Made by a program: the position numbers and the translations under genes. DNA of 64,000 nt, taken from positions 62,001-126,000 of the forward strand of contig NZ_QXPZ01000001.1 in assembly GCF_003664595.1 (NCBI RefSeq). The letters are read 5' to 3'. This stretch comes from Atopobacter sp. AH10 (lineage in GTDB: Bacteria; Bacillota; Bacilli; Lactobacillales; Aerococcaceae). Below, in pieces: positions 1 through 64,000 of the stretch (position 1 is its first letter; each line of letters starts with the position of its first letter). The notes under the pieces were generated by a model. That model was not told where the DNA came from. It did not search any database and was given only the letters and a program-made list of their open reading frames with translations.

Positions 1-23
1 CCATAGGAAAAGAGAGTCAAATA

Positions 24-722
24 ATGCGATTACCAAAATACCAAATTATCAGAAACAAGCTCAAAAGTGAGATTATATCGGGAAAATTTGAGAGTGGAGA
101 CCGGTTCTACACTGAGGCTGAGCTAGTTCACCTCTACCAAGTGAGCTCCATTACGGTCATTCGAGCTCTAAACGAATTGGTTCAAGAAGGTTATCTCGTC
201 CGCTATCAAGGGAAAGGTACTTTTATTTCTCGCTCAAGGAAAGGACGCCTTGTCGAGTTTTCGGATCTTGAAGTTTACCCCCTTGAAAAAGAAAAAGTAA
301 CCGTTCTGTCTATTGACAAGGGAGACGACCCAAAAATCCTCCAATTATTAGAATTAACAGCTAAAGATCACTACTACTGCATCCGTCGTATTCGGTCAGT
401 GAATGGCACTCCTTTCATTTACCACAAGACCTACCTCAACAGTCATTTGGTCAATACCAATCTTCCAAAAAATGCTTACTCATCTATTTACAATCGGATC
501 AAAGTTGACTTCGGCATCCATATGTCTGAAGAACCTTACGAGGAAACTAATGAAATTCTTTACCCTGCACCTAAAGAAGTCGCTACTCTTTTAGACCTCC
601 CCTCAAATGACCCTATTGTTAAACAAGTCAAACTCACCCGTTCATCCTTTAATGACAAACCCCTTGAATATATCATCACCCATAAACGTTGGGATTATTA
701 CAAATTCAAAGTAAAAGGCTAG
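24..722 (+). CDS. GntR-family transcriptional regulator with UTRA ligand domain
   Basis: A 232-residue one-domain-plus-sensor repressor. Residues 1-70 form the GntR winged helix (KYQIIRNKLKSEI at the start, YQVSSITVIRALNELVQEGY as the recognition helix region, then GKGTFIS wing). Residues about 80-230 match the UTRA sensor fold, which in this family binds sugar phosphates or similar small ligands. The length is normal for the family. The gene is cut off from anything upstream by the window edge, and a strong terminator overlaps its stop codon, so its target operon cannot be seen here; it may lie to the left. The subfamily (trehalose, beta-glucoside, amino sugar) cannot be decided from sequence alone. 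Confidence 0.9.
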   Translation: MRLPKYQIIRNKLKSEIISGKFESGDRFYTEAELVHLYQVSSITVIRALNELVQEGYLVRYQGKGTFISRSRKGRLVEFSDLEVYPLEKEKVTVLSIDKGDDPKILQLLELTAKDHYYCIRRIRSVNGTPFIYHKTYLNSHLVNTNLPKNAYSSIYNRIKVDFGIHMSEEPYEETNEILYPAPKEVATLLDLPSNDPIVKQVKLTRSSFNDKPLEYIITHKRWDYYKFKVKG

Positions 723-745
723 GTTCAGCTTGAACCTAGCCTTTT
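713..745 (+). terminator. Rho-independent terminator of the GntR gene
   Basis: Perfect 15-bp inverted repeat (arms 713-727 and 731-745, loop GCT) whose right arm ends in a T run. The stop codon TAG at 720-722 lies inside the left arm, so the hairpin overlaps the end of the gene. Confidence 0.9.
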
Positions 746-750
746 TTCGT

Positions 751-780
751 CTCTATACTTTTTGGGCTCTATACTTTTTG
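751..780. repeat. Short tandem duplication, 16-bp unit
   Basis: CTCTATACTTTTTGGG at 751-766 is followed directly by CTCTATACTTTTTG at 767-780. It lies between the regulator terminator and the convergent ABC exporter gene and is one of a dozen intergenic tandem duplications in the window. I see no gene in 746-973. Confidence 0.7.
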
Positions 781-973
781 TTGTTGGTGAATTTGACAAA
801 GTGCCAAAAAAGCCAAAGATTAGTGACTAAAGCTTTCCTAATCCCTGGCTTTCCCTATATAACTTATTTATCTCTAGCTTACACTTGCCGTTTAAGTATC
901 CAAGACACTTTAAACCACACAAGATATGTAGCCCAGATTTCCATTAACATCTTCTTAAATGCTTCTAACCATA

Positions 974-2683
974 CTACTTCGACACAGTATATAAGGAATA
1001 GAAGTAGCCTTTTTCTGCCATTAATTCTTCATAACTACCCACTTCAATCAAGCGCCCTTTTTTCATGACGAGAATTTGATCGTATTGCTTGAGACTTTGT
1101 TCGTCCAAACGGTGGGTAATCACCACACGTAACATATCCTTCAAATCCAAAATAGATTGATTAATAGTAGCAGCTGTCTCATTATCAAGAGCTGAGGTGG
1201 CTTCATCAACTAGCAAAACTTCAGCATGTTTGAGTAGACTTCTAGCAATCGCGATACGTTGCTTTTCACCACCAGATAGTCGGTTCCCATTTTCACCACA
1301 GCTATAAGCTAATCCTTTTTCTTCAACTAATGGGGATAGCCCAGCCAATTCAACGACACGATCGATCTCCGATGCCGGAAAATCTTTAAACAGAGTAATA
1401 TTGTCTTTTATACTAGAATCAAAAATAAAGACGGATTGTTGTATCAAGGTCAATTTATCATAAAGAGATTCTTTGCTCACTTGACGTAGTTCCTTACCAT
1501 TAACCAGAATTTGCCCTTGATAATCAGTATAATAACCCATTAGCAAATGAATCAAGCTACTCTTCCCTGAACCAGATCCCCCAACAATCGCGTAAGATTT
1601 CCCCGCCAGTAAATTTAAATTCAAACTATCTACAGCCAAATGCTCGTCTTTTGTATAAGCAAAAGACACATTCTCTAAACGTATTCCTTCTCCTAGTTCT
1701 AATAAATCTGTTTTATCCTCATCTCTTTTAGTAGAGCCAATTTGATCAGCCATTTTAACTATGAGCTTTTGAGCGCCCTTCATTTGTCCGATCAATTGTG
1801 GCAAGACAGAAATAGGTTGCAAAACAAAATTCATTAAATTCGTGAAAGCTAAGACCATACCTGCTGTTAAAGTAGAGGATTGCTGATGCACTAACCAAGC
1901 CCCAGCCAGCAAAACACCAAATTGGGCAATTAAACCTGCCCCTTCCCCTAAGCTATTGACAAGAATTCGACTTTGTTCTCGATTCTTTTTCACCTTTTCA
2001 AGTGTTTTGGACCGATCTTCATATAAGCCTGCTACTTCCTCTTCTGCTTTAAAGCTTTTCACCACTGACATCCCATTGAGAATATCTTTCGTAAGGGATA
2101 CATAATTTTCGTTATTTCTTGCAACCGTTTCTTCTCTTTCAGCTAACTGATTAGCCATGGAAACAGAAGCAAAGACTGGAACCATCGAAATCAGGATAGC
2201 TATTAAGGTTAATAAAGGACTGTAGTAAAGCATTAAAGATAAAGATCCCACTAACATCACAACTTGGAGGATCGCATCAAAAATTTTCTTGAGGTAATTC
2301 TCCTGAATTCTCTCACAATCGTTCGTAAAAATAGACAAATAGGTCGCAGAATTAGCAGCGTTATAGTCTGCTAAATTTTTCTCTAACAATTGTCGAATAA
2401 AGACTTCCTTGTACTGATTCATTGCTTTTTCCAAAAATCTAGGATAGAAGTGATATTCCCCTATAGCCTTCACTCCTGTCACAAAAAGCAAACCCACAAA
2501 AGCTAATAAAATCATTAAAAAACTATAGCTACTTTTCCCAGCCATATAATCAAAAACAAGTTGTAGCCCTACAGAAATCCCTAAATTAATAAGTGCGGTA
2601 AAAATATAGATCACAACTGTTAAAAAAACCACTAAACGATTATTTTTAAAAAATAACTTTCTATACTGACGGTACGAATTCAT
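974..2683 (-). CDS. ABC exporter, fused permease and ATPase
   Basis: A 569-residue half-transporter: about six membrane helices in residues 1-310 and one nucleotide-binding domain after that. Walker A GGSGSGKSS is near residue 364, the Q-loop LIQQSVFIFD follows, then signature RLSGGEKQRIAIARS near 466, Walker B LLVDEATSALD near 493 and H-loop VITHRL near 522. All catalytic residues are canonical, so a homodimer is expected. It has no N-terminal C39 peptidase domain. The start has an AAGGAGG site. It is the last gene of a four-gene minus-strand unit that opens with a 58-residue peptide, which makes peptide export or immunity an attractive job, but that is inference. It could equally export a lipid or drug. 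Confidence 0.85.
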   Translation of the reverse strand: MNSYRQYRKLFFKNNRLVVFLTVVIYIFTALINLGISVGLQLVFDYMAGKSSYSFLMILLAFVGLLFVTGVKAIGEYHFYPRFLEKAMNQYKEVFIRQLLEKNLADYNAANSATYLSIFTNDCERIQENYLKKIFDAILQVVMLVGSLSLMLYYSPLLTLIAILISMVPVFASVSMANQLAEREETVARNNENYVSLTKDILNGMSVVKSFKAEEEVAGLYEDRSKTLEKVKKNREQSRILVNSLGEGAGLIAQFGVLLAGAWLVHQQSSTLTAGMVLAFTNLMNFVLQPISVLPQLIGQMKGAQKLIVKMADQIGSTKRDEDKTDLLELGEGIRLENVSFAYTKDEHLAVDSLNLNLLAGKSYAIVGGSGSGKSSLIHLLMGYYTDYQGQILVNGKELRQVSKESLYDKLTLIQQSVFIFDSSIKDNITLFKDFPASEIDRVVELAGLSPLVEEKGLAYSCGENGNRLSGGEKQRIAIARSLLKHAEVLLVDEATSALDNETAATINQSILDLKDMLRVVITHRLDEQSLKQYDQILVMKKGRLIEVGSYEELMAEKGYFYSLYTVSK

Positions 2684-2707
2684 GAAACCCCTCCTTACAG
2701 CTTGGCC

Positions 2708-3175
2708 TTAGCCAATAATTTGCAGAATCCCTTGCGCAAGTGCCACAAGATCGTCTTCTTTCTTTCTATTCCTTACATATGACTTCCAGTTGATACTCGA
2801 ATTTTTTTCAAACAGTAAAAGCAAGGCAATATTAAAAAAGCATCTGTCATCCTCTTGACTCAAGAGGCTCAGCGCCATGCCCTCTAATAGCCGGCACTCT
2901 ATTTCACTTGGCCGATAGTCATAAACAATATAGTTTTTAAGGAGTTCCTCCACGATGCTTTGATATTCCAGTGGATCAATATCCACCACATTCACCGATA
3001 ACTTATTTATCTTGTAGGTGAGTGGCTCCCAATGTGCCTTCAATTGCTCCCTTTTCTCTTTTAAAGAGTAAAAAAAATACGCTAAGAGTAAACTTTCTAC
3101 TGTATGTTCCTTTAGCGCTCTCTTTAAAAGATGACAGCTATTTTCTCTTAAGTTTTTTCCCCAATAGTCGTTCAT
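2708..3175 (-). CDS. Unrecognised all-helical protein, 155 aa
   Basis: I do not recognise a family. The product is soluble, has no signal peptide and appears helical throughout, with charged segments such as LKRALKEHTVESLLLAYFFY alternating with leucine-rich ones. Its ATG overlaps the TGA of the 303-residue gene upstream (ATGA), so the two are probably translationally coupled, and the ABC exporter starts about 25 bp downstream. Conserved position between a small peptide gene and an exporter suggests an accessory role for that exporter or a maturation or immunity role, but the sequence itself gives no catalytic motif to support this. Confidence 0.6.
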   Translation of the reverse strand: MNDYWGKNLRENSCHLLKRALKEHTVESLLLAYFFYSLKEKREQLKAHWEPLTYKINKLSVNVVDIDPLEYQSIVEELLKNYIVYDYRPSEIECRLLEGMALSLLSQEDDRCFFNIALLLLFEKNSSINWKSYVRNRKKEDDLVALAQGILQIIG

Positions 3176-4083
3176 TCACTTACCTCTATTAAGTCCTTGA
3201 CCATTTTTAAGACGAGAACCGTATGGTAATAACCACTTATCTCACTCAACTCATGCGATTTGGTAGTTTCTTCCAACTTTTTCATGAAATGGTATAACTG
3301 ACGAAACGCTTTTTTAAAAATGGAATCATATGTCATTTTTACTGACTGTCCCATTAAAAGATAGCAGAGCAATAGTTCAGCCAATAAGTCATAATCTTCC
3401 TTAATTAAGCATGAGACAGTGTAGCTAGATAAACGTTGCTCCAGCAGTTTCTGCCCTTTTTCAGGGAAGTAAGAGAAAAATTCAGGAAACTCATTTAAAT
3501 AAGATAAATAAAAGACCCAATGCGTCAGGATATACATTTCTTCTCTATCTATAAGACCATCTTTCACTCGATCATAGATATCGGATCTTAAAAACTCTTC
3601 TACTCTAGACGCATATTTCTTCTCAAGCATAGACTGATAGGTCATTAATTCCACTTGATTGAAGGAGTTTTTTACAGAAATATCTAAACTATAACGCTCC
3701 TGTCCGTCTAGAGAGAATTTATCTTGAAAAGATCGCCCATCAGATGGAATAACTTGCTTATAAGTCTCTTGTCCGTTTGGGTTATCGGCTCCCTGGTCGA
3801 TTCCAGTTGACTTAAACCTTTGCCGATAAAGGCTGAGAAGCATAAGAATAGCTGGATCAAGTTCACTAATCGAACGACCATTTACTTCTTCAAAAAATTC
3901 TTCTATCGTCCCTTGCTCGTCTTCAGATGGCTTTTTCGAGAAAATACTAGCAAAAACTAATTCAGCATTCATTTTTTCATAGTCTTTGTCATCCATACGA
4001 GAAAATAGGGGTAAAAAAGTATCCAATAATTGTTCTAGCTCTTCCCCCCATTTCTTTTTTTCTTTTCTATTCGAAAGCCACAT
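3172..4083 (-). CDS. Unrecognised cytoplasmic helical protein, 303 aa
   Basis: No family recognised. It begins MWLSNRKEKKKWGEEL and has an acidic, low-complexity stretch around residues 100-125 between two helical halves; the C-terminal half is rich in Leu and Tyr (for example YDLLAELLLCYLLMGQ). There is no signal peptide, membrane segment or obvious metal or nucleotide site. Its ATG lies inside the end of the preceding 58-residue peptide gene (17-bp overlap), and its stop overlaps the next start, so all four genes look like one tightly coupled transcript. A scaffold, maturation or immunity protein for the peptide is possible but unproven. Confidence 0.6.
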   Translation of the reverse strand: MWLSNRKEKKKWGEELEQLLDTFLPLFSRMDDKDYEKMNAELVFASIFSKKPSEDEQGTIEEFFEEVNGRSISELDPAILMLLSLYRQRFKSTGIDQGADNPNGQETYKQVIPSDGRSFQDKFSLDGQERYSLDISVKNSFNQVELMTYQSMLEKKYASRVEEFLRSDIYDRVKDGLIDREEMYILTHWVFYLSYLNEFPEFFSYFPEKGQKLLEQRLSSYTVSCLIKEDYDLLAELLLCYLLMGQSVKMTYDSIFKKAFRQLYHFMKKLEETTKSHELSEISGYYHTVLVLKMVKDLIEVSE

Positions 4084-4243
4084 GCTGTATATTTTCTTTC
4101 TTTTTCCCTAGATTAACATCTATATATCTATTTGAAGAAGATTTGTATATTTGAATAAAGGTCCATTTTTCAAGGCTCTTTTCTTTTTCTTCATCTTCCA
4201 AGCCAATTGTTATCAATTTCTTTTCTTTATCAAATTTAATCAT
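4067..4243 (-). CDS. Small peptide, 58 aa, first gene of exporter operon
   Basis: A short frame that stands out because of its signals: a GGAGGAGG site seven bases before ATG at 4243 and a consensus promoter just upstream. The product begins MIKFDKEKKL, has a very charged middle (LEDEEKEKSLEKW), one Trp, and ends NIQHVAFE. It has no Cys and no hydrophobic signal sequence. Its 3' end overlaps the start of the 303-residue gene by 17 bp. It could be the precursor of an exported modified peptide, a small regulatory subunit, or simply a leader peptide that couples translation into the next gene. Coding is supported by signals and overlap, not by homology. Confidence 0.55.
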   Translation of the reverse strand: MIKFDKEKKLITIGLEDEEKEKSLEKWTFIQIYKSSSNRYIDVNLGKKKENIQHVAFE

Positions 4244-4276
4244 AAATATTCCTCCTCCATATTTGATTTCAATGAT

Positions 4277-4305
4277 ATGTTACTCTTCTTTTTTTATATT
4301 GTCAA
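4277..4305 (-). promoter_or_regulatory. Consensus promoter for the small-peptide/ABC exporter operon
   Basis: Minus-strand -35 TTGACA (4300-4305) and -10 TAACAT (4277-4282) separated by 17 bp. Expected start near 4270 gives a leader of about 27 nt before the 58-residue peptide gene. Confidence 0.7.
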
Positions 4306-4494
4306 TGGATTTATAAAAAATATCCATTCTATTTTTAACTAGATTATCATAAAATAAGTGTCACTATAACCATGTTTAATACGCCGATTCTCTATCCCGA
4401 TAAACCTTTTATATATCTGTAAAATATTCTTCTAGTTATCGTCGTAGAAAAAAGCAATTTAGTCCATAGCGTCCTTCTTTTTATTAGGTTTTTA

Positions 4495-4538
4495 TTAAAA
4501 AAAGAAAAGGCGATTAAGTTTCATCGCCCTTTCTTTTT
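4495..4538 (-). terminator. Terminator of nrdD-nrdG
   Basis: GGCGAT (4509-4514) pairs with ATCGCC (4523-4528), extended by AAAGAAA/TTTCTTT, with a T run on the minus strand. It sits just downstream of the nrdG stop. The rest of 4306-4576 shows no gene. Confidence 0.75.
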
Positions 4539-4576
4539 TCTGAAGAATTTACCAACAATAAAAGTTGATAAATTGC

Positions 4577-5161
4577 TTATAATTTAAAGTACCTCTGACT
4601 ATCGACACATTTGTCCCATATCACAACTTCACCTTTTTCAAGGGACTTTGGGACATCAATAATTCGTTGGTTGGCAGATCCTCTGAATTGAAGCGTTAAA
4701 TCCTTCAATTCCAAGGCGAATCGCCCATCCACAAGAATATCAATCAAGGATAAAAGTTGTAACTTATCCTCAGATTCTAACATCATTTCTTCCCAGGTAT
4801 AACCCGTCCATGACCAGATATCCTTGTCTCTCCCAAATTCTTTCCGAATCCTTTGACATAAGGAAATACAAACCTCTGTATTCATGAATGGCTCTCCACC
4901 TAAGAGGGTCAAACCTTGACAGTATGGGGCTTTCAAATCCTCAATAATTTGATCTTCTAATTCTTTTGTATAGAGATGACCGTAGTTAAAATTTTGCGCT
5001 ACCTTGTTGTAACAGCCAGGGCAGGCAAATAGGCAACCTGAAACATACAGGCTACAGCGGACACCCTCTCCATCAACAAAATTGTAAGGTTTGTAATCCG
5101 CTATTTTATGTTGAGAATAATCTTTACTAAGCCATTCCTGTGGCAAGGGATTGCGTATCAT
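4577..5161 (-). CDS. nrdG: Anaerobic ribonucleotide reductase activating protein (radical SAM)
   Basis: A 194-residue radical SAM enzyme that installs the glycyl radical on NrdD using S-adenosylmethionine and a 4Fe-4S cluster. The cluster motif is CLFACPGC near residues 43-50, in the CxxxCxxC form, followed by GGEPF-type binding segment LTLLGGEPFMN. The gene overlaps the 3' end of nrdD by about 35 bp, the usual arrangement, so the two are translated from one message. Length is slightly above the E. coli protein (about 154) but normal for Firmicutes. No separate promoter is seen; regulation should follow the NrdR sites upstream of nrdD. Confidence 0.96.
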   Translation of the reverse strand: MIRNPLPQEWLSKDYSQHKIADYKPYNFVDGEGVRCSLYVSGCLFACPGCYNKVAQNFNYGHLYTKELEDQIIEDLKAPYCQGLTLLGGEPFMNTEVCISLCQRIRKEFGRDKDIWSWTGYTWEEMMLESEDKLQLLSLIDILVDGRFALELKDLTLQFRGSANQRIIDVPKSLEKGEVVIWDKCVDSQRYFKL

Positions 5162-7349
5162 TATTTTCCAGGCCCTTCATATGTTTCTTCCGATGGCGAA
5201 TTTCTTCATGGCGACCGTGAACCATAGGACGAGCTTGAGGGTTACCTAAATAACCGCAAGTCCGTTTAACCACATCGCAAGTCTTTGGATCATTGTTACC
5301 ACACTTAGGGCATTCAAAGCCACGTTCAGTTGGATTGAACTCCCCTTGGAATCCACATTTGTAACATCTATCAATAGGCGTATTGGTTCCCAAATATCCC
5401 ACACGATCATAGGCATAATCCCAGACAGCTTCCAAAGCTTTTGGATTTGTCCTTAAAACCGGATATTCACAGTAATGAATGAAGCCACCACTGCAATATT
5501 TCGGATAATCTTTTTCAAAATCCAATTTTTCAAATGGAGTAGGTTGTTTCCGAACGTCATAGTGGAAGGAGTTCGTGTAATATTCTTTGTCAGTAATATC
5601 TGGAACCAATCCAAATTTCTTCGTGTCCAAACGGCAGAAACGATCGGTCAAACTTTCACTTGGTGTGGAATATATACTGAAATGGTAGCCATATTCTTCG
5701 CTCCATTCATCGCATTGTTCCTTCATAGACTTGACAATATCCAAAGTAAATTGTTTAGCTTCTGCATTATGCTCCCATTCCGGACCATAAAAAACTGTCG
5801 CTACTTCATAAAGACCAATATAGCCTAATGAAACTGTCGCCCGCCCATTCTTAAATAATTCATCCACATCGTCTGTTGGAGCAAGTCGTTTCCCAAAAGC
5901 TCCATATTGATAAAGAATCGGTGCGTTAGATGGTGTAGCTTCCTTGGTGCGATTCACCTTATAAACAAGGGCATCGTGGCATATTTTCATCTTGCTTTCA
6001 AAAATAGACCAGAATTTTTCTTTATCCCCCTTAGATTCTAAGGCAATCCGTGGCAAATTAAGGGTCACTACCCCTAAATTCATCCGACCAGAATTAACTT
6101 CCTTGCCATTTTCATCTTTCCAACCTTGCAAGAAAGAACGACAACCCATAGGCACTTTGAAACTTCCAGTCAATTCAACGATTTTATCATACGAAAGCAC
6201 ATCTGGATACATGCGTTTGGTTGCACATTCTAAGGCTAATTCTTTGACATCATAGTTAGGATCACCTGGCTCTAAGTTCAATCCTCTCTTTAAAGTAAAG
6301 ATCAATTTAGGGAAGATGGCTGTACGCTCTTCTTTACCAATCCCTTTAATCCGAACCTTTAAGATAGATTTTTGAATCTCACGTTCGATTTCAGATGTAC
6401 CTAAGCCAAAACCCAATGTTGTGAATGGTGTTTGCCCCTGACTCGAATACAAGGTGTTAATTTCATATTCTAAGGATTGCATCGCATCATAAATATCTTT
6501 TTGTGTTTTCTTCTTAGCGTAGGCTTTTTGCTTTTCTTCGCCATCAACCCATTCTTTAGCGTCTTTTAAATGTTTTTCGTAGTTAATTTGTGCATAAGGA
6601 GCTAGAACTTCATCAATACGGTTAGCAGAACAGCCTCCATATTGACTAGAAGCCACGTTGGCAATAATTTGCGCCATTTGAGCCGTTGCAGTTTGAATAG
6701 AACGTGGAGATTCAACTTCAGCATTCCCAATCTTAAAGCCCTTCTCAAACATCCCCTTAAAGTCAATCAAGCAACAATTGGTTAAAGGCATATAAGGTTG
6801 ATAGTCTAAATCGTGGTAGTGAATATCCCCTTTTAAGTGAGCATTGGCCACATGCTTAGGCATCATCTTCAAGCCCATAGCCTTAGCTACTGTCCCTGCT
6901 GTAAGGTCTCGTTGGGTATTGAAGACCTTGGAGTCCTTATTAGCATTTTCATTCACAACAGTAGCGTCCTTCTTTAAGAGCTTTTGAATAGTGTAACGGA
7001 CATCCGTAGCCTTGGCTCGTTCAACATCACGTTTCAAGCGATAACCCACATAACTTTCTGCTAAAGTGGTCTTGCCATGCTCCAAAAGGGTGTGTTCAAC
7101 AATATTTTGAATTTCGTAAATTTTAATATCTTCGTGGAATCTTGAGGCAATTTCTTCATTAACATCATCCATCACGTCGTTAATTTCATTCATCAAAATA
7201 GCATCGATTCGTGGATAAAGCTGTTGAGCTGCCTTTATAATTGCGTTATAAATTTTTTCATCATTAAAAGGAACCATCCGACCATCTCTTTTGATGACCG
7301 CCAGATGAGAATTCGTTTCACGTGTATAATTGCTTAAGGTTTGTTCCAT
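5127..7349 (-). CDS. nrdD: Anaerobic ribonucleoside-triphosphate reductase
   Basis: A 740-residue class III reductase making deoxynucleotides without oxygen. An N-terminal ATP-cone (about residues 15-110, beginning VIKRDGRMVPFNDEKI) senses dATP/ATP. The C-terminus has the zinc site CYKCGFQGEF...CPKC and then the glycyl radical motif RTCGYLGNP. Catalytic Cys residues are expected in the barrel, for example LTNCCLIDFKG and YGGCSANR. Start is at 7349 behind an upstream AGGAGGC-like site. It is first in an operon with nrdG, and a pair of NrdR boxes lies about 45-95 bp upstream. This indicates a facultative anaerobic host. Confidence 0.97.
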   Translation of the reverse strand: MEQTLSNYTRETNSHLAVIKRDGRMVPFNDEKIYNAIIKAAQQLYPRIDAILMNEINDVMDDVNEEIASRFHEDIKIYEIQNIVEHTLLEHGKTTLAESYVGYRLKRDVERAKATDVRYTIQKLLKKDATVVNENANKDSKVFNTQRDLTAGTVAKAMGLKMMPKHVANAHLKGDIHYHDLDYQPYMPLTNCCLIDFKGMFEKGFKIGNAEVESPRSIQTATAQMAQIIANVASSQYGGCSANRIDEVLAPYAQINYEKHLKDAKEWVDGEEKQKAYAKKKTQKDIYDAMQSLEYEINTLYSSQGQTPFTTLGFGLGTSEIEREIQKSILKVRIKGIGKEERTAIFPKLIFTLKRGLNLEPGDPNYDVKELALECATKRMYPDVLSYDKIVELTGSFKVPMGCRSFLQGWKDENGKEVNSGRMNLGVVTLNLPRIALESKGDKEKFWSIFESKMKICHDALVYKVNRTKEATPSNAPILYQYGAFGKRLAPTDDVDELFKNGRATVSLGYIGLYEVATVFYGPEWEHNAEAKQFTLDIVKSMKEQCDEWSEEYGYHFSIYSTPSESLTDRFCRLDTKKFGLVPDITDKEYYTNSFHYDVRKQPTPFEKLDFEKDYPKYCSGGFIHYCEYPVLRTNPKALEAVWDYAYDRVGYLGTNTPIDRCYKCGFQGEFNPTERGFECPKCGNNDPKTCDVVKRTCGYLGNPQARPMVHGRHEEIRHRKKHMKGLENNDTQSLATGMA

Positions 7350-7394
7350 AAACTCAGCCTCCTATAGTGCCATTGTAGCAAGTTTATAGGTGTA

Positions 7395-7442
7395 ACACAA
7401 TATCTAGGGCTATAATTATTTTAAAACCACTAGATATTGTGA
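7395..7442 (-). promoter_or_regulatory. Paired NrdR boxes upstream of nrdDG
   Basis: Box 1 ACACAATATCTAGGGC (7395-7410) and box 2, which reads TCACAATATCTAGTGG on the minus strand (7427-7442), both match the NrdR consensus acaCwAtATaTwGtgt. Start-to-start distance is 32 bp, about three helical turns, as known for NrdR. The TATAAT-like TATAATTATT between them may be the -10. Confidence 0.8.
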
Positions 7443-7924
7443 AAACCCTTTAGGCATGGGCTTTTAATCGCTATCTTTATTTTCGAGCTGTTTAAAACCT
7501 TCAAATCAAATCTTTCATTTTTAGCGTCCCAATAGCTTTTACAAGAGCTAAGCACATTTTAGATTTTTTTTACCGAACACAAAGAATTTCTTTATTCTCA
7601 CAAAGTCCTCCCCCACATTTGCCCCTAGATAGAGTAGAAAGACGACAGGACCATATCAATTGATCCATGTCATGCAACGAATTCTGCTGGCAACTAGCTC
7701 CCTTTCTTCAACTAAGTCTTATTTATCTATCAAAAGTCCTTTCATCCAGCAGGTGATAAAAGTAATCCGCTCAATTCATCATTTAACTTGCATTAGTAGT
7801 AATCAGACTGTTAGAATACATAAGTCCGCTTGATGGAAGAATGCGCTTTTATAGAAACAAAACGGCATGCTTACCAGTTTCAACTAGACCAATTAGAGCT
7901 GGTCGAGTTAGATAAAACTTGTGC
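7443..7924. other. Gene-poor stretch
   Basis: I see no credible gene, RNA or terminator here. Short open frames exist but lack ribosome binding sites and family resemblance. The stretch precedes the dispersed repeat copy at 7925. Confidence 0.5.
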
Positions 7925-8062
7925 TTCAGCGACTCATAAAAAAGATGCTCCTATTCGTCCCATCATTTTTCCCTTCAGAAGGGCAGCCATCCATCTATCT
8001 GTGCACTTCGAACTTATAGATGGGGCTGACGTAAAAATATCGCTTACGCTATTTTTACTCCC
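7925..8062. repeat. Dispersed repeat, copy A (about 135 bp)
   Basis: Closely matches 52147-52288. Both copies start at TTCAGCGACTCATAAAAAAG, share GATGCTCCTATTCGTC, AGAAGGGCAGCCATCCATCT and GGGGCTGAC, and end in a hairpin (AAAAATATCG-CTTA-CGCTATTTTT here). CTTC flanks at 7924-7927 and 8063-8066 resemble the ATTC duplication at the other copy. No coding capacity is evident; a non-autonomous mobile element is the best guess. Confidence 0.75.
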
Positions 8063-8462
8063 CTTCTACAGGAGCTATTGCTAAAAGATTTACTTCTCCC
8101 ATCACTCATATGACCTTATATAACATTTTGAGCGAACAATACAAACGCAAGTTACTTTTTTGTTACAGCTATATCTCCTATAAAAGCTTCCTTAAAGTCA
8201 AAATCCATTTGAACTAGTCTTTTCCGAATAGACCCATTCGTTGAATTTTTGATGATTTTTTTTAAAAGGAAACATGACTTCAGCATGCTTAATCCCTATG
8301 CCCAACTAGATTAGACGATTAATTAGTTAATTTTTTTAAAAATTGTCGCCTTTGTATACTTGTTCTGTTATAATACGAATAGAGAAGAAAGCTTTTTATA
8401 GCGTTTTCTTTTCTTTAAGAGTAAAGTTATGGAATTTTTCTATCATATTTCTTAAATAGGTG
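8063..8462. other. Non-coding stretch with an extended -10 promoter
   Basis: No gene seen. TGTTATAAT at 8366-8374 is an extended -10 element pointing to the XRE gene, with no good -35. Poly-T/poly-A tracts dominate. Confidence 0.45.
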
Positions 8463-8491
8463 TTGAAATTTTCACTCTCTCGTTCTATTAT
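8463..8491 (+). promoter_or_regulatory. Promoter of the XRE regulator gene
   Basis: TTGAAA (8463-8468), 17-bp spacer, TATTAT (8486-8491). Predicted leader is about 110 nt and contains the nested inverted repeat at 8533-8572. Confidence 0.55.
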
Positions 8492-8532
8492 ATAAGTGAT
8501 ATGGTAGTTGCTTTAGATGGACACAGATGAAT

Positions 8533-8572
8533 AGTTAGAAAATTGATAGTGCTATCCTATCAAAAACTAACT
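8533..8572 (+). promoter_or_regulatory. Nested inverted repeat in the XRE gene leader
   Basis: AGTTAG (8533-8538) pairs with CTAACT (8567-8572), and TTGATAG (8543-8549) pairs with CTATCAA (8557-8563). It could be an RNA hairpin or an operator for the regulator itself. It has no T tail, so it is not a terminator. Confidence 0.5.
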
Positions 8573-8607
8573 AGAAAGTCTGCTAACAAAAGAAAGGACG
8601 ATAACAA

Positions 8608-8904
8608 ATGACAACAGTTGATCCAAACAACATCACTAACACAGCTATGGATGACGAAGCTTATGCTAATCAACTAGCTGCCAATGTTTTATTAGAACTT
8701 CGCAGTAAAAAACGTCTTACTCAACAAGAACTAGCGAAAGCCTGCAACAAAAACCAATCTTACATTGCTAAGATCGAAACAGGTAAGCAAAATATCAGCT
8801 TGAAAACTTTACATCAAATTGTAACAGCTGCTGGTGGCACTATTGACATTCGTGTGAAAGTACGCAAACGTCACAGTCGCAGAACGGAATTGTTTCCATC
8901 TTAA
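8608..8904 (+). CDS. XRE-family helix-turn-helix regulator, 98 aa
   Basis: A small DNA-binding protein. The HTH spans residues about 29-83: LTQQELAKACNKNQSYIAKI is the canonical pair of helices, followed by ISLKTLHQIVTAAGG. The N-terminal 28 residues are acidic and unlike the family core, and the C-terminus is basic (VRKRHSRRTE). Ribosome binding site AAAGGACG precedes the ATG. It is a single-gene unit bounded by its own promoter and a terminator pair. The fold resembles HigA-type antitoxins, but no toxin gene is adjacent, so an orphan regulator is more likely. Confidence 0.85.
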   Translation: MTTVDPNNITNTAMDDEAYANQLAANVLLELRSKKRLTQQELAKACNKNQSYIAKIETGKQNISLKTLHQIVTAAGGTIDIRVKVRKRHSRRTELFPS

Positions 8905-8942
8905 TTCCTCTCCGAAGCCATCAAATAGCAACTGACTTATTT

Positions 8943-8978
8943 AGATTCTTGTTACTGGGGAGGTGACAAGAATCTTTT
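8943..8978 (+). terminator. Terminator of the XRE gene
   Basis: AGATTCTTGTTAC pairs with GGTGACAAGAATCT (one mismatch) followed by TTTT. Confidence 0.75.
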
Positions 8979-9015
8979 AAAAAAAGTAGCAGATCATAGA
9001 GCTGCTACTTTTTTT
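8979..9015. terminator. Bidirectional terminator between convergent genes
   Basis: A 14-bp stem, AAAAAAAGTAGCAG (8979-8992) with CTGCTACTTTTTTT (9002-9015), T-tailed on both strands; serves the XRE gene and the CPBP protease gene. Confidence 0.8.
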
Positions 9016-9115
9016 GTTGCCTAATTTTTCTTATGCCTATTCTTTTTTGAAAAACACAAATTCACTCTAAACTATTGCTTAAGAACTTTAAACAATCCCC
9101 TTAAATGATCTATCT

Positions 9116-10099
9116 CTACATCAAAAGGCCTTTTAAATAAACCCATAAAAGAACTAAGACAGCCGTCCCATTATTCAAGAAATGAAGTAGCATAGCGTCC
9201 TTTAAATTTCGCCTTCTATGATAAGCCAGAAATAATCCTACACCAAGGCCGAAATACATCAAAACTTCCACTATATTGTGACTAGCATGAAGTTGTCCAA
9301 ATATAAACGAGCTGACCACTAAGGGCAATAAAAAAGCATCCACTTTAAAGAAAAGACCTGTCAAATACCCACGAAAAACCATTTCCTCCATTAAAGGAGC
9401 CACAAGTCCAATAAAAAAGAAAAAGGTAACTTGCAAAAATACTGGGTTATTTTGACCACTGATCGCATAAATAGCCTGATCATTTGCTGATACGCCTTGT
9501 TTAAAAATCAACTGATTAAAACTAGAAAGAGCAAGGACGTATACCCTCATCAGAAGAAAATAGACAAGAATTGCTTTGAAGTCTCTAAATGTCAAAGGGG
9601 CAAAATTGTCCTTATTTCTTGTTTCTTTTACATAGCCTTTCCACATAAACTTCATTAGTAAAAAAGCTAGTAAAATTAAACTAGCCGTTAATAAAAATAA
9701 GACGCCCCCTGAAATCTTACCCACTAGCTTCATCAACATGATGATTCCAATCATTGGTAGTTGAGACAGGAAAAACATAAACAACCATTTGAGCAGCTTT
9801 TTCAGGCCATTTTTAATGGATGGGTCTTCTTGAAAAGAAAGTCTTCTTTCTAAGGGGATAGACTCTTTCCCACTCATTTTATGACAATTTTCCCCTAAGT
9901 TGTCTAGCTCTTCATCTCTTATTGACTCTTTTTTATCCAAGTCTTTTCTAATCGAGTCGTCTGAAGACTGGAGACCCTTGCCTTTAATAACTTCAGGCTG
10001 ATGACTATCTCCCTCTTGGCATAATAAGTCTTCCCCCTCTTTCTTAGACTGGCCTTCTATGCCTTCTTTTTTCGCCTTCTCTATATGTTCTTCCTGCAT
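9116..10099 (-). CDS. CPBP-family intramembrane metalloprotease
   Basis: A 327-residue membrane protein with an unusual N-terminal extension: residues 1-105 are very charged (Glu, Lys, Asp) and carry no known domain, then about seven membrane helices. The Abi/CPBP signature is intact: EEMVFRG near residue 237, FGQLHASHN near 268 and HFLNN near 305 supply the Glu, Arg, His and Asn residues. Such proteins are relatives of Rce1 and are often linked to bacteriocin self-immunity or protein processing. It starts about 30 bp after galT and could be co-transcribed with it, although a functional link is not apparent. Confidence 0.88.
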   Translation of the reverse strand: MQEEHIEKAKKEGIEGQSKKEGEDLLCQEGDSHQPEVIKGKGLQSSDDSIRKDLDKKESIRDEELDNLGENCHKMSGKESIPLERRLSFQEDPSIKNGLKKLLKWLFMFFLSQLPMIGIIMLMKLVGKISGGVLFLLTASLILLAFLLMKFMWKGYVKETRNKDNFAPLTFRDFKAILVYFLLMRVYVLALSSFNQLIFKQGVSANDQAIYAISGQNNPVFLQVTFFFFIGLVAPLMEEMVFRGYLTGLFFKVDAFLLPLVVSSFIFGQLHASHNIVEVLMYFGLGVGLFLAYHRRRNLKDAMLLHFLNNGTAVLVLLWVYLKGLLM

Positions 10100-10131
10100 A
10101 GTTCCCCCTCCTCTTCCAACGATTTATGAAC

Positions 10132-11688
10132 TTAAATAGCCTCTTCATCAGTCTCTTGATCCAGATCTAATAAATGTGCTCCTAAACTTTCAACGAACTC
10201 CTGCATAGCTAGCTGTCCTTCATTAGTCTGCTTAAATACCCCTGCATCTTCCAAGACCCGTATAAAAATATCCCCCATTGAATTTTTAACTATTGCCTCT
10301 GCCTCTTCCAAGCTTTCAGGCTGGTAACTTGCTTTTAAATCCTTTAACCAGTTAAGATGCTTGGCGTCCACTTCTTCAGTCCCTTGATATAAAGCTTTTG
10401 TCAGAGCTTTTATTTCTCTCTTCAAGCGAGCCGGCAAAACAGCTAAACCCATGACTTCAATCAGGCCAATATTTTCCTTCTTAATATGTTGCACATCTGG
10501 ATGCGGATGGAAATAACCATCTGGGAATTCCGAAGTCGTTAAATTATTGCGCAAGACAAGATCCATTTCAAAGGCCTCTCCTTTTTTACGAACAATTGGC
10601 GTAATAGCATTATGGTCAACACCATCTGTCTTGGAAAAAATATGTTGACTTGGATCTGAGTAATTCGACCAGTCTGTCATTACTTTTTCGGAAGCTTCGA
10701 GAAGTTGCTCCTTATGAACAGAACGCAAACGCACAACAGATAAAGGCCAATAAAGTTGTTCCACAGATACTTCAGGATAATTTGGCCAAGTGTAGCTTTT
10801 TAACACTTTAGCTTTTTCCATGGCAAAGTGATAACGTCCTCCTTGGTAATGATCGTGGCTTAAGATAGACCCTCCGACAATTGGTAAACCTGCATTAGAT
10901 CCCACAAAATAATGAGGCATTTGTTCAACAATCGACAGCAATTTAGCTAAACACCTCCCATTAACCAGCATAGGATGGTGAGTCTGTGAAAGGAAGATAC
11001 AATGTTCATTAAAGTAACTATAAGGAGAATATTGAAAGCCCCAATCTTCTTCCAATACTTTTAGACGAATGACTCGGTGGTTCGCACGAGGGGCATGCCC
11101 AGCATTACCACGAAATCCTTCATTTTCAATACATAGGGGACATTTAGGATAGTCCATACTCTTTATTTTCTGAAGTTCCGCTATCTTCTTAGGGTCTTTC
11201 TCCGGCTTAGACAGGTTGATCGTCAAATCAATTTCTCCATATTTCGATTGATGCTTATAACTGATGTTTTGAGCAATCCGATCTGTCTTAATATAGTCTA
11301 CCGTTTGACTGAAATCATAAAACCAATCTGTCGCCTTTTTAGGATCTTCTCTATATAATTGCCAAAAGGTTTCATCGATTAGAGAGGGACGATCCATTAC
11401 GCTATCCATCAACTGCCCTAATAATATATCAGCTTCAACTTGAGAATCTTCCAATAAACCCCTTTTTTTGGCATTCTCTATCAAAAACTCTGCTAAATCT
11501 TTCAAACGATATTTCTCTCTATTTTGAAAACTTTTAACCCTATCACTTAAGACATCCAAAGCTAGTCTATCCATTAAACGATTCAAGCAGTAGACTCGAT
11601 CCATCTCTCTCAACAATCCTAGATCAATAGCTTTCCAAACAAAAGTTTTAAGATACTTCTCTACAATCTCTTCCATACTTTCCTCCAT
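10132..11688 (-). CDS. galT: UTP-hexose-1-phosphate uridylyltransferase, class II
   Basis: A 518-residue class II GalT, the Firmicutes form, which transfers UMP between UDP-glucose and galactose-1-phosphate in the Leloir pathway. The first half begins with helical GalT-N sequence; CPLCIENEGFRGNAGH gives the metal-binding Cys pair and SHDHYQGGRYHF holds the histidines of the transfer site. Length is typical. Here it is separated by about 10 kb from galK-galM at 22-24 kb, so the gal genes are split. The gene upstream, DUF4931, shares the GalT/HIT fold. Confidence 0.95.
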   Translation of the reverse strand: MEESMEEIVEKYLKTFVWKAIDLGLLREMDRVYCLNRLMDRLALDVLSDRVKSFQNREKYRLKDLAEFLIENAKKRGLLEDSQVEADILLGQLMDSVMDRPSLIDETFWQLYREDPKKATDWFYDFSQTVDYIKTDRIAQNISYKHQSKYGEIDLTINLSKPEKDPKKIAELQKIKSMDYPKCPLCIENEGFRGNAGHAPRANHRVIRLKVLEEDWGFQYSPYSYFNEHCIFLSQTHHPMLVNGRCLAKLLSIVEQMPHYFVGSNAGLPIVGGSILSHDHYQGGRYHFAMEKAKVLKSYTWPNYPEVSVEQLYWPLSVVRLRSVHKEQLLEASEKVMTDWSNYSDPSQHIFSKTDGVDHNAITPIVRKKGEAFEMDLVLRNNLTTSEFPDGYFHPHPDVQHIKKENIGLIEVMGLAVLPARLKREIKALTKALYQGTEEVDAKHLNWLKDLKASYQPESLEEAEAIVKNSMGDIFIRVLEDAGVFKQTNEGQLAMQEFVESLGAHLLDLDQETDEEAI

Positions 11689-11732
11689 TATGATGACTTG
11701 CCTTCTGTCTCGTTATCGTTTTCTTTATTCCC

Positions 11733-11822
11733 CTTAGTCATTTCAAAGCTAGCTTTCGGCTAATTTCTAAATCCCCTCTTAGTCATTTCAAAACTAGCTT
11801 TCAACTAATTTCTAAATCCCCT
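11733..11822. repeat. Tandem duplication, two 45-bp units
   Basis: Two nearly identical units start at 11733 and 11778 (CTTAGTCATTTCAAAGCTAG and CTTAGTCATTTCAAAACTAG). The second reaches the stop codon of the DUF4931 gene. It fills the spacer between that gene and galT. Confidence 0.85.
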
Positions 11823-12608
11823 CTATTGCCTATTCAGTAGTTCCTTCAAATAATGGGAACGAATATCTTCAGCCATTTTTTCTAACTTATCCATGGGGAA
11901 AACTTGGGCAATCCCAAAACCTACAAAATAGGCTGAATCAATATAACGTGGGACGAGTTTAAATTGGTAATGGTCTAAATATCTCCAGCCAAACAGATTA
12001 TAAGAGCCTTCTTTTCTATCGGCTTGTTGATTTAAAATAAAGATGACTAAAGCTTGCAAGAGTTCGGCTAATTCCTCAACCGATCCCTTGGGTTCAAAAG
12101 AGATATTTAACTCGGTATAGCCCATAATTGGCTGAGTAGAAAGAGTAGCGGATACCCCTTCTCCTTGATAAAGATCCAGTCCAGCGAAATGGATAGGATC
12201 CGCTTGTTTTGTCACATCCCATTTTTTTAAAGCGACTAATTGACTATGGGAATGTCTTAAACTTGCCCCACTCCATGGCCCGTAATTTTTCAAAAAAAGT
12301 GTCGAAGAAAAGCGACTATCTGCCGCTAATTTTTCCCAACAAGCAAAGATAAACTCCAATAAATCTTTTAGCTTTTCTAAAGAGCAGTAGGCTAGATTAA
12401 AGTCATGAGCCTTAGATTCTATTAAGACTGTTTGATAGGTCTCTTCTAGGGTGCGATACTTATTTTCAACCCATAAAGCATCCCCTTCTTCTAGAAGTAT
12501 CTTTTCTAGAGCAGTCAACTGACAAAATGGACAAGCTGACTGCCCTAAAACGTCATTGGGTTTTAAAAGAGATACATTTGGTAAAAAAGTTAAACAAGCT
12601 TTTTCCAT
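11823..12608 (-). CDS. DUF4931 protein, GalT/HIT-like nucleotidyltransferase fold
   Basis: A 261-residue protein whose layout copies the uridylyltransferase/HIT fold: an N-terminal Cys pair QSACPFC near residue 26, and the His motif RHSHSQL near residue 118 in the place of the HPHxQ of GalT. I recognise it as DUF4931, an uncharacterised group of GalT homologs. The adjacent true galT makes a sugar-1-phosphate or nucleotide substrate plausible, but the actual reaction is unknown. The start has AGGAGGGG just upstream. It diverges from the ABC exporter pair to its right, with about 95 bp between start codons. Confidence 0.75.
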   Translation of the reverse strand: MEKACLTFLPNVSLLKPNDVLGQSACPFCQLTALEKILLEEGDALWVENKYRTLEETYQTVLIESKAHDFNLAYCSLEKLKDLLEFIFACWEKLAADSRFSSTLFLKNYGPWSGASLRHSHSQLVALKKWDVTKQADPIHFAGLDLYQGEGVSATLSTQPIMGYTELNISFEPKGSVEELAELLQALVIFILNQQADRKEGSYNLFGWRYLDHYQFKLVPRYIDSAYFVGFGIAQVFPMDKLEKMAEDIRSHYLKELLNRQ

Positions 12609-12702
12609 CTAATCCCCTCCTTGGGTGATTAGTTCTGTCTAATAGTGGTAATATAGTAATACTAACACAAAATACAATAATATCGTCTGAAAGGAGAAAA
12701 GT

Positions 12703-14457
12703 ATGGGAATATTTTGGTCTTTCCTTAAACCTTACAAAAAAGAAGCCTTTCTCGCTCCTTTATTCAAGTGGTTCGAGGCTCTCACCCAACTTGTTGTTCC
12801 TCTCTTCATCGCCCGAATCATTGATCAGGGGATAAGACAAGAGCAAGTCCATATCATTATCTATCAGGGAGGCCTTTTATTGCTTTTTGCTGTCCTTGGT
12901 GTGTTTTTCTCCGTTATAGCCCAGGCCTTTTCTGCAAGAACTGCCCTCTCCTTTGCTTCTGCTATCCGTTTGGCCTTATTTCAACACATCAATAACTTAA
13001 GCTTAGAAGAGAGAAGGTCCTTTACCCCAGCTAGTTTAGTCACACGCCTAAACAATGATATCAACCAAATGCAAACGGGTCTAAATATGTTCCTCCGTCT
13101 CTTCTTAAGGAGTCCCTTCCTCGTACTTGGCACAATTTTTGCCTGCTACCAAATTCATCCCCAAACTGGGCTTTCTTTCTTCATTTTATCCTGTTTGCTT
13201 TTAACCCTCATTTTTGCTTTACTCGCTTCAACCCTCCCCTTTTATGAGAAAGTCCAAGCTAAATTAGATCGACTGACTAGCTTAGCAACAGACAGCCTTT
13301 CCGGGGTTCGTGTCTTAAGGAGTTTTGGGCAAGAAAAAAAACAAGCAGATGCTTTTAAGCTATCTCAAAGCAAACTCACTAACATCCAATTCCATCTTAG
13401 CCAAATCAACGCCTTGCTCAATCCTTCTTCCTATCTTCTTTTAAACGCAGGCTTACTACTCCTCCTCTATCGCTCTGGTTTTTTGGTCGATCAAGGGCAT
13501 ATGACTCAAGGGCAAGTAGTCGCCATAGTGAACTATTTAAGTCAACTCCTTATCGAACTGATGAAGATAGTTACCTGTGTCATGGGCATAGCTAGAGGAA
13601 TTAGTGCTTCTAAACGTGTAAAAGAAGTTTTAACAAGTCAAGCAAGCCCCAATTCCAATCAGCCATCAGAACGTAGCCTTCTAGAGGAAGATTTCCATAC
13701 TATCACATTTGAGAAAGTTAGCTACAGCTATACTGCATCTAGTCAGCCTGCCTTGCATCAAGTATCTTTCAGCTTAAAAGCAGGCCAATCAGTAGGCATC
13801 ATTGGGGGGACTGGAGCTGGTAAATCTACTATCGCTCATCTTCTAGCTAATCTCCTACATCCTACAAGTGGGAAAATTTTAATCAATGGCCACGATCTTA
13901 GTCACTACCATCCAAAAAGTTTATCCCATTACACTAGCATCGTACTACAAAAATCCGTCCTATTCCAAGGTATCCTAGCCGAGCAACTGCATGTAACAAA
14001 AGAAGATCTCCTTTTAAATAAAGAAGATAGACTGACTAGAGCCTTTTCGGCCCTAAAAGCTGCAGCTGCAGACTCCTTTATCCCCTTAACGATAGATGGG
14101 CTCAAGCTTCCTGTTAGCCAATCCGGAAAAAATTTTTCCGGTGGTCAACGTCAACGTCTTTCCATTGCTAGAAGTCTTTGCCAAGAAAAGCCCATCCTTA
14201 TCCTTGATGATGCCTTATCTGCTTTAGACTATAAAACAGCTAGCCAAGTGAACAGTCGTTTACAGCAATGGCCAAGTAAAAAACTCATCATCCGTATTTC
14301 TCAACGCCTTCAAGTGATCGAAGATAGCGATATCATCTTAGTCATGGATCATGGGCAACTCATTGCCAGTGGCCGCCACGAAGACCTATTAGCAACTTGT
14401 CCTCTCTACCAAGAAATCTATGCGAGTCAACATCGAAAGGAGATGTCTTATGCCTAA
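12703..14457 (+). CDS. Heterodimeric ABC exporter, subunit 1 (degenerate site)
   Basis: A 584-residue half-transporter of the LmrC/BmrC type with six membrane helices, then an ATPase domain. Walker A GGTGAGKST starts near residue 368 and the signature FSGGQRQRL near 478 is canonical. Two catalytic positions are changed: Walker B reads LILDDALSALD, with Asp where the catalytic Glu should be (near 501), and the switch loop reads IIRISQRL with no His (near 531). This is the expected state for the subunit that contributes the non-hydrolytic site in heterodimeric exporters. It overlaps the partner gene by 8 bp. Substrate is likely a drug or lipid-like compound. Confidence 0.9.
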   Translation: MGIFWSFLKPYKKEAFLAPLFKWFEALTQLVVPLFIARIIDQGIRQEQVHIIIYQGGLLLLFAVLGVFFSVIAQAFSARTALSFASAIRLALFQHINNLSLEERRSFTPASLVTRLNNDINQMQTGLNMFLRLFLRSPFLVLGTIFACYQIHPQTGLSFFILSCLLLTLIFALLASTLPFYEKVQAKLDRLTSLATDSLSGVRVLRSFGQEKKQADAFKLSQSKLTNIQFHLSQINALLNPSSYLLLNAGLLLLLYRSGFLVDQGHMTQGQVVAIVNYLSQLLIELMKIVTCVMGIARGISASKRVKEVLTSQASPNSNQPSERSLLEEDFHTITFEKVSYSYTASSQPALHQVSFSLKAGQSVGIIGGTGAGKSTIAHLLANLLHPTSGKILINGHDLSHYHPKSLSHYTSIVLQKSVLFQGILAEQLHVTKEDLLLNKEDRLTRAFSALKAAAADSFIPLTIDGLKLPVSQSGKNFSGGQRQRLSIARSLCQEKPILILDDALSALDYKTASQVNSRLQQWPSKKLIIRISQRLQVIEDSDIILVMDHGQLIASGRHEDLLATCPLYQEIYASQHRKEMSYA

Positions 14458-16207
14458 GTTATACCAGCGTATCGGACATAACCTACGACCTTACACCTTT
14501 CAACTCCTTTTAGCCTTCTCCATCACCATTCTAACGGTAGGACTCACTCTTTATCTACCCATTCTGATCGGTCAAGCCGTCGATCTTTTCCTTGGCCCTC
14601 ACTCTATTCATTGGCCACTACTCCTTAAACAACTCCAAAAAATGGGTCTAATAGTTAGCTTAACCGTTATCCTAGAATGGGCTATGTCTCTAATTTTCCA
14701 AAGGGTCAGCATACAAGTCAGCAGAGATCTACGTCTAAATACAATGGACGCCATCACAAAAGTACCCATTGCTTTTATCGATAAAATAGGGAACGGCGGG
14801 CTCATCTCTACTCTTATTACCGATTGTGACCAATTCACTGATGGACTTTTATTAGGCTTAAGTCAAGCTTTCAGAAGCAGTCTCACCATTTTAGTGACCC
14901 TTGTTTTTATGATGAAAATCAACTACAAATTAAGCCTAATTGTTCTTTTATTAACCCCACTCTCTCTTTTAAGTGCCCGTTTTATCGCTAAATGGAGTTT
15001 CCACTATTTTAAAGAAACTGCTAGCCTACGAAGTAAGATGAGCAACTTAAGTGAAGAAATTTTCTACGAGGCCGAAACAGTCAAAAGTCAGGAAGAAGAA
15101 AAGCCAGCCTCTGACCGCCTAAAAAGCATTTTGCAAGAACTCAATCGCTCCTGGACTCGTGCCATCTTCGTTTCTTCCGCCGCAATGCCTGTCACTCGTT
15201 TCATTAATTCTTGCATTTATACCTTAGTAGCCTGTATAGGTGCCTACCTAGTCCTAGAACAATCTACTGATAGCCTTTCTGGTCCTTTAAGCATAGGCAG
15301 TCTGACCAGCTTCTTAGCCTATGCCAGCCAATATACAAAACCTTTCAATGATTTGTCCGAAGTATTAACAGAAGGGCAAAACGCTCTAGCTTCTGCCGAG
15401 AGGATCTATCGTTTAATTGAAGAAAGTCCGATAGCCGATCAAGGTAGAAAGCAACTCAAAAGGCCTCTAGCTGGCCACATCCAATTCAAAGATGTTTCTT
15501 TCGCCTATCCTTCTGGTCCAAATGTTATCGACCACTTCAGCCTAGACATTTTGCCCGGTCAATCTATTGCTATTGTCGGATCAACCGGATCTGGGAAAAC
15601 CACCTTAATCAATTTATTGATGCGCTTCTACGAAGTTTCCAGTGGGCAAATCACTATTGATGGGATAGATATTCGCGATATCAAGCGAAAAGAACTCTAC
15701 CAAACAGTCGGCATGGTTTTACAAGATACCTGGATCAAAGAAAGCAGTATTCGGGACAATTTATGTATGGGTCAAGAAATCAGCGATGAAGACCTACTTA
15801 AAGTAACAAAATCACTAAATGTTGATGATTTTATCCGCCAACTTCCGCATGGCTATGACAGCCAAATAGGACAGGGAGAAACTAGTCTTTCAAAAGGACA
15901 AGATCAGCTTATTTCCATCGCTCGTCTGATCTTGCGTAATCCTGCTATCCTCATCTTAGACGAAGCTACTTCATCTATCGACACGAGAACAGAGCTTATT
16001 ATTCAAAAAGCCTTTGATCAACTTACCAAAAACAGAACCAGCATTGTCATCGCCCACCGCCTATCTACCATTGAAAAAGCCGATCGGATCATCGTTTTAG
16101 AAAAAGGGAAAATAATCGAATCCGGGAATCACCAAGATCTCTTATCTCAAAAAGGGCATTACTATAAAATGTACACTAGCCGGCAAGAGAAAGCGAACGA
16201 AGCCTAA
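14450..16207 (+). CDS. Heterodimeric ABC exporter, subunit 2
   Basis: A 585-residue partner. I start it at ATG 14450 because AAAGGAGATGTCTT lies immediately upstream; a longer frame opens at 14420 without such a site. Walker A GSTGSGKTT is near residue 377, Walker B LILDEATSSID near 502 and the switch His VIAHRLST near 533 are intact. The signature is altered to LSKGQDQL (near 479) instead of LSGGQ. Together with the Asp and missing His of subunit 1, this puts all the damage into one composite ATP site, exactly the asymmetry known for TM287/288 and BmrCD. A terminator follows. Confidence 0.92.
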   Translation: MPKLYQRIGHNLRPYTFQLLLAFSITILTVGLTLYLPILIGQAVDLFLGPHSIHWPLLLKQLQKMGLIVSLTVILEWAMSLIFQRVSIQVSRDLRLNTMDAITKVPIAFIDKIGNGGLISTLITDCDQFTDGLLLGLSQAFRSSLTILVTLVFMMKINYKLSLIVLLLTPLSLLSARFIAKWSFHYFKETASLRSKMSNLSEEIFYEAETVKSQEEEKPASDRLKSILQELNRSWTRAIFVSSAAMPVTRFINSCIYTLVACIGAYLVLEQSTDSLSGPLSIGSLTSFLAYASQYTKPFNDLSEVLTEGQNALASAERIYRLIEESPIADQGRKQLKRPLAGHIQFKDVSFAYPSGPNVIDHFSLDILPGQSIAIVGSTGSGKTTLINLLMRFYEVSSGQITIDGIDIRDIKRKELYQTVGMVLQDTWIKESSIRDNLCMGQEISDEDLLKVTKSLNVDDFIRQLPHGYDSQIGQGETSLSKGQDQLISIARLILRNPAILILDEATSSIDTRTELIIQKAFDQLTKNRTSIVIAHRLSTIEKADRIIVLEKGKIIESGNHQDLLSQKGHYYKMYTSRQEKANEA

Positions 16208-16262
16208 CTGACTCAAGTCCTATAGCTACAAGTCAAAATGGCACGATAGGAATTGAAAAAGT

Positions 16263-16301
16263 AAAAAGTCCAACCCTTCATCTGAAGGATTGGACTTTTT
16301 T
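16263..16301. terminator. Bidirectional terminator, ABC exporter and gpmA
   Basis: AAAAAGTCCAACCCTTCA pairs with TGAAGGATTGGACTTTTT (one mismatch), T-tailed on both strands between convergent genes. Confidence 0.85.
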
Positions 16302-16328
16302 ATGATGTTCAAATTTTTAGTCAGAAAA

Positions 16329-17075
16329 CTATTTAGCTTTCCCTTGGTTCTTAACTGCGTTCATTTTAGCTTCAATAGCAGCTTGGTCGCCTAAGTAGCG
16401 TTTGCCAATTACTTTGAAGTTGTCATCGAAGTCATAAACCAATGGCACACCAGTTGGTAGGTTAACACCCATGATTTCTTCAGCAGAAAGACCTTCGAAG
16501 TATTTCACCAAAGCCCGTAAAGAGTTCCCATGAGCGGCGATTAATACGCGTTCACCTTTTTCCATACGAGGTTTGATTTCTTGTTCAAAGAAAGGAACTG
16601 TCCGTTTAATGGTCAATTCTAGACTTTCTGTCAAAGGAAGAACTGATTTGTCTTCCACAGCACGATATTGTGCTTGATTTTGAGGGTTACGTTCATCACT
16701 TGGATCCAAAGCTGGAGGAGTTACATCGAAAGAACGACGCCATACGAGAACTTGTTCTTCACCGTATTTAGCAGCTGTATCAGCTTTGTTAAGGCCTTGC
16801 AAAGCCCCATAATGACGTTCGTTTAAGCGCCAATCTTTAATAACTGGCAACCATGTACGATCCATTTCACTAAGAACGAGATCCAATGTGTTGATAGCAC
16901 GTTTCAAATAAGAGGTGTAGCAAATATCAAAGTCGAAGCCTTCTTCTTTTAAGAGTTGGCCCCCTTGCTTAGCTTCTTCTCTACCTTTATCAGACAATGG
17001 AACATCTGTCCAACCTGTAAATAAGTTCAAACGATTCCATTCACTTTCACCATGACGAATCAATACTAATTGCAT
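16329..17075 (-). CDS. gpmA: 2,3-bisphosphoglycerate-dependent phosphoglycerate mutase
   Basis: A 248-residue glycolytic enzyme interconverting 3- and 2-phosphoglycerate. The phosphohistidine motif [18 protein letters not shown] is at the N-terminus, and the second His is in [14 protein letters not shown]. The ATG at 17075 is eight bases from AAAGGAGG and is preferred over the GTG one codon earlier. It stands alone, between convergent and upstream terminators. The promoter region has two imperfect catabolite-element-like sequences, not strong enough to call. Confidence 0.96.
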
Positions 17076-17207
17076 CACTGAAACCTCCTTTTATTGTACT
17101 CTATTACTTTACACTATTTTGCTTGCCCTGTATAGAATATTTACACTAGCTTGTGTATAAAAACGCTAACATAAAGGTTTTTTTATAGCGTAAACGTTTT
17201 CTTAACA

Positions 17208-17249
17208 AAAGTAGGACTGACCCTCACTTAAAAAGTAAGGATCCTACTT
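17208..17249 (-). terminator. Terminator of rlmN
   Basis: AAGTAGGA and TCCTACTT arms enclose a second stem (CTTACTT/AAGTGAG); T-rich on the minus strand. Lies just past the rlmN stop. Confidence 0.65.
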
Positions 17250-17264
17250 ATCCATAAAGGCTCA

Positions 17265-18425
17265 TTATTCTTCTACTTTACCTGTGTTCTTAGCCTTCTT
17301 CTCTCTTTTTCTACGTTTCATTTCATTACTTCTTAATTGACCACAAGCTGCATCGATTTCTGTTCCATGTTCCTTGCGAACGACGCAATTAATTCCCCGT
17401 TTCATCAAGCGATCAAAAAAGGCCGATACATCTTCTGGACGGCTACGTTGGTAGTCATTATCATCAACAGGATTATAAGGGATCAAATTCACGTAGGCTA
17501 ATTTACGTTTATTGGCTAAAAGATTGGCTAGTTGGTCAGCATGCTCTAATTGATCATTCACTCCACGTAACATGATGTACTCAAAAGTAACCCGTCTATT
17601 GGTTTTCTTAATATAGTCATCTATCGCCGCCATAAGTTCTTCGATAGGATAGCGCCGGTTAATCCGCATGATAGCTGACCTTACTTCGTTATTTGGAGCA
17701 TGAAGAGAAATCGCTAAGTTGACTTGAAGCCCATTATCGGCAAATTCCCGAATCTTTGGCACTAAGCCAGATGTGGACACGGTAATGTGTCGTGCCCCAA
17801 TAGCTAAACCTAAGTCGTCATTGATGACCCTTAAAAAGCTCATCACATTGTCATAATTATCAAAAGGCTCTCCAATCCCCATAACGACTACATGACTTAC
17901 TCTTTCGCCCTCTCCACGTTCATCGAGATAGTGTTGCACTTGCATGATTTGAGCCACAATTTCTCCGGCTGTTAAGTCCCTTTGTTTCTTAATCAAGCCA
18001 CTCGCGCAAAAAGTACAACCAATGTTACAACCTACCTGAGAAGTCACACAAACTGACAAGCCGTACTCTTGATACATCAAGACGGTTTCAATCATCAAGT
18101 TGTCCCCTAATTGGAAGAGGTACTTGGTTGTTTTATCTGCTGCTCGTTGAACAATGATTTCCTTTAATGGATTGAACTGGAAGGTCTCGTTCAAGAAATG
18201 AATTAAATCTTTCGACAAATTAGTCATTTCATCAAAAGATCTGACACGTTTTCGGTACAACCAATCCCACACTTGTTTAGCCCGAAAAGCTTTATGCCCA
18301 TGACTAATAAAGAATTTTTCCATTTGTTGACGTGTTAAGCCATAAATGGATTGCCGCTCATCCACTTCTAACGGGCGTTCAGCAGGAGTTAACCGCCTTC
18401 CCTTATGTTGCTCTTTTTCTTCCAT
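17265..18425 (-). CDS. rlmN: 23S rRNA (adenine-2503-C2)-methyltransferase
   Basis: A 386-residue radical SAM methylase that modifies A2503 of 23S rRNA and A37 of some tRNAs. The cluster motif is CNIGCTFC near residue 135-142 and the GEPFDN segment follows. The methyl-carrying Cys near the C-terminus is visible in EIDAACGQL. Length is slightly above the usual 340-380 because of charged N- and C-terminal tails. A GGGAGA site lies seven bases before the ATG. It follows pyrD with a hairpin between them. I see no tandem cfr-like copy. Confidence 0.96.
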
Positions 18426-18446
18426 ATTATCTCCCTTCCATAGAAG

Positions 18447-18473
18447 AAAGGCGCCAAATCAATGGACGCCTTT
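18447..18473 (-). terminator. Hairpin between pyrD and rlmN
   Basis: AAAGGCGCCA and TGGACGCCTTT arms with a short loop; the minus-strand tail is only moderately T-rich, so a weak terminator or processing site. Confidence 0.5.
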
Positions 18474-18533
18474 ACACTCAACTAGCCTCTCCCAAAAAAG
18501 AGAAAGCCAAGAAGCCTTGCCTATTCATTCCAT

Positions 18534-19508
18534 TTATGCCAAAGGACGTGGATTGCTTTCCCCAGCATAATTTCTTACTTTACCTCTAAATTCATCAATG
18601 GATTTATAGCCTTTTTCTTCCATGATTTGACCCAATTCTTTCAAGAGACGATCAAAAACAGCTGGCCCTTCTTTTTGTAACTGTGTGCCAACTTGAACCA
18701 TGTCAGCCCCACATAATAAGTGTAAGAAAACTTCTTCACCACTTTCAACACCACCCGTTCCGATAATACGGATAGAAGGTTTTAAGCGTTCGGCATAAGC
18801 ACGAACATTAGCTAAAGCAGTCGGCAAGACATATGGTCCCCCAATACCGCCAAATCCATTTTTTGGATGAATAACGACCCGTTCTGTATGAACATCTACA
18901 ATTAAGCCATTCCCTACACTGTTAATGCAGTTCACAAAAGCTAAAGGAAAATCATTCAATACATCAGCCATTAAATCAAAATGCACTAGATCAAAGAATG
19001 GTGGCAATTTAATCCCTAAAGGTTGATCAAAGAAACTGAAAATTTCTTCCAATAAAGCTCTAGTTGCATCGATATCATAAGCCATTTGTGGTTTACCTGG
19101 AACGTTCGGACAAGATAAGTTTAATTCCACAAAGCCCTTATAGTCACTCGCTTGAATTTTCTTCAGCAAGAGAATATCTTCTTCTGGACTAGTCCCTGCG
19201 ATAGATACAAATTGAAATTTTTGAGCATTTGTTGCCGATGATTCCTGTTGACGAATCACATAATCCAAATAAAAGTCAAGGCCTTTATTAGGTAAGCCCA
19301 TGGAATTAATACTCCCCAAAGGCAGACTTTGATAGCGAGGTTCTGGATTACCCTCTCTAAAATTCGTTGTCGCACTTTTGGTCACAACTGCCCCACTAGC
19401 ACTAGACCCCATGGCATCTAATTCTTCGTCATCATAACACCAAACCCCTGATGCGTTCATCAAAGGATTCGCAAACTCTTGTCCATGAAAGCGTGTTGTA
19501 AAATCCAT
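18534..19508 (-). CDS. pyrD: Dihydroorotate dehydrogenase, class 1A
   Basis: A 324-residue FMN enzyme of pyrimidine synthesis. The catalytic Cys of class 1 enzymes is in [13 protein letters not shown] near residue 131, and [13 protein letters not shown] near the start matches the class 1A (PyrDA, fumarate-linked) group of Lactobacillales rather than the NAD-linked 1B group, which would need a pyrK partner. None is present here. The gene is isolated from other pyr genes. A structured region lies upstream on the same strand (19645-19800). Confidence 0.95.
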
Positions 19509-19644
19509 GTTCTCTCTCCTTTTCAGTCACTATCTTTATAACAGATTCTTCCATCAAGACGGGCATCTTCCTATATTGCACTTTAATAAGCAGTCTATTT
19601 CACTAATCTTAAAAGTGTGAAAGAATCCCATGAAACCTGATTTA

Positions 19645-19800
19645 TTGTACCAAACTTACAGGCAATATGGTAGGGGAAAGGCATAAAAAGCTTGCAAAGA
19701 CAAGAAAAATCCCCAAATATAGGGGCAAGTCTGGTACAAGCTGGCGGGCTAAGCGCACAAGAAAGCAAAAGCCCCCAAACACATGGGCAATCCCCTCTTT
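19645..19800. other. Structured non-coding region upstream of pyrD
   Basis: Outer arms TTGTACCAAACTT (19645-19657) and AAGTCTGGTACAA (19727-19739) pair with one mismatch. Two smaller hairpins, CCCC-AAATATA-GGGG near 19710 and GCCCCC...TGGGC near 19770, are T-tailed on the minus strand. The remaining parts of 19509-20083 hold no gene that I can support. It may be a leader of pyrD, a small RNA or a mobile-element relic. Confidence 0.45.
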
Positions 19801-20083
19801 CCCCTAAAAAATACTAAAAGTCTCCTAATCATCTTTTATATCATTATAAAGTATCCTAAGGTCATTTGTGTTTTCCCTACATCTTGCTTATCATTATAGG
19901 AGAAGTATCTTTTCATTCTTGCGGGAAAGATCCTCATCGTTCGATCTTTGCTTCACTAGAACTAATTAGTCCTACATCTCAAAGTAGTTCAGGCTCTATT
20001 CTTCAAAAATTACCCTTGCTCTTTTTCTTTAACCACATCAATCTTGTCATAAGCTCATTTCATTTTGGAAAGGCTGTGAAAAA

Positions 20084-20659
20084 ATGGGTCAGTCCCTTCA
20101 CAAAAGAAAGTCTCTCACTAACCTCTTTCTCGCTTCTTTTTGCTTAAGTGCTTTCACCTTTGGAGGCGGGTATGTCATTGTTTCTTTAATGAAGAAACGT
20201 TTTGTCGATGACTGGCATTGGTTAGAAGAGGAGGAAATGTTAGACTTGGTCGCCATCGCCCAATCATCTCCAGGAGCTATAGCCATCAATGGAGCTATTG
20301 TTCTAGGCTATCAAGTCTACGGCATCTTAGGTATTTTTGTTAGCATAGCTGGGACGATTCTTCCCCCTTTTACCTTACTCAATCTGATCGCCCTTAGCTA
20401 CCAAAGTTTCAGTCGCTGTATCTATATCAACTGGCTCCTAGAGGGGATGCAAGCTGGAGTCGCCGCCGTCATTGCCTCAGTCGTTTTCGACATGGGATCT
20501 TCTATCTTACATTCGGATAGTCTCCTTTTAAAAATACTTATGCTATTAGCCTTTCTTGCCAACTATTGCTTCAATATTTCTCTCGTCTTTATTCTCCTGT
20601 CTTGTCTAGGCCTTTCCCTTATCCTCTATTGGAAAGAAAAAAGCCATACGCTGCCATAA
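20084..20659 (+). CDS. Chromate transporter, short-chain CHR protein (N-type half)
   Basis: A 191-residue membrane protein with one CHR domain. It carries the family motifs FTFGGGYVIVSLM near residue 25 and SSPGAIAINGAIVLGYQVYG near residue 65. The split form, two half-size proteins acting as a pair, is well known in Firmicutes. The second half follows at 20833. True substrate in such hosts is uncertain; sulfate or chromate efflux is the family assignment. Upstream GGAAAGG serves as binding site. The pair is not linked to a metal regulator here. Confidence 0.88.
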   Translation: MGQSLHKRKSLTNLFLASFCLSAFTFGGGYVIVSLMKKRFVDDWHWLEEEEMLDLVAIAQSSPGAIAINGAIVLGYQVYGILGIFVSIAGTILPPFTLLNLIALSYQSFSRCIYINWLLEGMQAGVAAVIASVVFDMGSSILHSDSLLLKILMLLAFLANYCFNISLVFILLSCLGLSLILYWKEKSHTLP

Positions 20660-20701
20660 AAGTTTATGCCTATCCTATCCTGCTAATCTTTTATAGCCTT
20701 T

Positions 20702-20802
20702 TAGATCTATCCGTCTTTTATGGCTTTCTTGTCCAGAACGCCACGCATGGGTTAACCCTTGAGACTTGTAGATCTATCCGTCTTTTATAGCTTTCTTGTC
20801 CA
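20702..20802. repeat. Direct repeats between chromate transporter halves
   Basis: A 34-bp sequence starting TAGATCTATCCGTCTTTTAT occurs at 20702-20735 and 20769-20802 with one mismatch. CTAATCTTTTATA also appears on both sides. Confidence 0.8.
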
Positions 20803-20832
20803 CTAATCTTTTATACCCTTGGAGGTCTGAAT

Positions 20833-21396
20833 ATGATTTACTGGCAACTTTTTCAAAGTTTTTTCCTTATCGGTGCTTTCTCTTTCGGTGGAGGATACGC
20901 CACTTTGCCTTTAATCCAACAAGAAGCGGTCATTCAGCACCATTGGCTCAGTATGGAAGAATTTACCCACTTGATAACCATCTCTCAAATGACACCAGGG
21001 CCTATCGCTATCAACTCTGCTAGCTTCGTCGGTCATAAGATTGCTGGAATAGCTGGAGCAAGTGTCGCTACTTTTGCTTGTATCCTCCCTTCTTGTATCT
21101 TAGTAAGCTTTTTGGCTTATCTCTATAAACGTTTCCGAAAAATTCCCGCCCTACAAATTCTCCTCAAAACTTTACGACCTGCCGTAGTCGCCATGATAGC
21201 TAGCTCTGGCGCCATCATTCTCCAGCAGGCTTTATATGGGTCAAACACAAATTTCCACTGGCTCCAAGCTAACTTTTTCTTACTCTCCCTTTTCTTAGTC
21301 GCCCTCTACTTTCTTATCAAAAAGAAAGCCCCTGCCATCCGCATTATTGTATTGACCGGCTTGGCCAATCTTCTTTTTAAGCTCCTAGTCCATTAA
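20833..21396 (+). CDS. Chromate transporter, short-chain CHR protein (C-type half)
   Basis: The partner half, 187 residues, with the same motif order: FSFGGGYATLPLIQQEAV near residue 15 and MTPGPIAINSASFVGHKIAG near residue 55, then hydrophobic helices to the end. A GGAGG site precedes the ATG. The two halves are about 170 bp apart, with direct repeats between them, so they are probably still one transcript. Membrane topologies of the halves are thought to be opposite in this family. A hairpin follows at 21418. Confidence 0.88.
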   Translation: MIYWQLFQSFFLIGAFSFGGGYATLPLIQQEAVIQHHWLSMEEFTHLITISQMTPGPIAINSASFVGHKIAGIAGASVATFACILPSCILVSFLAYLYKRFRKIPALQILLKTLRPAVVAMIASSGAIILQQALYGSNTNFHWLQANFFLLSLFLVALYFLIKKKAPAIRIIVLTGLANLLFKLLVH

Positions 21397-21417
21397 CGAA
21401 GACTAGACTCTAAGGAA

Positions 21418-21460
21418 AAAAGCAAGCCCCTTCCTAAATGGAGTGACTTGCTTCTCTTTT
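21418..21460. terminator. Terminator between chromate transporter and osmC
   Basis: AAGCAAG...CTTGCTT with an inner CTTCC/GGAG-type stem; T-rich flanks on both strands. Serves convergent genes. Confidence 0.6.
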
Positions 21461-21491
21461 GACTTATACTATAGGCCTAAAAAGGCACGAC

Positions 21492-21905
21492 TTATTTTTT
21501 GGAAACAAATTCAAGCTGTTCTTTAATAGCAATATCTGGATTCAAAGAACGGATGACAGGGCAATATTTCTTCACCATTGGGACAAGTTGTTGCACACGT
21601 TCGTGATCTTTCTCATCTGCATCCACAAGGAAGTAAATAGAGAGGCTCGCAAAGCCATAAACCCCATCTTTATTAGCCCGCTCTGCTTTAACAGAAACAG
21701 AGGTCACTGTAGCTTCTAAACGCGACCGCTTCAAAATACTCGTTAGAACATATGATCCACATACAGCAGCAGCCGCTTCAACGGCTTCCATTGGAGAATA
21801 TCCCCCTGCATCTTTTAACAAGTGCCATTCTTCTCGGCCTTCTTCATGGAGGACAAAGCCTTCCCCTTCACGTTTAATGGTTAAATCCACATTTTGTTCT
21901 GACAT
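21492..21905 (-). CDS. OsmC/Ohr-family peroxiredoxin-like protein
   Basis: A 137-residue thiol peroxidase-fold protein. The two redox Cys residues of the family are visible in AAAVCGSYVLTS and KKYCPVIRSL. I place the start at ATG 21905 because GGGAGGG lies eight bases upstream; the frame is open to 21929. OsmC-like proteins reduce organic hydroperoxides, which would suit a catalase-poor fermentative host. It forms a single-gene unit. Confidence 0.9.
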   Translation of the reverse strand: MSEQNVDLTIKREGEGFVLHEEGREEWHLLKDAGGYSPMEAVEAAAAVCGSYVLTSILKRSRLEATVTSVSVKAERANKDGVYGFASLSIYFLVDADEKDHERVQQLVPMVKKYCPVIRSLNPDIAIKEQLEFVSKK

Positions 21906-22031
21906 ATCTATTCCCTCCCAGTCAAGCATTTGAGCAATAGCAAAACGTAAAGCTAGCTCCTTATAACACTATTGTAAGAAAAGTGTAGGCTTATTGGCAA
22001 GTTTTATACCCTAAATTTACCTATATATTTA

Positions 22032-22079
22032 AAAAGCAAGTCTCTTGAACGAAATAAAGTTCAAGAAACTTGCTTCTTC
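22032..22079 (-). terminator. Terminator of galK-galM
   Basis: AAGCAAGTCTCTTGAAC pairs with GTTCAAGAAACTTGCTT with a small mismatch; T-rich on the minus strand after the stem. Confidence 0.75.
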
Positions 22080-22126
22080 TCATTTGAATTGCCCTATTCT
22101 ATGCCTATTAGCTAAAGCTTATCTTC

Positions 22127-23197
22127 TTAATCTTCATCTAAAACTTTCACATTTCGATAGAGGCGATAGCAAGTGGTGGATTCATAAACTTCTCCAGCCT
22201 CATAAACTACTTTCCCAAAATCTTTATGGTGAATAGCATCTGGCGCCGCTTGCGTTTCAAATGTAATCCCAGCATGTTTCAAACGTGGAATACCTGCTAT
22301 CTTTCCTTCTTGATCCACATAATTGTGCGTATATACCACTAAGTAAGGTTGATCTGTAAAGACTTCAATAGACCAATGAGTAGTTGGACTATATAGCCAT
22401 GCTTTAACACCGTCACCAGAAGCTAATTCAAACGCATGATCCAAGCCATTATTAGCCCCTTTAGTTTGAGGGTGATTAGCATTTAACCATGGCGCTAAAA
22501 TTTGATCTGTTCGATAGTCAAATGGCGTCCCTTCAACAGGAAGTTTTTCACCAGTTGGCAGATGTTCTTCATCAACTGGGAGATAACGTTCTGCATTAAC
22601 ATATAATGAATGATTATCAATTGGTCGGTCTAAAGCCGCATTTAAGTTAAAGTAAACATGATTAGTTGGATTAATCAAAGTTCTTGCATCACTAACAATT
22701 CGATAGGTTATAAACCATTCGTGAATGTTTGTCACACGATAAGTGACTTCTGCTTTCACATTCCCAGGATATGGCGAATCTTTATCGTCGTCTACTAGGG
22801 TAAACATAACAATAGCTTCTCCATTTTCAACCTTATAGGAATAGTCCCATTTTCGAAAAGCCCATGAACTACGTCCTCCGTGTAGATGATTTTTACCATC
22901 ATTGCAATCCAATTGAACCATTTCGCCATTGTTATCAAAACGGCCGTCTTTAATCCGCCCGGCTACAGGTCCAACTGTTGCACCATAATAATAACTGTCT
23001 AATTCAAAAACTTGTTCCGCATTATCATAACCGATCACTATGGAACGAGGTTGATTAATCGTGTCATTGGCTAACCATTGATTAATCCGAGCGCCTAAAT
23101 CAGAAAAAATAAGGCAATCTCCAACATCATTTTTAACAATAATTTCAGTATATTCTACACCCTTATACTTTCCAAAAGATCTTGTCGTAATATCCAT
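22127..23197 (-). CDS. galM: Aldose 1-epimerase (mutarotase)
   Basis: A 356-residue beta-rich enzyme converting beta- to alpha-galactose, the first step feeding GalK. The catalytic His lies in NPTNHVYFNL near residue 180 and the catalytic Glu in GITFETQAAPDA near residue 318. It follows galK by three bases and its ribosome binding site GGGAG is built from the last codons of galK, so the genes are co-translated. Length is normal. Confidence 0.95.
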   Translation of the reverse strand: MDITTRSFGKYKGVEYTEIIVKNDVGDCLIFSDLGARINQWLANDTINQPRSIVIGYDNAEQVFELDSYYYGATVGPVAGRIKDGRFDNNGEMVQLDCNDGKNHLHGGRSSWAFRKWDYSYKVENGEAIVMFTLVDDDKDSPYPGNVKAEVTYRVTNIHEWFITYRIVSDARTLINPTNHVYFNLNAALDRPIDNHSLYVNAERYLPVDEEHLPTGEKLPVEGTPFDYRTDQILAPWLNANHPQTKGANNGLDHAFELASGDGVKAWLYSPTTHWSIEVFTDQPYLVVYTHNYVDQEGKIAGIPRLKHAGITFETQAAPDAIHHKDFGKVVYEAGEVYESTTCYRLYRNVKVLDED

Positions 23198-23200
23198 TAT

Positions 23201-24406
23201 CTAAACTCCCTTATCCATCTTTTTGGCTCCATCCCCTATTTGAGCTAAATAGAAACTTGGAGCATAGCCGATTTTTTCGATGTAAACCTTGTCAATTCGC
23301 TTCATGGCTTCTTCCACTTTTTCCTTATGAACTAATGCAATGGCACAGCCCCCCATGCCTGCTCCAGTCATCCTTGCACCAAGAACACCCTCGCAAGTCC
23401 AAGCCGTTTCAGCCAGAGTATCCAATTCAATACCTGTCACTTCATAATCATCACGCAAACTGATATGAGAAGCATTCATCAATTGGCCAAAAGTTCTTAA
23501 ATCTCCTGACGACAAGGCTTCTTTCGCTTCTATAGTCCGTTGATTTTCATAAACCGCATGTTTAGCCCTTTTGACTAGAAGAGGATCCGTCAGTTTCCCC
23601 TTTACTTCTTCGAACATTTCTGGCGTTAGATCGCCCAAACTCTCAATCTCTATATTTTCTTGTATCAAGGAAAGAGCTTGTTCACATTGATGACGCCGTT
23701 CATTATATTTAGAATCTACCAAACGCCTTTGCTTATTCGTATTCATGATCAAAATCAAGTAATCGCCAAATTGAGCAGGCACTAAATCATAAGCCAATGA
23801 ATTGGTATCTAAAAAGATCGCCTGATCCATCCTCCCCATACCAACCGCAAATTGATCCATAATCCCACAATTCACACCAATGAACTTATTTTCTACCTTT
23901 TGGCCGATCTTAATTAAATCCAAGCGGTCTATATTTAAGGCATAGTGATCATTCATCATGCAAGCTATCAACAATTCAATAGAAGCTGAAGAAGACAAAC
24001 CTGCTCCATTTGGAATATTCCCTTCCAGAACAATATCTAACCCATGTGGCAGATCAGCTGGACTTTTTCCTAAAAACTGCATCACGTAAAGAAATACACC
24101 CTTGACAAAATTCGACCAATCGTCTTCTTCTCGATAAATCAAGTTACTCTCTAGGTCAAAAACATGCACCCCTTGATCAGCAAAGTTTTCAGAATAGCAA
24201 TGAATCTCTTTATCCTCTCTAGGGACAATAACCGCATAAGTTCCTTGACTAATGGCACAAGGGAAGACATGCCCTCCATTATAGTCTGTATGTTCTCCTA
24301 TCAAATTGACTCGTCCAGGGGCAAAATAGGTCGCACAGACTTCATGATGAGATAATTCCCTTAAACGTTGACGAATACCTGCTAATAAACTGGTTTGATC
24401 TTTCAT
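23201..24406 (-). CDS. galK: Galactokinase
   Basis: A 401-residue GHMP kinase phosphorylating galactose. The signature PGRVNLIGEHTDYNGG is near residue 28, the ATP-binding GAGLSSSASIEL near 133, and the C-terminal GARMTGAGMGGCAIAL motif is intact. First gene of galK-galM. No galE is present and galT is 10 kb away. An inverted repeat at 24487-24508 about 80 bp upstream is a candidate operator. Confidence 0.97.
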   Translation of the reverse strand: MKDQTSLLAGIRQRLRELSHHEVCATYFAPGRVNLIGEHTDYNGGHVFPCAISQGTYAVIVPREDKEIHCYSENFADQGVHVFDLESNLIYREEDDWSNFVKGVFLYVMQFLGKSPADLPHGLDIVLEGNIPNGAGLSSSASIELLIACMMNDHYALNIDRLDLIKIGQKVENKFIGVNCGIMDQFAVGMGRMDQAIFLDTNSLAYDLVPAQFGDYLILIMNTNKQRRLVDSKYNERRHQCEQALSLIQENIEIESLGDLTPEMFEEVKGKLTDPLLVKRAKHAVYENQRTIEAKEALSSGDLRTFGQLMNASHISLRDDYEVTGIELDTLAETAWTCEGVLGARMTGAGMGGCAIALVHKEKVEEAMKRIDKVYIEKIGYAPSFYLAQIGDGAKKMDKGV

Positions 24407-24486
24407 TTAGGACGTCACCTGCTTTCTTGATAGCTACTTTCCATCTAACGCACACGTTTCCATTATACCTGTTCCTTTCTAAGCCA

Positions 24487-24508
24487 AAAAGTGAAAACCT
24501 TCACTTTT
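24487..24508. promoter_or_regulatory. Inverted repeat upstream of galK
   Basis: AAAAGTGAA and TTCACTTTT arms separated by AACC. Position suggests an operator for a gal regulator; no regulator gene is nearby. The wider 24509-24808 stretch shows no gene. Confidence 0.4.
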
Positions 24509-24808
24509 CGATAAAAAGTACCACTCCTTAACAAATGCTATAGGATTTCCTATTTTCATTTTGCTTTAGCTATCCCTATAAAAGCCAATTTCGTTGGTAT
24601 ATTAACTTTCTTCTTAAAAGCAAACTTTTAAATTCCCCTTCAACATCCTCTATTAAGCTGGTATCTTTTTCACTTTTATATCTTATGTAAGCCTTTTTAC
24701 TCTAAATGAAAAAGATGATCATTTTAATGCAAAATTACTCATTGCTCATAAAGTAGCCCTAAGATCTATCTTTCAATCGGAGCTTATTCTGTGATCTATT
24801 TAAAGAAC

Positions 24809-24858
24809 AAAAATAACCAATCCACTACTCACTACTAGTAGTAGACCGGCTATTTTGG
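24809..24858 (-). terminator. Probable terminator of the M20 amidohydrolase gene
   Basis: AAAATAACC (24810-24818) pairs with GGCTATTTT (24848-24856) around an inner ACTACTAGTAGT palindrome; T run on the minus strand. It is about 110 bp past the stop codon. Confidence 0.5.
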
Positions 24859-24888
24859 CCTCTATTCTTTTCATAACGCTTTAAGCAT

Positions 24889-24934
24889 CCAATCGCTAGT
24901 TTTCCCCATCTCCAGTCGCTAGTTTTATCCATCT
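24889..24934. repeat. Tandem duplication, two 23-bp units
   Basis: CCAATCGCTAGTTTTCCCCA... at 24889 and CCAGTCGCTAGTTTTATCCA... at 24912, each ending ATCT. Confidence 0.8.
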
Positions 24935-24971
24935 ATAAAGATGTCTCCTTTTTCCCACTAATGAATACCTG

Positions 24972-26111
24972 CTAGTTGCTTTGCCAATACTCTTGTAAAG
25001 TTTCCACACATGTCAGGTAATAATTAACCGCTGTTTCAAGCGCTTCATCATTCACTAGGAAATTCGGACTATGCCAATCTGTTCCACATCCAGTTCCTAC
25101 AAAAGCATACAAAGTCGGTAAGACTTCTTGATAAAAGCCAAAGTCATCCCCTGCAAAAACCTTATCTGGTTCAATTACCCTCATCTTTTTCTCCAAGGCC
25201 GGCATGAGTAATTCAACCATTTCTGAATCATTCTTAACAGCTGCTGGCCCACTGAAAATTTCTACTTCCGATTCACAATCATAATTAGCAGCAACACGCA
25301 TGACTAATTGACGAATTTCTCTTTTCAATAATTCACGAGCCGATTCCGAGAAAGTTCTAATCGTCCCTTCCAATCTGACTTGAGTAGGGATAGAATTCCA
25401 ACTACTTCCCCCATGCACCGTCGTAAAACTCAAAACAGCTGCTTCAATCGGATTAAGCTTCCTAGAGATAATCGATTGAGCTTCTATCATGACGTAAGCC
25501 GCTGTTATAGTAGGATCTTTAGTAATATGAGGATAACCTGCATGGCCACCTTCACCATTAATTTCTACAGTGAGTTGATCCACAGCAGCCATAAAAACAT
25601 CATTCGTCAAACCCAATACGCCTAATGGTAAGTCCGGTTCATTGTGCCAACCAATCAGCACATCCGCTTGCTTCAATACACCTGAATCTATAACTTCCTG
25701 TGCTCCTTCATTATTCTCCTCTGAAGGTTGAAAAAGGAAAAGAATCCGTACAGTTAACTCTTCTTCCCTCTCTTTCAATAGAATAGCTGCTGCCAAAAGT
25801 GCGGCCATATGCATATCATGGCCACAAGCATGGGAAACTCCAGGAACTAAAGACACAAGTTCCATATTAGGATCTTCGTCAATCGCAATAGCGTCAATAT
25901 CGCAACGTAAAACAATCACTTTTTCCCCTTTACCCACACTAGCTAAGACACCAGTTTTGAGTTGATTGGGTAAAATACGAATAGCATGTTCTTTTAAAAC
26001 TTGTTCGATAAAAGCAGTGGTTTCAATTTCTTCATTTCCTAATTCAGGATAGCGATGAAAATGATGGCGATAAGCGATGATTTGTTCTTTTATATCCTGA
26101 TATGTTCTCAT
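24972..26111 (-). CDS. M20 family amidohydrolase/aminoacylase
   Basis: A 379-residue zinc hydrolase of the hippurate hydrolase, N-acyl amino acid and N-acetyldiaminopimelate deacetylase group. Metal ligands are visible: HACGHDMHMAALL near residue 95, FQPSEENNEGAQ near 130, WHNEPDLPLG near 155 and DWHSPNF near the C-terminus. The dimerisation domain sits in the middle. Exact substrate is uncertain: no dapD homolog is next to it, so general N-acyl amino acid or peptide scavenging is as likely as lysine synthesis. A catabolite-element-like site lies about 40 bp upstream of the start. Confidence 0.85.
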   Translation of the reverse strand: MRTYQDIKEQIIAYRHHFHRYPELGNEEIETTAFIEQVLKEHAIRILPNQLKTGVLASVGKGEKVIVLRCDIDAIAIDEDPNMELVSLVPGVSHACGHDMHMAALLAAAILLKEREEELTVRILFLFQPSEENNEGAQEVIDSGVLKQADVLIGWHNEPDLPLGVLGLTNDVFMAAVDQLTVEINGEGGHAGYPHITKDPTITAAYVMIEAQSIISRKLNPIEAAVLSFTTVHGGSSWNSIPTQVRLEGTIRTFSESARELLKREIRQLVMRVAANYDCESEVEIFSGPAAVKNDSEMVELLMPALEKKMRVIEPDKVFAGDDFGFYQEVLPTLYAFVGTGCGTDWHSPNFLVNDEALETAVNYYLTCVETLQEYWQSN

Positions 26112-26150
26112 GACTTACTTCCTTCCCTTTCATAATGATGAATGAACTTA

Positions 26151-26164
26151 TTAAAACGCTTACA
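26151..26164 (-). promoter_or_regulatory. cre-like site upstream of the M20 amidohydrolase
   Basis: Minus-strand TGTAAGCGTTTTAA matches the catabolite-responsive element TGWAANCGNTNWCA at 13 of 14 positions. CcpA control is inferred. Confidence 0.5.
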
Positions 26165-26474
26165 TTCTCATTCTACTATAACTTTGAAGAAATATAAAGA
26201 GATATCATTGATCTTACAAGCTCTTTTATTGGAAATTTCTATTATTTCACAGATATTCTTCTTCATTAATATTTTTTTCTCCTATTTGTGAAGCAATTTA
26301 AATTTTTAATCTCAAGACGTGCCTTTTGTGATTAATGGCTATCTTATTTGACAAGTCAGCTGCATTTTATCTCAAAACACGGTCAGATCTAGTCCTTTTA
26401 AGGGGCAATAACTTCTCTAACTTAATGCTTTATCAGTCATTAAAATAATCTTTTAACAGACTTGACCTCAGATT

Positions 26475-26488
26475 TGTAAGCGCTTATA
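26475..26488 (+). promoter_or_regulatory. cre-like site upstream of ridA
   Basis: TGTAAGCGCTTATA matches TGWAANCGNTNWCA at 13 of 14 positions and is itself near-palindromic. It lies about 32-45 bp before the start codon. The rest of 26165-26474 shows no gene. Confidence 0.5.
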
Positions 26489-26519
26489 CTTAAAAGAGAA
26501 TTGTGAAAGGACTGATCAA

Positions 26520-26900
26520 ATGAATCGATTAACTTGTAAAAATGCTCCCGCTGCCATTGGCCCTTACGCCGTTGCGACACAAGCGAATGGCCTCATCTTT
26601 ACTTCAGGTCAACTACCCATTGATCCAACAAGTAATCAATTGGTTGAAGCGGATATTGTTCTTCAAACTAAGCAATCAATGAGCAATATAAAAGCTATTT
26701 TAGAGGAAAATGGCTCAGACCTCGCCCATGTCTTAAAAGCCAACATCTTCATCAAGGATATGAATGATTTTGCTAAACTCAACGAGGCATATGGTACTTT
26801 TTTTGAAGGAGATGCCGTTCCAGCACGTTCTGCTGTAGAAGTCGCTCGCTTACCAAAAGATGCCTTAGTTGAAATCGAGGTTATTGCAGAGATCATCTAG
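26520..26900 (+). CDS. ridA: RidA-family enamine/imine deaminase
   Basis: A 126-residue trimeric enzyme that hydrolyses reactive 2-aminoacrylate and related enamines made by PLP enzymes. Typical motifs are all present: GPYAVATQANGLIFTSGQLP near residue 15, and the C-terminal block AVPARSAVEVARLPKDALVEIE with the conserved Arg. The length is exact for the family. Single-gene unit with a terminator shared with the convergent DUF2922 gene. Confidence 0.95.
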   Translation: MNRLTCKNAPAAIGPYAVATQANGLIFTSGQLPIDPTSNQLVEADIVLQTKQSMSNIKAILEENGSDLAHVLKANIFIKDMNDFAKLNEAYGTFFEGDAVPARSAVEVARLPKDALVEIEVIAEII

Positions 26901-26956
26901 TTTTTCCGTCTACTTGATCTCAATATACTTCAACTATTCTTTTTTCGTGTCAATAT

Positions 26957-27001
26957 AAAAAAAGAGACCAGTCCCTCCCATAGAGACTGGCCTCTTTTTT
27001 T
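26957..27001. terminator. Bidirectional terminator, ridA and DUF2922 gene
   Basis: Stem GAGACCAGTC (26964-26973) with GACTGGCCTC (26984-26993), one mismatch, flanked by A7 and T8 tracts. Confidence 0.85.
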
Positions 27002-27054
27002 ATAACTTTCCTCTTCCTTTGATCAAGAATACACCCTAGCAGTTAATTAAAGGC

Positions 27055-27276
27055 TTAGAAAATTTTGCTAACAATTCTTTCGGTGTATTGTGCCCCTTCT
27101 GTTCCTAGAAACACAGCCTGTCCTTCACTGCTTGAAATATTAGCTTTTACAATTTTTTCCATAGCTTGTCGAACAACTTGTTCACTTAGACCCTCTTTGG
27201 GAGATCGAATGGTATAATTTGTCAGCTTTCCCTTAGCATTTTTAAATTTTAATACCAAATTTTTTGTTCTTTTCAT
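27055..27276 (-). CDS. DUF2922 small protein, 73 aa
   Basis: I recognise the DUF2922 pattern (NLVLKFKNAKGKLTNYTIRSP...) found in Firmicutes as a short companion of DUF1659 and YvrJ proteins. Function unknown. I use the second ATG at 27276 because AAAGGAGG abuts the first one with no spacer. It follows the DUF1659 gene by about 16 bp, so the two form an operon. Basic N-terminal half, no membrane segment. Confidence 0.8.
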   Translation of the reverse strand: MKRTKNLVLKFKNAKGKLTNYTIRSPKEGLSEQVVRQAMEKIVKANISSSEGQAVFLGTEGAQYTERIVSKIF

Positions 27277-27292
27277 TTTCATCCTCCTTTAG

Positions 27293-27493
27293 CTAGGCCT
27301 TTTCGATAGCATAATATTGATGTAAGATCACATTCTTAAGTGGTAAAGCCGATAAAGTGCCTATCGCCTCAGCCACAGCATAGAGATCTTGATCAGACGC
27401 TGTTAGCTTAATATCTTTCACCTGTTGCGTAATTCCTTTACTTTTATCTTTGCTTAATTCCACAGATAACTTGCCATTTTTATATGTTTTCAT
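27293..27493 (-). CDS. DUF1659 small protein, 66 aa
   Basis: A short protein of the DUF1659 family (SKGITQQVKDIKLTASDQDLYAVAEAIGTL). These are usually encoded beside DUF2922 and YvrJ, as in Bacillus. Here yvrJ is about 3.5 kb away. A strong AAAGGAGG site precedes the ATG. No function is established for the family. A terminator hairpin lies upstream on the same strand, so this operon is insulated from the small-peptide locus. Confidence 0.8.
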   Translation of the reverse strand: MKTYKNGKLSVELSKDKSKGITQQVKDIKLTASDQDLYAVAEAIGTLSALPLKNVILHQYYAIEKA

Positions 27494-27561
27494 TCTGTTT
27501 CCTCCTTTGTTATTGCCTTTCCGGAAGGCAACTATAATAACGTTTCAGTCTTTCATTAAGT

Positions 27562-27608
27562 GCCAAAAAAATCCCCCAAAGTTAGACCATATCGTCCAAC
27601 ATTGGGGG
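27562..27608 (-). terminator. Terminator of the small-peptide transcript
   Basis: CCCCCAA (27573-27579) pairs with TTGGGGG (27602-27608), with an inner GTTAGAC/GTCCAAC stem; seven Ts follow on the minus strand. The only minus-strand frame above it is the 33-residue one at 27691-27792. Confidence 0.75.
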
Positions 27609-27690
27609 CATTGGCTTTAGACTCTACGAAAGGGATCTTTCAAGCAAACTACTCTTTTTATTTTGGGGATAAACTATTGAATATTGCTCA

Positions 27691-27792
27691 TTAACAAGCA
27701 GTGGTGGTAAAAACCTTGACAAGTTGTTCTTCTATTTCAAGAAGAGAGATTGATTTATCTATTAATTCTAGGATGTCTGCTATAATGTTCAT
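27691..27792 (-). CDS. Candidate small peptide, 33 aa, antisense-RNA overlapped
   Basis: A short frame from ATG 27792 with AAAGG ten bases upstream. The product begins MNIIADILEL, is amphipathic and acidic, and ends VFTTTAC with a C-terminal Cys. It has no clear membrane helix and does not resemble Fst, TxpA or AgrD that I can recall. Support is architectural: a TATAAT at 27881-27886 on the same strand, the ribosome binding site buried in a 13-bp hairpin, a terminator 80 bp downstream, and an opposing short RNA over its 5' end. Coding is not proven. Confidence 0.4.
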   Translation of the reverse strand: MNIIADILELIDKSISLLEIEEQLVKVFTTTAC

Positions 27793-27854
27793 GGAGAAGA
27801 GACCTTTCGTTCAGATTTGTACCAACTTCTAATGTAAAGGCTCTTCTCTTTTTG
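27778..27854 (+). ncRNA. Candidate short antisense RNA with own promoter and terminator
   Basis: Extended -10 TGCTATAAT (27778-27786) is followed within 8 bp by a 13-bp stem (27794-27807 with 27836-27848, one bulged A) and five Ts. The transcript would be about 60 nt, essentially a hairpin with a 28-nt loop, and is complementary to the leader and start codon of the 33-residue frame. Confidence 0.45.
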
Positions 27855-27927
27855 TCTACTTTTTTCTGCTAGCGACAAACATTATACATATACGAATCGA
27901 CCAGCCACTACTGTCATTCTTCTTTTG

Positions 27928-27964
27928 TGATATAATAAGCCTAGTAAATTTAAGGAGGCTTATT
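27928..27964 (+). promoter_or_regulatory. hit promoter with overlapping 9-bp palindrome
   Basis: Extended -10 TGATATAAT at 27928-27936. AATAAGCCT (27934-27942) and AGGCTTATT (27956-27964) form a perfect inverted repeat that covers the -10, probable start site, AAGGAGG and the base before ATG. Because the left arm is mostly upstream of the start, a DNA operator is more likely than an RNA hairpin. Confidence 0.5.
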
Positions 27965-28393
27965 ATGACTAAAACTGTATTTGAAAAAATAATAGACCGT
28001 GAAATTCCTGCCCACATCGTTTACGAAGATGAATATGTTCTTGCTTTTCTAGACCTTTCACAAGTAACTAAGGGACATACACTTGTGATTCCTAAACACC
28101 ATGAAGCCACCATTTTTGACTATTCTGACGAACTCGCTAGTCAAGTCTTCTCTCGTATCCCTAAAATTGCTCGTGGCTTACGTCAAGCTTTCCCTGATAT
28201 GAAGGGACTAAACATTTTAAACAACAACGGGGAAGTAGCCTTTCAAACAGTCTTCCATTCCCACATTCACTTGATTCCACGCTACACAGAGGGCGATGAT
28301 TTTGGACTCAAATGGGCAGACAACAGCGAAAACTATAGCCAAGAAGATTTAGCTAGCATCGCTCAACAGATTCACAATTCCATCAAAGACTAA
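27965..28393 (+). CDS. hit: HIT-family nucleotide hydrolase
   Basis: A 142-residue HINT-type protein hydrolysing purine nucleoside phosphoramidates or dinucleotides. The histidine triad is HSHIHLIPRY near residue 99, and the N-terminal FEKIIDREIPAHIVYEDE is typical of Gram-positive Hit. It is followed at 40 bp by a YtxH-like gene; in Bacillus and streptococci hit neighbours the ecs transport genes, which are not present here. A strong AAGGAGG site is present. Confidence 0.94.
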   Translation: MTKTVFEKIIDREIPAHIVYEDEYVLAFLDLSQVTKGHTLVIPKHHEATIFDYSDELASQVFSRIPKIARGLRQAFPDMKGLNILNNNGEVAFQTVFHSHIHLIPRYTEGDDFGLKWADNSENYSQEDLASIAQQIHNSIKD

Positions 28394-28431
28394 AATTACC
28401 CGATCACCTATTAAAGAAGGAGGCTTTAAAT

Positions 28432-28764
28432 ATGAAAAAATTCTTTTCTGGCTTCTTATTTGGCGCCCTAACAAGTGGTGCAATTACTCTTTTAATCAAC
28501 CCTCGTGATGGAAAGAGCAATCGAAAAGTCTTGCTTGATAAAATAAATCAGCTCCATTCAACTATCAATGACTTGAACGAATCAACTCATACCCTCCACT
28601 CTTCTATAGATCGCCTCAAAACAGAGGGACTAAAAAGCCTCAGTCTCTTTACTGAAGATTTTTCGCAAAGCCTAATCAACTTCCAGCTGGAAAACAAGGG
28701 CCGAATCAACCGCCTTAAAACAGCCGTCACTAACTTACAAGATAGGCTAGATCAATTGCCATAG
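28432..28764 (+). CDS. YtxH-like small membrane-anchored protein
   Basis: A 110-residue protein with one N-terminal membrane segment (GFLFGALTSGAITLLI, residues about 6-22), the Asn-Pro turn typical of YtxH proteins (INPRDGKSNR), and then a long helical, likely coiled-coil, tail. The function is unknown; the Bacillus homolog is a general-stress protein. It follows hit and ends in a terminator, so the two form a bicistronic unit. Confidence 0.75.
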   Translation: MKKFFSGFLFGALTSGAITLLINPRDGKSNRKVLLDKINQLHSTINDLNESTHTLHSSIDRLKTEGLKSLSLFTEDFSQSLINFQLENKGRINRLKTAVTNLQDRLDQLP

Positions 28765-28774
28765 GAAAGAATCC

Positions 28775-28802
28775 TTGCCATAAACTTATCCATGGCAATT
28801 TT
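28775..28802 (+). terminator. Terminator of hit-ytxH
   Basis: TTGCCAT and ATGGCAA arms followed by TTTT. Confidence 0.75.
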
Positions 28803-28810
28803 AGCCTTAG

Positions 28811-28875
28811 TGCCTAGGCCTTAGAAAATATAGGCTCATAAGCTAACAAGGCTTGCTATATACTAAGGCTAGGCA
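28811..28875. other. Long imperfect hairpin, possible RNA or element remnant
   Basis: TGCCTAGGCCTTAG (28811-28824) pairs with CTAAGGCTAGGCA (28863-28875) with one bulge, and ATATAG pairs with CTATAT inside. The total stem is about 19 bp. No frame is encoded. Confidence 0.5.
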
Positions 28876-28916
28876 TATCCTAAGCCACTCTTTCTGTTAA
28901 TAGTCAATGACCATTT

Positions 28917-28956
28917 GCCCACGAGATCCCTAATCAGAGATCGCTCGTGGGCTTTT
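28917..28956 (+). terminator. Second plus-strand terminator
   Basis: GCCCACGAG (28917-28925) pairs with CTCGTGGGC (28944-28952) before TTTT. With no gene between it and the previous terminator, it may end a small RNA that includes the hairpin at 28811-28875. Confidence 0.7.
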
Positions 28957-29007
28957 CTAGATTTTTAGAGCAATTACTTTCAAAAAGCAACAGATGCTAA
29001 AAAATAT

Positions 29008-29682
29008 CTAGCTCTTTCCTCCCACCCAGTCAATGGGCTCTTCTCCCAATTCTTTTAAAATAGCATTCACCTTGGAAAAAGGTTTAGAACCAAAGAAACC
29101 TCTATGGGCTGATAAAGGGCTGGGATGGGGAGCTTCAATAATATAATGGTGCCCATCGATCAATTTCTTTTTCGCTCTGGCAGGATTGCCCCAAAGGACA
29201 AAGATAATCGGTTCAATTCGAGCGTTCAGGGCACAGATTACCCCGTCTGTAAATTCTTCCCAACCTTGCTGACGATGGGAATGCGCTTTTTGGGCTCGTA
29301 CCGATAAAACTGTATTTAACAGGAGAACCCCTTGTTTCGCCCAATGAGATAAATCTCCATCTTTAGGCACCCCCTGATGTAAATCATCCTCCAATTCTTT
29401 GTAAATATTCTTCAAACTAGGAGGTAGGGCTTGATCTTTAGCAACAGAAAAGGCTAGGCCATTCGCTTGACCTTCACCATGATAAGGATCCTGCCCCAAA
29501 ATACAGACCTTTACATCCTTATAAGAAGTCAGTTGAAAGGCTCTAAATAGACGATCCATACTAGGATATACCACTTCAGTTTGATATTCATGGGCTAAAA
29601 ATCGTCTCAATTGTTGATAACTTGGTCTTTCAGACAAACTCGTCAAAATCGCTTGCCAATCATTTTGAACTTCAATAGACAT
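29008..29682 (-). CDS. ung: Uracil-DNA glycosylase
   Basis: A 224-residue family 1 enzyme that removes uracil from DNA. The catalytic water-activating motif GQDPYHGEGQANGLAFSV is near residue 64, and the second motif HPSPLSAHRGFFG near residue 187 is intact. An AAGGAG site precedes the ATG. It is a single gene, divergent from the HAD phosphatase. Confidence 0.97.
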   Translation of the reverse strand: MSIEVQNDWQAILTSLSERPSYQQLRRFLAHEYQTEVVYPSMDRLFRAFQLTSYKDVKVCILGQDPYHGEGQANGLAFSVAKDQALPPSLKNIYKELEDDLHQGVPKDGDLSHWAKQGVLLLNTVLSVRAQKAHSHRQQGWEEFTDGVICALNARIEPIIFVLWGNPARAKKKLIDGHHYIIEAPHPSPLSAHRGFFGSKPFSKVNAILKELGEEPIDWVGGKS

Positions 29683-29811
29683 TTTTCTACTCCTTTACCC
29701 TTCTATAGCTATTTTTCACTCAATTATGCTAAACTAATTGCAAGAGTTCAAAAACCAAAAGAATCTATAAACCGTCTAAAAGAACTATTGCATCAAGGAA
29801 ACTTATCGATT

Positions 29812-29871
29812 GTTATTTCTTTTGCAACTAGTCAATCGCTAGTTATTTCTTTTGCAACTAGTCAAGATATT
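29812..29871. repeat. Tandem duplication, 30-bp unit
   Basis: GTTATTTCTTTTGCAACTAG begins at 29812 and again at 29842. It occupies the ung/HAD divergent promoter region. Confidence 0.85.
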
Positions 29872-29942
29872 ATGGCAATTTGCACACTATTTTCTTTATT
29901 TAGTGTATGCAAAAATTATTTAATATTCAAGGAGGCTTTCCT

Positions 29943-30824
29943 ATGCCCATCACCCTTATTGCCTCTGATATGGATGGCACCCTACTAAAAGATCGTGATT
30001 CCATTAGCCAATTTTCCGCTGAAACAATTAAAAGTATCCAAAAGCAAGGCATCAGCTTTGTAGCCTGCACTGGAAGAACCCTTGCGCAAGCTAGAGGACC
30101 TCTAAATGAACAGGGTATTTCTTGCCCGATCATCGCTTTAAATGGTGCTCAAATTTACGATGAAAACAATCAACTCTTACATCAAAGCACTATTCCTAAA
30201 GAAATTGGCCGAGAGCTCATCAAAGAGATAGAGAGCTCTTTATGTTTTGTAGAACTCATTACCGACAAAGGTATCTATATGCGAACTAGAGAAGCTCGAA
30301 TAGAATCCTTCAAGTCCTACTTCAAATTTTCTAACCAACATATCCCCCATGAGCAACTTTTAGACTCTCTGAAAGACCTCGAACAAACTTTTGGACTTGA
30401 ATATGAAGCTGACTTTGATACCCTCTTGGATCAAGAAGACCTTAACCTCTTAAAGCTTTCCGTCTTCCCTCAACATTCTATTGCTGTCTTAAAAGCTCTA
30501 CAAAGGGACTTGGCTAGTCGCTTTTCGATGGTCTCAGTCACGAGTTCTGGCATCGGTAATATAGAGATCAACTCCAAAGAAGGCCAAAAAGGCGCGGCTC
30601 TGACTTATTTTGCCAAGAAATTTGGGCACGACTTAGAAAACACCTTGACCATTGGTGACAACCTTAATGACATCTCCATGCTAAAAGTAAGCGGTCATTC
30701 TTATGCAATGGCTAACGGCGCTAAAGAAACCAAAATAGCTGCTCAATTCCTCGCAAAAAGTAATAAGGAAGATGGTGTAGCCTACGCTATCTTAGACGCC
30801 CTGAGTAGAATTGAAAACACTTAG
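29943..30824 (+). CDS. Cof-type HAD-superfamily phosphatase
   Basis: A 293-residue HAD IIB hydrolase. The nucleophile motif IASDMDGTLLKD is at the N-terminus and motif IV GDNLNDISMLKVSG near residue 238; the cap domain lies between. Typical substrates are sugar phosphates or flavin nucleotides, and the individual substrate cannot be told. I chose ATG 29943 because AAGGAGG lies eight bases upstream; the frame stays open to 29907. Confidence 0.9.
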   Translation: MPITLIASDMDGTLLKDRDSISQFSAETIKSIQKQGISFVACTGRTLAQARGPLNEQGISCPIIALNGAQIYDENNQLLHQSTIPKEIGRELIKEIESSLCFVELITDKGIYMRTREARIESFKSYFKFSNQHIPHEQLLDSLKDLEQTFGLEYEADFDTLLDQEDLNLLKLSVFPQHSIAVLKALQRDLASRFSMVSVTSSGIGNIEINSKEGQKGAALTYFAKKFGHDLENTLTIGDNLNDISMLKVSGHSYAMANGAKETKIAAQFLAKSNKEDGVAYAILDALSRIENT

Positions 30825-30964
30825 TAGCTGATGATTTGACTATCGCAACTTAAATGAAACGCCTCAATCAAGAAAAGCCACATTATCCCTTGAAAAAGGT
30901 CTAGCTATCCTCTGGCACAGTCTACCGCCTTCTAACGTGTTTATCATTGAAAGGAGGTAAGGCG

Positions 30965-31135
30965 ATGCCAGATCCAAGTATCTACATTGATTTAATCGGG
31001 AATTTGGGTTTTCCAATAGTGATTGTTTTTTACTTAATCTTTCGCTTTGAAACACGACTCGATAAAATCATTCATTTATTAGAAGACGGCCTTCAACAAC
31101 TTTTTCCATTATTACAAGCCAAAACACCTGCATAA
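30965..31135 (+). CDS. yvrJ: YvrJ-family small membrane protein, 56 aa
   Basis: A short protein with one hydrophobic helix (LGFPIVIVFYLIFRFETRLD), the YvrJ hallmark, and a short amphipathic tail. The ATG at 30965 is preferred over a TTG at 30947 because AAAGGAGG falls between them. Function unknown, holin-like in size. Family members usually sit beside DUF1659 and DUF2922 genes; here the two parts are 3.5 kb apart and on opposite strands. Confidence 0.8.
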   Translation: MPDPSIYIDLIGNLGFPIVIVFYLIFRFETRLDKIIHLLEDGLQQLFPLLQAKTPA

Positions 31136-31145
31136 CATTTCTCTA

Positions 31146-31181
31146 AAAAGGCTCACCCTAAGTCAATTGGGCGAGCCTTTT
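31146..31181 (+). terminator. Terminator of yvrJ
   Basis: AAAAGGCTCACCC and GGGCGAGCCTTTT arms with one mismatch, T-rich tail. The stretch 31182-31421 has no gene. Confidence 0.75.
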
Positions 31182-31421
31182 ATCCTTTTTACCCTAAAAT
31201 CCCCAAAATTTGTCCACCATTTTAAGCATTGTCTAAATTTTGGCGAATTTAGCTTTTACCTACAATCAGTTAGCTATTCAAAAGCCTTTGCTTTTTAAAG
31301 TCTATATACAGTCGACCGCATTAAATCTCCCTTCTTTAAAGTCAAGCCCTTCCTTTATTTAACTATTGAGGAAAGACCATCTAGCTTGCTATACTAAGCT
31401 TAAAGTATTTTAGGAGGTTTC

Positions 31422-31901
31422 ATGATGAAAATATATTTTGCAGCTCCTCTTTTTTCAGAAGCTGACCAACTCTATAACGCCAAATTAGTGAAAGAAATCC
31501 GAGATAAGTATCCTGAAGTAACCGTCTACCTGCCACAAGAAGCTGGCGAAATCAACGATAAAAGCGCTTATGCTGACAGCCAAGCTATCGCTATGTACGA
31601 TACAAAAGAACTTCTTTCTAGCCAGCTCATGATTGCCCTACTCGACGGCATTCATATCGATGCAGGCGTCGCTAGCGAGATCGGCGTCGCTTATCAAGCG
31701 GGTATTAAAGTGATTGGTCTATTCACTGACTCTCGTCAACAAGGGGCTGATAACCCTAAAAAAATAGACGCCTTAAAAGAAGTCGCAGAATCTCAATTTG
31801 CTTATGTCAACCTTTATACAGTTGGCTTAATTAAAGCAAATGGAAAGATTTATTCCAGTTCCCAAAGTTTGATCGAAGGGCTAAGTGACTACCTGAAGTG
31901 A
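31422..31901 (+). CDS. Nucleoside 2-deoxyribosyltransferase
   Basis: A 159-residue enzyme that exchanges bases between 2'-deoxynucleosides, part of nucleoside salvage in lactic acid bacteria. The N-terminus KIYFAAPLFSEADQLYN is characteristic, and the catalytic Glu is likely in VASEIGVAYQAGIKVIGL near residue 87. AGGAGG is four bases before the first of two adjacent ATGs. Single-gene unit with tandem repeats and a strong terminator downstream. Confidence 0.88.
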   Translation: MMKIYFAAPLFSEADQLYNAKLVKEIRDKYPEVTVYLPQEAGEINDKSAYADSQAIAMYDTKELLSSQLMIALLDGIHIDAGVASEIGVAYQAGIKVIGLFTDSRQQGADNPKKIDALKEVAESQFAYVNLYTVGLIKANGKIYSSSQSLIEGLSDYLK

Positions 31902-31928
31902 TGAAGAGGAAAAGTTAACCATCTTCTT

Positions 31929-31972
31929 AGCATAAGTTAGCTTTCTTACTAGCATGAGTTAGCTTTCTTACT
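31929..31972. repeat. Tandem duplication, two 22-bp units
   Basis: AGCATAAGTTAGCTTTCTTA(CT) and AGCATGAGTTAGCTTTCTTA(CT) abut at 31950/31951. Confidence 0.85.
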
Positions 31973-32026
31973 AGTTTAAGACTACAGGGGACTTTGACAA
32001 AAGTCTGTCAATTGAGTGAACCCAAT

Positions 32027-32078
32027 AAAAAGTACGTCAATCTAAAGCTTATCAAAGCTTCGATTGACGTACTTTTTT
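32027..32078. terminator. Strong bidirectional hairpin terminator
   Basis: AAAAAGTACGTCAATC pairs with GATTGACGTACTTTTT (16 bp) and the loop contains a smaller AAGCTT stem. Ends the nucleoside deoxyribosyltransferase transcript. Confidence 0.85.
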
Positions 32079-32116
32079 CATTTTCCTGACTTTTGTCCCA
32101 TACCCTTTTTTTACAA

Positions 32117-32152
32117 AAAACGGCTAGCTACTCTTGAAAGTTAGCTAGCCGT
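32117..32152 (-). terminator. Terminator of oppA paralog 1
   Basis: ACGGCTAGCTA and TAGCTAGCCGT arms, six Ts on the minus strand. The gap 32153-32327 holds no gene. Confidence 0.8.
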
Positions 32153-32327
32153 ACGAAGGGCTCAATGCTAGAAAAATGGCAAAGAATCTATAAACCATTG
32201 GCAAAAGTTTATTTTAGAGGCGTAACCAAATCAGGAGCTTGGATGAGAAAGCGCTCCTCAAGATCATTTCCCATACCCCTTTTAGAGGCTCTAGACTGAG
32301 CTAAGTTAGTATCTCATGTCAAAGAAA

Positions 32328-34115
32328 CTATTCACCTACAGGTTTAGACTGTGTCAATTGTAAGTTGTATAAACGTGCTTTTGTATCTTCTGAACCTGAG
32401 ACTAAATCGTAGTATTTCACCCGTTTATTAACAGCTGTGATACCGGTACGATATAGAGTTGGAATAGCGAAAGCTTCTTCGTGAGCAAAGTTTTGCCACT
32501 TATCGAAAGCTGCCTTACGATGTGCTTCATCAAAGGATTTGTCAGATGAAATATCCTTTAAGAGAGCTGTATGTTCATCAGACACATAGCGGGTCATATT
32601 GAATTTTTCATGTTCCCCATACAAGCCGGATGGGTCTGGGTCAGTACCTGTCCCCCAAGCAGCAGAGTAAACATCAATTTCTGGGTCATCATGTTCTACC
32701 TTATCATAAAAGGCTTGGAATTCGATTGGACGACCTGTCGTTAATTCAACTTTCAATCCAATCTTTTCCCAGAATTGCACATAAGCTAAAGCTAAAGTTT
32801 GGTCATTTTGTCCACCAGCCATCGTTGCATACTTGATCACTAATGGTTTACCATTAGGATCTTCACGGAAGCCGTCCCCATCTTTATCTTTGTAGCCAGC
32901 TTCATCCAATAACTTCTTAGCTTTCTTAGGATTGTAATTGTATTCTGGAGTGTCTTTATTGTATTCCTTAAATACTGGAGGAATTAAACTATTAGCAGAG
33001 AAACGTGTCCCCTTATAGAACTTCTTAGCAATTTGGTCATTGTCCAAAGCATAAGCCATCGCTTGACGAAGTTTCTTATTGTTCATCTTAGCATTTGGAT
33101 CCATGACATTGGCGCCTTTTTCATTAGACCATTTACCTAATTTAAATCCAATGTAGGAGTAGGAGTAAGCAGGTTTTCCGATGACACTAAAGTTAGCTGC
33201 ATCTTTATAAGCATCATATTGGTCAGCAGGCATACCCGCAATATCATAGTTCCCGTTCTTCATTTCAGAAATGATATTCTTAGAAGAGACAACATCAATA
33301 GTGATCTTATCAACTTTTGGACGACCCTTGTAGAAGTTTTCGTTAGCCACTAAAGTAACGGATTCCCCTGGGATAAGAGATTCAATCTTGAACGGCCCGT
33401 TCCCTACGACATTCTTGCGGCTTGCATCATGAGACATGACCTTATTCATTGGAATGTTTTCATAGACGTGTTTAGGGATAACGTAGCTCAATAGATCCCC
33501 ACCAGAAATTTCGATGGATGGGTTCATTTGTTTATAATGAAGGACAACTGTTTGGTCATCTTTCTTTTCAATCCCGGAAATATTAGCTGCTTTACCGGAG
33601 TGGTATTCTTCAGCCCCTACAAGAGGTCCTACAGAACTTGGGTAGCGAACACCTGGGTAATCCTTATTCGCAATAAATTCGTGTGTGAAGATATAGTCGT
33701 CCACTGTTAACGGTTGACCATCAGACCATTTAGCCCCTTTAGGGAAGGTTACAGTCACAGTGCGAGCATCTTTATCCACTTTATATTTAGCTAAACCATC
33801 ATTAGTCAAGTGGTTGTTACTATCCACGATAAAGATATCATCAAACATAAAGTTAACCACATCTTGGTCACTTTGGTCTTGGCATAGAGCTGGGTTGAAA
33901 AGCCCTTTAATTGGGTCATCTGAAACAAGTGCATAGCGCAACTCGCCACCCTTAATCGGTTTACCTTCATGCTCTACTTTCATGTTAAATTTAGCTACAC
34001 CATTATGGTCAGTCTTACCAGCCTCTTTATTGGCCTTATTTCCTCCGTTACCACAAGCGGCAAGCATCGCCACTGAACCCACTAGGGGAAGTACTTTTTT
34101 TAGCGCCTCTTTCAT
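32328..34115 (-). CDS. oppA: Oligopeptide-binding lipoprotein, OppA paralog 1
   Basis: A 595-residue SBP family 5 receptor that captures peptides outside the membrane for an Opp-type ABC importer. The signal peptide has lipobox AMLAACGN, cleaved before Cys. I start it at ATG 34115, eight bases past GGAGG, which gives the same length as paralogs 3 and 4; the frame is open to 34154. Near residue 420 it has a Ca-loop-like DKDGDGFREDPNGK. The family signature segment KWSDGQPLTVDDYIFTHEF is present. It is one of four paralogs in 10 kb with no permease or ATPase genes. No cre-like site was seen upstream of this copy. Confidence 0.92.
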   Translation of the reverse strand: MKEALKKVLPLVGSVAMLAACGNGGNKANKEAGKTDHNGVAKFNMKVEHEGKPIKGGELRYALVSDDPIKGLFNPALCQDQSDQDVVNFMFDDIFIVDSNNHLTNDGLAKYKVDKDARTVTVTFPKGAKWSDGQPLTVDDYIFTHEFIANKDYPGVRYPSSVGPLVGAEEYHSGKAANISGIEKKDDQTVVLHYKQMNPSIEISGGDLLSYVIPKHVYENIPMNKVMSHDASRKNVVGNGPFKIESLIPGESVTLVANENFYKGRPKVDKITIDVVSSKNIISEMKNGNYDIAGMPADQYDAYKDAANFSVIGKPAYSYSYIGFKLGKWSNEKGANVMDPNAKMNNKKLRQAMAYALDNDQIAKKFYKGTRFSANSLIPPVFKEYNKDTPEYNYNPKKAKKLLDEAGYKDKDGDGFREDPNGKPLVIKYATMAGGQNDQTLALAYVQFWEKIGLKVELTTGRPIEFQAFYDKVEHDDPEIDVYSAAWGTGTDPDPSGLYGEHEKFNMTRYVSDEHTALLKDISSDKSFDEAHRKAAFDKWQNFAHEEAFAIPTLYRTGITAVNKRVKYYDLVSGSEDTKARLYNLQLTQSKPVGE

Positions 34116-34621
34116 TATCATTTCCTCCAATCCTTTTCTAAGAATTTCTTGCATTTATCATAACACCTTTATATGAGTTTGGCAATTATTTTTTAATTAT
34201 TTTCTTATTATCTATTTTGAGAAAGCCTTTTCAAATAGCATTATTTAGATCTTTATATATCGAAATATTTTATTAGTAGTAAAATCGCATCCCTCTTTTT
34301 TGTTGTTTAATAGGCTTTCTAGAATAGCTTTTCTCAAATAAAAATAGCTGAACCTAAAAAATATTAGCTTTTTTAAATACAGATATCATCTTGATAAAAA
34401 ATTTAGAATTCTCTTTGAACGCCCCTAAATGTATGACATCTATTCCTTAAAAGTATACGAAATAAACATTTACATGAGATTTTCCTTATTTCATTCTTCT
34501 TTTCATTCTTATCTCTTCCTTAAGACTAAGCGATTTATGCTTTTACTCCTTTAACTCCAAAATTCTTGCTTGCCCTGTTTCTTCTTATTATCTAGGCAAT
34601 CAAGGTCTTTCTTTCCCCTTT
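34116..34621. other. AT-rich spacer, oppA1 promoter region
   Basis: No gene is visible. The sequence is long runs of A and T with no strong hairpin; the promoter of oppA paralog 1 must lie here. Confidence 0.5.
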
Positions 34622-34745
34622 CTATTTAACGCATACGACTATGATATTGGGCTAGCTCAAAAAGATGGGGCTCTATTTAATGCAAACGACTAGGATATTA
34701 GAGCACTCAAGAAAATGGCTATCTATTTAATGCAGACGACTAGAG
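34622..34745. repeat. Tandem repeat, three copies of about 50 bp
   Basis: Units begin CTATTTAACGCATACGACTA (34622), CTATTTAATGCAAACGACTA (34673) and CTATTTAATGCAGACGACTA (34723); the last is partial. Confidence 0.85.
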
Positions 34746-34756
34746 TAAAAAGCAAA

Positions 34757-34840
34757 AAAGAAGTGTCAACTTCAGCAGAAATCTTGATAAAGTTAGATTC
34801 TTGTCCAACTTTTTCGAGCAAGTCTGAGTGACACTTCTTT
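34757..34840 (-). terminator. Terminator of oppA paralog 2
   Basis: AAGAAGTGTCA and TGACACTTCTT arms with a long, partly self-pairing loop; T run on the minus strand. Confidence 0.6.
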
Positions 34841-34896
34841 CATTATTTAATTCAACGATTAATGATCAAGTTTGAGAAAGCAATTCATTTAAAATG

Positions 34897-36678
34897 CTAT
34901 TTCACACGATCTTTAGACACAAATGCTAAATTGTTCAGAGAACCTGCATCTTGCAAGCTATCCACGTTAACATCGAAGTACTTGATACGATTATTCACAG
35001 CAGTAATGCCAGTCCGGTAGAGTGTTGGAACCACGAAAGCTTCTTCTGCCGCATATTCTTGCCATTTTTGTAGGGCTTCTTTACGATATTTTTGATCAAA
35101 AGCCTTTTCAGAAGAAATATCTGCCAAAAGTTTGTCATTCTCTTCGCTAGTGAAGCGAGCGACATTTAACTCGGCATGACGGCCATAGATATCTGATGGA
35201 TCTGGATCGCCAGATAAAGCCCAAGCCCCAGCATAAACATCAATTTGAGGATCATCCCCACGAAGTTTGTCAATGTAAGAATTGAATTCTACAGGACGAC
35301 CAGATACCAATTTCACTTTCAAGCCAATTTTTTCCCACCATTGCGTCAAAGCTAATGCAATAGATTGGTCGTTTTCACCACCAGCAGGCGTCAAGTAATT
35401 GATAACAAGTTTCTTCCCTTTTGGATCTTCACGGAAGCCATCCCCGTCTTTATCTTTGTAGCCAGCTTCGTCCAATAATTGTTTAGCTTTCTTCGGATTG
35501 TATTGATAAGGCTTTACCTTGTCATCGTGTTCGTCAAATACAGGTGGAATTAAGCTATTCGCTTGAGCCCGTGTGCCATTGTAGAATTTTTTAGCAATCT
35601 TATCTGTATCAATAGCGTAAGCCATAGCTTGACGCAAGTTTTTATTGTTCATCTTGCTATGTTCATTGCTTTCGTTGACCTTCTTTTCAGGATTCCACTT
35701 CCCAAACTTAAAGGCAATATAGTTATAAGACAATTCAGGAGCCGTCAAAACAGTAAAGTTCTTGGCGTCTTTGTAACTATCGTAGCTATCAGCAGGCATA
35801 GAAGCAATATCATAATTCCCATTTTTCATTTCAGAAACAATATTCTTAGTAGAAACAACATCAACCGTCACCTTGTCCAAGTTTGGACGGCCAAGATAAT
35901 AATGCTCATTAGCCACCAAAGTCACTGATTCTCCTGGAATCACACTTTGGATCTTAAATGGACCGAAGCTAACAGGATTTTTACGAACGGCATCAGATTC
36001 CATTACTTTAGACATTGGGATATCCTTGTAGACGTGTTTTGGCAAGCAGCCAGAAACTAATTGCCCACCAGGAATATTAATAGCCGGAGTCAATTTCTTG
36101 TAATGCAACTTAACTGTTTGATCATCTACTTTTTCAATCCCAGAAATATGGTCTGCTTTACCAGCATGGTATTCTTCTGCCCCTTCAATATCTCCAACAA
36201 AAGCTGGATAACGAACACCAGGATAGTCTTTATTCGCAATAAATTCATGCGTAAAGATGTAGTCGTCAATAGACATCGGTTTACCATCAGACCATTTCAC
36301 GTCTTTAGGGAATTTAACTGTCACCACTTTGTTCTTTTCATCCACATCAAATTTAGCAAAACCATCATTTGTGAAATGCTTCGTTTTGTCAACTGTAAAC
36401 AAATCCTCAGAGAAAAATGAGGTAACTACTGAATCTGATGCCACAACACTCAAGTATGGATTAAAAATCCCCTTAATCGGCGTATCAGAAACGAGGGCAT
36501 ATTTTAATTCTCCCCCTTTAATTGCCTTACCTTTTTGTTTGACTTCTTTCTTGTAGACCATCTGTTTATTAGCTGACTCATCTTTTTTATTTGCAGCACT
36601 TGCTTTGTTATTACCGCAAGAAGCTAATAAAGTAACCGCAGCTACTAAAGGTAGATATTTCCCAAATGTCATCTTCAT
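34897..36678 (-). CDS. oppA: Oligopeptide-binding lipoprotein, OppA paralog 2
   Basis: A 593-residue receptor, the most diverged of the four in its first 60 residues. Lipobox TLLASCGN. The preferred start is ATG 36678 with GGAGG seven bases away; a longer frame opens at 36717. It shares KWSDGKPMSIDDYIFTHEFI and the DKDGDGFREDPKGK loop with its paralogs, and the C-terminal pattern AFVVPTLYRTGITAVNNRIK is closest to paralog 1. A cre-like site lies about 150 bp upstream. Confidence 0.92.
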   Translation of the reverse strand: MKMTFGKYLPLVAAVTLLASCGNNKASAANKKDESANKQMVYKKEVKQKGKAIKGGELKYALVSDTPIKGIFNPYLSVVASDSVVTSFFSEDLFTVDKTKHFTNDGFAKFDVDEKNKVVTVKFPKDVKWSDGKPMSIDDYIFTHEFIANKDYPGVRYPAFVGDIEGAEEYHAGKADHISGIEKVDDQTVKLHYKKLTPAINIPGGQLVSGCLPKHVYKDIPMSKVMESDAVRKNPVSFGPFKIQSVIPGESVTLVANEHYYLGRPNLDKVTVDVVSTKNIVSEMKNGNYDIASMPADSYDSYKDAKNFTVLTAPELSYNYIAFKFGKWNPEKKVNESNEHSKMNNKNLRQAMAYAIDTDKIAKKFYNGTRAQANSLIPPVFDEHDDKVKPYQYNPKKAKQLLDEAGYKDKDGDGFREDPKGKKLVINYLTPAGGENDQSIALALTQWWEKIGLKVKLVSGRPVEFNSYIDKLRGDDPQIDVYAGAWALSGDPDPSDIYGRHAELNVARFTSEENDKLLADISSEKAFDQKYRKEALQKWQEYAAEEAFVVPTLYRTGITAVNNRIKYFDVNVDSLQDAGSLNNLAFVSKDRVK

Positions 36679-36826
36679 AAACACGCCTCCTGAATGAAAA
36701 AATAAAATTATAATCAATACTTTATCACGTCAACCATGATATTTCAAACTATTTTATACTTTTATTTTTATCATCCAATAAAGCGATCACTGTATCATTA
36801 ATCAAATTTGAACATAGTGAAATTAT

Positions 36827-36840
36827 TTAAATCGTTTACA
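36827..36840 (-). promoter_or_regulatory. cre-like site upstream of oppA paralog 2
   Basis: Minus-strand TGTAAACGATTTAA matches TGWAANCGNTNWCA at 13 of 14 positions. Confidence 0.45.
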
Positions 36841-36950
36841 TTTCTATTATATAGACACATAGTATAGGATACTAGCTATAAAAACTTGAACTTTTCAACT
36901 TTATTTTTCTCCTATCTTTCTTAAAATACCTGACCGATTTTCCTCTTAAT

Positions 36951-36987
36951 AAAAAAAGAGCTAGCTTAGGCTAACTCTCCTTTTTTT
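36951..36987 (-). terminator. Terminator of the surface protein gene
   Basis: GAGCTAGC...GGCTAACTC hairpin with A-rich left flank and T-rich right flank; works best on the minus strand, directly past the stop at 37018. Confidence 0.75.
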
Positions 36988-37017
36988 ACTTTCGACCTAT
37001 TAAACATAAGATTCCCT

Positions 37018-37788
37018 TTAGCGCTTGTTACGATTTTTCAAGGCTAACGCTATACCAAGCAAGACTAAACATCCCCCTAACATTTTGGCATAGGGTAGCA
37101 AGCGTTCTCCACTAGATGGAATAAAACCTTTTTTCTTCTTTTCTTTTTCTTGCTCTGGACTAGTTTTACTTTGTTTAGCAGGCTCAGAACTGATAGTTTT
37201 GGATTTACTCTCTTCCTTTTGATCAGTTCTTGTATTTGTCTTGCTATCTTGTTCTTTGTCTTCGGCCTTAGCTACTGGTTCTAATGAAAGGTCTTGAATA
37301 GACCCACTCGTTAAATCATAGAACAGATCAATATGCTCTTGACCAGGCTCAACATTCCCAGCAAAATTCAAAGTAGCTAAGCCCGTCTTTCCATCACCAC
37401 TTTGCCCTATATAAAAGCGAGTTTCCCCCGATTTAATATCCTCAATCTCTCTCCCATCTAGATGATCAAGAATAGTCAGCTGAATAGACGCTTGCATTTG
37501 CCCCTCGCTTCCTGCAATCCATACCGGCACACTTGTAGATGGAATTTTTTGAACACTATAGGCATAAACAGCCTTCCCACCATTACTAGACCTCAAGCTA
37601 ATTTCTTTTGAACTTGGAGAGACTTCAATAACCGTTGGAATATTCATCCCTTGACATTGGAACACAATCTTTTCACCTGCTTCAGACGACTTAGCTCTAA
37701 TCGTTTGAGGCATCAGTAAAAAGCCCACAAAAGCTATCAATAAAATAATGCATTTTTTGCTCCACAAACAAGTTAGTTTCTTCTCCAT
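37018..37788 (-). CDS. Predicted surface protein with atypical sorting signal
   Basis: A 256-residue secreted protein of unknown family. Residues 1-35 are a signal peptide (basic KK, hydrophobic CIILLIAFVGFLLM, then ending near IRAKSS). Residues about 40-170 look beta-rich, and 175-220 are a charged Glu/Lys/Ser/Thr stalk. The C-terminus reads GFIPSSGERLLPYAK, then a hydrophobic stretch and KNRNKR, the layout of a sortase signal, but with IPSSG in place of LPXTG. I chose ATG 37788 (AGGGGAG nine bases upstream); ATG at 37797 and 37809 are alternatives. It may be wall-anchored or a membrane-anchored remnant. It lies between oppA paralogs 2 and 3. Confidence 0.65.
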   Translation of the reverse strand: MEKKLTCLWSKKCIILLIAFVGFLLMPQTIRAKSSEAGEKIVFQCQGMNIPTVIEVSPSSKEISLRSSNGGKAVYAYSVQKIPSTSVPVWIAGSEGQMQASIQLTILDHLDGREIEDIKSGETRFYIGQSGDGKTGLATLNFAGNVEPGQEHIDLFYDLTSGSIQDLSLEPVAKAEDKEQDSKTNTRTDQKEESKSKTISSEPAKQSKTSPEQEKEKKKKGFIPSSGERLLPYAKMLGGCLVLLGIALALKNRNKR

Positions 37789-38117
37789 TTTCCTCATCTC
37801 CCCTTCCATTATCCCTTATCTATCTCTTACTTCTAAAGCAAGCACTTTAGAAAAAAATAACGATTCTTGTTACATCACTGGTCAACCAGACTCCGCCCTC
37901 CTATTTATGGCCTAAGCAGGCATAAATTCCCAACTTCTTAAAAATATTTATTAGCTTTCTATAGCAGAAGTTTAAGCAGTATGAATCCAGTGCCCCTTAC
38001 AAGTTTATTCTATCATAGTTTAAACGCTATTGAGAGCAGGCAATATAATTTATTTTAGTTATTTGGAAAAGTTATGACTAGACCATACAAAAAAAGGCTC
38101 TATACTTAAGTTACGAC

Positions 38118-38188
38118 AAAAAAGCCACAGCAAGGCGCTATTAGCTATTTCAAGCTAGCTAAGGCGCCAAACCGTGGCTTATTTTTTT
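38118..38188 (-). terminator. Large nested terminator of oppA paralog 3
   Basis: Three nested stems: AAGCCAC/GTGGCTT, GGCGC/GCGCC and TTAGCTA/TAGCTAA, with T runs on the minus strand. The stretch 37789-38117 has no gene. Confidence 0.8.
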
Positions 38189-38233
38189 ATCCAACTAGCT
38201 AAAGGAAACTCAACTTACGAGTCAGCATTCAGC

Positions 38234-40021
38234 TTATTTCACCCGTTCTTTTTGAACAAAAGTAATATTTTGCCATGAGCCTTTGTCTGGGAAGTTATCA
38301 TGTTTCACATCAAAGTATTTCACCCGTTTGTTCACAGCAAGAATAGACATCTTGTTAGCTGTTGGGAAAGCAAAACATTCTTCCTTAGCAAAACGTTGCC
38401 ACTTGTCATAAGCTTCCATCCGGAATTTATCATCAAAGGCTTTTTCAGAAGAAATATCCGCAATCAACTTGTCGTTTTCTTCAGAAGCATAACGTGCCAT
38501 ATTGAATTGGTTCTTACGTCCCCAGAATTCTTGTGGGTCAGGATCATTCCCCGAGTTCCAAGCGGCGGCATAGACATCAATTTCCGGATCATCATGTTCG
38601 ACCTTATCGTAGAAGGAGTTGAATTCGATTGGCCGTCCAGTGGTTAATTTCACATCCAAGCCGATTTCATTCCACCATTTAATGTAGGCCAAAGCCATTG
38701 TTTGGTCATTTTGCCCGCCTGCCATGGTCGCATAATTAATGACTAACTTCTTACCATTTGGATCTTCACGGAAGCCGTCACCATCTTTGTCTTTATAACC
38801 TGCTTTGTCCAACAATTTCTTAGCAGCTGCTGGATCAAACTTGATTGGATCTTGTCCGTTATTTTCAGCGAATACTGGTGGAATCAAGGAATTACCACCT
38901 GTACGAGTTCCTTTATAGAACTTAGCCGCAATCAAGTCGTTATCAACAGCCATCGCCATAGCTTGACGTAAGCTCTTGTTATTCATCTTAGCATTAGGAT
39001 CTGGAGCCACTTCACCCTTGGCTTTATCCCATTTACCAAACTTAAAGGCTGTATAGTTCCAGCCAAAGGACTTCCCACCTAAAATATCAAAGGCAGGTGA
39101 TTTAGAATAAGAATCGAACTTATCGGCTGGCATAGCCCCAATATCATAGTTCCCATTTTCCATTTCTGAAACGATATTATTAGAGGAAACAACTTCTGCA
39201 ATAACCTTCTTCAAAGTAGGTTTCCCTTCGTAGAAATATTCATTTGGTTCAAAAGTGAAAGATTCACCTGGGATCATGGAAACTAATTTGTATGGGCCAA
39301 AGCTAACTGGATTTTTCCGTACTTGGTCGCATTCCATAACCTTATCCATTGGAATATTTTCAAAAACGTGTTTAGGAATACACATGGCCAAAAGCGTTCC
39401 CCCAGCAATTTTAATGGAAGGAGTCATTTCTTTATAGTGGAGGATAACCGTCTGATCATCAACTTTTTCAATACCAGAAATATGGTCGGCTTTACCCACG
39501 TGATATTCTTCCGCCCCTTCTATAGATCCCACATAGAATGGATAGCGAACCCCTGGATAGTTCTTATTGGCAATGAATTCGTGAGTGAAAATATAATCGT
39601 CAATAGTCATCGGCTTACCATCAGACCATTTAGCTCCTTTAGGGAAAGTCACTTTTACGGTCTTTGTCTTTGGATCGATTTCTTGCTTAGCAAAACCATC
39701 ATTCGTCCAACGCAAATCTTCACCCTTAGTAAAGAGATCCCCATCTAAGAATTGGAGCACCTCTGCGTCCAACCCATCTGTATAAAGAGCTGGATTCAAA
39801 ACCCCTTTAATTGGCGAGTCAGTCACAACAGCATATTTTAAAGTTCCGCCCTTAATTTCTTTCCCCTTTCTTTCTACTGTATCTTTAAATTCGATTAGCT
39901 TGTTTTGGCTAGGAGTTTTTCCGGCAGATTTACTATCCGTTTTATTACCACCATTACCGCAAGCCGTCAGCAATGCTACAGACGCTAATATTGGCAAAGA
40001 ATACTTCCATCCTTTTTTCAT
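38234..40021 (-). CDS. oppA: Oligopeptide-binding lipoprotein, OppA paralog 3
   Basis: A 595-residue receptor whose closest relative is paralog 4, identical along long blocks such as MNNKSLRQAMAMAVDNDLIA. Lipobox ALLTACGN. DKDGDGFREDPNGK loop near residue 420. Start has GGAGG seven bases upstream. The gene is a single unit with its own terminator, and a cre-like element about 67 bp upstream of the start has the same sequence and spacing as in paralog 4, so the pair arose by a recent duplication that included the promoter. Confidence 0.93.
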   Translation of the reverse strand: MKKGWKYSLPILASVALLTACGNGGNKTDSKSAGKTPSQNKLIEFKDTVERKGKEIKGGTLKYAVVTDSPIKGVLNPALYTDGLDAEVLQFLDGDLFTKGEDLRWTNDGFAKQEIDPKTKTVKVTFPKGAKWSDGKPMTIDDYIFTHEFIANKNYPGVRYPFYVGSIEGAEEYHVGKADHISGIEKVDDQTVILHYKEMTPSIKIAGGTLLAMCIPKHVFENIPMDKVMECDQVRKNPVSFGPYKLVSMIPGESFTFEPNEYFYEGKPTLKKVIAEVVSSNNIVSEMENGNYDIGAMPADKFDSYSKSPAFDILGGKSFGWNYTAFKFGKWDKAKGEVAPDPNAKMNNKSLRQAMAMAVDNDLIAAKFYKGTRTGGNSLIPPVFAENNGQDPIKFDPAAAKKLLDKAGYKDKDGDGFREDPNGKKLVINYATMAGGQNDQTMALAYIKWWNEIGLDVKLTTGRPIEFNSFYDKVEHDDPEIDVYAAAWNSGNDPDPQEFWGRKNQFNMARYASEENDKLIADISSEKAFDDKFRMEAYDKWQRFAKEECFAFPTANKMSILAVNKRVKYFDVKHDNFPDKGSWQNITFVQKERVK

Positions 40022-40087
40022 TTAACACGCCTCCATTTACCATTTGTGTGACTTTTTTAACTACATAAAATGTTACCACAATTAGAA

Positions 40088-40101
40088 TGTAAGCGCAATC
40101 T
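40088..40101 (+). promoter_or_regulatory. cre-like site upstream of oppA paralog 3
   Basis: TGTAAGCGCAATCT, 12 of 14 matches to TGWAANCGNTNWCA. The identical 14-mer is found at the same distance before paralog 4. Confidence 0.5.
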
Positions 40102-40282
40102 TATCGTATGTATTTATTTGATTACTCATTAACTTCTTATTTCTCATGAATTTATCATTAAAACAGATTAAAATACACTTACTGATTATAGAAGTTTTTT
40201 AGCTAATTTTAGCCCCTTACGTCAATAAAATAGGCCAGAAGCTGCCTATAGCATTCCGCATTAGGAAACTACTGAGGAAAAA

Positions 40283-40440
40283 ATCCCTGTAGAAAGCTAC
40301 TTATCCACTCAAATAGGGAACAAATCCCTGTCGGTAAGCTACTTATCCAGTCAAATAGAGAACAAATCCCTGTAGCAAGCTACTTATCCACTCAAAAAAG
40401 GAAACATCCCTGTCGATAAGCTACTTATCCAGTCAAAAAA
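40283..40440. repeat. Tandem repeat, four copies of about 41 bp
   Basis: Units start at 40283, 40324, 40366 and 40406. Two subtypes alternate: ATCCCTGTAG.AAGCTACTTA (units 1 and 3) and ATCCCTGTCG.TAAGCTACTT (units 2 and 4), suggesting duplication of a pair. It lies downstream of paralog 4 and upstream of paralog 3. Confidence 0.85.
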
Positions 40441-40467
40441 AGAGCCACAACTGATTAGTTGTGACTC
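40434..40467 (-). terminator. Terminator of oppA paralog 4
   Basis: GAGCCACAACT and AGTTGTGACTC arms with a GATT loop; seven Ts on the minus strand. Confidence 0.8.
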
Positions 40468-40511
40468 CAAAAGATTGGACGACTAACTGATGAGATGGAT
40501 GGGCAAACGAT

Positions 40512-42299
40512 TTATTTAACCCGATCTTTTTGAACGAAAGTAATATTTTCCCATGACCCCTTGTCTGGATAGTTATCCTTCTTCACATCAAAGTATTTGA
40601 TCCGTTTGTTGACTGCAGTAAGAGAAATCTTATAGGCAGTTGGGAAAGCATAGCATTCGTCTTTGGTAAAGCGTTGCCATTTATCAAAAGCTTCCATCCG
40701 GTGTTTATCATCGAAAGAGGCTTGAGAAGAAATATCTGCTAGCAAGCGATCATTTTCTTCTGAGGCATAACGAGACATATTAAATTGACTCCTACGTCCC
40801 CAGAAGCCAGTAGGATCAGGGTCATTCCCAGAGCCCCAAGCAGCTGCATATAGATCAATATCCTTATCGTCATGTTCTACTTTATCGTAGAAGGAATTCA
40901 ATTCAATTGGACGTCCAGAAGTCAACTTCACATCCAAACCAATCTCATTCCACCATTTTATATAAGCCAAAGATAAGGTTTGATCATTTTCACCACCAGC
41001 CATGGTTGCATAGTGAATAACCAATTTCTTCCCATTAGGATCTTCACGGAAGCCATCTCCGTCTTTATCTTTATAACCAGCTTGATCTAAAAGTTTCTTA
41101 GCCCCTTCTGGATCAAATTTAATAGGTTCTTGCCCATTGTTTTCTGCAAAGAAAGGCGGAATTAAGGAATTACCACCTGTACGAGTTCCTTTATAGAACT
41201 TAGCTGCAATCAAGTCATTATCAACAGCCATCGCCATAGCTTGACGTAAGCTCTTGTTGTTCATCTTAGCATCAGGATCAGGAGCCACTTCGCCTTTATC
41301 TTTATCCCATTTCCCAAACTTGAAGGCTATATAGTTCCAAGCTTGTGATTTAGTCCCTAGAATATCAAAGGCCTTAGCATTTTGATAAGAATCAAATTTA
41401 TCCGATGGCATCCCTGCTATATCATAGTTCCCATTTTCCATTTCAGAAACAATATTCTTAGAAGAAACCACTTCGGCGATCACTTTATTTAAGGTTGGCT
41501 TGCCAGCATAGTAGTATTCATTTCTCACAAAAGTAAAAGATTCCCCTGGGATCATCGATTCCAACTTATATGGGCCAAAACCGACTGGATTCTTCCGAGC
41601 AGCATCGCTTTCCATCACTTTATCCATTGGAATTTTTTCAAAAATATGTTTAGGAATACATTGACCTAAAAGTGAACCACCTGCAATCTTAATAGATGGT
41701 GTCATTTCTTTATAGTGCAAAATGACGGTTTGATCATCCACTTTTTCAATACCGGAGATATGATCTGATTTTCCTTGGTGATATTCTTCAGCCCCTTCAA
41801 TTGCTCCAACATAGGAAGGGTAACGTACACCAGGATAATCCTTATTTGCAATAAATTCATGGGTAAAGATATAGTCATCGATGGTCATTGGTTTCCCATC
41901 GCTCCATTTTGCATCTTTAGGGAAAGTTACCTTAACCGTCTTCGTTTCAGGATCAATATATTGTTTAGCAAACCCATCATTCGTCCAGTGAAGGTCATCC
42001 CCCTTCGTAAACAACTCCCCTTCCATGAATTGTAAAACGTCTGCATCTGTCCCATCTTGATATAGAGAAGGACACAAAATCCCTTTTATTGGAGAATCAG
42101 AAACAATCGCATATTTTAAAGTTCCACCCTTAATTTCTTTTCCTTTTCTTTCAATGGTATCTTTGACTTTGACCATCTCGTTAGTAGTACTTGCTTTATT
42201 TGACGAACTCTTATTTGAATTATTTCCATTATTACCGCAAGAAGCTAATAACGTCACAGATGCTAGTAGTGGTACCGCAAGTTTCCATCCCTTTTTCAT
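40512..42299 (-). CDS. oppA: Oligopeptide-binding lipoprotein, OppA paralog 4
   Basis: A 595-residue receptor and near-twin of paralog 3. Lipobox TLLASCGN, then a low-complexity Asn/Ser linker (NNGNNSNKSSSNKAS) before the folded domain. The mature domain has KWSDGKPMTIDDYIFTHEFI and the DKDGDGFREDPNGK loop. It has two cre-like sites upstream and its own terminator. Differences from paralog 3 concentrate in the region that forms the peptide pocket, which may alter specificity, though this was not mapped on a structure. Confidence 0.93.
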   Translation of the reverse strand: MKKGWKLAVPLLASVTLLASCGNNGNNSNKSSSNKASTTNEMVKVKDTIERKGKEIKGGTLKYAIVSDSPIKGILCPSLYQDGTDADVLQFMEGELFTKGDDLHWTNDGFAKQYIDPETKTVKVTFPKDAKWSDGKPMTIDDYIFTHEFIANKDYPGVRYPSYVGAIEGAEEYHQGKSDHISGIEKVDDQTVILHYKEMTPSIKIAGGSLLGQCIPKHIFEKIPMDKVMESDAARKNPVGFGPYKLESMIPGESFTFVRNEYYYAGKPTLNKVIAEVVSSKNIVSEMENGNYDIAGMPSDKFDSYQNAKAFDILGTKSQAWNYIAFKFGKWDKDKGEVAPDPDAKMNNKSLRQAMAMAVDNDLIAAKFYKGTRTGGNSLIPPFFAENNGQEPIKFDPEGAKKLLDQAGYKDKDGDGFREDPNGKKLVIHYATMAGGENDQTLSLAYIKWWNEIGLDVKLTSGRPIELNSFYDKVEHDDKDIDLYAAAWGSGNDPDPTGFWGRRSQFNMSRYASEENDRLLADISSQASFDDKHRMEAFDKWQRFTKDECYAFPTAYKISLTAVNKRIKYFDVKKDNYPDKGSWENITFVQKDRVK

Positions 42300-42367
42300 T
42301 CATGTCGCCTCCGTTTAATACTTATGCAATATTTTTAACGACACTTAAAGATTATCACAAAAGAAAT

Positions 42368-42410
42368 GTAAGCGCAATCTCACATAAAGATCAATTCTAA
42401 CCGCTTACAA
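42368..42410. promoter_or_regulatory. Two cre-like sites upstream of oppA paralog 4
   Basis: TGTAAGCGCAATCT at 42368-42381 (12 of 14) and, on the minus strand, TGTAAGCGGTTAGA at 42397-42410 (13 of 14). The remaining sequence 42411-42735 shows no gene. Confidence 0.5.
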
Positions 42411-42735
42411 TTTTCTTTAATTTATAGACCATATAGAGAGTTTCCATATGAGAATTAATCCTATTGTTCTTATTAATCTGTTAGACTTTTTAGCTTATAA
42501 CATCAAGCTTTCTTATTATTTCTAGAATAGGTAAAGAAATACCTCATTAAAAAGTTCTTTATTTCTAGCGGGCAAACTCTCCTTATTTTAGCAAAATTAC
42601 CAATTAAAATTTTATTTCATTCCCCAGCTTTTGCCTTTCTATCTCGTCTTTAATAAAGACCTAGCTTCTGCCAAGCTTTTTCAGCCTTCCGCTTATCTGC
42701 CCCTATTGAAGCAAGACATATCACCCCTAAAGCAT

Positions 42736-42769
42736 AAAAAGGACCTTGAATGAGCCCTCAAAGTCCTTT
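42736..42769 (-). terminator. Probable terminator of uvrC
   Basis: AAAGGACCTTGA and TCAAAGTCCTTT arms with one mismatch, T-rich on the minus strand; 120 bp past the uvrC stop. Confidence 0.65.
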
Positions 42770-42890
42770 CATTATTCATCATCAGTTTGCAAACATCCAT
42801 CATCTCATCTTTTAGTCCATTGCTAACTTTAACAAAAGCTTTAATGCCATAAATCCTTTGCCTTCTAAGACATAAAAAACTATTCTCCCT

Positions 42891-44723
42891 TTACTCCTCT
42901 TCACTCGTCATCTTTTTCAATTGACGGTTAGCTTTTTTCAAAGAAAAGTACTCTTTTAAACGTTGGGCTACTTTAGTTGGGATCCCTAATTGGCAAAAAT
43001 CTTCTACACTAGCTTCTTCCATTTTCTCTATGGATTTGAACTCCCGGTATAGTTTCATTTGTGTCTTCTTGCCTACCCCTTCAATCGATAAAATTTGGCT
43101 GGTTAAACTCCCCCTATCCCTTGTCTTACGATGGAAAGTGATAGCATAGCGATGCACTTCATCCTGAATCCGTTGCAAGAGCTGGAAGGCAGGATCAGAC
43201 GTTTGAAGAGGGATCGGTCGCCCTTCTTCCCCCAGAATTAAAGAAGCAGTTTGGTGTTTATCATTTTTCACCATTCCAGCCACTGGAATGTCCAAGCCCA
43301 ACTCATTTTCTAAAACATCCAGTGCTGCTCGAATTTCAATAATTCCTCCATCCATTAAGATCAAATCAGGTAGTCGTTTCCCTTCCTTTAACAATCTTCC
43401 ATAACGGCGTCGAATGACTTCTCTAGTCGATTCAAACTCATTGGCTCCCACAACCGTTTTAAGATGAAATTTTCTATATTGTGATTTATCAGCTTTCCCA
43501 TCTTTGTAAACGACCATACCACTCACAGGATAAACCCCCTGAATATGGGAGTGGTCAAAGGACTCTATAAGATGAGCTGATGGAATTCCCAAAGCCTTAG
43601 CCAAATCCTCACTAGCCTTCGATGTTTTTTCATATCGTTTATCCTCTATCGTTAGCCGTTGATCCAGAGCAATTCTTGCATTTTGCTCGGCTAAAGACAT
43701 TAGACGCTTTTTCTTCCCACGTTTAGGTTGAGCCACCGCCACAGATAAACTCTCCTTTATAATACTTGGATCAATCTCTTCAGGTAAAAGAATCTCTTTA
43801 GGTAAAATATGCTGATCATCTTGATAAAACATCAGGATAAATGACAAAAATTCTTCCTCAGCTGTATCATAAATCGGGAAAATCGCCGCTTCTTGCTTAA
43901 TAATAGTTGATTGACGTAAAAGAAAGACTTGAACCGCCATATATCCCCGCTTAATGACATAGTGGAAAACATCCCTATTGGTATAATCAAGGGACAGGAT
44001 ATCTTGCCGTTCCACAGTAGCATCAATATGGCGGATTTGATCCCTATATTCTGCCGCCTTTTCAAAATTCATTTCTGCTGAAGCCTCTTCCATCTTTTCG
44101 ATCAACAAGGCCTTAATTTCACCCGTTTGGCCATTTAAAAAATCTGAAATTTTACGAATCCTATCGGCATAAACTTCTTCTGGGATCTCATGATCGCAAC
44201 AGCCAATACATTGACCCAGATGGTAATAAAAGCAAGCCCTCGTTTCATTCTTTCCACAACGTCTAAGGGGGTAAATCTTTTGGATAAATTGGAGAGTATC
44301 ACTTGCCGCATAAACATTTGGATAAGGTCCAAAATAGAGCCCCCCATCTTTTTCCACATGACTAGTGATGAATAATTGGGGATCCCTTTCCTTGGTAATT
44401 TTTAGATAAGGATACATGGAGCTATCCTTCAAACGAATATTGTAGCGAGGCTTGTACTGTTGAATCAAAGAAATTTCCAATAAAAAAGCTTCTTTATCCG
44501 ACTGCGTCACAATGGTCGAAAAATGATGAATTTCTTTCACTAAACGTTCTGTTTTACCTGTATGTTGCGATCTGAAATAAGAACGCACTCTATTTTTTAG
44601 ATTCTTGGCTTTCCCAATATAAATAATTTCATCAGCTTCATTACGCATAATATAGCAACCTGGCTTTTCAGGTAACACAGCCAATTGATTATTCATCCAC
44701 TCTTTATTTAGATAAACTGGCAT
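42891..44723 (-). CDS. uvrC: Excinuclease ABC subunit C
   Basis: A 610-residue nucleotide excision repair nuclease. The N-terminal GIY-YIG domain reads GCYIMRNEADEIIYIGKAKN, a UvrB-binding UVR helix (EMNFEKAAEYRDQIRHI) is near residue 210, and the C-terminal helix-hairpin-helix is seen in SIEGVGKKTQMKLYREF. ATG 44723 is chosen because GGGGGG lies five bases upstream; a longer frame opens at 44747. It is not near uvrA or uvrB. Length normal. Confidence 0.97.
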   Translation of the reverse strand: MPVYLNKEWMNNQLAVLPEKPGCYIMRNEADEIIYIGKAKNLKNRVRSYFRSQHTGKTERLVKEIHHFSTIVTQSDKEAFLLEISLIQQYKPRYNIRLKDSSMYPYLKITKERDPQLFITSHVEKDGGLYFGPYPNVYAASDTLQFIQKIYPLRRCGKNETRACFYYHLGQCIGCCDHEIPEEVYADRIRKISDFLNGQTGEIKALLIEKMEEASAEMNFEKAAEYRDQIRHIDATVERQDILSLDYTNRDVFHYVIKRGYMAVQVFLLRQSTIIKQEAAIFPIYDTAEEEFLSFILMFYQDDQHILPKEILLPEEIDPSIIKESLSVAVAQPKRGKKKRLMSLAEQNARIALDQRLTIEDKRYEKTSKASEDLAKALGIPSAHLIESFDHSHIQGVYPVSGMVVYKDGKADKSQYRKFHLKTVVGANEFESTREVIRRRYGRLLKEGKRLPDLILMDGGIIEIRAALDVLENELGLDIPVAGMVKNDKHQTASLILGEEGRPIPLQTSDPAFQLLQRIQDEVHRYAITFHRKTRDRGSLTSQILSIEGVGKKTQMKLYREFKSIEKMEEASVEDFCQLGIPTKVAQRLKEYFSLKKANRQLKKMTSEEE

Positions 44724-44822
44724 CTCATCCCCCCTTTTTTCATTCATCTAGCCCTCACATTTCTACTTTAGCTTCTAACGCAAGGAGCCTAATCTTCTCA
44801 AGATGCTTCTCTCTAAACTGCC

Positions 44823-44912
44823 CTTTTATCCTACTATAGACAGCCTACTCCTAATAATCCAATGAAAACATCCGTCAATTTACTTTTATCCTAGCACAGA
44901 CAAGCCTGCTTC
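44823..44912. repeat. Imperfect direct repeat, 60-bp period
   Basis: CTTTTATCCTACTATAGACA (44823) and CTTTTATCCTAGCACAGACA (44883), continuing with similar sequence. Upstream of uvrC. Confidence 0.65.
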
Positions 44913-45060
44913 TCCAACCAAGAGCTTAGAAAGCATTAGGACTTTAACTATTGATCAAGAAGAAATTGATCAAAAAAATAAAGCAACTAGTCTACTATAA
45001 CTGACCCCATCGAGCCTTATAAGTGAGTATTCTAAACTAGCTCACTTAAAAGCACCCCAT

Positions 45061-45190
45061 CAGAAAAGACTAATTGCTTCCTTTAATCGTTTCTCGCTTT
45101 ATCTAGCATCTCATTGATCCAACTATCATCGACTCAGAAAAGACTAATTGCTTTCTTAAATGGTTACTAGACCCATCTAGCAACTATGTA
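45061..45190. repeat. Imperfect direct repeat, 74-bp period
   Basis: CAGAAAAGACTAATTGCTT begins at 45061 and 45135, with further similarity (ATCTAGCA, CTATCATCGACTCAG/CTATTATCGACTCAG). No gene is seen in 44724-45198. Confidence 0.7.
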
Positions 45191-45198
45191 TTCAGCTA

Positions 45199-46443
45199 TT
45201 ATCGACTCAGACGGGAAATTTCCCTATGAATCAAAGCTTGTAATTTTTGCCGCTGCTGAATCAATTCTTGAAGAAGTTTGGCTGTTTTGATGCGGTGATA
45301 ATTTACCACACGACAATTGCTGACCGAATGGTAATAGAAGTGCCTTTCCTTCCTCAAATGTTTCACTAAACCAGGATTCCCACGCAAAAGTGGCCGATTA
45401 CGTGTACTTACTCCTTCATCCAACCATTCTTGCGGGCGATCCAAATGAACGACGAATTTATCCAACAAATAATCACGACTTTCCGGCCTCAAAATAGCGC
45501 CATTCCCAGTCGAAATAATAGCTCTACGCCTTTGCCCTAATTGTTGAAGGAGCTTGGCCTCTAAATCCCTGTAGGCCTTCTCATCTTGATCATAAAGTTC
45601 CGTAATGGATAGGCCTGTTTTCGCCATCATAGCCTTATCTAAATCATAATAGCCATAATTTAAGAATTTCGCTAAAGCCTGCCCCACAGAAGACTTCCCA
45701 ACAGCAGGTAAACCAATTAAGAAAATTGGAGCGGATGTTAAATCTATTTCCCGCAATTCCGCATAAATTTTGTCTCTAAGTGGCTTGACCATTCTTTTTT
45801 TCTTCAAATCTTCTAATAGAGGAATCAACAAATTCATTAGCCACTCTAAACGTTCAGCTTTTAAAGATTCCCCAAGAAAAGAATCTTCCCGATAATGGGC
45901 AATACTTGCGGTTACTAGAGCATTTTCACCCTTACCTAAAAGCTTATTCAACTGCCAAGACTTATATCCAGCCTTATCCACAAACAAGCACAAGTCTCCT
46001 ACTTTAGGCTTCAATTCACTAATATCTTGATAAAGGACTTGATCATTAGGATGTTTTTTACTCCGATAATCTTCCCGATAAACATGGCAATGACGGACAT
46101 TCTGCTCACAACAATCGCGAACAAAGGCCTCCGCTAAAAAGCTTCTACCAATGATATGAACTTCTTTGGCACATAAGGGCTTAAAATTCTCTAAAAATCG
46201 TTGGATAGCCTGATCTCTATTTGGGAGTTTATTGGCACGCTTTTCCTCGCTTCGCTTGATAAAAATTTTATCCGCTCGTTCCACATAAGCCCCATCTTCA
46301 GGCATTTCTCTGAAAAATTTTTCGTCTTTCATCTCAATTGCCAAAGGGAAAGCAGATACTTCTCCAATAATCCGTAAAAGTCCCTCTAACAATCTACTTT
46401 CATCACTTTTTTTCAAAAAAACAGGAAAATACATTGATGCCAA
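45199..46443 (-). CDS. Shikimate kinase fused to an N-terminal domain
   Basis: A 414-residue protein. The C-terminal 180 residues are shikimate kinase-like: Walker A GLPAVGKSS near residue 245, DLDKAMMAKTG, the substrate-binding GNGAI and the lid RNRPLLRG. The N-terminal 225 residues are not kinase; a Rossmann-like EVHIIGRSFLAEAFVRD near residue 95 suggests a degraded shikimate dehydrogenase-like domain, which is tentative. Normal shikimate kinases have about 170 residues. The start is probably TTG 46443, seven bases from GGAGG, since the next ATG is 16 bases away. No other aro genes are adjacent. Confidence 0.75.
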   Translation of the reverse strand: MASMYFPVFLKKSDESRLLEGLLRIIGEVSAFPLAIEMKDEKFFREMPEDGAYVERADKIFIKRSEEKRANKLPNRDQAIQRFLENFKPLCAKEVHIIGRSFLAEAFVRDCCEQNVRHCHVYREDYRSKKHPNDQVLYQDISELKPKVGDLCLFVDKAGYKSWQLNKLLGKGENALVTASIAHYREDSFLGESLKAERLEWLMNLLIPLLEDLKKKRMVKPLRDKIYAELREIDLTSAPIFLIGLPAVGKSSVGQALAKFLNYGYYDLDKAMMAKTGLSITELYDQDEKAYRDLEAKLLQQLGQRRRAIISTGNGAILRPESRDYLLDKFVVHLDRPQEWLDEGVSTRNRPLLRGNPGLVKHLRKERHFYYHSVSNCRVVNYHRIKTAKLLQELIQQRQKLQALIHREISRLSR

Positions 46444-46556
46444 TCCGTCACCTCCTCACTGAAAAATATGTCCCCTATGCATTAATTTTTGATGAACAAG
46501 GAAATTGCTTTTCTTATCATACCTATTCTTTGCTCTTGCTTCAATTGCTAAAAGAC

Positions 46557-46650
46557 GAAAGAATTCCCTTTAACAAGCTTAAAAAAGAATAACCTCTTTA
46601 GTAGAAAGAATTCCCTTTAACAAGCTCCGAAAAGAATAACCTCTTTAGTA
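46557..46650. repeat. Tandem duplication, two 47-bp units
   Basis: GAAAGAATTCCCTTTAACAA starts at 46557 and 46604; the units differ at only a few positions. Lies between the EIIA gene terminator and the shikimate kinase start. Confidence 0.9.
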
Positions 46651-46684
46651 GAAGAGTCAGCTAGCTCTCCCTTTAGAAAAACGA

Positions 46685-46725
46685 CCGCTCATGCTGGTCT
46701 CTCAATTGACCTGTCACATGAGCGG
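46685..46725 (-). terminator. Terminator of the PTS EIIA gene
   Basis: CCGCTCATG and CATGAGCGG arms with an inner GGTC/GACC stem, T run on the minus strand. Confidence 0.75.
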
Positions 46726-46738
46726 AAAAATGAGCCTC

Positions 46739-47176
46739 CTAATCATCAGCAAGAGAAAAAGCTGCTGGAGATTGCCTATTGATGATTTCTTTCATATAAG
46801 CTATCGCAGCTTGACCAGATTGTATGGCTAATTTGGCCAATTCTTGGGGACTATTCATGAATTGCCTAGCAAGAGTAGCCTCTATCAAAATAGGTAAATT
46901 GACCCCCACAACCACTTCAATATTGTCGTTATTTGCGGCAATATCTAAGGCTTCTTTCGATGGACTTCCACCCATCAAATCAGCAAAAATTACACAGCCA
47001 TCACTTCCGCAAACTCCCTTGACCGCCTCATTAAGACGACTCTCTAAGGATTCTAAAGACTCCCTTTCCTGTAAACCGACCACTTCAAAAGCTTTTTGGG
47101 ATCCAGCAATCATCTCGGTTGCTTGGGCCAGACCGGATGGAAAATTACCATGCCCAGTTACAACAATACCTATCAT
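46739..47176 (-). CDS. PTS mannose-family EIIA component
   Basis: A 145-residue phosphocarrier of the mannose/N-acetylgalactosamine PTS family. The phosphorylated His is in GIVVTGHGNFPSGL at the N-terminus (residue 9), and DLMGGSPSKEAL is also typical. It stands alone: no IIB, IIC or IID gene is in the window. It faces away from nagB, 440 bp to its right, and both may belong to amino sugar use. GGAGG is nine bases before the ATG. Confidence 0.88.
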   Translation of the reverse strand: MIGIVVTGHGNFPSGLAQATEMIAGSQKAFEVVGLQERESLESLESRLNEAVKGVCGSDGCVIFADLMGGSPSKEALDIAANNDNIEVVVGVNLPILIEATLARQFMNSPQELAKLAIQSGQAAIAYMKEIINRQSPAAFSLADD

Positions 47177-47614
47177 CGCTATGAACCTCCTCCATGCTTC
47201 ACTTATGCAATCGTACCATATTTACCCAGATTCTTCCACTTGTATAGCCTTAAAAAACTTGATCTATCAACTTAATTAGCTTGATTTAATTCTTTTTTCT
47301 CCTCCTCTTTCTTGACCCTACCGCTTATAAAAGTTACGCTAAATCATCGTTTTTTCTACACACCTTCTATGACCTAGAAATTCTACTTCCCCCATTCGAC
47401 CTCATTAAAATATTCTATTTTTGCCTTTAAATCCTTCTCAGCATCCTAGATAAACCATTTCACATAAAAAAAAGCCCTCTCATTTATTGATATCACCGTA
47501 TTTTAGCAAAACATGCTCTCTTGCGGTTCTTTTTCATAAAAAGACTTCACCAGATTGCATTTTGATCAAGAAGTCCTATAGAATAAGGATGAAAAGACTA
47601 AAGGAGGAGAAATC
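47177..47614. other. Divergent intergenic region, EIIA and nagB
   Basis: No gene, terminator or clear operator seen. It must hold the promoters of both divergent genes. Confidence 0.5.
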
Positions 47615-48313
47615 ATGGAATTAATTATCGTATCCAACAAAGCAGAAGGATCAAAAAAAGCTTTTGAACAAATTATCGCCGCCAAAAACTCTGGAGCTAA
47701 GGTATTTGGATTAGCTACAGGTTCAACTCCAGAAGGCGTCTATCAACTCTTAAGAGAAAGTGATGTAGATTTTTCTGACTGTGTTTCCGTTAACTTAGAC
47801 GAATATGTTGGCCTAGCTCCAGATAATCCACAAAGTTACCACTACTTTATGAAAAAACACCTCTTCGATGATAAGCCTTTTAAAGCTTCCTATCTTCCAG
47901 ATGGTTTATCGGATGATCCTAGTAGCTATGAAGAAATTCTTGCTGCTCACCCTATCGATTTACAAATTTTAGGTATAGGTAACAATGGACATATTGCTTT
48001 CAACGAACCTGGAACAGCTTTTGACAGCCGGACACATAAAGTTAGCTTAACAGAATCTACTATCCAAGCTAACAAACGTTTCTTTGAAAAAGAAGAAGAC
48101 GTCCCACGCTACGCTTACACCATGGGTCTTGCTTCGATTATGTCTGCTAAATCCATCATTTTGATGGCTTTCGGTGAAGCAAAGCAAGATGCTATCTACT
48201 CCCTCTTCAACGACCAAGCAAGCACTGACATTCCTGCAACTATTTTGCAAAACCACCCAGATGTCACAGTAATTGTTGACAAAGCAGCCGCCGCAAAGCT
48301 CACTAATGTGTAA
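47615..48313 (+). CDS. nagB: Glucosamine-6-phosphate deaminase
   Basis: A 232-residue enzyme converting glucosamine-6-phosphate to fructose-6-phosphate and ammonia. Motifs include [15 protein letters not shown] near residue 33, NLDEYVGL near 65, and [14 protein letters not shown] near 130 with the catalytic Asp/His region. It is of the short (about 235) Gram-positive type. An AAGGAGG site precedes the ATG. Its last two codons and stop (GTG TAA) already lie within the first of three long hairpin repeats. Confidence 0.96.
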
Positions 48314-48650
48314 AGAAAAGCGTTTAGCTCGAGACCACTGGAAGCTTTTCTAAGAGAGTGAACCACACTCCTTGGATAAAGCTGAAGTGGACGCTCGAGC
48401 TGCTTTTCTACACCTAACTATCATGTGTAAAGAAAAGCGTTTAGCTCGAGACCACTGGAAGCTTTTTCACAAGCGAGTGAGCCACACTCCTTGGAGAAAG
48501 CTGAAGTGGACGCTCGAGCTGCTTTTCTACACCTAACTATCATGTGTAAAGAAAAGCGTTTAGCTCGAGATCACTGGAAGCTTTTCTCAAGCGAGTGAAC
48601 CACACTCCTTGGATAAAGCTGAAGTGGACGCTCGAGCTGCTTTTCTGCAC
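48308..48650. repeat. Three tandem long-hairpin repeats after nagB
   Basis: Units start at 48308, 48425 and 48544 (117, 119 and about 107 bp) and are over 90 percent alike by eye. In each, GTGTA, GAAAAGC, AGCTCGAG and CCACT on the left pair with CTCGAGCT, GCTTTTC and TACAC on the right, with an inner GAGTG/CACTC stem, making an imperfect hairpin of roughly 100 nt. The first unit overlaps the nagB stop. They are non-coding and could affect mRNA stability or be a mobile repeat. Confidence 0.88.
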
Positions 48651-48660
48651 CCGCATGACG

Positions 48661-48698
48661 AAAAGACCCTCACCAATTGGCAAGTGAGGGTCTTTTCT
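48661..48698. terminator. Bidirectional terminator, nagB and yfcC
   Basis: AAAAGACCCTCAC and GTGAGGGTCTTTT arms, 13 bp perfect, tails usable in both directions. Confidence 0.85.
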
Positions 48699-48799
48699 AT
48701 TGGATGGATAGACTTAGTTCTCGATCAATCACTTGTTCCACCCTTTTAAGGGAAGACGTCAAGAAAAGTCTTTCGATTAATCGATCGAATAACAATCAT

Positions 48800-50320
48800 T
48801 TAAAAACAAGAGGCCAAGACTAAAATTGCACCGCTAAGAATAATGATTATCGCCGACAATTTCCAAACAAATTTCCACCATGCTGCTAAGGAAATGTGCG
48901 AAATGGCTAAAGCTCCCATAATAACTCCTGATGTTGGCGTCAGAAGATTTAATACACCAGAAGCTGCTTGGAAAGCTGTGATCACCAAATGTGCTTTAAC
49001 CCCTACAAATTCACCAAGTGGAGCTAAAAGTCCCATAGTAGCCCCTGCCAAACTAGATGTCCCTGGAATAAGAAAAGCCATTGGCAAGTAGAAAATGTAA
49101 GTCAACAAGATAAAGAGTTGTGGTGGAAGACCTCTTAAGCCCAATTCCCCCCAATGGAGAACAGTAGCCGTAATCAACCCATCATTCATTATGACTTGAA
49201 TCCCACGAGAAACACCGCAAATCAAGGCTACACTGATCATATCAACAGCCCCATTCATGAAGGAGTCGATATAATCTTTTTCAGACATTCCATAAACAAT
49301 CGCAATCAAAATAGAGACCGCCATAAAAAGCATAGTAATTTCTAGGAAGTACCATTCCCCTAAAGGACTGGCATCTTTAAACAAAATGTTTAAACCTGGT
49401 AGTCCCTTCAGGAATTCATTCAATTGTTCAAAAATATGAATGTTGAATTTACCCCAAGGAATCAAACTAATGACCATTAAGGCAAAAGACGACATAAAAA
49501 TCGTCAGTACTCGACGTTGCTTCTTGGTCAATTCACCACCAGTTTCACGAACTTTAAAGTAGGCCTTGTCCTCTTCAAAATGGTCATACACTAGAGAATT
49601 TTTCGGATCTTTTTCCACTTTTGATGCATAACGATAGGTATAGAAAATAGATACACCAGTCATAACCACTAAGAAGACGAGTCGCCAAAAGAGCCCTTCA
49701 CCGATAGAAATCCCTGCTGTATCAGAAGCTACCCCTGTAGCAAAAGGATTAACTGTCGAAGCCAAGCAACCCACTTGTGTCCCCACTAAAATAATGGAAA
49801 CTGCTGTAACAGAGTCAAAACCCACACTAATCATGACTGGAATCAATAGCGGATAAAAGGCCATTGTTTCTTCAGCCATCCCATAAGTTGATCCCCCTAA
49901 AGCAAAGAGGATCATTAATAGAGGAATGAGGATCTTTTCCTTCCCCTTATTATTCTTAATGACGGAAGCAATCCCTGCATCCAAGGCGCCTGTCTTGTTC
50001 ACCACTCCCAAAAATCCACCGATCACTAGGATAAAATAGGCGACTTCTATGGCACCAGATGTTAGTTTATTCCCAACCATCCCATACATAGGCGCCATCA
50101 ATACATCATAAACACTTTGAGGATTTGCCTTTACTTGGTGGTAAGTTCCTGCAATATAACGCCCTGCATCATTCACATCATATTGACCCGCTGGTATAAA
50201 CCAAGTACAAATAGCTAAAAGAATAATCAATATGAAGAGAACCGTAAAGGACGACGGCATAGTGAATTTTTTCTTTCCTGATTTTTTCGGCTTGTGCAGC
50301 TTACTTTCAGTCACTTCCAT
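48800..50320 (-). CDS. YfcC-family membrane transporter
   Basis: A 506-residue, roughly 12-helix carrier of the YfcC group within the C4-dicarboxylate/DcuC superfamily. Family-typical motifs include WFIPAGQYDVND near residue 40, GGSTYGMAEETMAFY near 145 and STVNPFATGVASDTAGIS near 190. Substrates of YfcC proteins are poorly known, with amino acids or short peptides often proposed. It lies 24 bp after pepT on the same strand, so an amino acid or peptide substrate linked to tripeptide cleavage is a reasonable inference. Confidence 0.85.
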   Translation of the reverse strand: MEVTESKLHKPKKSGKKKFTMPSSFTVLFILIILLAICTWFIPAGQYDVNDAGRYIAGTYHQVKANPQSVYDVLMAPMYGMVGNKLTSGAIEVAYFILVIGGFLGVVNKTGALDAGIASVIKNNKGKEKILIPLLMILFALGGSTYGMAEETMAFYPLLIPVMISVGFDSVTAVSIILVGTQVGCLASTVNPFATGVASDTAGISIGEGLFWRLVFLVVMTGVSIFYTYRYASKVEKDPKNSLVYDHFEEDKAYFKVRETGGELTKKQRRVLTIFMSSFALMVISLIPWGKFNIHIFEQLNEFLKGLPGLNILFKDASPLGEWYFLEITMLFMAVSILIAIVYGMSEKDYIDSFMNGAVDMISVALICGVSRGIQVIMNDGLITATVLHWGELGLRGLPPQLFILLTYIFYLPMAFLIPGTSSLAGATMGLLAPLGEFVGVKAHLVITAFQAASGVLNLLTPTSGVIMGALAISHISLAAWWKFVWKLSAIIIILSGAILVLASCF

Positions 50321-50343
50321 TAACTTCCACTCCTTCTCGCTAT

Positions 50344-51570
50344 TTACTTTGCTACTAATTCAACGATATGCAAAATGAAATCTGTTGCCTTCTTCATAGC
50401 TTCTAGTGAAACAAATTCGTAACGCCCATGGAAATTTTCTCCTCCAGCGAAAATATTTGGCGTTGGTAAGCCCATAAAGGAAATAACAGAGCCGTCAGTC
50501 CCCCCACGAATAGGTTCAATCACTGGGGTAATGCCTAAATCTTCCATAGCTTCTTGAGCAATTTCAATCGACCGTTTGTCTTTTTCAATGACTTCAGCCA
50601 TATTGTAGTATTCGTCTCTTAAGGTCAAGAAAATGCGTTCTTCTTTGAATTCTTTGTTCATGTGATCCGCTAAACGTTGGAAATAATCTTTCTTGGCTTC
50701 AAAGAGGGTACGATCGTGGTCACGAATAATATAGATCATTTCAGCTTCTTCAACCGTCCCATTAAAGTGAATCAAGTGACTAAAACCATGCCGTCCATCT
50801 GTTAGTTGAGGCAGATCCATTTGAGGCAACTTGCTATGGAAAGCTATCCCCACTTCCATGGCATTGACCATAATGTCTTTAGCTGAACCAGGATGCACAT
50901 TCTTCCCCTTGATCTTTATCTTAGCTTCTGCAGCATTAAAGCTTTCATATTGTAATTCGCCAAGTGGACCTCCATCCATCGTATAGGCAAATTCTGCGCC
51001 AAAAGCCTCTACATTAAAGTTTTCTGCTCCTGCCCCAATTTCCTCATCAGGAGTAAAGGCAATACGAATTTTACCGTGTTTGATTTCTGGATGATCTAAT
51101 AAATAATGCATAGCTGTCACAATTTCAGTGACCCCAGATTTATCATCGGATCCTAGCAAGGTCGTTCCATCTGTCGTGATCAACGTTTGACCCACATAAT
51201 TTTTCAAATGAGGAAATTCTTTAGGATCCAAGACAATGTGTTCTTCTTCATTTAATACAATGGCCTCTCCATCATAATTTTCATGAATTTGAGGTGAAAC
51301 ATTATGGGCATTAAAATCAGCTGTGTCCACATGCGCAATAAAGCCAATAACTGGTACATTTTTATCACATGTCGCAGGCAAAGTAGCAGTCAGATGTTTA
51401 CTAAAAGGATCTAATGCTACCTCTTCTAAACCTAATGCCTTCAGCTCTTCCCCTAACTTTTCCAAAAATGCGGTTTGGGTTGGGGTGGAAGGAATCGTTT
51501 CACTATTAGGATCAGATCTTGTTTCGATCTTAGCATAGCGAATAAAACGTTCGAGTAGTTCTTTTTCCAT
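50344..51570 (-). CDS. pepT: Peptidase T (tripeptide aminopeptidase)
   Basis: A 408-residue M20 zinc peptidase removing the N-terminal residue of tripeptides. Metal ligands are seen in FIAHVDTADF near residue 80, LLGSDDKSGV near 140 and FTPDEEIGAGAENF near 175; the C-terminal IRGGTDGS block confirms the PepT group. First gene of pepT-yfcC. A good AAGGGG site precedes the ATG. It would complete the use of peptides taken up by the OppA paralogs. Confidence 0.96.
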   Translation of the reverse strand: MEKELLERFIRYAKIETRSDPNSETIPSTPTQTAFLEKLGEELKALGLEEVALDPFSKHLTATLPATCDKNVPVIGFIAHVDTADFNAHNVSPQIHENYDGEAIVLNEEEHIVLDPKEFPHLKNYVGQTLITTDGTTLLGSDDKSGVTEIVTAMHYLLDHPEIKHGKIRIAFTPDEEIGAGAENFNVEAFGAEFAYTMDGGPLGELQYESFNAAEAKIKIKGKNVHPGSAKDIMVNAMEVGIAFHSKLPQMDLPQLTDGRHGFSHLIHFNGTVEEAEMIYIIRDHDRTLFEAKKDYFQRLADHMNKEFKEERIFLTLRDEYYNMAEVIEKDKRSIEIAQEAMEDLGITPVIEPIRGGTDGSVISFMGLPTPNIFAGGENFHGRYEFVSLEAMKKATDFILHIVELVAK

Positions 51571-51993
51571 GATTGTAACCCCTTTCTTTTTTGTGGTTTC
51601 ATTCTAACATCTAAAATTCTTTCAAAAAAGCGGTTAAGCATTAGGAAAATGTGACTTACTGCCATCTTTCTTCATGTAAATGAGAAGCGTTTTCTGTTTC
51701 TCATCGATTATTGCTCTTTTCGTAAGAAAGACACAAATAAGCCAATCAATTCTGAATGAACTCTCTTTAAATCCATCTACTTTCTCATTAAAGCTAGGAA
51801 ATTTCTTATAAATAAATTGTAGATTTCAGTAAGTGGTATCGCTTTATACAACTCTCGTGCCGTAGATTTTGCTTTATTGCATCTGATCTTGTTTTAGTAA
51901 AAGCAATAACGCTACTTCTATCTACGATGAAAGAGGGAGTTTCTTCATATAAAAATGGATCCCTTGTTTTTATAACAAAAGCTCCATTACTGT
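51571..51993. other. Intergenic region with a possible coding remnant
   Basis: On the minus strand a frame from about 51989 to the stop at 51806 encodes about 60 protein-like residues (containing DPFLYEETPSFIVDR) with no start codon or ribosome site. I do not recognise it. It may be debris of a decayed gene next to the broken toxin. Confidence 0.3.
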
Positions 51994-52465
51994 TTATTTA
52001 TTTGAATTTATGATCCCTTCAATATCACGTCCACCGTTGAAAATTCGAGCTACTGTAACAGTCCTTTCGTCATCATCAAGCAGATAATACACAATAAAGT
52101 TATCTAGCGGAAGCTGATGCATTTTCATCGAATGCCAAGGTTCCCATTCAGCGACTCATAAAAAAGATGCTCCTATTCGTCTCATCATTTTTTATTCCCT
52201 GCAGAAGGGCAGCCATCCATCTATCTGCGCTCTTCGTGCTTAATAAATGGGGCTGACATAAAATATCGTTTACGATATTTTTATTTCTATTCGACTAACA
52301 CATAGCGAGCTGGCATGAAATCCAATGAACGAACTTCTTTTCGAATACGCCCCAGATGAGCGCTAGCAGTTTCCGGAACAAGGAGTTCTTGGCAATGTAT
52401 GAATAGATCTCACGTAAGTCATCAAGTTCATCTACAGAATAGCTAACCTTATAGCTATCTATCAT
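51994..52465 (-). pseudogene. RelE/ParE-type toxin, frameshifted and interrupted by a repeat
   Basis: The ATG at 52465 overlaps the antitoxin stop (ATGA). Frame 1 reads MIDSYKVSYSVDELDD...EIYSYIAKN; one base is missing after IAK, and the +1 frame then reads LLVPETASAHLGRIRK...RYVLVE. The dispersed repeat (52151-52288) follows, and beyond it the reading resumes at EWEPWHSMKMHQLP through DNFIVYYLLDDDERT to a stop at 51994. Removing the repeat and restoring one G gives a full-length toxin of about 105 residues. As found, it cannot be made, so the toxin is inactive. Confidence 0.9.
52147..52292. repeat. Dispersed repeat, copy B, inserted in the toxin gene
   Basis: The 138-bp element 52151-52288 is flanked by ATTC at 52147-52150 and 52289-52292; deleting the element plus one ATTC restores the toxin codons GTC GAA TGG GAA. 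It matches copy A at 7925-8062 closely. It ends in a perfect hairpin AAAATATCG-TTTA-CGATATTTT. No transposase; a small non-autonomous element is the best reading. Confidence 0.85.
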
Positions 52466-52767
52466 ATGCCAAACTCCTTTGCAAGTTCCGCATCAACTTC
52501 ATCTGCAGAATATACCTTTCCTGCTTTGATGGAATCAACACCCTTTTGGAGTTCTATATCAAGCTGTTCTCTTGTCATTGCCCCAACAGCTAATGGATTA
52601 GAAGAAGGTAGTTTCAATTCAAATGGCATACCCCTCTTCAATACAATCTGGCTATAAAGCATCTGAATTGCACTGGATGGAGAAATGCCAAGCTGAGACA
52701 GAATGCTCTCAGCATTATCCTTGAGATTACTATCTATTCTTGCATAAACAGCGGATGTCTTTGCCAT
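52462..52767 (-). CDS. RelB/DinJ-family antitoxin, orphaned
   Basis: A 101-residue antitoxin. The N-terminal ribbon-helix-helix (KTSAVYARIDSNLKDNAESI, then LGISPSSAIQMLYSQIV) binds DNA and the C-terminal tail would wrap the toxin. Length is typical. The start has AAAGGAGGAG upstream. It is intact while its toxin partner downstream is doubly broken, so it survives as an orphan; it may still repress itself or neutralise a related toxin elsewhere. It lies directly beside the distal end of the CRISPR array. Confidence 0.9.
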   Translation of the reverse strand: MAKTSAVYARIDSNLKDNAESILSQLGISPSSAIQMLYSQIVLKRGMPFELKLPSSNPLAVGAMTREQLDIELQKGVDSIKAGKVYSADEVDAELAKEFGI

Positions 52768-52948
52768 AGTATCTCCTCCTTTTTCTTAATTATGTTCGCT
52801 TTTGCTTGCAATTGTTAGCATTTGAATAGATTGTTGAGAAAGATCCTTTTAAGCCAGATATTATGGTATTCAAATTTTAGTAGCCCATAAAATATGCAGA
52901 ATGTAAGATAAAAGTCAGACTTGACCGAGGACGAACGATTGTCATCCG

Positions 52949-54318
52949 GGGTCACCCCCGCGTGTGCGGGTAAAAGGCCACGAAAAAGGAGGTAAAGAAA
53001 ATGAATCTCACGTCACCCCCGCGTGTGCGGGTAAAAGGCAGATGCTTCCTATTTTTACATTGCTAAGGAGGGATCACCCCCGCGTGTGCGGGTAAAAGTA
53101 CGATTATTCTAAAAAAACTTGACAAATAAAGGGATCACCCCCGCGTGTGCGGGTAAAAGCTCGCTCGAACAGTAGCGACCGCCGTCTCAACGGGATCACC
53201 CCCGCGTGTGCGGGTAAAAGTCAGCGTAAGCATCTGCATCAATGTAGTTCACAGGATCACCCCCGCGTGTGCGGGTAAAAGTCCGCCAAAGCATCAACTG
53301 CCTTGGCGCACCAAGGATCACCCCCGCGTGTGCGGGTAAAAGTCCGCCAAAGCATCAACTGCCTTGGCGCACCAAGGATCACCCCCGCGTGTGCGGGTAA
53401 AAGGCATGGTGGTGAGTGTTGTACAAATTCCATCAGGGATCACCCCCGCGTGTGCGGGTAAAAGCCACGCACTTTTGCACCGTGTACGCTCAATGTGGGA
53501 TCACCCCCGCGTGTGCGGGTAAAAGCAGAAATGACATAGACAAAAGTTGAAAGGGTGGGGATCACCCCCGCGTGTGCGGGTAAAAGCCTTTTTTGTCGCA
53601 AACAAAACTAGCCGTTTCAGGATCACCCCCGCGTGTGCGGGTAAAAGTGGTTAAGCCTTAAAGCGTCTCTGATGATCCGAGGATCACCCCCGCGTGTGCG
53701 GGTAAAAGTGACTTGCTCAGGTCAGGTACTTTAGTACCATAGGATCACCCCCGCGTGTGCGGGTAAAAGCATGGATCGCTGCTAAATCAAACGCGGTAGC
53801 AAGGATCACCCCCGCGTGTGCGGGTAAAAGTTTGTTCGAACAGTAGCGACCGCCGTTTCTACGGGATCACCCCCGCGTGTGCGGGTAAAAGGTTTTGGGT
53901 CGGGATTTCTTAACGTTGGATATAGGATCACCCCCGCGTGTGCGGGTAAAAGCAGATTTCAACACATTTTTATAGCATTCATCTGGGATCACCCCCGCGT
54001 GTGCGGGTAAAAGGGCGACAAAGCTAACCCATTAACTTCATATTCAGGATCACCCCCGCGTGTGCGGGTAAAAGAAACGGTCAACTTGATAGTGCCAATC
54101 TTAAAGAGGATCACCCCCGCGTGTGCGGGTAAAAGTCTGTCCGACAAGGCAATCAGTGGATAATAGAGGGATCACCCCCGCGTGTGCGGGTAAAAGGGAA
54201 TGTTTTCAGCATAGCCCCATTTGAACATGGGATCACCCCCGCGTGTGCGGGTAAAAGCAAGTCACGGCCTGCACCGTCTGGATCCCCATAGGATCACCCC
54301 CGCGTGTGCGGGTAAAAG
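52949..54318 (-). CRISPR. Type I-E CRISPR array, 23 repeats and 22 spacers
   Basis: Strict 61-bp period: 28-bp repeats (plus strand starts GGATCACCCCC, ends GTGCGGGTAAAAG) and 33-bp spacers. Read on the minus strand the repeat begins CTTTTACCCGCACACG and ends GGGGGTGATCC, with a CCCGC/GCGGG stem, resembling type I-E repeats of streptococci and lactobacilli. The two repeats at the left end (52949 and 53010) are altered at their plus-strand 5' ends, so the left end is the old, distal end and the cas-proximal right end is the young one. Spacers at 53282 and 53343 are identical; those at 53160 and 53831 differ at five positions. Targets unknown. Confidence 0.98.
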
Positions 54319-54338
54319 ACTAAAAGATCCCTATTCTG

Positions 54339-54367
54339 ATGCTATTTTCTATTTAAGACTTGCTCAA
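54339..54367 (-). promoter_or_regulatory. Candidate crRNA promoter within the end of cas2
   Basis: TTGAGC (54362-54367), 17-bp spacer, TAGCAT (54339-54344), each 4 of 6 to consensus. The -10 overlaps the cas2 stop codon region. Only 23 bp separate the stop codon from the first repeat, so a leader must lie in the coding sequence. Confidence 0.35.
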
Positions 54368-55240
54368 ATTTATTTAGTTTGCCAATTAAAGCATACATTA
54401 ATTTAACATCTTCTAACGCCCGATGCGACACTTTATCGCTGATCCCAAATTCAGCCAAAGCAGTTTCCAACTTATAATTTAAAAGTAACGGCCTTTCCTT
54501 CTTAACTATGACTTTTAAATCAATCAATTTATTAGTAACCGGATTTAATTGATAATTGTTCAGATAATGATTAATAAACCGTAGATCAAAATTAACATTA
54601 TAACCAACAATCACTTTGTCATCGATAAAATTTGCCAACTGAGTCAGTACCTCTTTTTCATCCCGCCCTTCCGCTTGTAACATCTCAGTCGAGATACCCG
54701 TTAATTTTTTGATTTCATCCGGTACTACTTTCCCCTCAATCAGATAGGTCAAAGTACTGGTCTTATCTGTTTCAACTTTAAGCGCCGCAATCTCAATAAT
54801 TTCAGAATTCAATTCATTTAATCCTGTTGTCTCGATATCTAAGATGATATAGCCTTTTTGATGATCTAAATGCTTTGCTTTAGGCTTTTGAAATTTGCGA
54901 GCCTGATGGAATTTGGCCGCATTTGAAAAATGCGATTTCTGTTCTTCAAGCAGTGCTTCTTGATATTTCGGAAAAAGAACAATCGGCAGTCCATCTAAAT
55001 CAATCATTCTCTGCTCTGTATTGTGGCATTCAAAAGAATACCCTAATTCGTTACGATAAGCATAGGCAATCGTAGCCTCACCATTTTCTAGATTATCCAC
55101 TACTCTTTTCCACAAATACACCCGAATACGACTATTAAAATTTCCAATAAAGACTCCTGTAGAAATCTCTTGCATCCATTTTGAAAGATCTCCTCTCAAA
55201 GAAGGTGGTACTTTACTTAACGCAATCACTGTGAAAGGCA

Positions 55241-55241
<1 letters not shown>
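54342..55241 (-). CDS. cas2: Cas2e fused to a DnaQ-like DEDDh exonuclease
   Basis: A 299-residue adaptation protein. Residues 1-95 are Cas2e (MPFTVIALSKVPPSLRGDLS...STGVFIGN), which pairs with Cas1 to integrate spacers. A linker leads to a 3'-5' exonuclease domain from about 125: ILDIETTGL near 132, NVNFDLRFI near 215 and SHRALEDVKL near 271 supply the D-E-D-D-H residues. E. coli Cas2 has about 94 residues and no such domain; the fusion is known from S. thermophilus, where the DnaQ part was reported to promote spacer integration. It shares one base with the cas1 stop. Confidence 0.95.
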
Positions 55242-56826
<1,585 letters not shown>

Positions 56827-56836
56827 TTCAACCCTC

Positions 56837-57544
56837 CTATAAGTATGCAAAAGGATCATGAGCGGTTTGCTCGTTGGCACTTCTCAAATCAATATAAAAT
56901 TGTGCTTCTTTACGATAAGCAAATTGACGATTCTTTTGATTAAAGGATAGAACCCGATCTTTTCTCAATTGAGCTTGTTTATCTTGCACTAGATCAGCAT
57001 CCACAAACGCATCCAACAAGGCCGAGTGCTTCTTTTGATACCACTTAGCTGCCTGCCAGGGGAGTTTTTGAAGGATTTCAATTAAGCCACTGTCATAGAT
57101 TCCTACTATAAAATCCATCGGAAGAGGTAAAGATCTTCTGCCCATAAAGGGTTGAAAATAAGGATTAGCTAGAGCATACGAAATCTGATCAATCAATTGA
57201 TCTTCTGCACTTGATAAGGCCACTAAAAAGACAGCATCTTGCAGATAATAGCGTTCAGTCACATAAGTTCTTTCAAAAGCGCCGTCCGCTTTATACTTAC
57301 GAGCTGTATGATAATCCTTTAATAATTCGCCTTTTTGGTCAATCCGAACGCCAAAGGAAAGCTCATTTAATTGAACGATCTTATCTGTTTCCTCTCTACG
57401 ATAGCCTAAACTAGCTGCTAGTAGACCGATAATAGCACTCTTGGATGGATAAAAGTCTGTGTGACGAGTCTCAAAGTGAGCCGTAGTTCCCCAGGATTGG
57501 AGAGGTCCAGAAAATTTAAGCACAATGGTTTTCAAACTACTCAC
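56837..57544 (-). CDS. cas5: Cascade subunit Cas5e
   Basis: A 235-residue RAMP protein that caps the 5' handle of the crRNA in Cascade. The N-terminal motif LKFSGPLQSWGTTAHF is the family signature. It overlaps the 3' end of cas7 by 8 bp and is translated from the same message. Length normal. Confidence 0.94.
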   Translation of the reverse strand: MSSLKTIVLKFSGPLQSWGTTAHFETRHTDFYPSKSAIIGLLAASLGYRREETDKIVQLNELSFGVRIDQKGELLKDYHTARKYKADGAFERTYVTERYYLQDAVFLVALSSAEDQLIDQISYALANPYFQPFMGRRSLPLPMDFIVGIYDSGLIEILQKLPWQAAKWYQKKHSALLDAFVDADLVQDKQAQLRKDRVLSFNQKNRQFAYRKEAQFYIDLRSANEQTAHDPFAYL

Positions 57545-58616
57545 CCGCTTCGTCTAAGTAGTTCGTGACAAAATCGGCAACTTGGACTAACATCTCCTCT
57601 AGATTTTCTGTTTCTTCAAATTGATCCTCTTTCAAATGACAATCATCTAAGTCCAATAAAAGATTCAAGCTAGCGCTTGGTAAAATTTTTTCAGACCGTT
57701 TTAATTCATTAATTAATGCTTTTAGTGATTGTTCCACATAACCATTCGTCGAGTTAATCGGCTTTTCAAAGGCAGAAACTAAACTCAAAGGGCGATCCTT
57801 TCTTAAAGAAATTAAAATAGAGTGCGGAATGGTTTGGTTGGCAAAAGTATTGACTTTACCAGTGGGGAGCGAATTCACAAAGGCCTTAATGAACAACTTC
57901 AACGTATTAACGACCGCCACCTTATTGTTGAGCTGTTGATCCAACTCATGGACAGCAACATTCGCATAACGATATAAGGTCGAGGAATTAAATTCAACCG
58001 TCCCTAACATGCCTGCTCCAGATGATCCTTCACCTTTTAAATCATCCACAGCCGTATAGAAGTCAAACTCTGTTGCAACAGCATGTGTTGAAATAGCGTG
58101 AGCCACTTGAGAAGAAGCATCTTCATTTAATGAATGATTACCAGCCACCATTCGACCAAAAAGGGCAATGTCAATGGATGGATTATCTTTAAGTATTTGC
58201 TTCAATTCTTTCTTATCCGTCACTCCGTTATGGATCGCAGTAGCTAATTTTTCTGCTTGTTGCTCCGATATAAAAAATAGAGCTTCAGCACGTTGATCTT
58301 TTAATGAAACTTTTAAGTCTTTGAAACATTTTTCAGCTAATTTCATGGCCTTGTCGCGTTCTAAATTAGAATCTAAAGTTTGCAACTTATCGGCTACATA
58401 CGCCACAATTTCCAAGGTCCTTTGGCCAACATTCTCCAACTGACCATTCGCTTTAAAATAATCTCTCATCGCTTTCTTCCAAGCTTGTGAGCTAACTCTT
58501 GCTCTTTGAACGCCACCGTATTGAGCCGTTTTAGGACTACCCGTATCATCACGGTTAATATTCGAAGGGGGTAAAGTTTGAATGGCATGAATATCTAAGA
58601 ATAAATTATTTTTCAT
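57537..58616 (-). CDS. cas7: Cascade backbone subunit Cas7e
   Basis: A 359-residue RAMP protein, six copies of which coat the spacer in Cascade. Motifs: FLDIHAIQTLPPSNINRDDTG at the start, RARVSSQAWKKAMRDYF near residue 45 and AVDDLKGEGSSGAGMLG near 200. I use ATG 58616 (AAGGAG nine bases upstream) rather than 58634. It overlaps cse2 by 11 bp and cas5 by 8 bp. Confidence 0.94.
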   Translation of the reverse strand: MKNNLFLDIHAIQTLPPSNINRDDTGSPKTAQYGGVQRARVSSQAWKKAMRDYFKANGQLENVGQRTLEIVAYVADKLQTLDSNLERDKAMKLAEKCFKDLKVSLKDQRAEALFFISEQQAEKLATAIHNGVTDKKELKQILKDNPSIDIALFGRMVAGNHSLNEDASSQVAHAISTHAVATEFDFYTAVDDLKGEGSSGAGMLGTVEFNSSTLYRYANVAVHELDQQLNNKVAVVNTLKLFIKAFVNSLPTGKVNTFANQTIPHSILISLRKDRPLSLVSAFEKPINSTNGYVEQSLKALINELKRSEKILPSASLNLLLDLDDCHLKEDQFEETENLEEMLVQVADFVTNYLDEAGE

Positions 58617-59214
58617 TTTGTTGAGCTCCTTCATTCATTTTTCTGTAACGGTAATAGGCTTTTGACCAATTTAATCTTACTTTTTCTTGATAGCCCTTTT
58701 TAAAATAATAGAGATCGGCAGTTAATTTCGGAAAATTGATTTTAATCTGTCTATCTTTTGCCTTTGATTTCAATAGTTGAATCATTTGACGCACATAATA
58801 TTTAAACTCGTCAAAAGTAGAGGATGTAATCATGGCATTGAAGCGACGATCAGCTGCACTTGTATCTTCAGTTTGTCTTAGAGCTGACAAAGCTGCGCCA
58901 AAATTTCGAGGCTTATCTCCTGTTTCATTTTTATCTAAGACCGAATCAGCTTTTCCTTGTTGAAATAAAGCATACATTTGTAATCCAGTCAGAACTGCTT
59001 CTTCATAATCCGTATTCTTTTCTGATATACCTAAAGCATCCTCTGGTAGCACATCAAAAATGAAAGGCCAGATCTCAACAGACTGACTTAAGGGTTTCCC
59101 AATCGACTGCCTCAATTTAGCCAGGTAGGCTTTACCGCTGGATTGATTTAACAAGCCATCTAATTGGTAGAATATCTGACTACTTACCGAATAGATATTA
59201 TTTTTCTTTTCCAC
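58606..59214 (-). CDS. cse2: Cascade small subunit Cse2 (CasB)
   Basis: A 202-residue, all-helical, basic protein; two copies stabilise the displaced strand in the R-loop. The family is weakly conserved, but AALSALRQTEDTSAADRRFN near residue 107 and the operon position make the call firm. It uses a GTG start at 59214 that overlaps the cse1 stop by 17 bp, with GGAGG upstream. Confidence 0.9.
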   Translation of the reverse strand: MEKKNNIYSVSSQIFYQLDGLLNQSSGKAYLAKLRQSIGKPLSQSVEIWPFIFDVLPEDALGISEKNTDYEEAVLTGLQMYALFQQGKADSVLDKNETGDKPRNFGAALSALRQTEDTSAADRRFNAMITSSTFDEFKYYVRQMIQLLKSKAKDRQIKINFPKLTADLYYFKKGYQEKVRLNWSKAYYRYRKMNEGAQQNEK

Positions 59215-60880
59215 TCATGCCTTCCTCCTTTAATTCTTTTTTCAAATAATAGATAAAACGATTATAAACGGTCGCGATATTCTTCACTTCTTTATCTCTA
59301 ACGATTCCAGTGTAATCTCTTGGGCCTGCTCTTTTAACCAATTGATCAGCTTGGCCTTTAATGATGCGATATAAAACATGATACCATTCTAAAATCCTCT
59401 GATCTTTATTATCTTGACTATCTAAACTAAACAACCATTTTTTAAAAGGTCCATCGATCTGGTAATAGAGCGCATCCACTTGCTTATCTGAGAATTTATT
59501 GCCACTTTGATTTCGAATCTCTTGCAGGTCATCTAAAAAATGTTTATAGGTAACTGATACAACTTTTTTAGTTTTTTCTACCACATCATTAATTCGGACA
59601 ACCCATCTTCCTTCTCCCAAATCAATAAGCGTAAAGGCATTGACATTTAACTGATCACAGATTTCATCAGTTGGAACCCAAGAAGTGGCATTATTATCAT
59701 CTTGCATACTCACCGAATTCAAAGTGATAAGGTCACGATCTAATAAATCAGCAAATTGGTCAATCCAGGTAATTAAGCCTGGCTGATGATGATCATCGAA
59801 AGCTTGAGAACTCAATGCCACTAATCCAAATGATCGCCATAAAGATTGACTGGCTACATGCTTAATTGGCGTAAAATGCTCCTTATTAGGACCTTGCCGA
59901 TTGAATCGCCATAAAGTCATCGGTTCTAAGAATTGATCTTTATGTTCTAATTCAGGCAATTTGACAATTTGACAAGAAAAAGGCTCGTTTAATTGACTTT
60001 CGGGATCTACATAGACCGCTCTGGACCAAACAGTATATAATGTTGCTAAATTATCAGGATTTAAATTGGTTAGATAGGAGGCAATAAGCTCACTCGGTTC
60101 ACTCTCCCAGCAAGGTTTAGGAGATTGATAACGATAAGTGTGATCTGGATGTAAAAGGATACAATTCAACCAAAGTGTTTGAAAAAGGTTTTTTCCTTCA
60201 AAATAAATCCCTCCTAAGTCAAATAACCACCCTTTAGAGGCTTTATATTTTTCCTTACCAAAGATGACTTTGTCTGAAAGTCCGATATAAGACTGCAAAG
60301 TGATTAACCAACGTGCTAAATCCGACTCCGTTAAAATATCCTTGTTTATTTGGTCCTTACCATCACATTTAGGAGAAAACAAAGCGATTTTATTTGCACT
60401 TTCAGAAATAAGGCGATTAAAATTCCGTGCTGCCATTGAACTTGGTGTCGGTTTACTGATTTTTACTGGGTCAATTTCTTTTTTAGTGACCTGCATAAAG
60501 GGATATTCCTTATCAAATAAATAAAATCGATCGCGCCAGTGCTCTAAATACTCAAACAAGATATTAGGAAAGCTCTCTTTTCTCCATACCTCACGCCAAT
60601 CATCAATGACTGACTGATCAAACGAATCTAAATCCTCTTGATCTTCATCATCTTCTGGTAATTCCCTTAAATTACCATCAAGATCATAGCGGATAAACAC
60701 CGTTTGTAATATCGCAAGTAAAATTCTTAAAACAGCAAAATCTTGCGTACGGGTGTCACCGGCTAATGCTTGGTATTGACTTGCTTTGGCAAAAACATCC
60801 CGAATCGAAACCATCTCATTGTCACCATTTAGATTGATGACCTTGATCCAAGCTTCCTCAATTAAATTAAATCTCCCCAT
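59198..60880 (-). CDS. cse1: Cascade large subunit Cse1 (CasA)
   Basis: A 560-residue protein that recognises the PAM and recruits Cas3. The N-terminus GRFNLIEEAWIKVINLNG is characteristic, and the C-terminal part is a helical bundle. ATG 60880 is used because AAGGAGG is six bases upstream; two in-frame ATGs lie just before it. It overlaps the cas3 end by 14 bp. Compared with the E. coli protein (about 502 residues) it is somewhat longer, as in other Firmicutes. Confidence 0.93.
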   Translation of the reverse strand: MGRFNLIEEAWIKVINLNGDNEMVSIRDVFAKASQYQALAGDTRTQDFAVLRILLAILQTVFIRYDLDGNLRELPEDDEDQEDLDSFDQSVIDDWREVWRKESFPNILFEYLEHWRDRFYLFDKEYPFMQVTKKEIDPVKISKPTPSSMAARNFNRLISESANKIALFSPKCDGKDQINKDILTESDLARWLITLQSYIGLSDKVIFGKEKYKASKGWLFDLGGIYFEGKNLFQTLWLNCILLHPDHTYRYQSPKPCWESEPSELIASYLTNLNPDNLATLYTVWSRAVYVDPESQLNEPFSCQIVKLPELEHKDQFLEPMTLWRFNRQGPNKEHFTPIKHVASQSLWRSFGLVALSSQAFDDHHQPGLITWIDQFADLLDRDLITLNSVSMQDDNNATSWVPTDEICDQLNVNAFTLIDLGEGRWVVRINDVVEKTKKVVSVTYKHFLDDLQEIRNQSGNKFSDKQVDALYYQIDGPFKKWLFSLDSQDNKDQRILEWYHVLYRIIKGQADQLVKRAGPRDYTGIVRDKEVKNIATVYNRFIYYLKKELKEEGMSGKEK

Positions 60881-63647
60881 GCTCATCCTCCTTTTCAATT
60901 GAAAGTCCTTCGTGCCGCGAGTAATTCAAGCGATATCCTTCAAATTCAAATACCCCTTTTTCATCAAAAATAATCCCGAGTTGCCCCTTCAACCAGGCTT
61001 GCTTTTGCCAAATAGCTAAATGTGCCTGATTGTAGTCTTCTAAGCCTTCGATCACTTGATCTATATTATAATGACGTGAGAGGATTCCCGGTAAGCGAAT
61101 AGTATTTTGGGCAAGCTGTTTTGCAACATTTGGATGATCAATCTTAAGCGATAAATCTTCTTGCTTACCGAATAGAGCATAACCTCCCTTGAACTTTTGA
61201 ACTGCAATCACTTCGATACTTTCGTCGCTATCACGTACTTGCGCATAACCATACTCTTCCGTTTGATTAGGGTGCGCATTATTTAACCAACCAATTAAAT
61301 CAATCTGACTGGATGCAGAGTTATTGCAGCCAGGATAAGTAATACAATAAGTACTCGCACGTTTTTCTTTACTTTTGCGCTTCTGCTCTTCTTCTTGGAA
61401 TGCCGCTTGGTACACGCTATTTAGTTCTTCATTTAATTCGAGCGGGCTATCTGAGTAGGCATTTTGAACCAAGTTTGGAATATCATCTGGTATCTGAATT
61501 CTTTCAGGTAAATAATACTGACTCCTCATTAAGAGGTATTTCCCATAGATGGCTTCTGCTCCTGGCTCAAATTCATAAGCAGAATTCACATTTAAAATAT
61601 AACACTTGGCAGAATAGTGTTGGCTAGGGCGGTCGATAGCATGACGATGCAATCGTCCCATCCGCTGAATTAAAAGATCCATTGGCGCTAAATCAGTGAC
61701 TAACACATCAAAATCAATATCTAAGGATTGTTCAATGACTTGGGTCCCAATAACGATCTTTCGCTTAGGTCGCTTTGCCTGCTTCCCGATCATCTGCAGG
61801 AGTTCTTTTTCTTTATGCACCCGATCTGGCGCTAGAAAAGCCGAATGTAGCAAAAGAACATTCCCCTCGCCATAAAGTTCAGTAAAATGACGTGTTAAGG
61901 CTTGGGCTCGCCTGACGGTATTTACCACAATCCCAATGACTCCTTCTCCTTCCATCCACTGCGCTACTTGTTGATCTAATTGCTCCTCCTTAAGGAGCAC
62001 GATATCAATCGAGCGTCCGTTCTTACTTGAAAAATCACTAAATTGATCGACTTGATCGCCGTCTGAATAAGTGATTAATGGATAATCATTCTTTGTCAAT
62101 GAATTAAGCGCAGCTTCAATTTCTTTTTTCTTCAGTCCGCGACCTCTCATATAAACTTTAATCATTTCATGTCTCGTTTTTTGGGGTAAGGTTGCGGATA
62201 AGATGATCACAGGGACTTGATAAGCCGCTAGCCAACGTAAAGCCATCAGCAAATAATGATTCATATAGGCATCACTGGCGTGCGCTTCATCAATCACGAC
62301 GACTTTTTTACTAAAGCCTAAATGCCTCAAAGCCAAGTGCTTTTGCTTGAGAGCTAGCATCAATAATTGATCAATGGTCCCTATCACAAAATCATCCAAG
62401 ATAGCTGTCTTTCTCCCTCTAAACCACTGGTTGACACAAACTCCCTCCATGGGATCTTCACCTACATTAGTCGACTGAGCCAAATTGGTGAACTGATCAT
62501 TCAAGGCAGCCTTCCCATGTACTAACTGAATCGAAATGGAGGACCAATAGTCTTGACTCAATCGTTCAAGCCAGGACTCGATTCTGGGAAAGATAGCATT
62601 CGAGGTGGCTTGAGTAGGTAAAGCAAAGAACAAACCGCTCTTTCCTTTTTTATATGCCAGTTGCTCGGCACCAATCAAAGCAGCTTCTGTCTTACCTAAG
62701 CCCATTGGAGCTTCCAGAATAAATATTCCAGGATCTTCACAATCACCGATCACTTGAGCAAATTTACTTTGAAAATCCCGTGGCTTAAATTCCTGAGAAT
62801 CATCAGCAAATCGATTTACATAAATGTCTTTAATCGAATATATGGGGTTAAATTCAAGAGCGGATGTCCCTGCCCACGTAGCCCAAGCCCTCTCTATACG
62901 TTCTTTTTGATCAAAATGTTCCACTTCATTCAAAGGACTCAATGGAAAATAAAGCTCATTACTGGCAATCCAATCCGCCATAATGACTAGGCCAGATAAT
63001 AATACTTGTCCCGCTTGCGAAATAGATGGTAAATCCTCTACCTGACGAAAACCATTGATTTCTAAGGCACGTTGTAGATATTGATTTTGATATATTTGCC
63101 ATTTTTGATGGATCGGATCGTTTGGGTTCTCATTTTGGAAATAATTGCTTAAATAAGCCGGTTGATCCGTTAATTGTTTAAGCGTATCGATAGGCTTTCC
63201 GTGGTGCCCGCCAATAATCGAGGCGATATCGCTCTTTACACCCAATGCATGTAGAATATATTGACCAGCCAATGCGTGAGGCGTTTTTTCAGGTGAAGCT
63301 AGCATCAGCTGATGTAATCCCTCAAAGCCATGAAATTCCAACTGATCGATTAATTGAGCATCTAAATCAGCCGATTGTTGCCACCCTTTCTTTAGTTGAA
63401 AAGCAGGCGTGATCTTCCCAATATCATGAATCGCAGCCAAAAATAAAAAAACTTTCTTAGCTAAATCAGCCTCACAAGAACCCAAACTTTCGCTTAATGC
63501 TTTCTTTTGCCCTTCTGATAGCCAATGTTCCCATAATAAATTGCCGACCATCCAAGTATCCTGAAGATGTTGGCTCAAAGGGAGCCATTTGAGTTTGCCA
63601 TGATCATCCTGCTTTTTTGCCCAAAATATTTTATCTAAAGTATACAT
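60867..63647 (-). CDS. cas3: CRISPR helicase-nuclease Cas3, type I-E
   Basis: A 926-residue effector that degrades DNA bound by Cascade. N-terminal HD nuclease: HLQDT near residue 27, AIHDIGK near 75 and IGGHHGKP near 150. Then an SF2 helicase: APMGLGKTEAAL near 318, DEAHASD near 452, SATLP near 482 and QRMGRLHRH near 663. All catalytic residues are present. ATG 63647 follows GGGGTGG by five bases; the frame is open to 63671. First gene of the cas operon, so interference and adaptation genes are in one transcript. Confidence 0.96.
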   Translation of the reverse strand: MYTLDKIFWAKKQDDHGKLKWLPLSQHLQDTWMVGNLLWEHWLSEGQKKALSESLGSCEADLAKKVFLFLAAIHDIGKITPAFQLKKGWQQSADLDAQLIDQLEFHGFEGLHQLMLASPEKTPHALAGQYILHALGVKSDIASIIGGHHGKPIDTLKQLTDQPAYLSNYFQNENPNDPIHQKWQIYQNQYLQRALEINGFRQVEDLPSISQAGQVLLSGLVIMADWIASNELYFPLSPLNEVEHFDQKERIERAWATWAGTSALEFNPIYSIKDIYVNRFADDSQEFKPRDFQSKFAQVIGDCEDPGIFILEAPMGLGKTEAALIGAEQLAYKKGKSGLFFALPTQATSNAIFPRIESWLERLSQDYWSSISIQLVHGKAALNDQFTNLAQSTNVGEDPMEGVCVNQWFRGRKTAILDDFVIGTIDQLLMLALKQKHLALRHLGFSKKVVVIDEAHASDAYMNHYLLMALRWLAAYQVPVIILSATLPQKTRHEMIKVYMRGRGLKKKEIEAALNSLTKNDYPLITYSDGDQVDQFSDFSSKNGRSIDIVLLKEEQLDQQVAQWMEGEGVIGIVVNTVRRAQALTRHFTELYGEGNVLLLHSAFLAPDRVHKEKELLQMIGKQAKRPKRKIVIGTQVIEQSLDIDFDVLVTDLAPMDLLIQRMGRLHRHAIDRPSQHYSAKCYILNVNSAYEFEPGAEAIYGKYLLMRSQYYLPERIQIPDDIPNLVQNAYSDSPLELNEELNSVYQAAFQEEEQKRKSKEKRASTYCITYPGCNNSASSQIDLIGWLNNAHPNQTEEYGYAQVRDSDESIEVIAVQKFKGGYALFGKQEDLSLKIDHPNVAKQLAQNTIRLPGILSRHYNIDQVIEGLEDYNQAHLAIWQKQAWLKGQLGIIFDEKGVFEFEGYRLNYSRHEGLSIEKEDEHGEI

Positions 63648-63671
63648 GCTTGCCACCCCATTAAATAACAA

Positions 63672-64000
63672 TGGAAATTTAATAACGAAACGCTACCATC
63701 TAAGATCCAATACTATCCAGTCAAAGCCATAATTTTGTACAAAATCCAATATACGTTAGCAAGTTGATATATATTTCAGAACGAGTTTTACTCCAAAACA
63801 AATTATATAAAACCCTACTATCTGCTGAAACATATTCACCCCAGAACCTAAAGAATAATAGAACTTGTCAAAATGAATTATATCATACTAAAAAAATCCC
63901 GCCTGTTAATACTATACTCTAAACAAACTTTTCCTAGTACTTCAGTCGACTCATTTTCATCTCTACTCATCTTATTCATCGCATAATGACTAAGCCCAGC
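63672..64000 (-). promoter_or_regulatory. Region upstream of the cas operon
   Basis: AT-rich and without a supportable gene. A minus-strand extended -10 TGATATAAT lies at 63877-63885, without a good -35, and would give a leader of about 220 nt; a second TATAAT occurs at 63802-63807. Which one drives cas3 cannot be told. Confidence 0.4.

Follow-up and report, generated by a model that had tools for sequence, protein, structure and literature searches.

Four open reading frames of 58, 303, 155 and 569 aa form a genuine four-gene unit (Table 1) in the 64,000-nucleotide stretch of Atopobacter sp. AH10 DNA analysed here, hereafter the window. The preliminary description had reported this layout, and the overlaps that it gave are also confirmed, with 17 bp shared by the genes of the peptide and the 303-aa protein, and 4 bp by those of the 303-aa and 155-aa proteins; it had not mentioned that all four genes are encoded on the minus strand. 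The promoter that it named, TTGACA-17-TAACAT, is present and starts at position 4305, being the top promoter-like match within positions 600-4600, although such sites are not in excess there (11 observed versus 13.0, sd 3.2, in shuffles). The sequence GGAGGAGG, formerly worded in a way that could suggest a location inside the peptide, sits directly 5' of the ATG of the peptide gene and is the ribosome-binding site of that gene. The stem-loop found between nrdG and the operon would split both into separate transcription units. A by-eye reading of the sequence shows a T-rich tail of this stem-loop on the minus strand too.

Table 1. Genes and features of the operon and its border with nrdG (positions in the window).
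Feature	Position	Strand	Basis
Putative precursor peptide, 58 aa, with leader-like N-terminus and putative core containing KWTFIQIYK	4067..4243	-	ORF and strong ribosome-binding site
DUF6895 protein, 303 aa, putative peptide epimerase	3172..4083	-	PF21836 match and invariant residues
155-aa protein without known family, putative DUF6895 partner	2708..3175	-	L027 homolog; role inferred
ABC exporter, 569 aa, membrane and ATPase domains fused, without C39 peptidase domain	974..2683	-	PF00664 and PF00005
Promoter-like site TTGACA-17-TAACAT	4277..4305	-	Sequence scan
Stem-loop resembling a terminator, between nrdG and the operon	4509..4528		Listed by the program on the plus strand only

The last gene of the operon encodes a canonical ABC exporter without a C39 peptidase, as previously described: PF00664 and PF00005 are the sole domains over their cut-offs in this protein. 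It is 49.7% identical to the exporter of locus L027, which belongs to a genome from another family of the host's order. A fused-type exporter gene is present in the cluster in all seven loci of this order that were compared (the window, L027, L012, L015, L016, L028, and the decayed L029). In a PADLOC scan, the exporter was matched three times (mad3, mad8, and AbiLi), always within its ATPase part. The remaining three operon proteins had no match there, nor in a PHROGs scan (for the peptide, both at E<=0.01).

Only one of the two proteins formerly assigned to no family, the 155-aa one, keeps that status. The 303-aa protein matches PF21836 (DUF6895) with 31.9 bits, above the Pfam curated cut-off of 23.8, over profile positions 163-235 of 289, and its L027 homolog reaches 33.2 bits. 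Even though its identity to the other aligned members is 15-28%, eight residues (E41, Y184, T187, H188, D232, E236, Y286, and H287) are invariant in all 17 DUF6895 proteins, the window's included. These come from Bacilli, Streptomycetaceae, and one Cupriavidus, and a 14-row alignment (A7) agrees on the invariant residues. In the DUF6895 tree, the window, L027, and Ruoffia proteins constitute a separate, long-branched clade with a support of 98/96. These three proteins are also without the PFRxxDxKYS stretch, a subfamily feature of the WSGW-type members, which is found in the remaining Bacilli members and altered in L034-L039.

The title of a 2026 paper (ACS Catal. 16:1757, doi 10.1021/acscatal.5c08590; cited in PMC13352647) refers to a lasso-peptide epimerase of the DUF6895 family. 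As far as this title goes, the operon does encode a relative of an enzyme reported to epimerise a peptide, contrary to the earlier statement that no modification enzyme was recognisable. The preliminary description had also named a match of the helical proteins to a known unrelated family as a result that would speak against its reading; what was found is the opposite, as the family matched is one linked with the modification of peptides. Searches for this family on mobile elements returned no match for the window protein against plasmids, no match for the L015 protein against phages, and, for the L035 protein against plasmids, only itself and two already known records; 58, 88, and 88 pattern matches in viral contigs yielded no confirmed relative. 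A search of the PDB with the DUF6895 profile A7 gave nothing at E<=10, and structure prediction with two sequences produced an unusable model (pLDDT 40.5).

The 155-aa protein has no Pfam or NCBIfam family at E<=10, and a structural model of it alone was equally unusable (pLDDT 40.3). L027 encodes a homolog of it (phmmer 3.5e-9 within a small sequence set), whereas hhalign, applied to the two pairs, gave no confident homology to the 141-aa protein of Ruoffia. It can be considered a putative DUF6895 partner on account of its position and by analogy with two actinomycete loci, L035 and L036, where DUF6895 and a second, partner-type domain are fused. No homology was detectable between the 155-aa protein and that second domain, or found between it and the partner proteins of other DUF6895 clusters.

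The 58-aa peptide has an ortholog at the same position in L027, with a Smith-Waterman score of 140 against 55 for the best of 300 shuffles (z = 21). Both peptides share WTFIQIYK, and the pair shows a pN of 0.28, lower than its pS of 0.51. The peptide is charged and has no Cys; by eye, a beta hairpin formed by its hydrophobic stretches might be possible. No match was found in Pfam or NCBIfam at E<=10, the YydF-family precursor model (TIGR04077) included, nor in plasmids, where the L014 peptide had no match either. The core may resemble that of YydF, a likeness that we do not count as evidence.

Homology between the window-type and the WSGW-type peptides was considered and not upheld by shuffle tests or hhalign. 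Their similarity is not significant, given that 84 of 977 scored shuffles equal or beat the real score; five of the 187 small ORFs of the window outscore the 58-aa peptide in this comparison, and the hhalign probability is 0.6%. Pairwise z values of the window type range from -1.1 to 2.1 against the WSGW type and are about 0 against the actinomycete peptides. The core pattern W[ST][FG] has nine of its ten six-frame hits within peptides, although it was drawn from the same peptides and is hence no independent test. The question of whether the peptide is conserved where the other genes are kept thus receives two answers: it is in L027, whereas its place in Ruoffia is taken by a 57-aa ORF that has a 16-bp overlap and no sequence similarity to any compared peptide type. 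In this genome, an Rgg-family regulator gene adjoins the cluster.

Across the DUF6895 loci, a small peptide supported by shuffle statistics lies beside DUF6895 or two genes from it in 13 of 16 intact cases, and directly precedes it in ten of those 13. Some of these loci are closely related to one another (L014/L032/L033, L015/L016, and L035/L036) and do not count as independent. The intact set excludes L017 (G262) and L029 (G856), whose DUF6895 genes are broken or partial, and a supported peptide is lacking in L012, which showed no similarity on testing, as well as in L038 and L039, where small ORFs are listed but fall outside the shuffle testing. L034 owes its support to L035, which it matches with a score of 49 (36 for the best shuffle), since against L037 one shuffle reached 59 and the observed score was 53. 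The cores AWSGWVLVVPS (L014) and AWDKYVLVVPS (Kitasatospora, L035) match with z = 8.5. Like the window, loci L013-L016, L028, and L032-L037 have a small peptide near DUF6895 together with one or two further proteins, plus ABC genes in L013-L016, L028, and L032-L034. They differ from it in their peptides, of the WSGW, AWxxYVLVV, or another type, and in their partner proteins. The L028 cluster may be partly broken, because two genes near its DUF6895, encoding the membrane partner of the ABC ATPase and the third protein, each show up as a pair of ORFs.

On balance, we lean towards a RiPP cassette, whose precursor would be altered, probably epimerised, by the DUF6895 protein and its partner, and then exported. 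Of the peptide secretion or immunity cassette suggested earlier, it is the secretion cassette that finds support, because L027 keeps the gene order, the peptide, and the exporter, and 13 of the 16 loci have a peptide. The conserved small peptide adjoins DUF6895 in both the window and L027, and the two would act as substrate and enzyme. The 58-aa peptide would be the precursor, and the DUF6895 protein, aided by the 155-aa protein, would epimerise one or more core residues. The chemistry would be acid/base or metal-assisted, involving the invariant His188/His287, Tyr184/Tyr286, Asp232, and Glu41/Glu236. The ABC exporter would secrete the product, whose leader would be removed by a protease encoded elsewhere; the operon itself has no protease gene. 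The epimerase function is putative and taken by analogy from the paper title, and the roles of the residues and of the partner, the cleavage, and the activity of the product are likewise proposals. Weighing against this reading are the low identity of the window protein to other DUF6895 proteins, its missing PFRxxDxKYS stretch, the lack of significant similarity between its peptide and the WSGW type, the dissimilar Ruoffia ORF, and the two unusable structural models. The Rgg-family regulator gene next to the Ruoffia cluster speaks in its favour.

A RiPP cassette in which DUF6895 catalyses another reaction, such as cyclisation or another isomerisation, is a serious if unlikely alternative. The tie between the family and epimerisation comes from a single paper title, and the window protein sits in the long-branched clade mentioned above; however, it keeps all eight family-invariant residues, and therefore shared chemistry is the simplest reading. 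We consider it improbable that the 58-aa product is instead a small folded cytosolic protein (a chaperone, immunity protein, or regulatory subunit) and that the exporter carries something else. Its charge, its lack of Cys, and the hairpin judged possible by eye would suit such a protein, as would the lack of significant similarity to the WSGW type and a Ruoffia ORF resembling neither type, whereas its first place in the operon in both the window and L027, and the supported peptides in the intact loci, related as some of these are, argue for a precursor. Finally, that a multidrug or lipid ABC exporter merely has incidental small genes next to it is hardly credible: the best NCBIfam score of the exporter is indeed MsbA, but far under the cut-off (283 versus 602 bits), and neither the tight overlaps nor the recurrence of this gene order, made up of related members, in a different family of the host's order fits unrelated neighbours.

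To our knowledge, only a few enzyme types, radical SAM enzymes foremost, give rise to D-residues in ribosomal peptides. Returning to the epimerising cassette, we tentatively propose, as a possibility short of even chances, that it belongs to a RiPP class new outside lasso peptides. In this class, a two-part, radical-SAM-free epimerase (DUF6895 plus partner) would install D-residues within a short hydrophobic core led by Trp, from Aerococcaceae to Streptomycetaceae, and the window operon would be a compact four-gene form with its own core sequence. If true, a DUF6895 cluster without a radical SAM partner would offer a simple way of making D-amino-acid peptides, and such clusters would point to a set of precursor peptides in Gram-positive bacteria that are yet to be read. 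They also raise the question, open to direct testing, of the role of DUF6895 proteins outside lasso clusters.

No paper on such a cluster was found in the open-access literature searched, and to that extent the system is undescribed, as had been suggested. Membership among the epipeptides, lasso peptides, and C39 bacteriocins was rejected, their defining features being absent from the operon. Its four proteins include no Asn-synthetase-like cyclase, leader protease domain, or radical SAM enzyme (Pfam, NCBIfam), the exporter has no C39 domain, and the 58-aa peptide has no GG. A search for the YydF family in the host's own genome gave no match, with a positive B. subtilis control. The neighbouring NrdG was also considered as the modifying radical SAM enzyme and rejected, as it is over the TIGR02491 cut-off and adjoins nrdD; a strong NrdG (65-78% identical) exists in 12 of 13 genomes examined, with nrdD adjacent in all six whose surroundings were fetched.

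Among known systems, MslH is alike in being a peptide epimerase, and we take it to come from a protein family other than DUF6895. According to the title of a cited paper, this epimerase of the lasso peptide MS-271 uses a metal-dependent acid/base mechanism. The DUF6895 lasso-peptide epimerase shares with the window protein PF21836 and, per its title, a ribosomal peptide as substrate, whereas its precursor differs from the 58-aa peptide. The B. subtilis epipeptide EpeX/YydF cluster (yydFGHIJ) uses the radical SAM epimerase YydG and the protease YydH, according to passages of PMC7026026, PMC5682303, and PMC8326336, which assign an immunity role to the ABC transporter of the cluster. Counterparts of YydG and YydH are absent from the four operon proteins, and the ABC protein encoded here belongs to the exporter type. 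Both systems have a short precursor, a putative one in the window, an ABC transporter, no cyclisation enzyme, and epimerisation as the supposed sole change. The DUF6895 enzyme would replace the radical SAM epimerase of the epipeptide route, and the product would most likely be an antimicrobial or signalling peptide acting like the B. subtilis epipeptide.

The operon is probably a RiPP cassette built around a DUF6895 enzyme. It lies in a 2.2 Mb genome assembled into 77 contigs, and its four genes follow one another in the order peptide, 303-residue protein, 155-residue protein and ABC exporter (see the table), with overlaps of 17 bp between the first two and 4 bp between the second and third. 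The promoter-like site ahead of the peptide gene is of a kind that shows no excess in the scan overall (11 against 13.0 expected), and the terminator-like stem would set the operon apart from nrdG. At 0.364, the G+C content of the operon is slightly below the value for the whole window, 0.389; of 122 equal tiles, 7 are lower still. Its site is variable, since neither the operon nor the GntR gene follows nrdG in any of six relatives (nrdG surroundings of 7.5-8.5 kb each).

Positions of the operon, its counterpart L027 and features observed at these and other DUF6895 loci
Sequence	Feature	Position	Strand
Window	Peptide, 58 aa	4067-4243	minus
Window	DUF6895 protein, 303 aa	3172-4083	minus
Window	155-aa protein	2708-3175	minus
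Window	ABC exporter, 569 aa	974-2683	minus
Window	Promoter-like site TTGACA-17-TAACAT, upstream of peptide gene		minus
Window	Ribosome-binding site GGAGGAGG, ahead of peptide gene		minus
Window	Terminator-like stem between operon and nrdG	4509-4528	
Window	GntR/UTRA regulator gene, convergent with operon	24-722	
Window	Short helix-turn-helix protein; top NCBIfam match TIGR03070 antitoxin, under its cut-off	8608-8904	
L027	Peptide	7095-7277	
L027	DUF6895 protein	6305-7105	
L027	232-aa protein	5595-6293	
L027	Exporter (start: our own reading)	3828-5531	
L012 (Ruoffia)	Rgg/GadR/MutR-family regulator (TIGR01716), divergent from DUF6895 cluster	6177-7079	
L029 (G070 genus)	Broken DUF6895 gene, 123-aa second gene, exporter gene of normal length	215-3239	
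L035, L036 (actinomycete plasmids)	DUF6895 fusions, each after a small peptide with AW[DE][KR]YVLVV core	6986-8740; 6962-8695	
L038 (Cupriavidus plasmid)	ORFs of 125 and 164 aa, then DUF6895 gene (6944-7867)	6069-7867	
L039 (Streptomyces chartreusis plasmid)	Tandem DUF6895 genes, no small peptide recognised alongside	5274-7516	

The preliminary description had placed two of the proteins in no known family, which holds for the 155-residue protein but not for the 303-residue one, a member of DUF6895 (PF21836; 31.9 bits against a cut-off of 23.8). Searches with the 155-residue protein and the peptide gave no match in Pfam or NCBIfam (E<=10), nor in PADLOC or PHROGs (E<=0.01). The exporter exceeds the Pfam cut-offs with membrane and ATPase domains only. 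In the open-access collection searched, no paper contains the accession PF21836 or any of six peptide core strings.

An identical four-gene order is found at L027 in G570, a genome from another family of the order, where the DUF6895 protein scores 33.2 bits to PF21836. Its peptide aligns with that of the window over almost the full length, scoring 140 against 55 for the best shuffle (z = 21); WTFIQIYK is common to both, and amino-acid changes per site are fewer than silent ones (pN 0.28, pS 0.51). The window exporter is 49.7% identical to that of L027, compared with 25-28% to those of five other loci. Ruoffia tabacinasalis is a relative in the family of the window, so this family is probably Aerococcaceae. 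In it, DUF6895, a 141-residue protein and an exporter are ordered as in the window (L012/L020); a 57-residue ORF overlaps the DUF6895 gene by 16 bp and is similar to none of the other loci's peptides. The Ruoffia exporter is 33-44% identical to those of L029, L015, L016 and L028, whereas it shares 28% with that of the window. L029 itself looks as if it were a decaying cassette.

DUF6895 is rare, being present in 2 of 100 near relatives, 2/76 genomes of the window's family, 5/395 of the order, 6/398 of the class (PF21836 search; one hit is a fragment containing a stop), 3/147 of the genus of G070 (one with a stop), 1/3, 3/80 and 1/27 of the families of G180, G250 and G570, respectively, and 1/398 of a phylum draw, the window itself; these tallies overlap, each including its centre genome, and G000 entering the near-relative, class, family, order and phylum ones. 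Judging by gene content, our guess is that G070, G450, G850 and G856 (same order) are streptococci, and G250, G888 and G902 (same class) Bacillaceae. When the genomes of 84,980 species were scanned with one short pattern, Ruoffia alone matched, which tells little because the pattern is narrow. Plasmid searches with the L015 and L007 proteins returned three and five records, six different ones together.

Small peptides accompany most of these genes. Of 16 loci whose DUF6895 gene is intact, 13 have a nearby small ORF statistically supported by at least one other locus, not all of them independent (L014/L032/L033 are near-duplicates, as are L015/L016). The supported sets are the window with L027; L013, L014, L015, L016, L028, L032 and L033, whose cores include AWSGWVLVVPS, VWSGWLLVYPS and AWSFWAVV; L035 and L036 from actinomycete plasmids (AWDKYVLVVPS, AWERYVLVVAN); and L034 with L037, tied to L035 through the leader-like part. 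The ORF lies directly upstream of DUF6895 in 10 of the 13; L015, L016 and L028 have two genes in between, one for an ABC ATPase and one for a probable membrane protein, which in L015 reaches the cut-off of no Pfam family. The core of L035 matches that of L014 at z = 8.5, and amino-acid changes are few among the peptides of L014, L032 and L033 (pN 0.01-0.04 vs pS 0.14-0.27). None of seven small ORFs of other loci matched NCBIfam, and none of five Pfam (E<=1). Window-type and WSGW-type peptides (the latter with cores such as AWSGWVLVVPS) show no significant similarity: the hhalign probability is 0.6%, the observed profile score is reached by 84/977 scored shuffles for the window peptide and 34/965 for that of L027, and five other small ORFs among the window's 187 outscore the 58-residue peptide. 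The pattern W[ST][FG][IWY]x[ILV][YV] gives ten six-frame matches in 16 sequences, nine inside the peptides, a description rather than a test, since it derives from these very peptides.

Eight residues (E41, Y184, T187, H188, D232, E236, Y286 and H287, window numbering) are invariant in 17/17 DUF6895 proteins, drawn from 16 loci with L039 contributing two; a 14-row alignment returns the same eight, plus V291 and the start Met. They could be acid/base or metal-binding residues. The review PMC13352647, the one paper in the open-access collection searched that names DUF6895, does so through a cited title, as a lasso-peptide epimerase. Against a simple transfer of function to the window protein stand its low identity to the other members (15-28%), the missing PFRxxDxKYS stretch, and the separate long-branched clade it forms with L027 and Ruoffia (98/96 support). 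In L035 and L036, a second domain is fused to DUF6895, and that of L035 weakly resembles the third protein of the L013 and L014 clusters (phmmer, small set, E about 1e-5), which suggests that DUF6895 works together with a partner. A type I polyketide synthase gene occurs in the same stretch as these fusions. By its position, the 155-residue protein could be that partner; no homology was found to the L035 second domain or to the corresponding L013 and L014 proteins. From their sequences, the partner proteins give the impression of being helical, the structure models being too poor to show helices.

In the proposed mechanism, the 58-residue peptide would comprise an N-terminal leader and a core including the WTFIQIYK stretch from Trp27. 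This core would be altered by the DUF6895 protein and its 155-residue partner, most likely by conversion of L-residues into D-residues, the exporter would carry the product out of the cell, and a protease encoded elsewhere would remove the leader. The product may act on other bacteria or serve as a signal; the Rgg-type regulator beside the Ruoffia cluster fits both roles. Regulators of the Rgg/GadR/MutR type are often tied to peptide signaling. Of this scheme, the analysis shows only the order of the genes, the family assignment and the conservation of residues and peptide. It is least secure at the function of DUF6895, for which the source is a title, and in that window-type and WSGW-type peptides lack significant similarity.

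As for known systems, the Pfam scan of the four proteins rules out a lasso peptide cluster and, given the domain content of the exporter, a C39 bacteriocin cluster. A comparison can be drawn with the epipeptide YydF of B. subtilis, described in PMC7026026 and PMC5682303 as a short precursor whose sole change is two D-residues; its cluster also encodes the radical SAM epimerase YydG, the protease YydH and an ABC transporter regarded as conferring immunity. Membership of this class is ruled out, as the operon holds no YydF-family peptide and, contrary to the YydF system, no radical SAM epimerase among its four proteins (Pfam, NCBIfam); even so, the outline of working would be alike in both.
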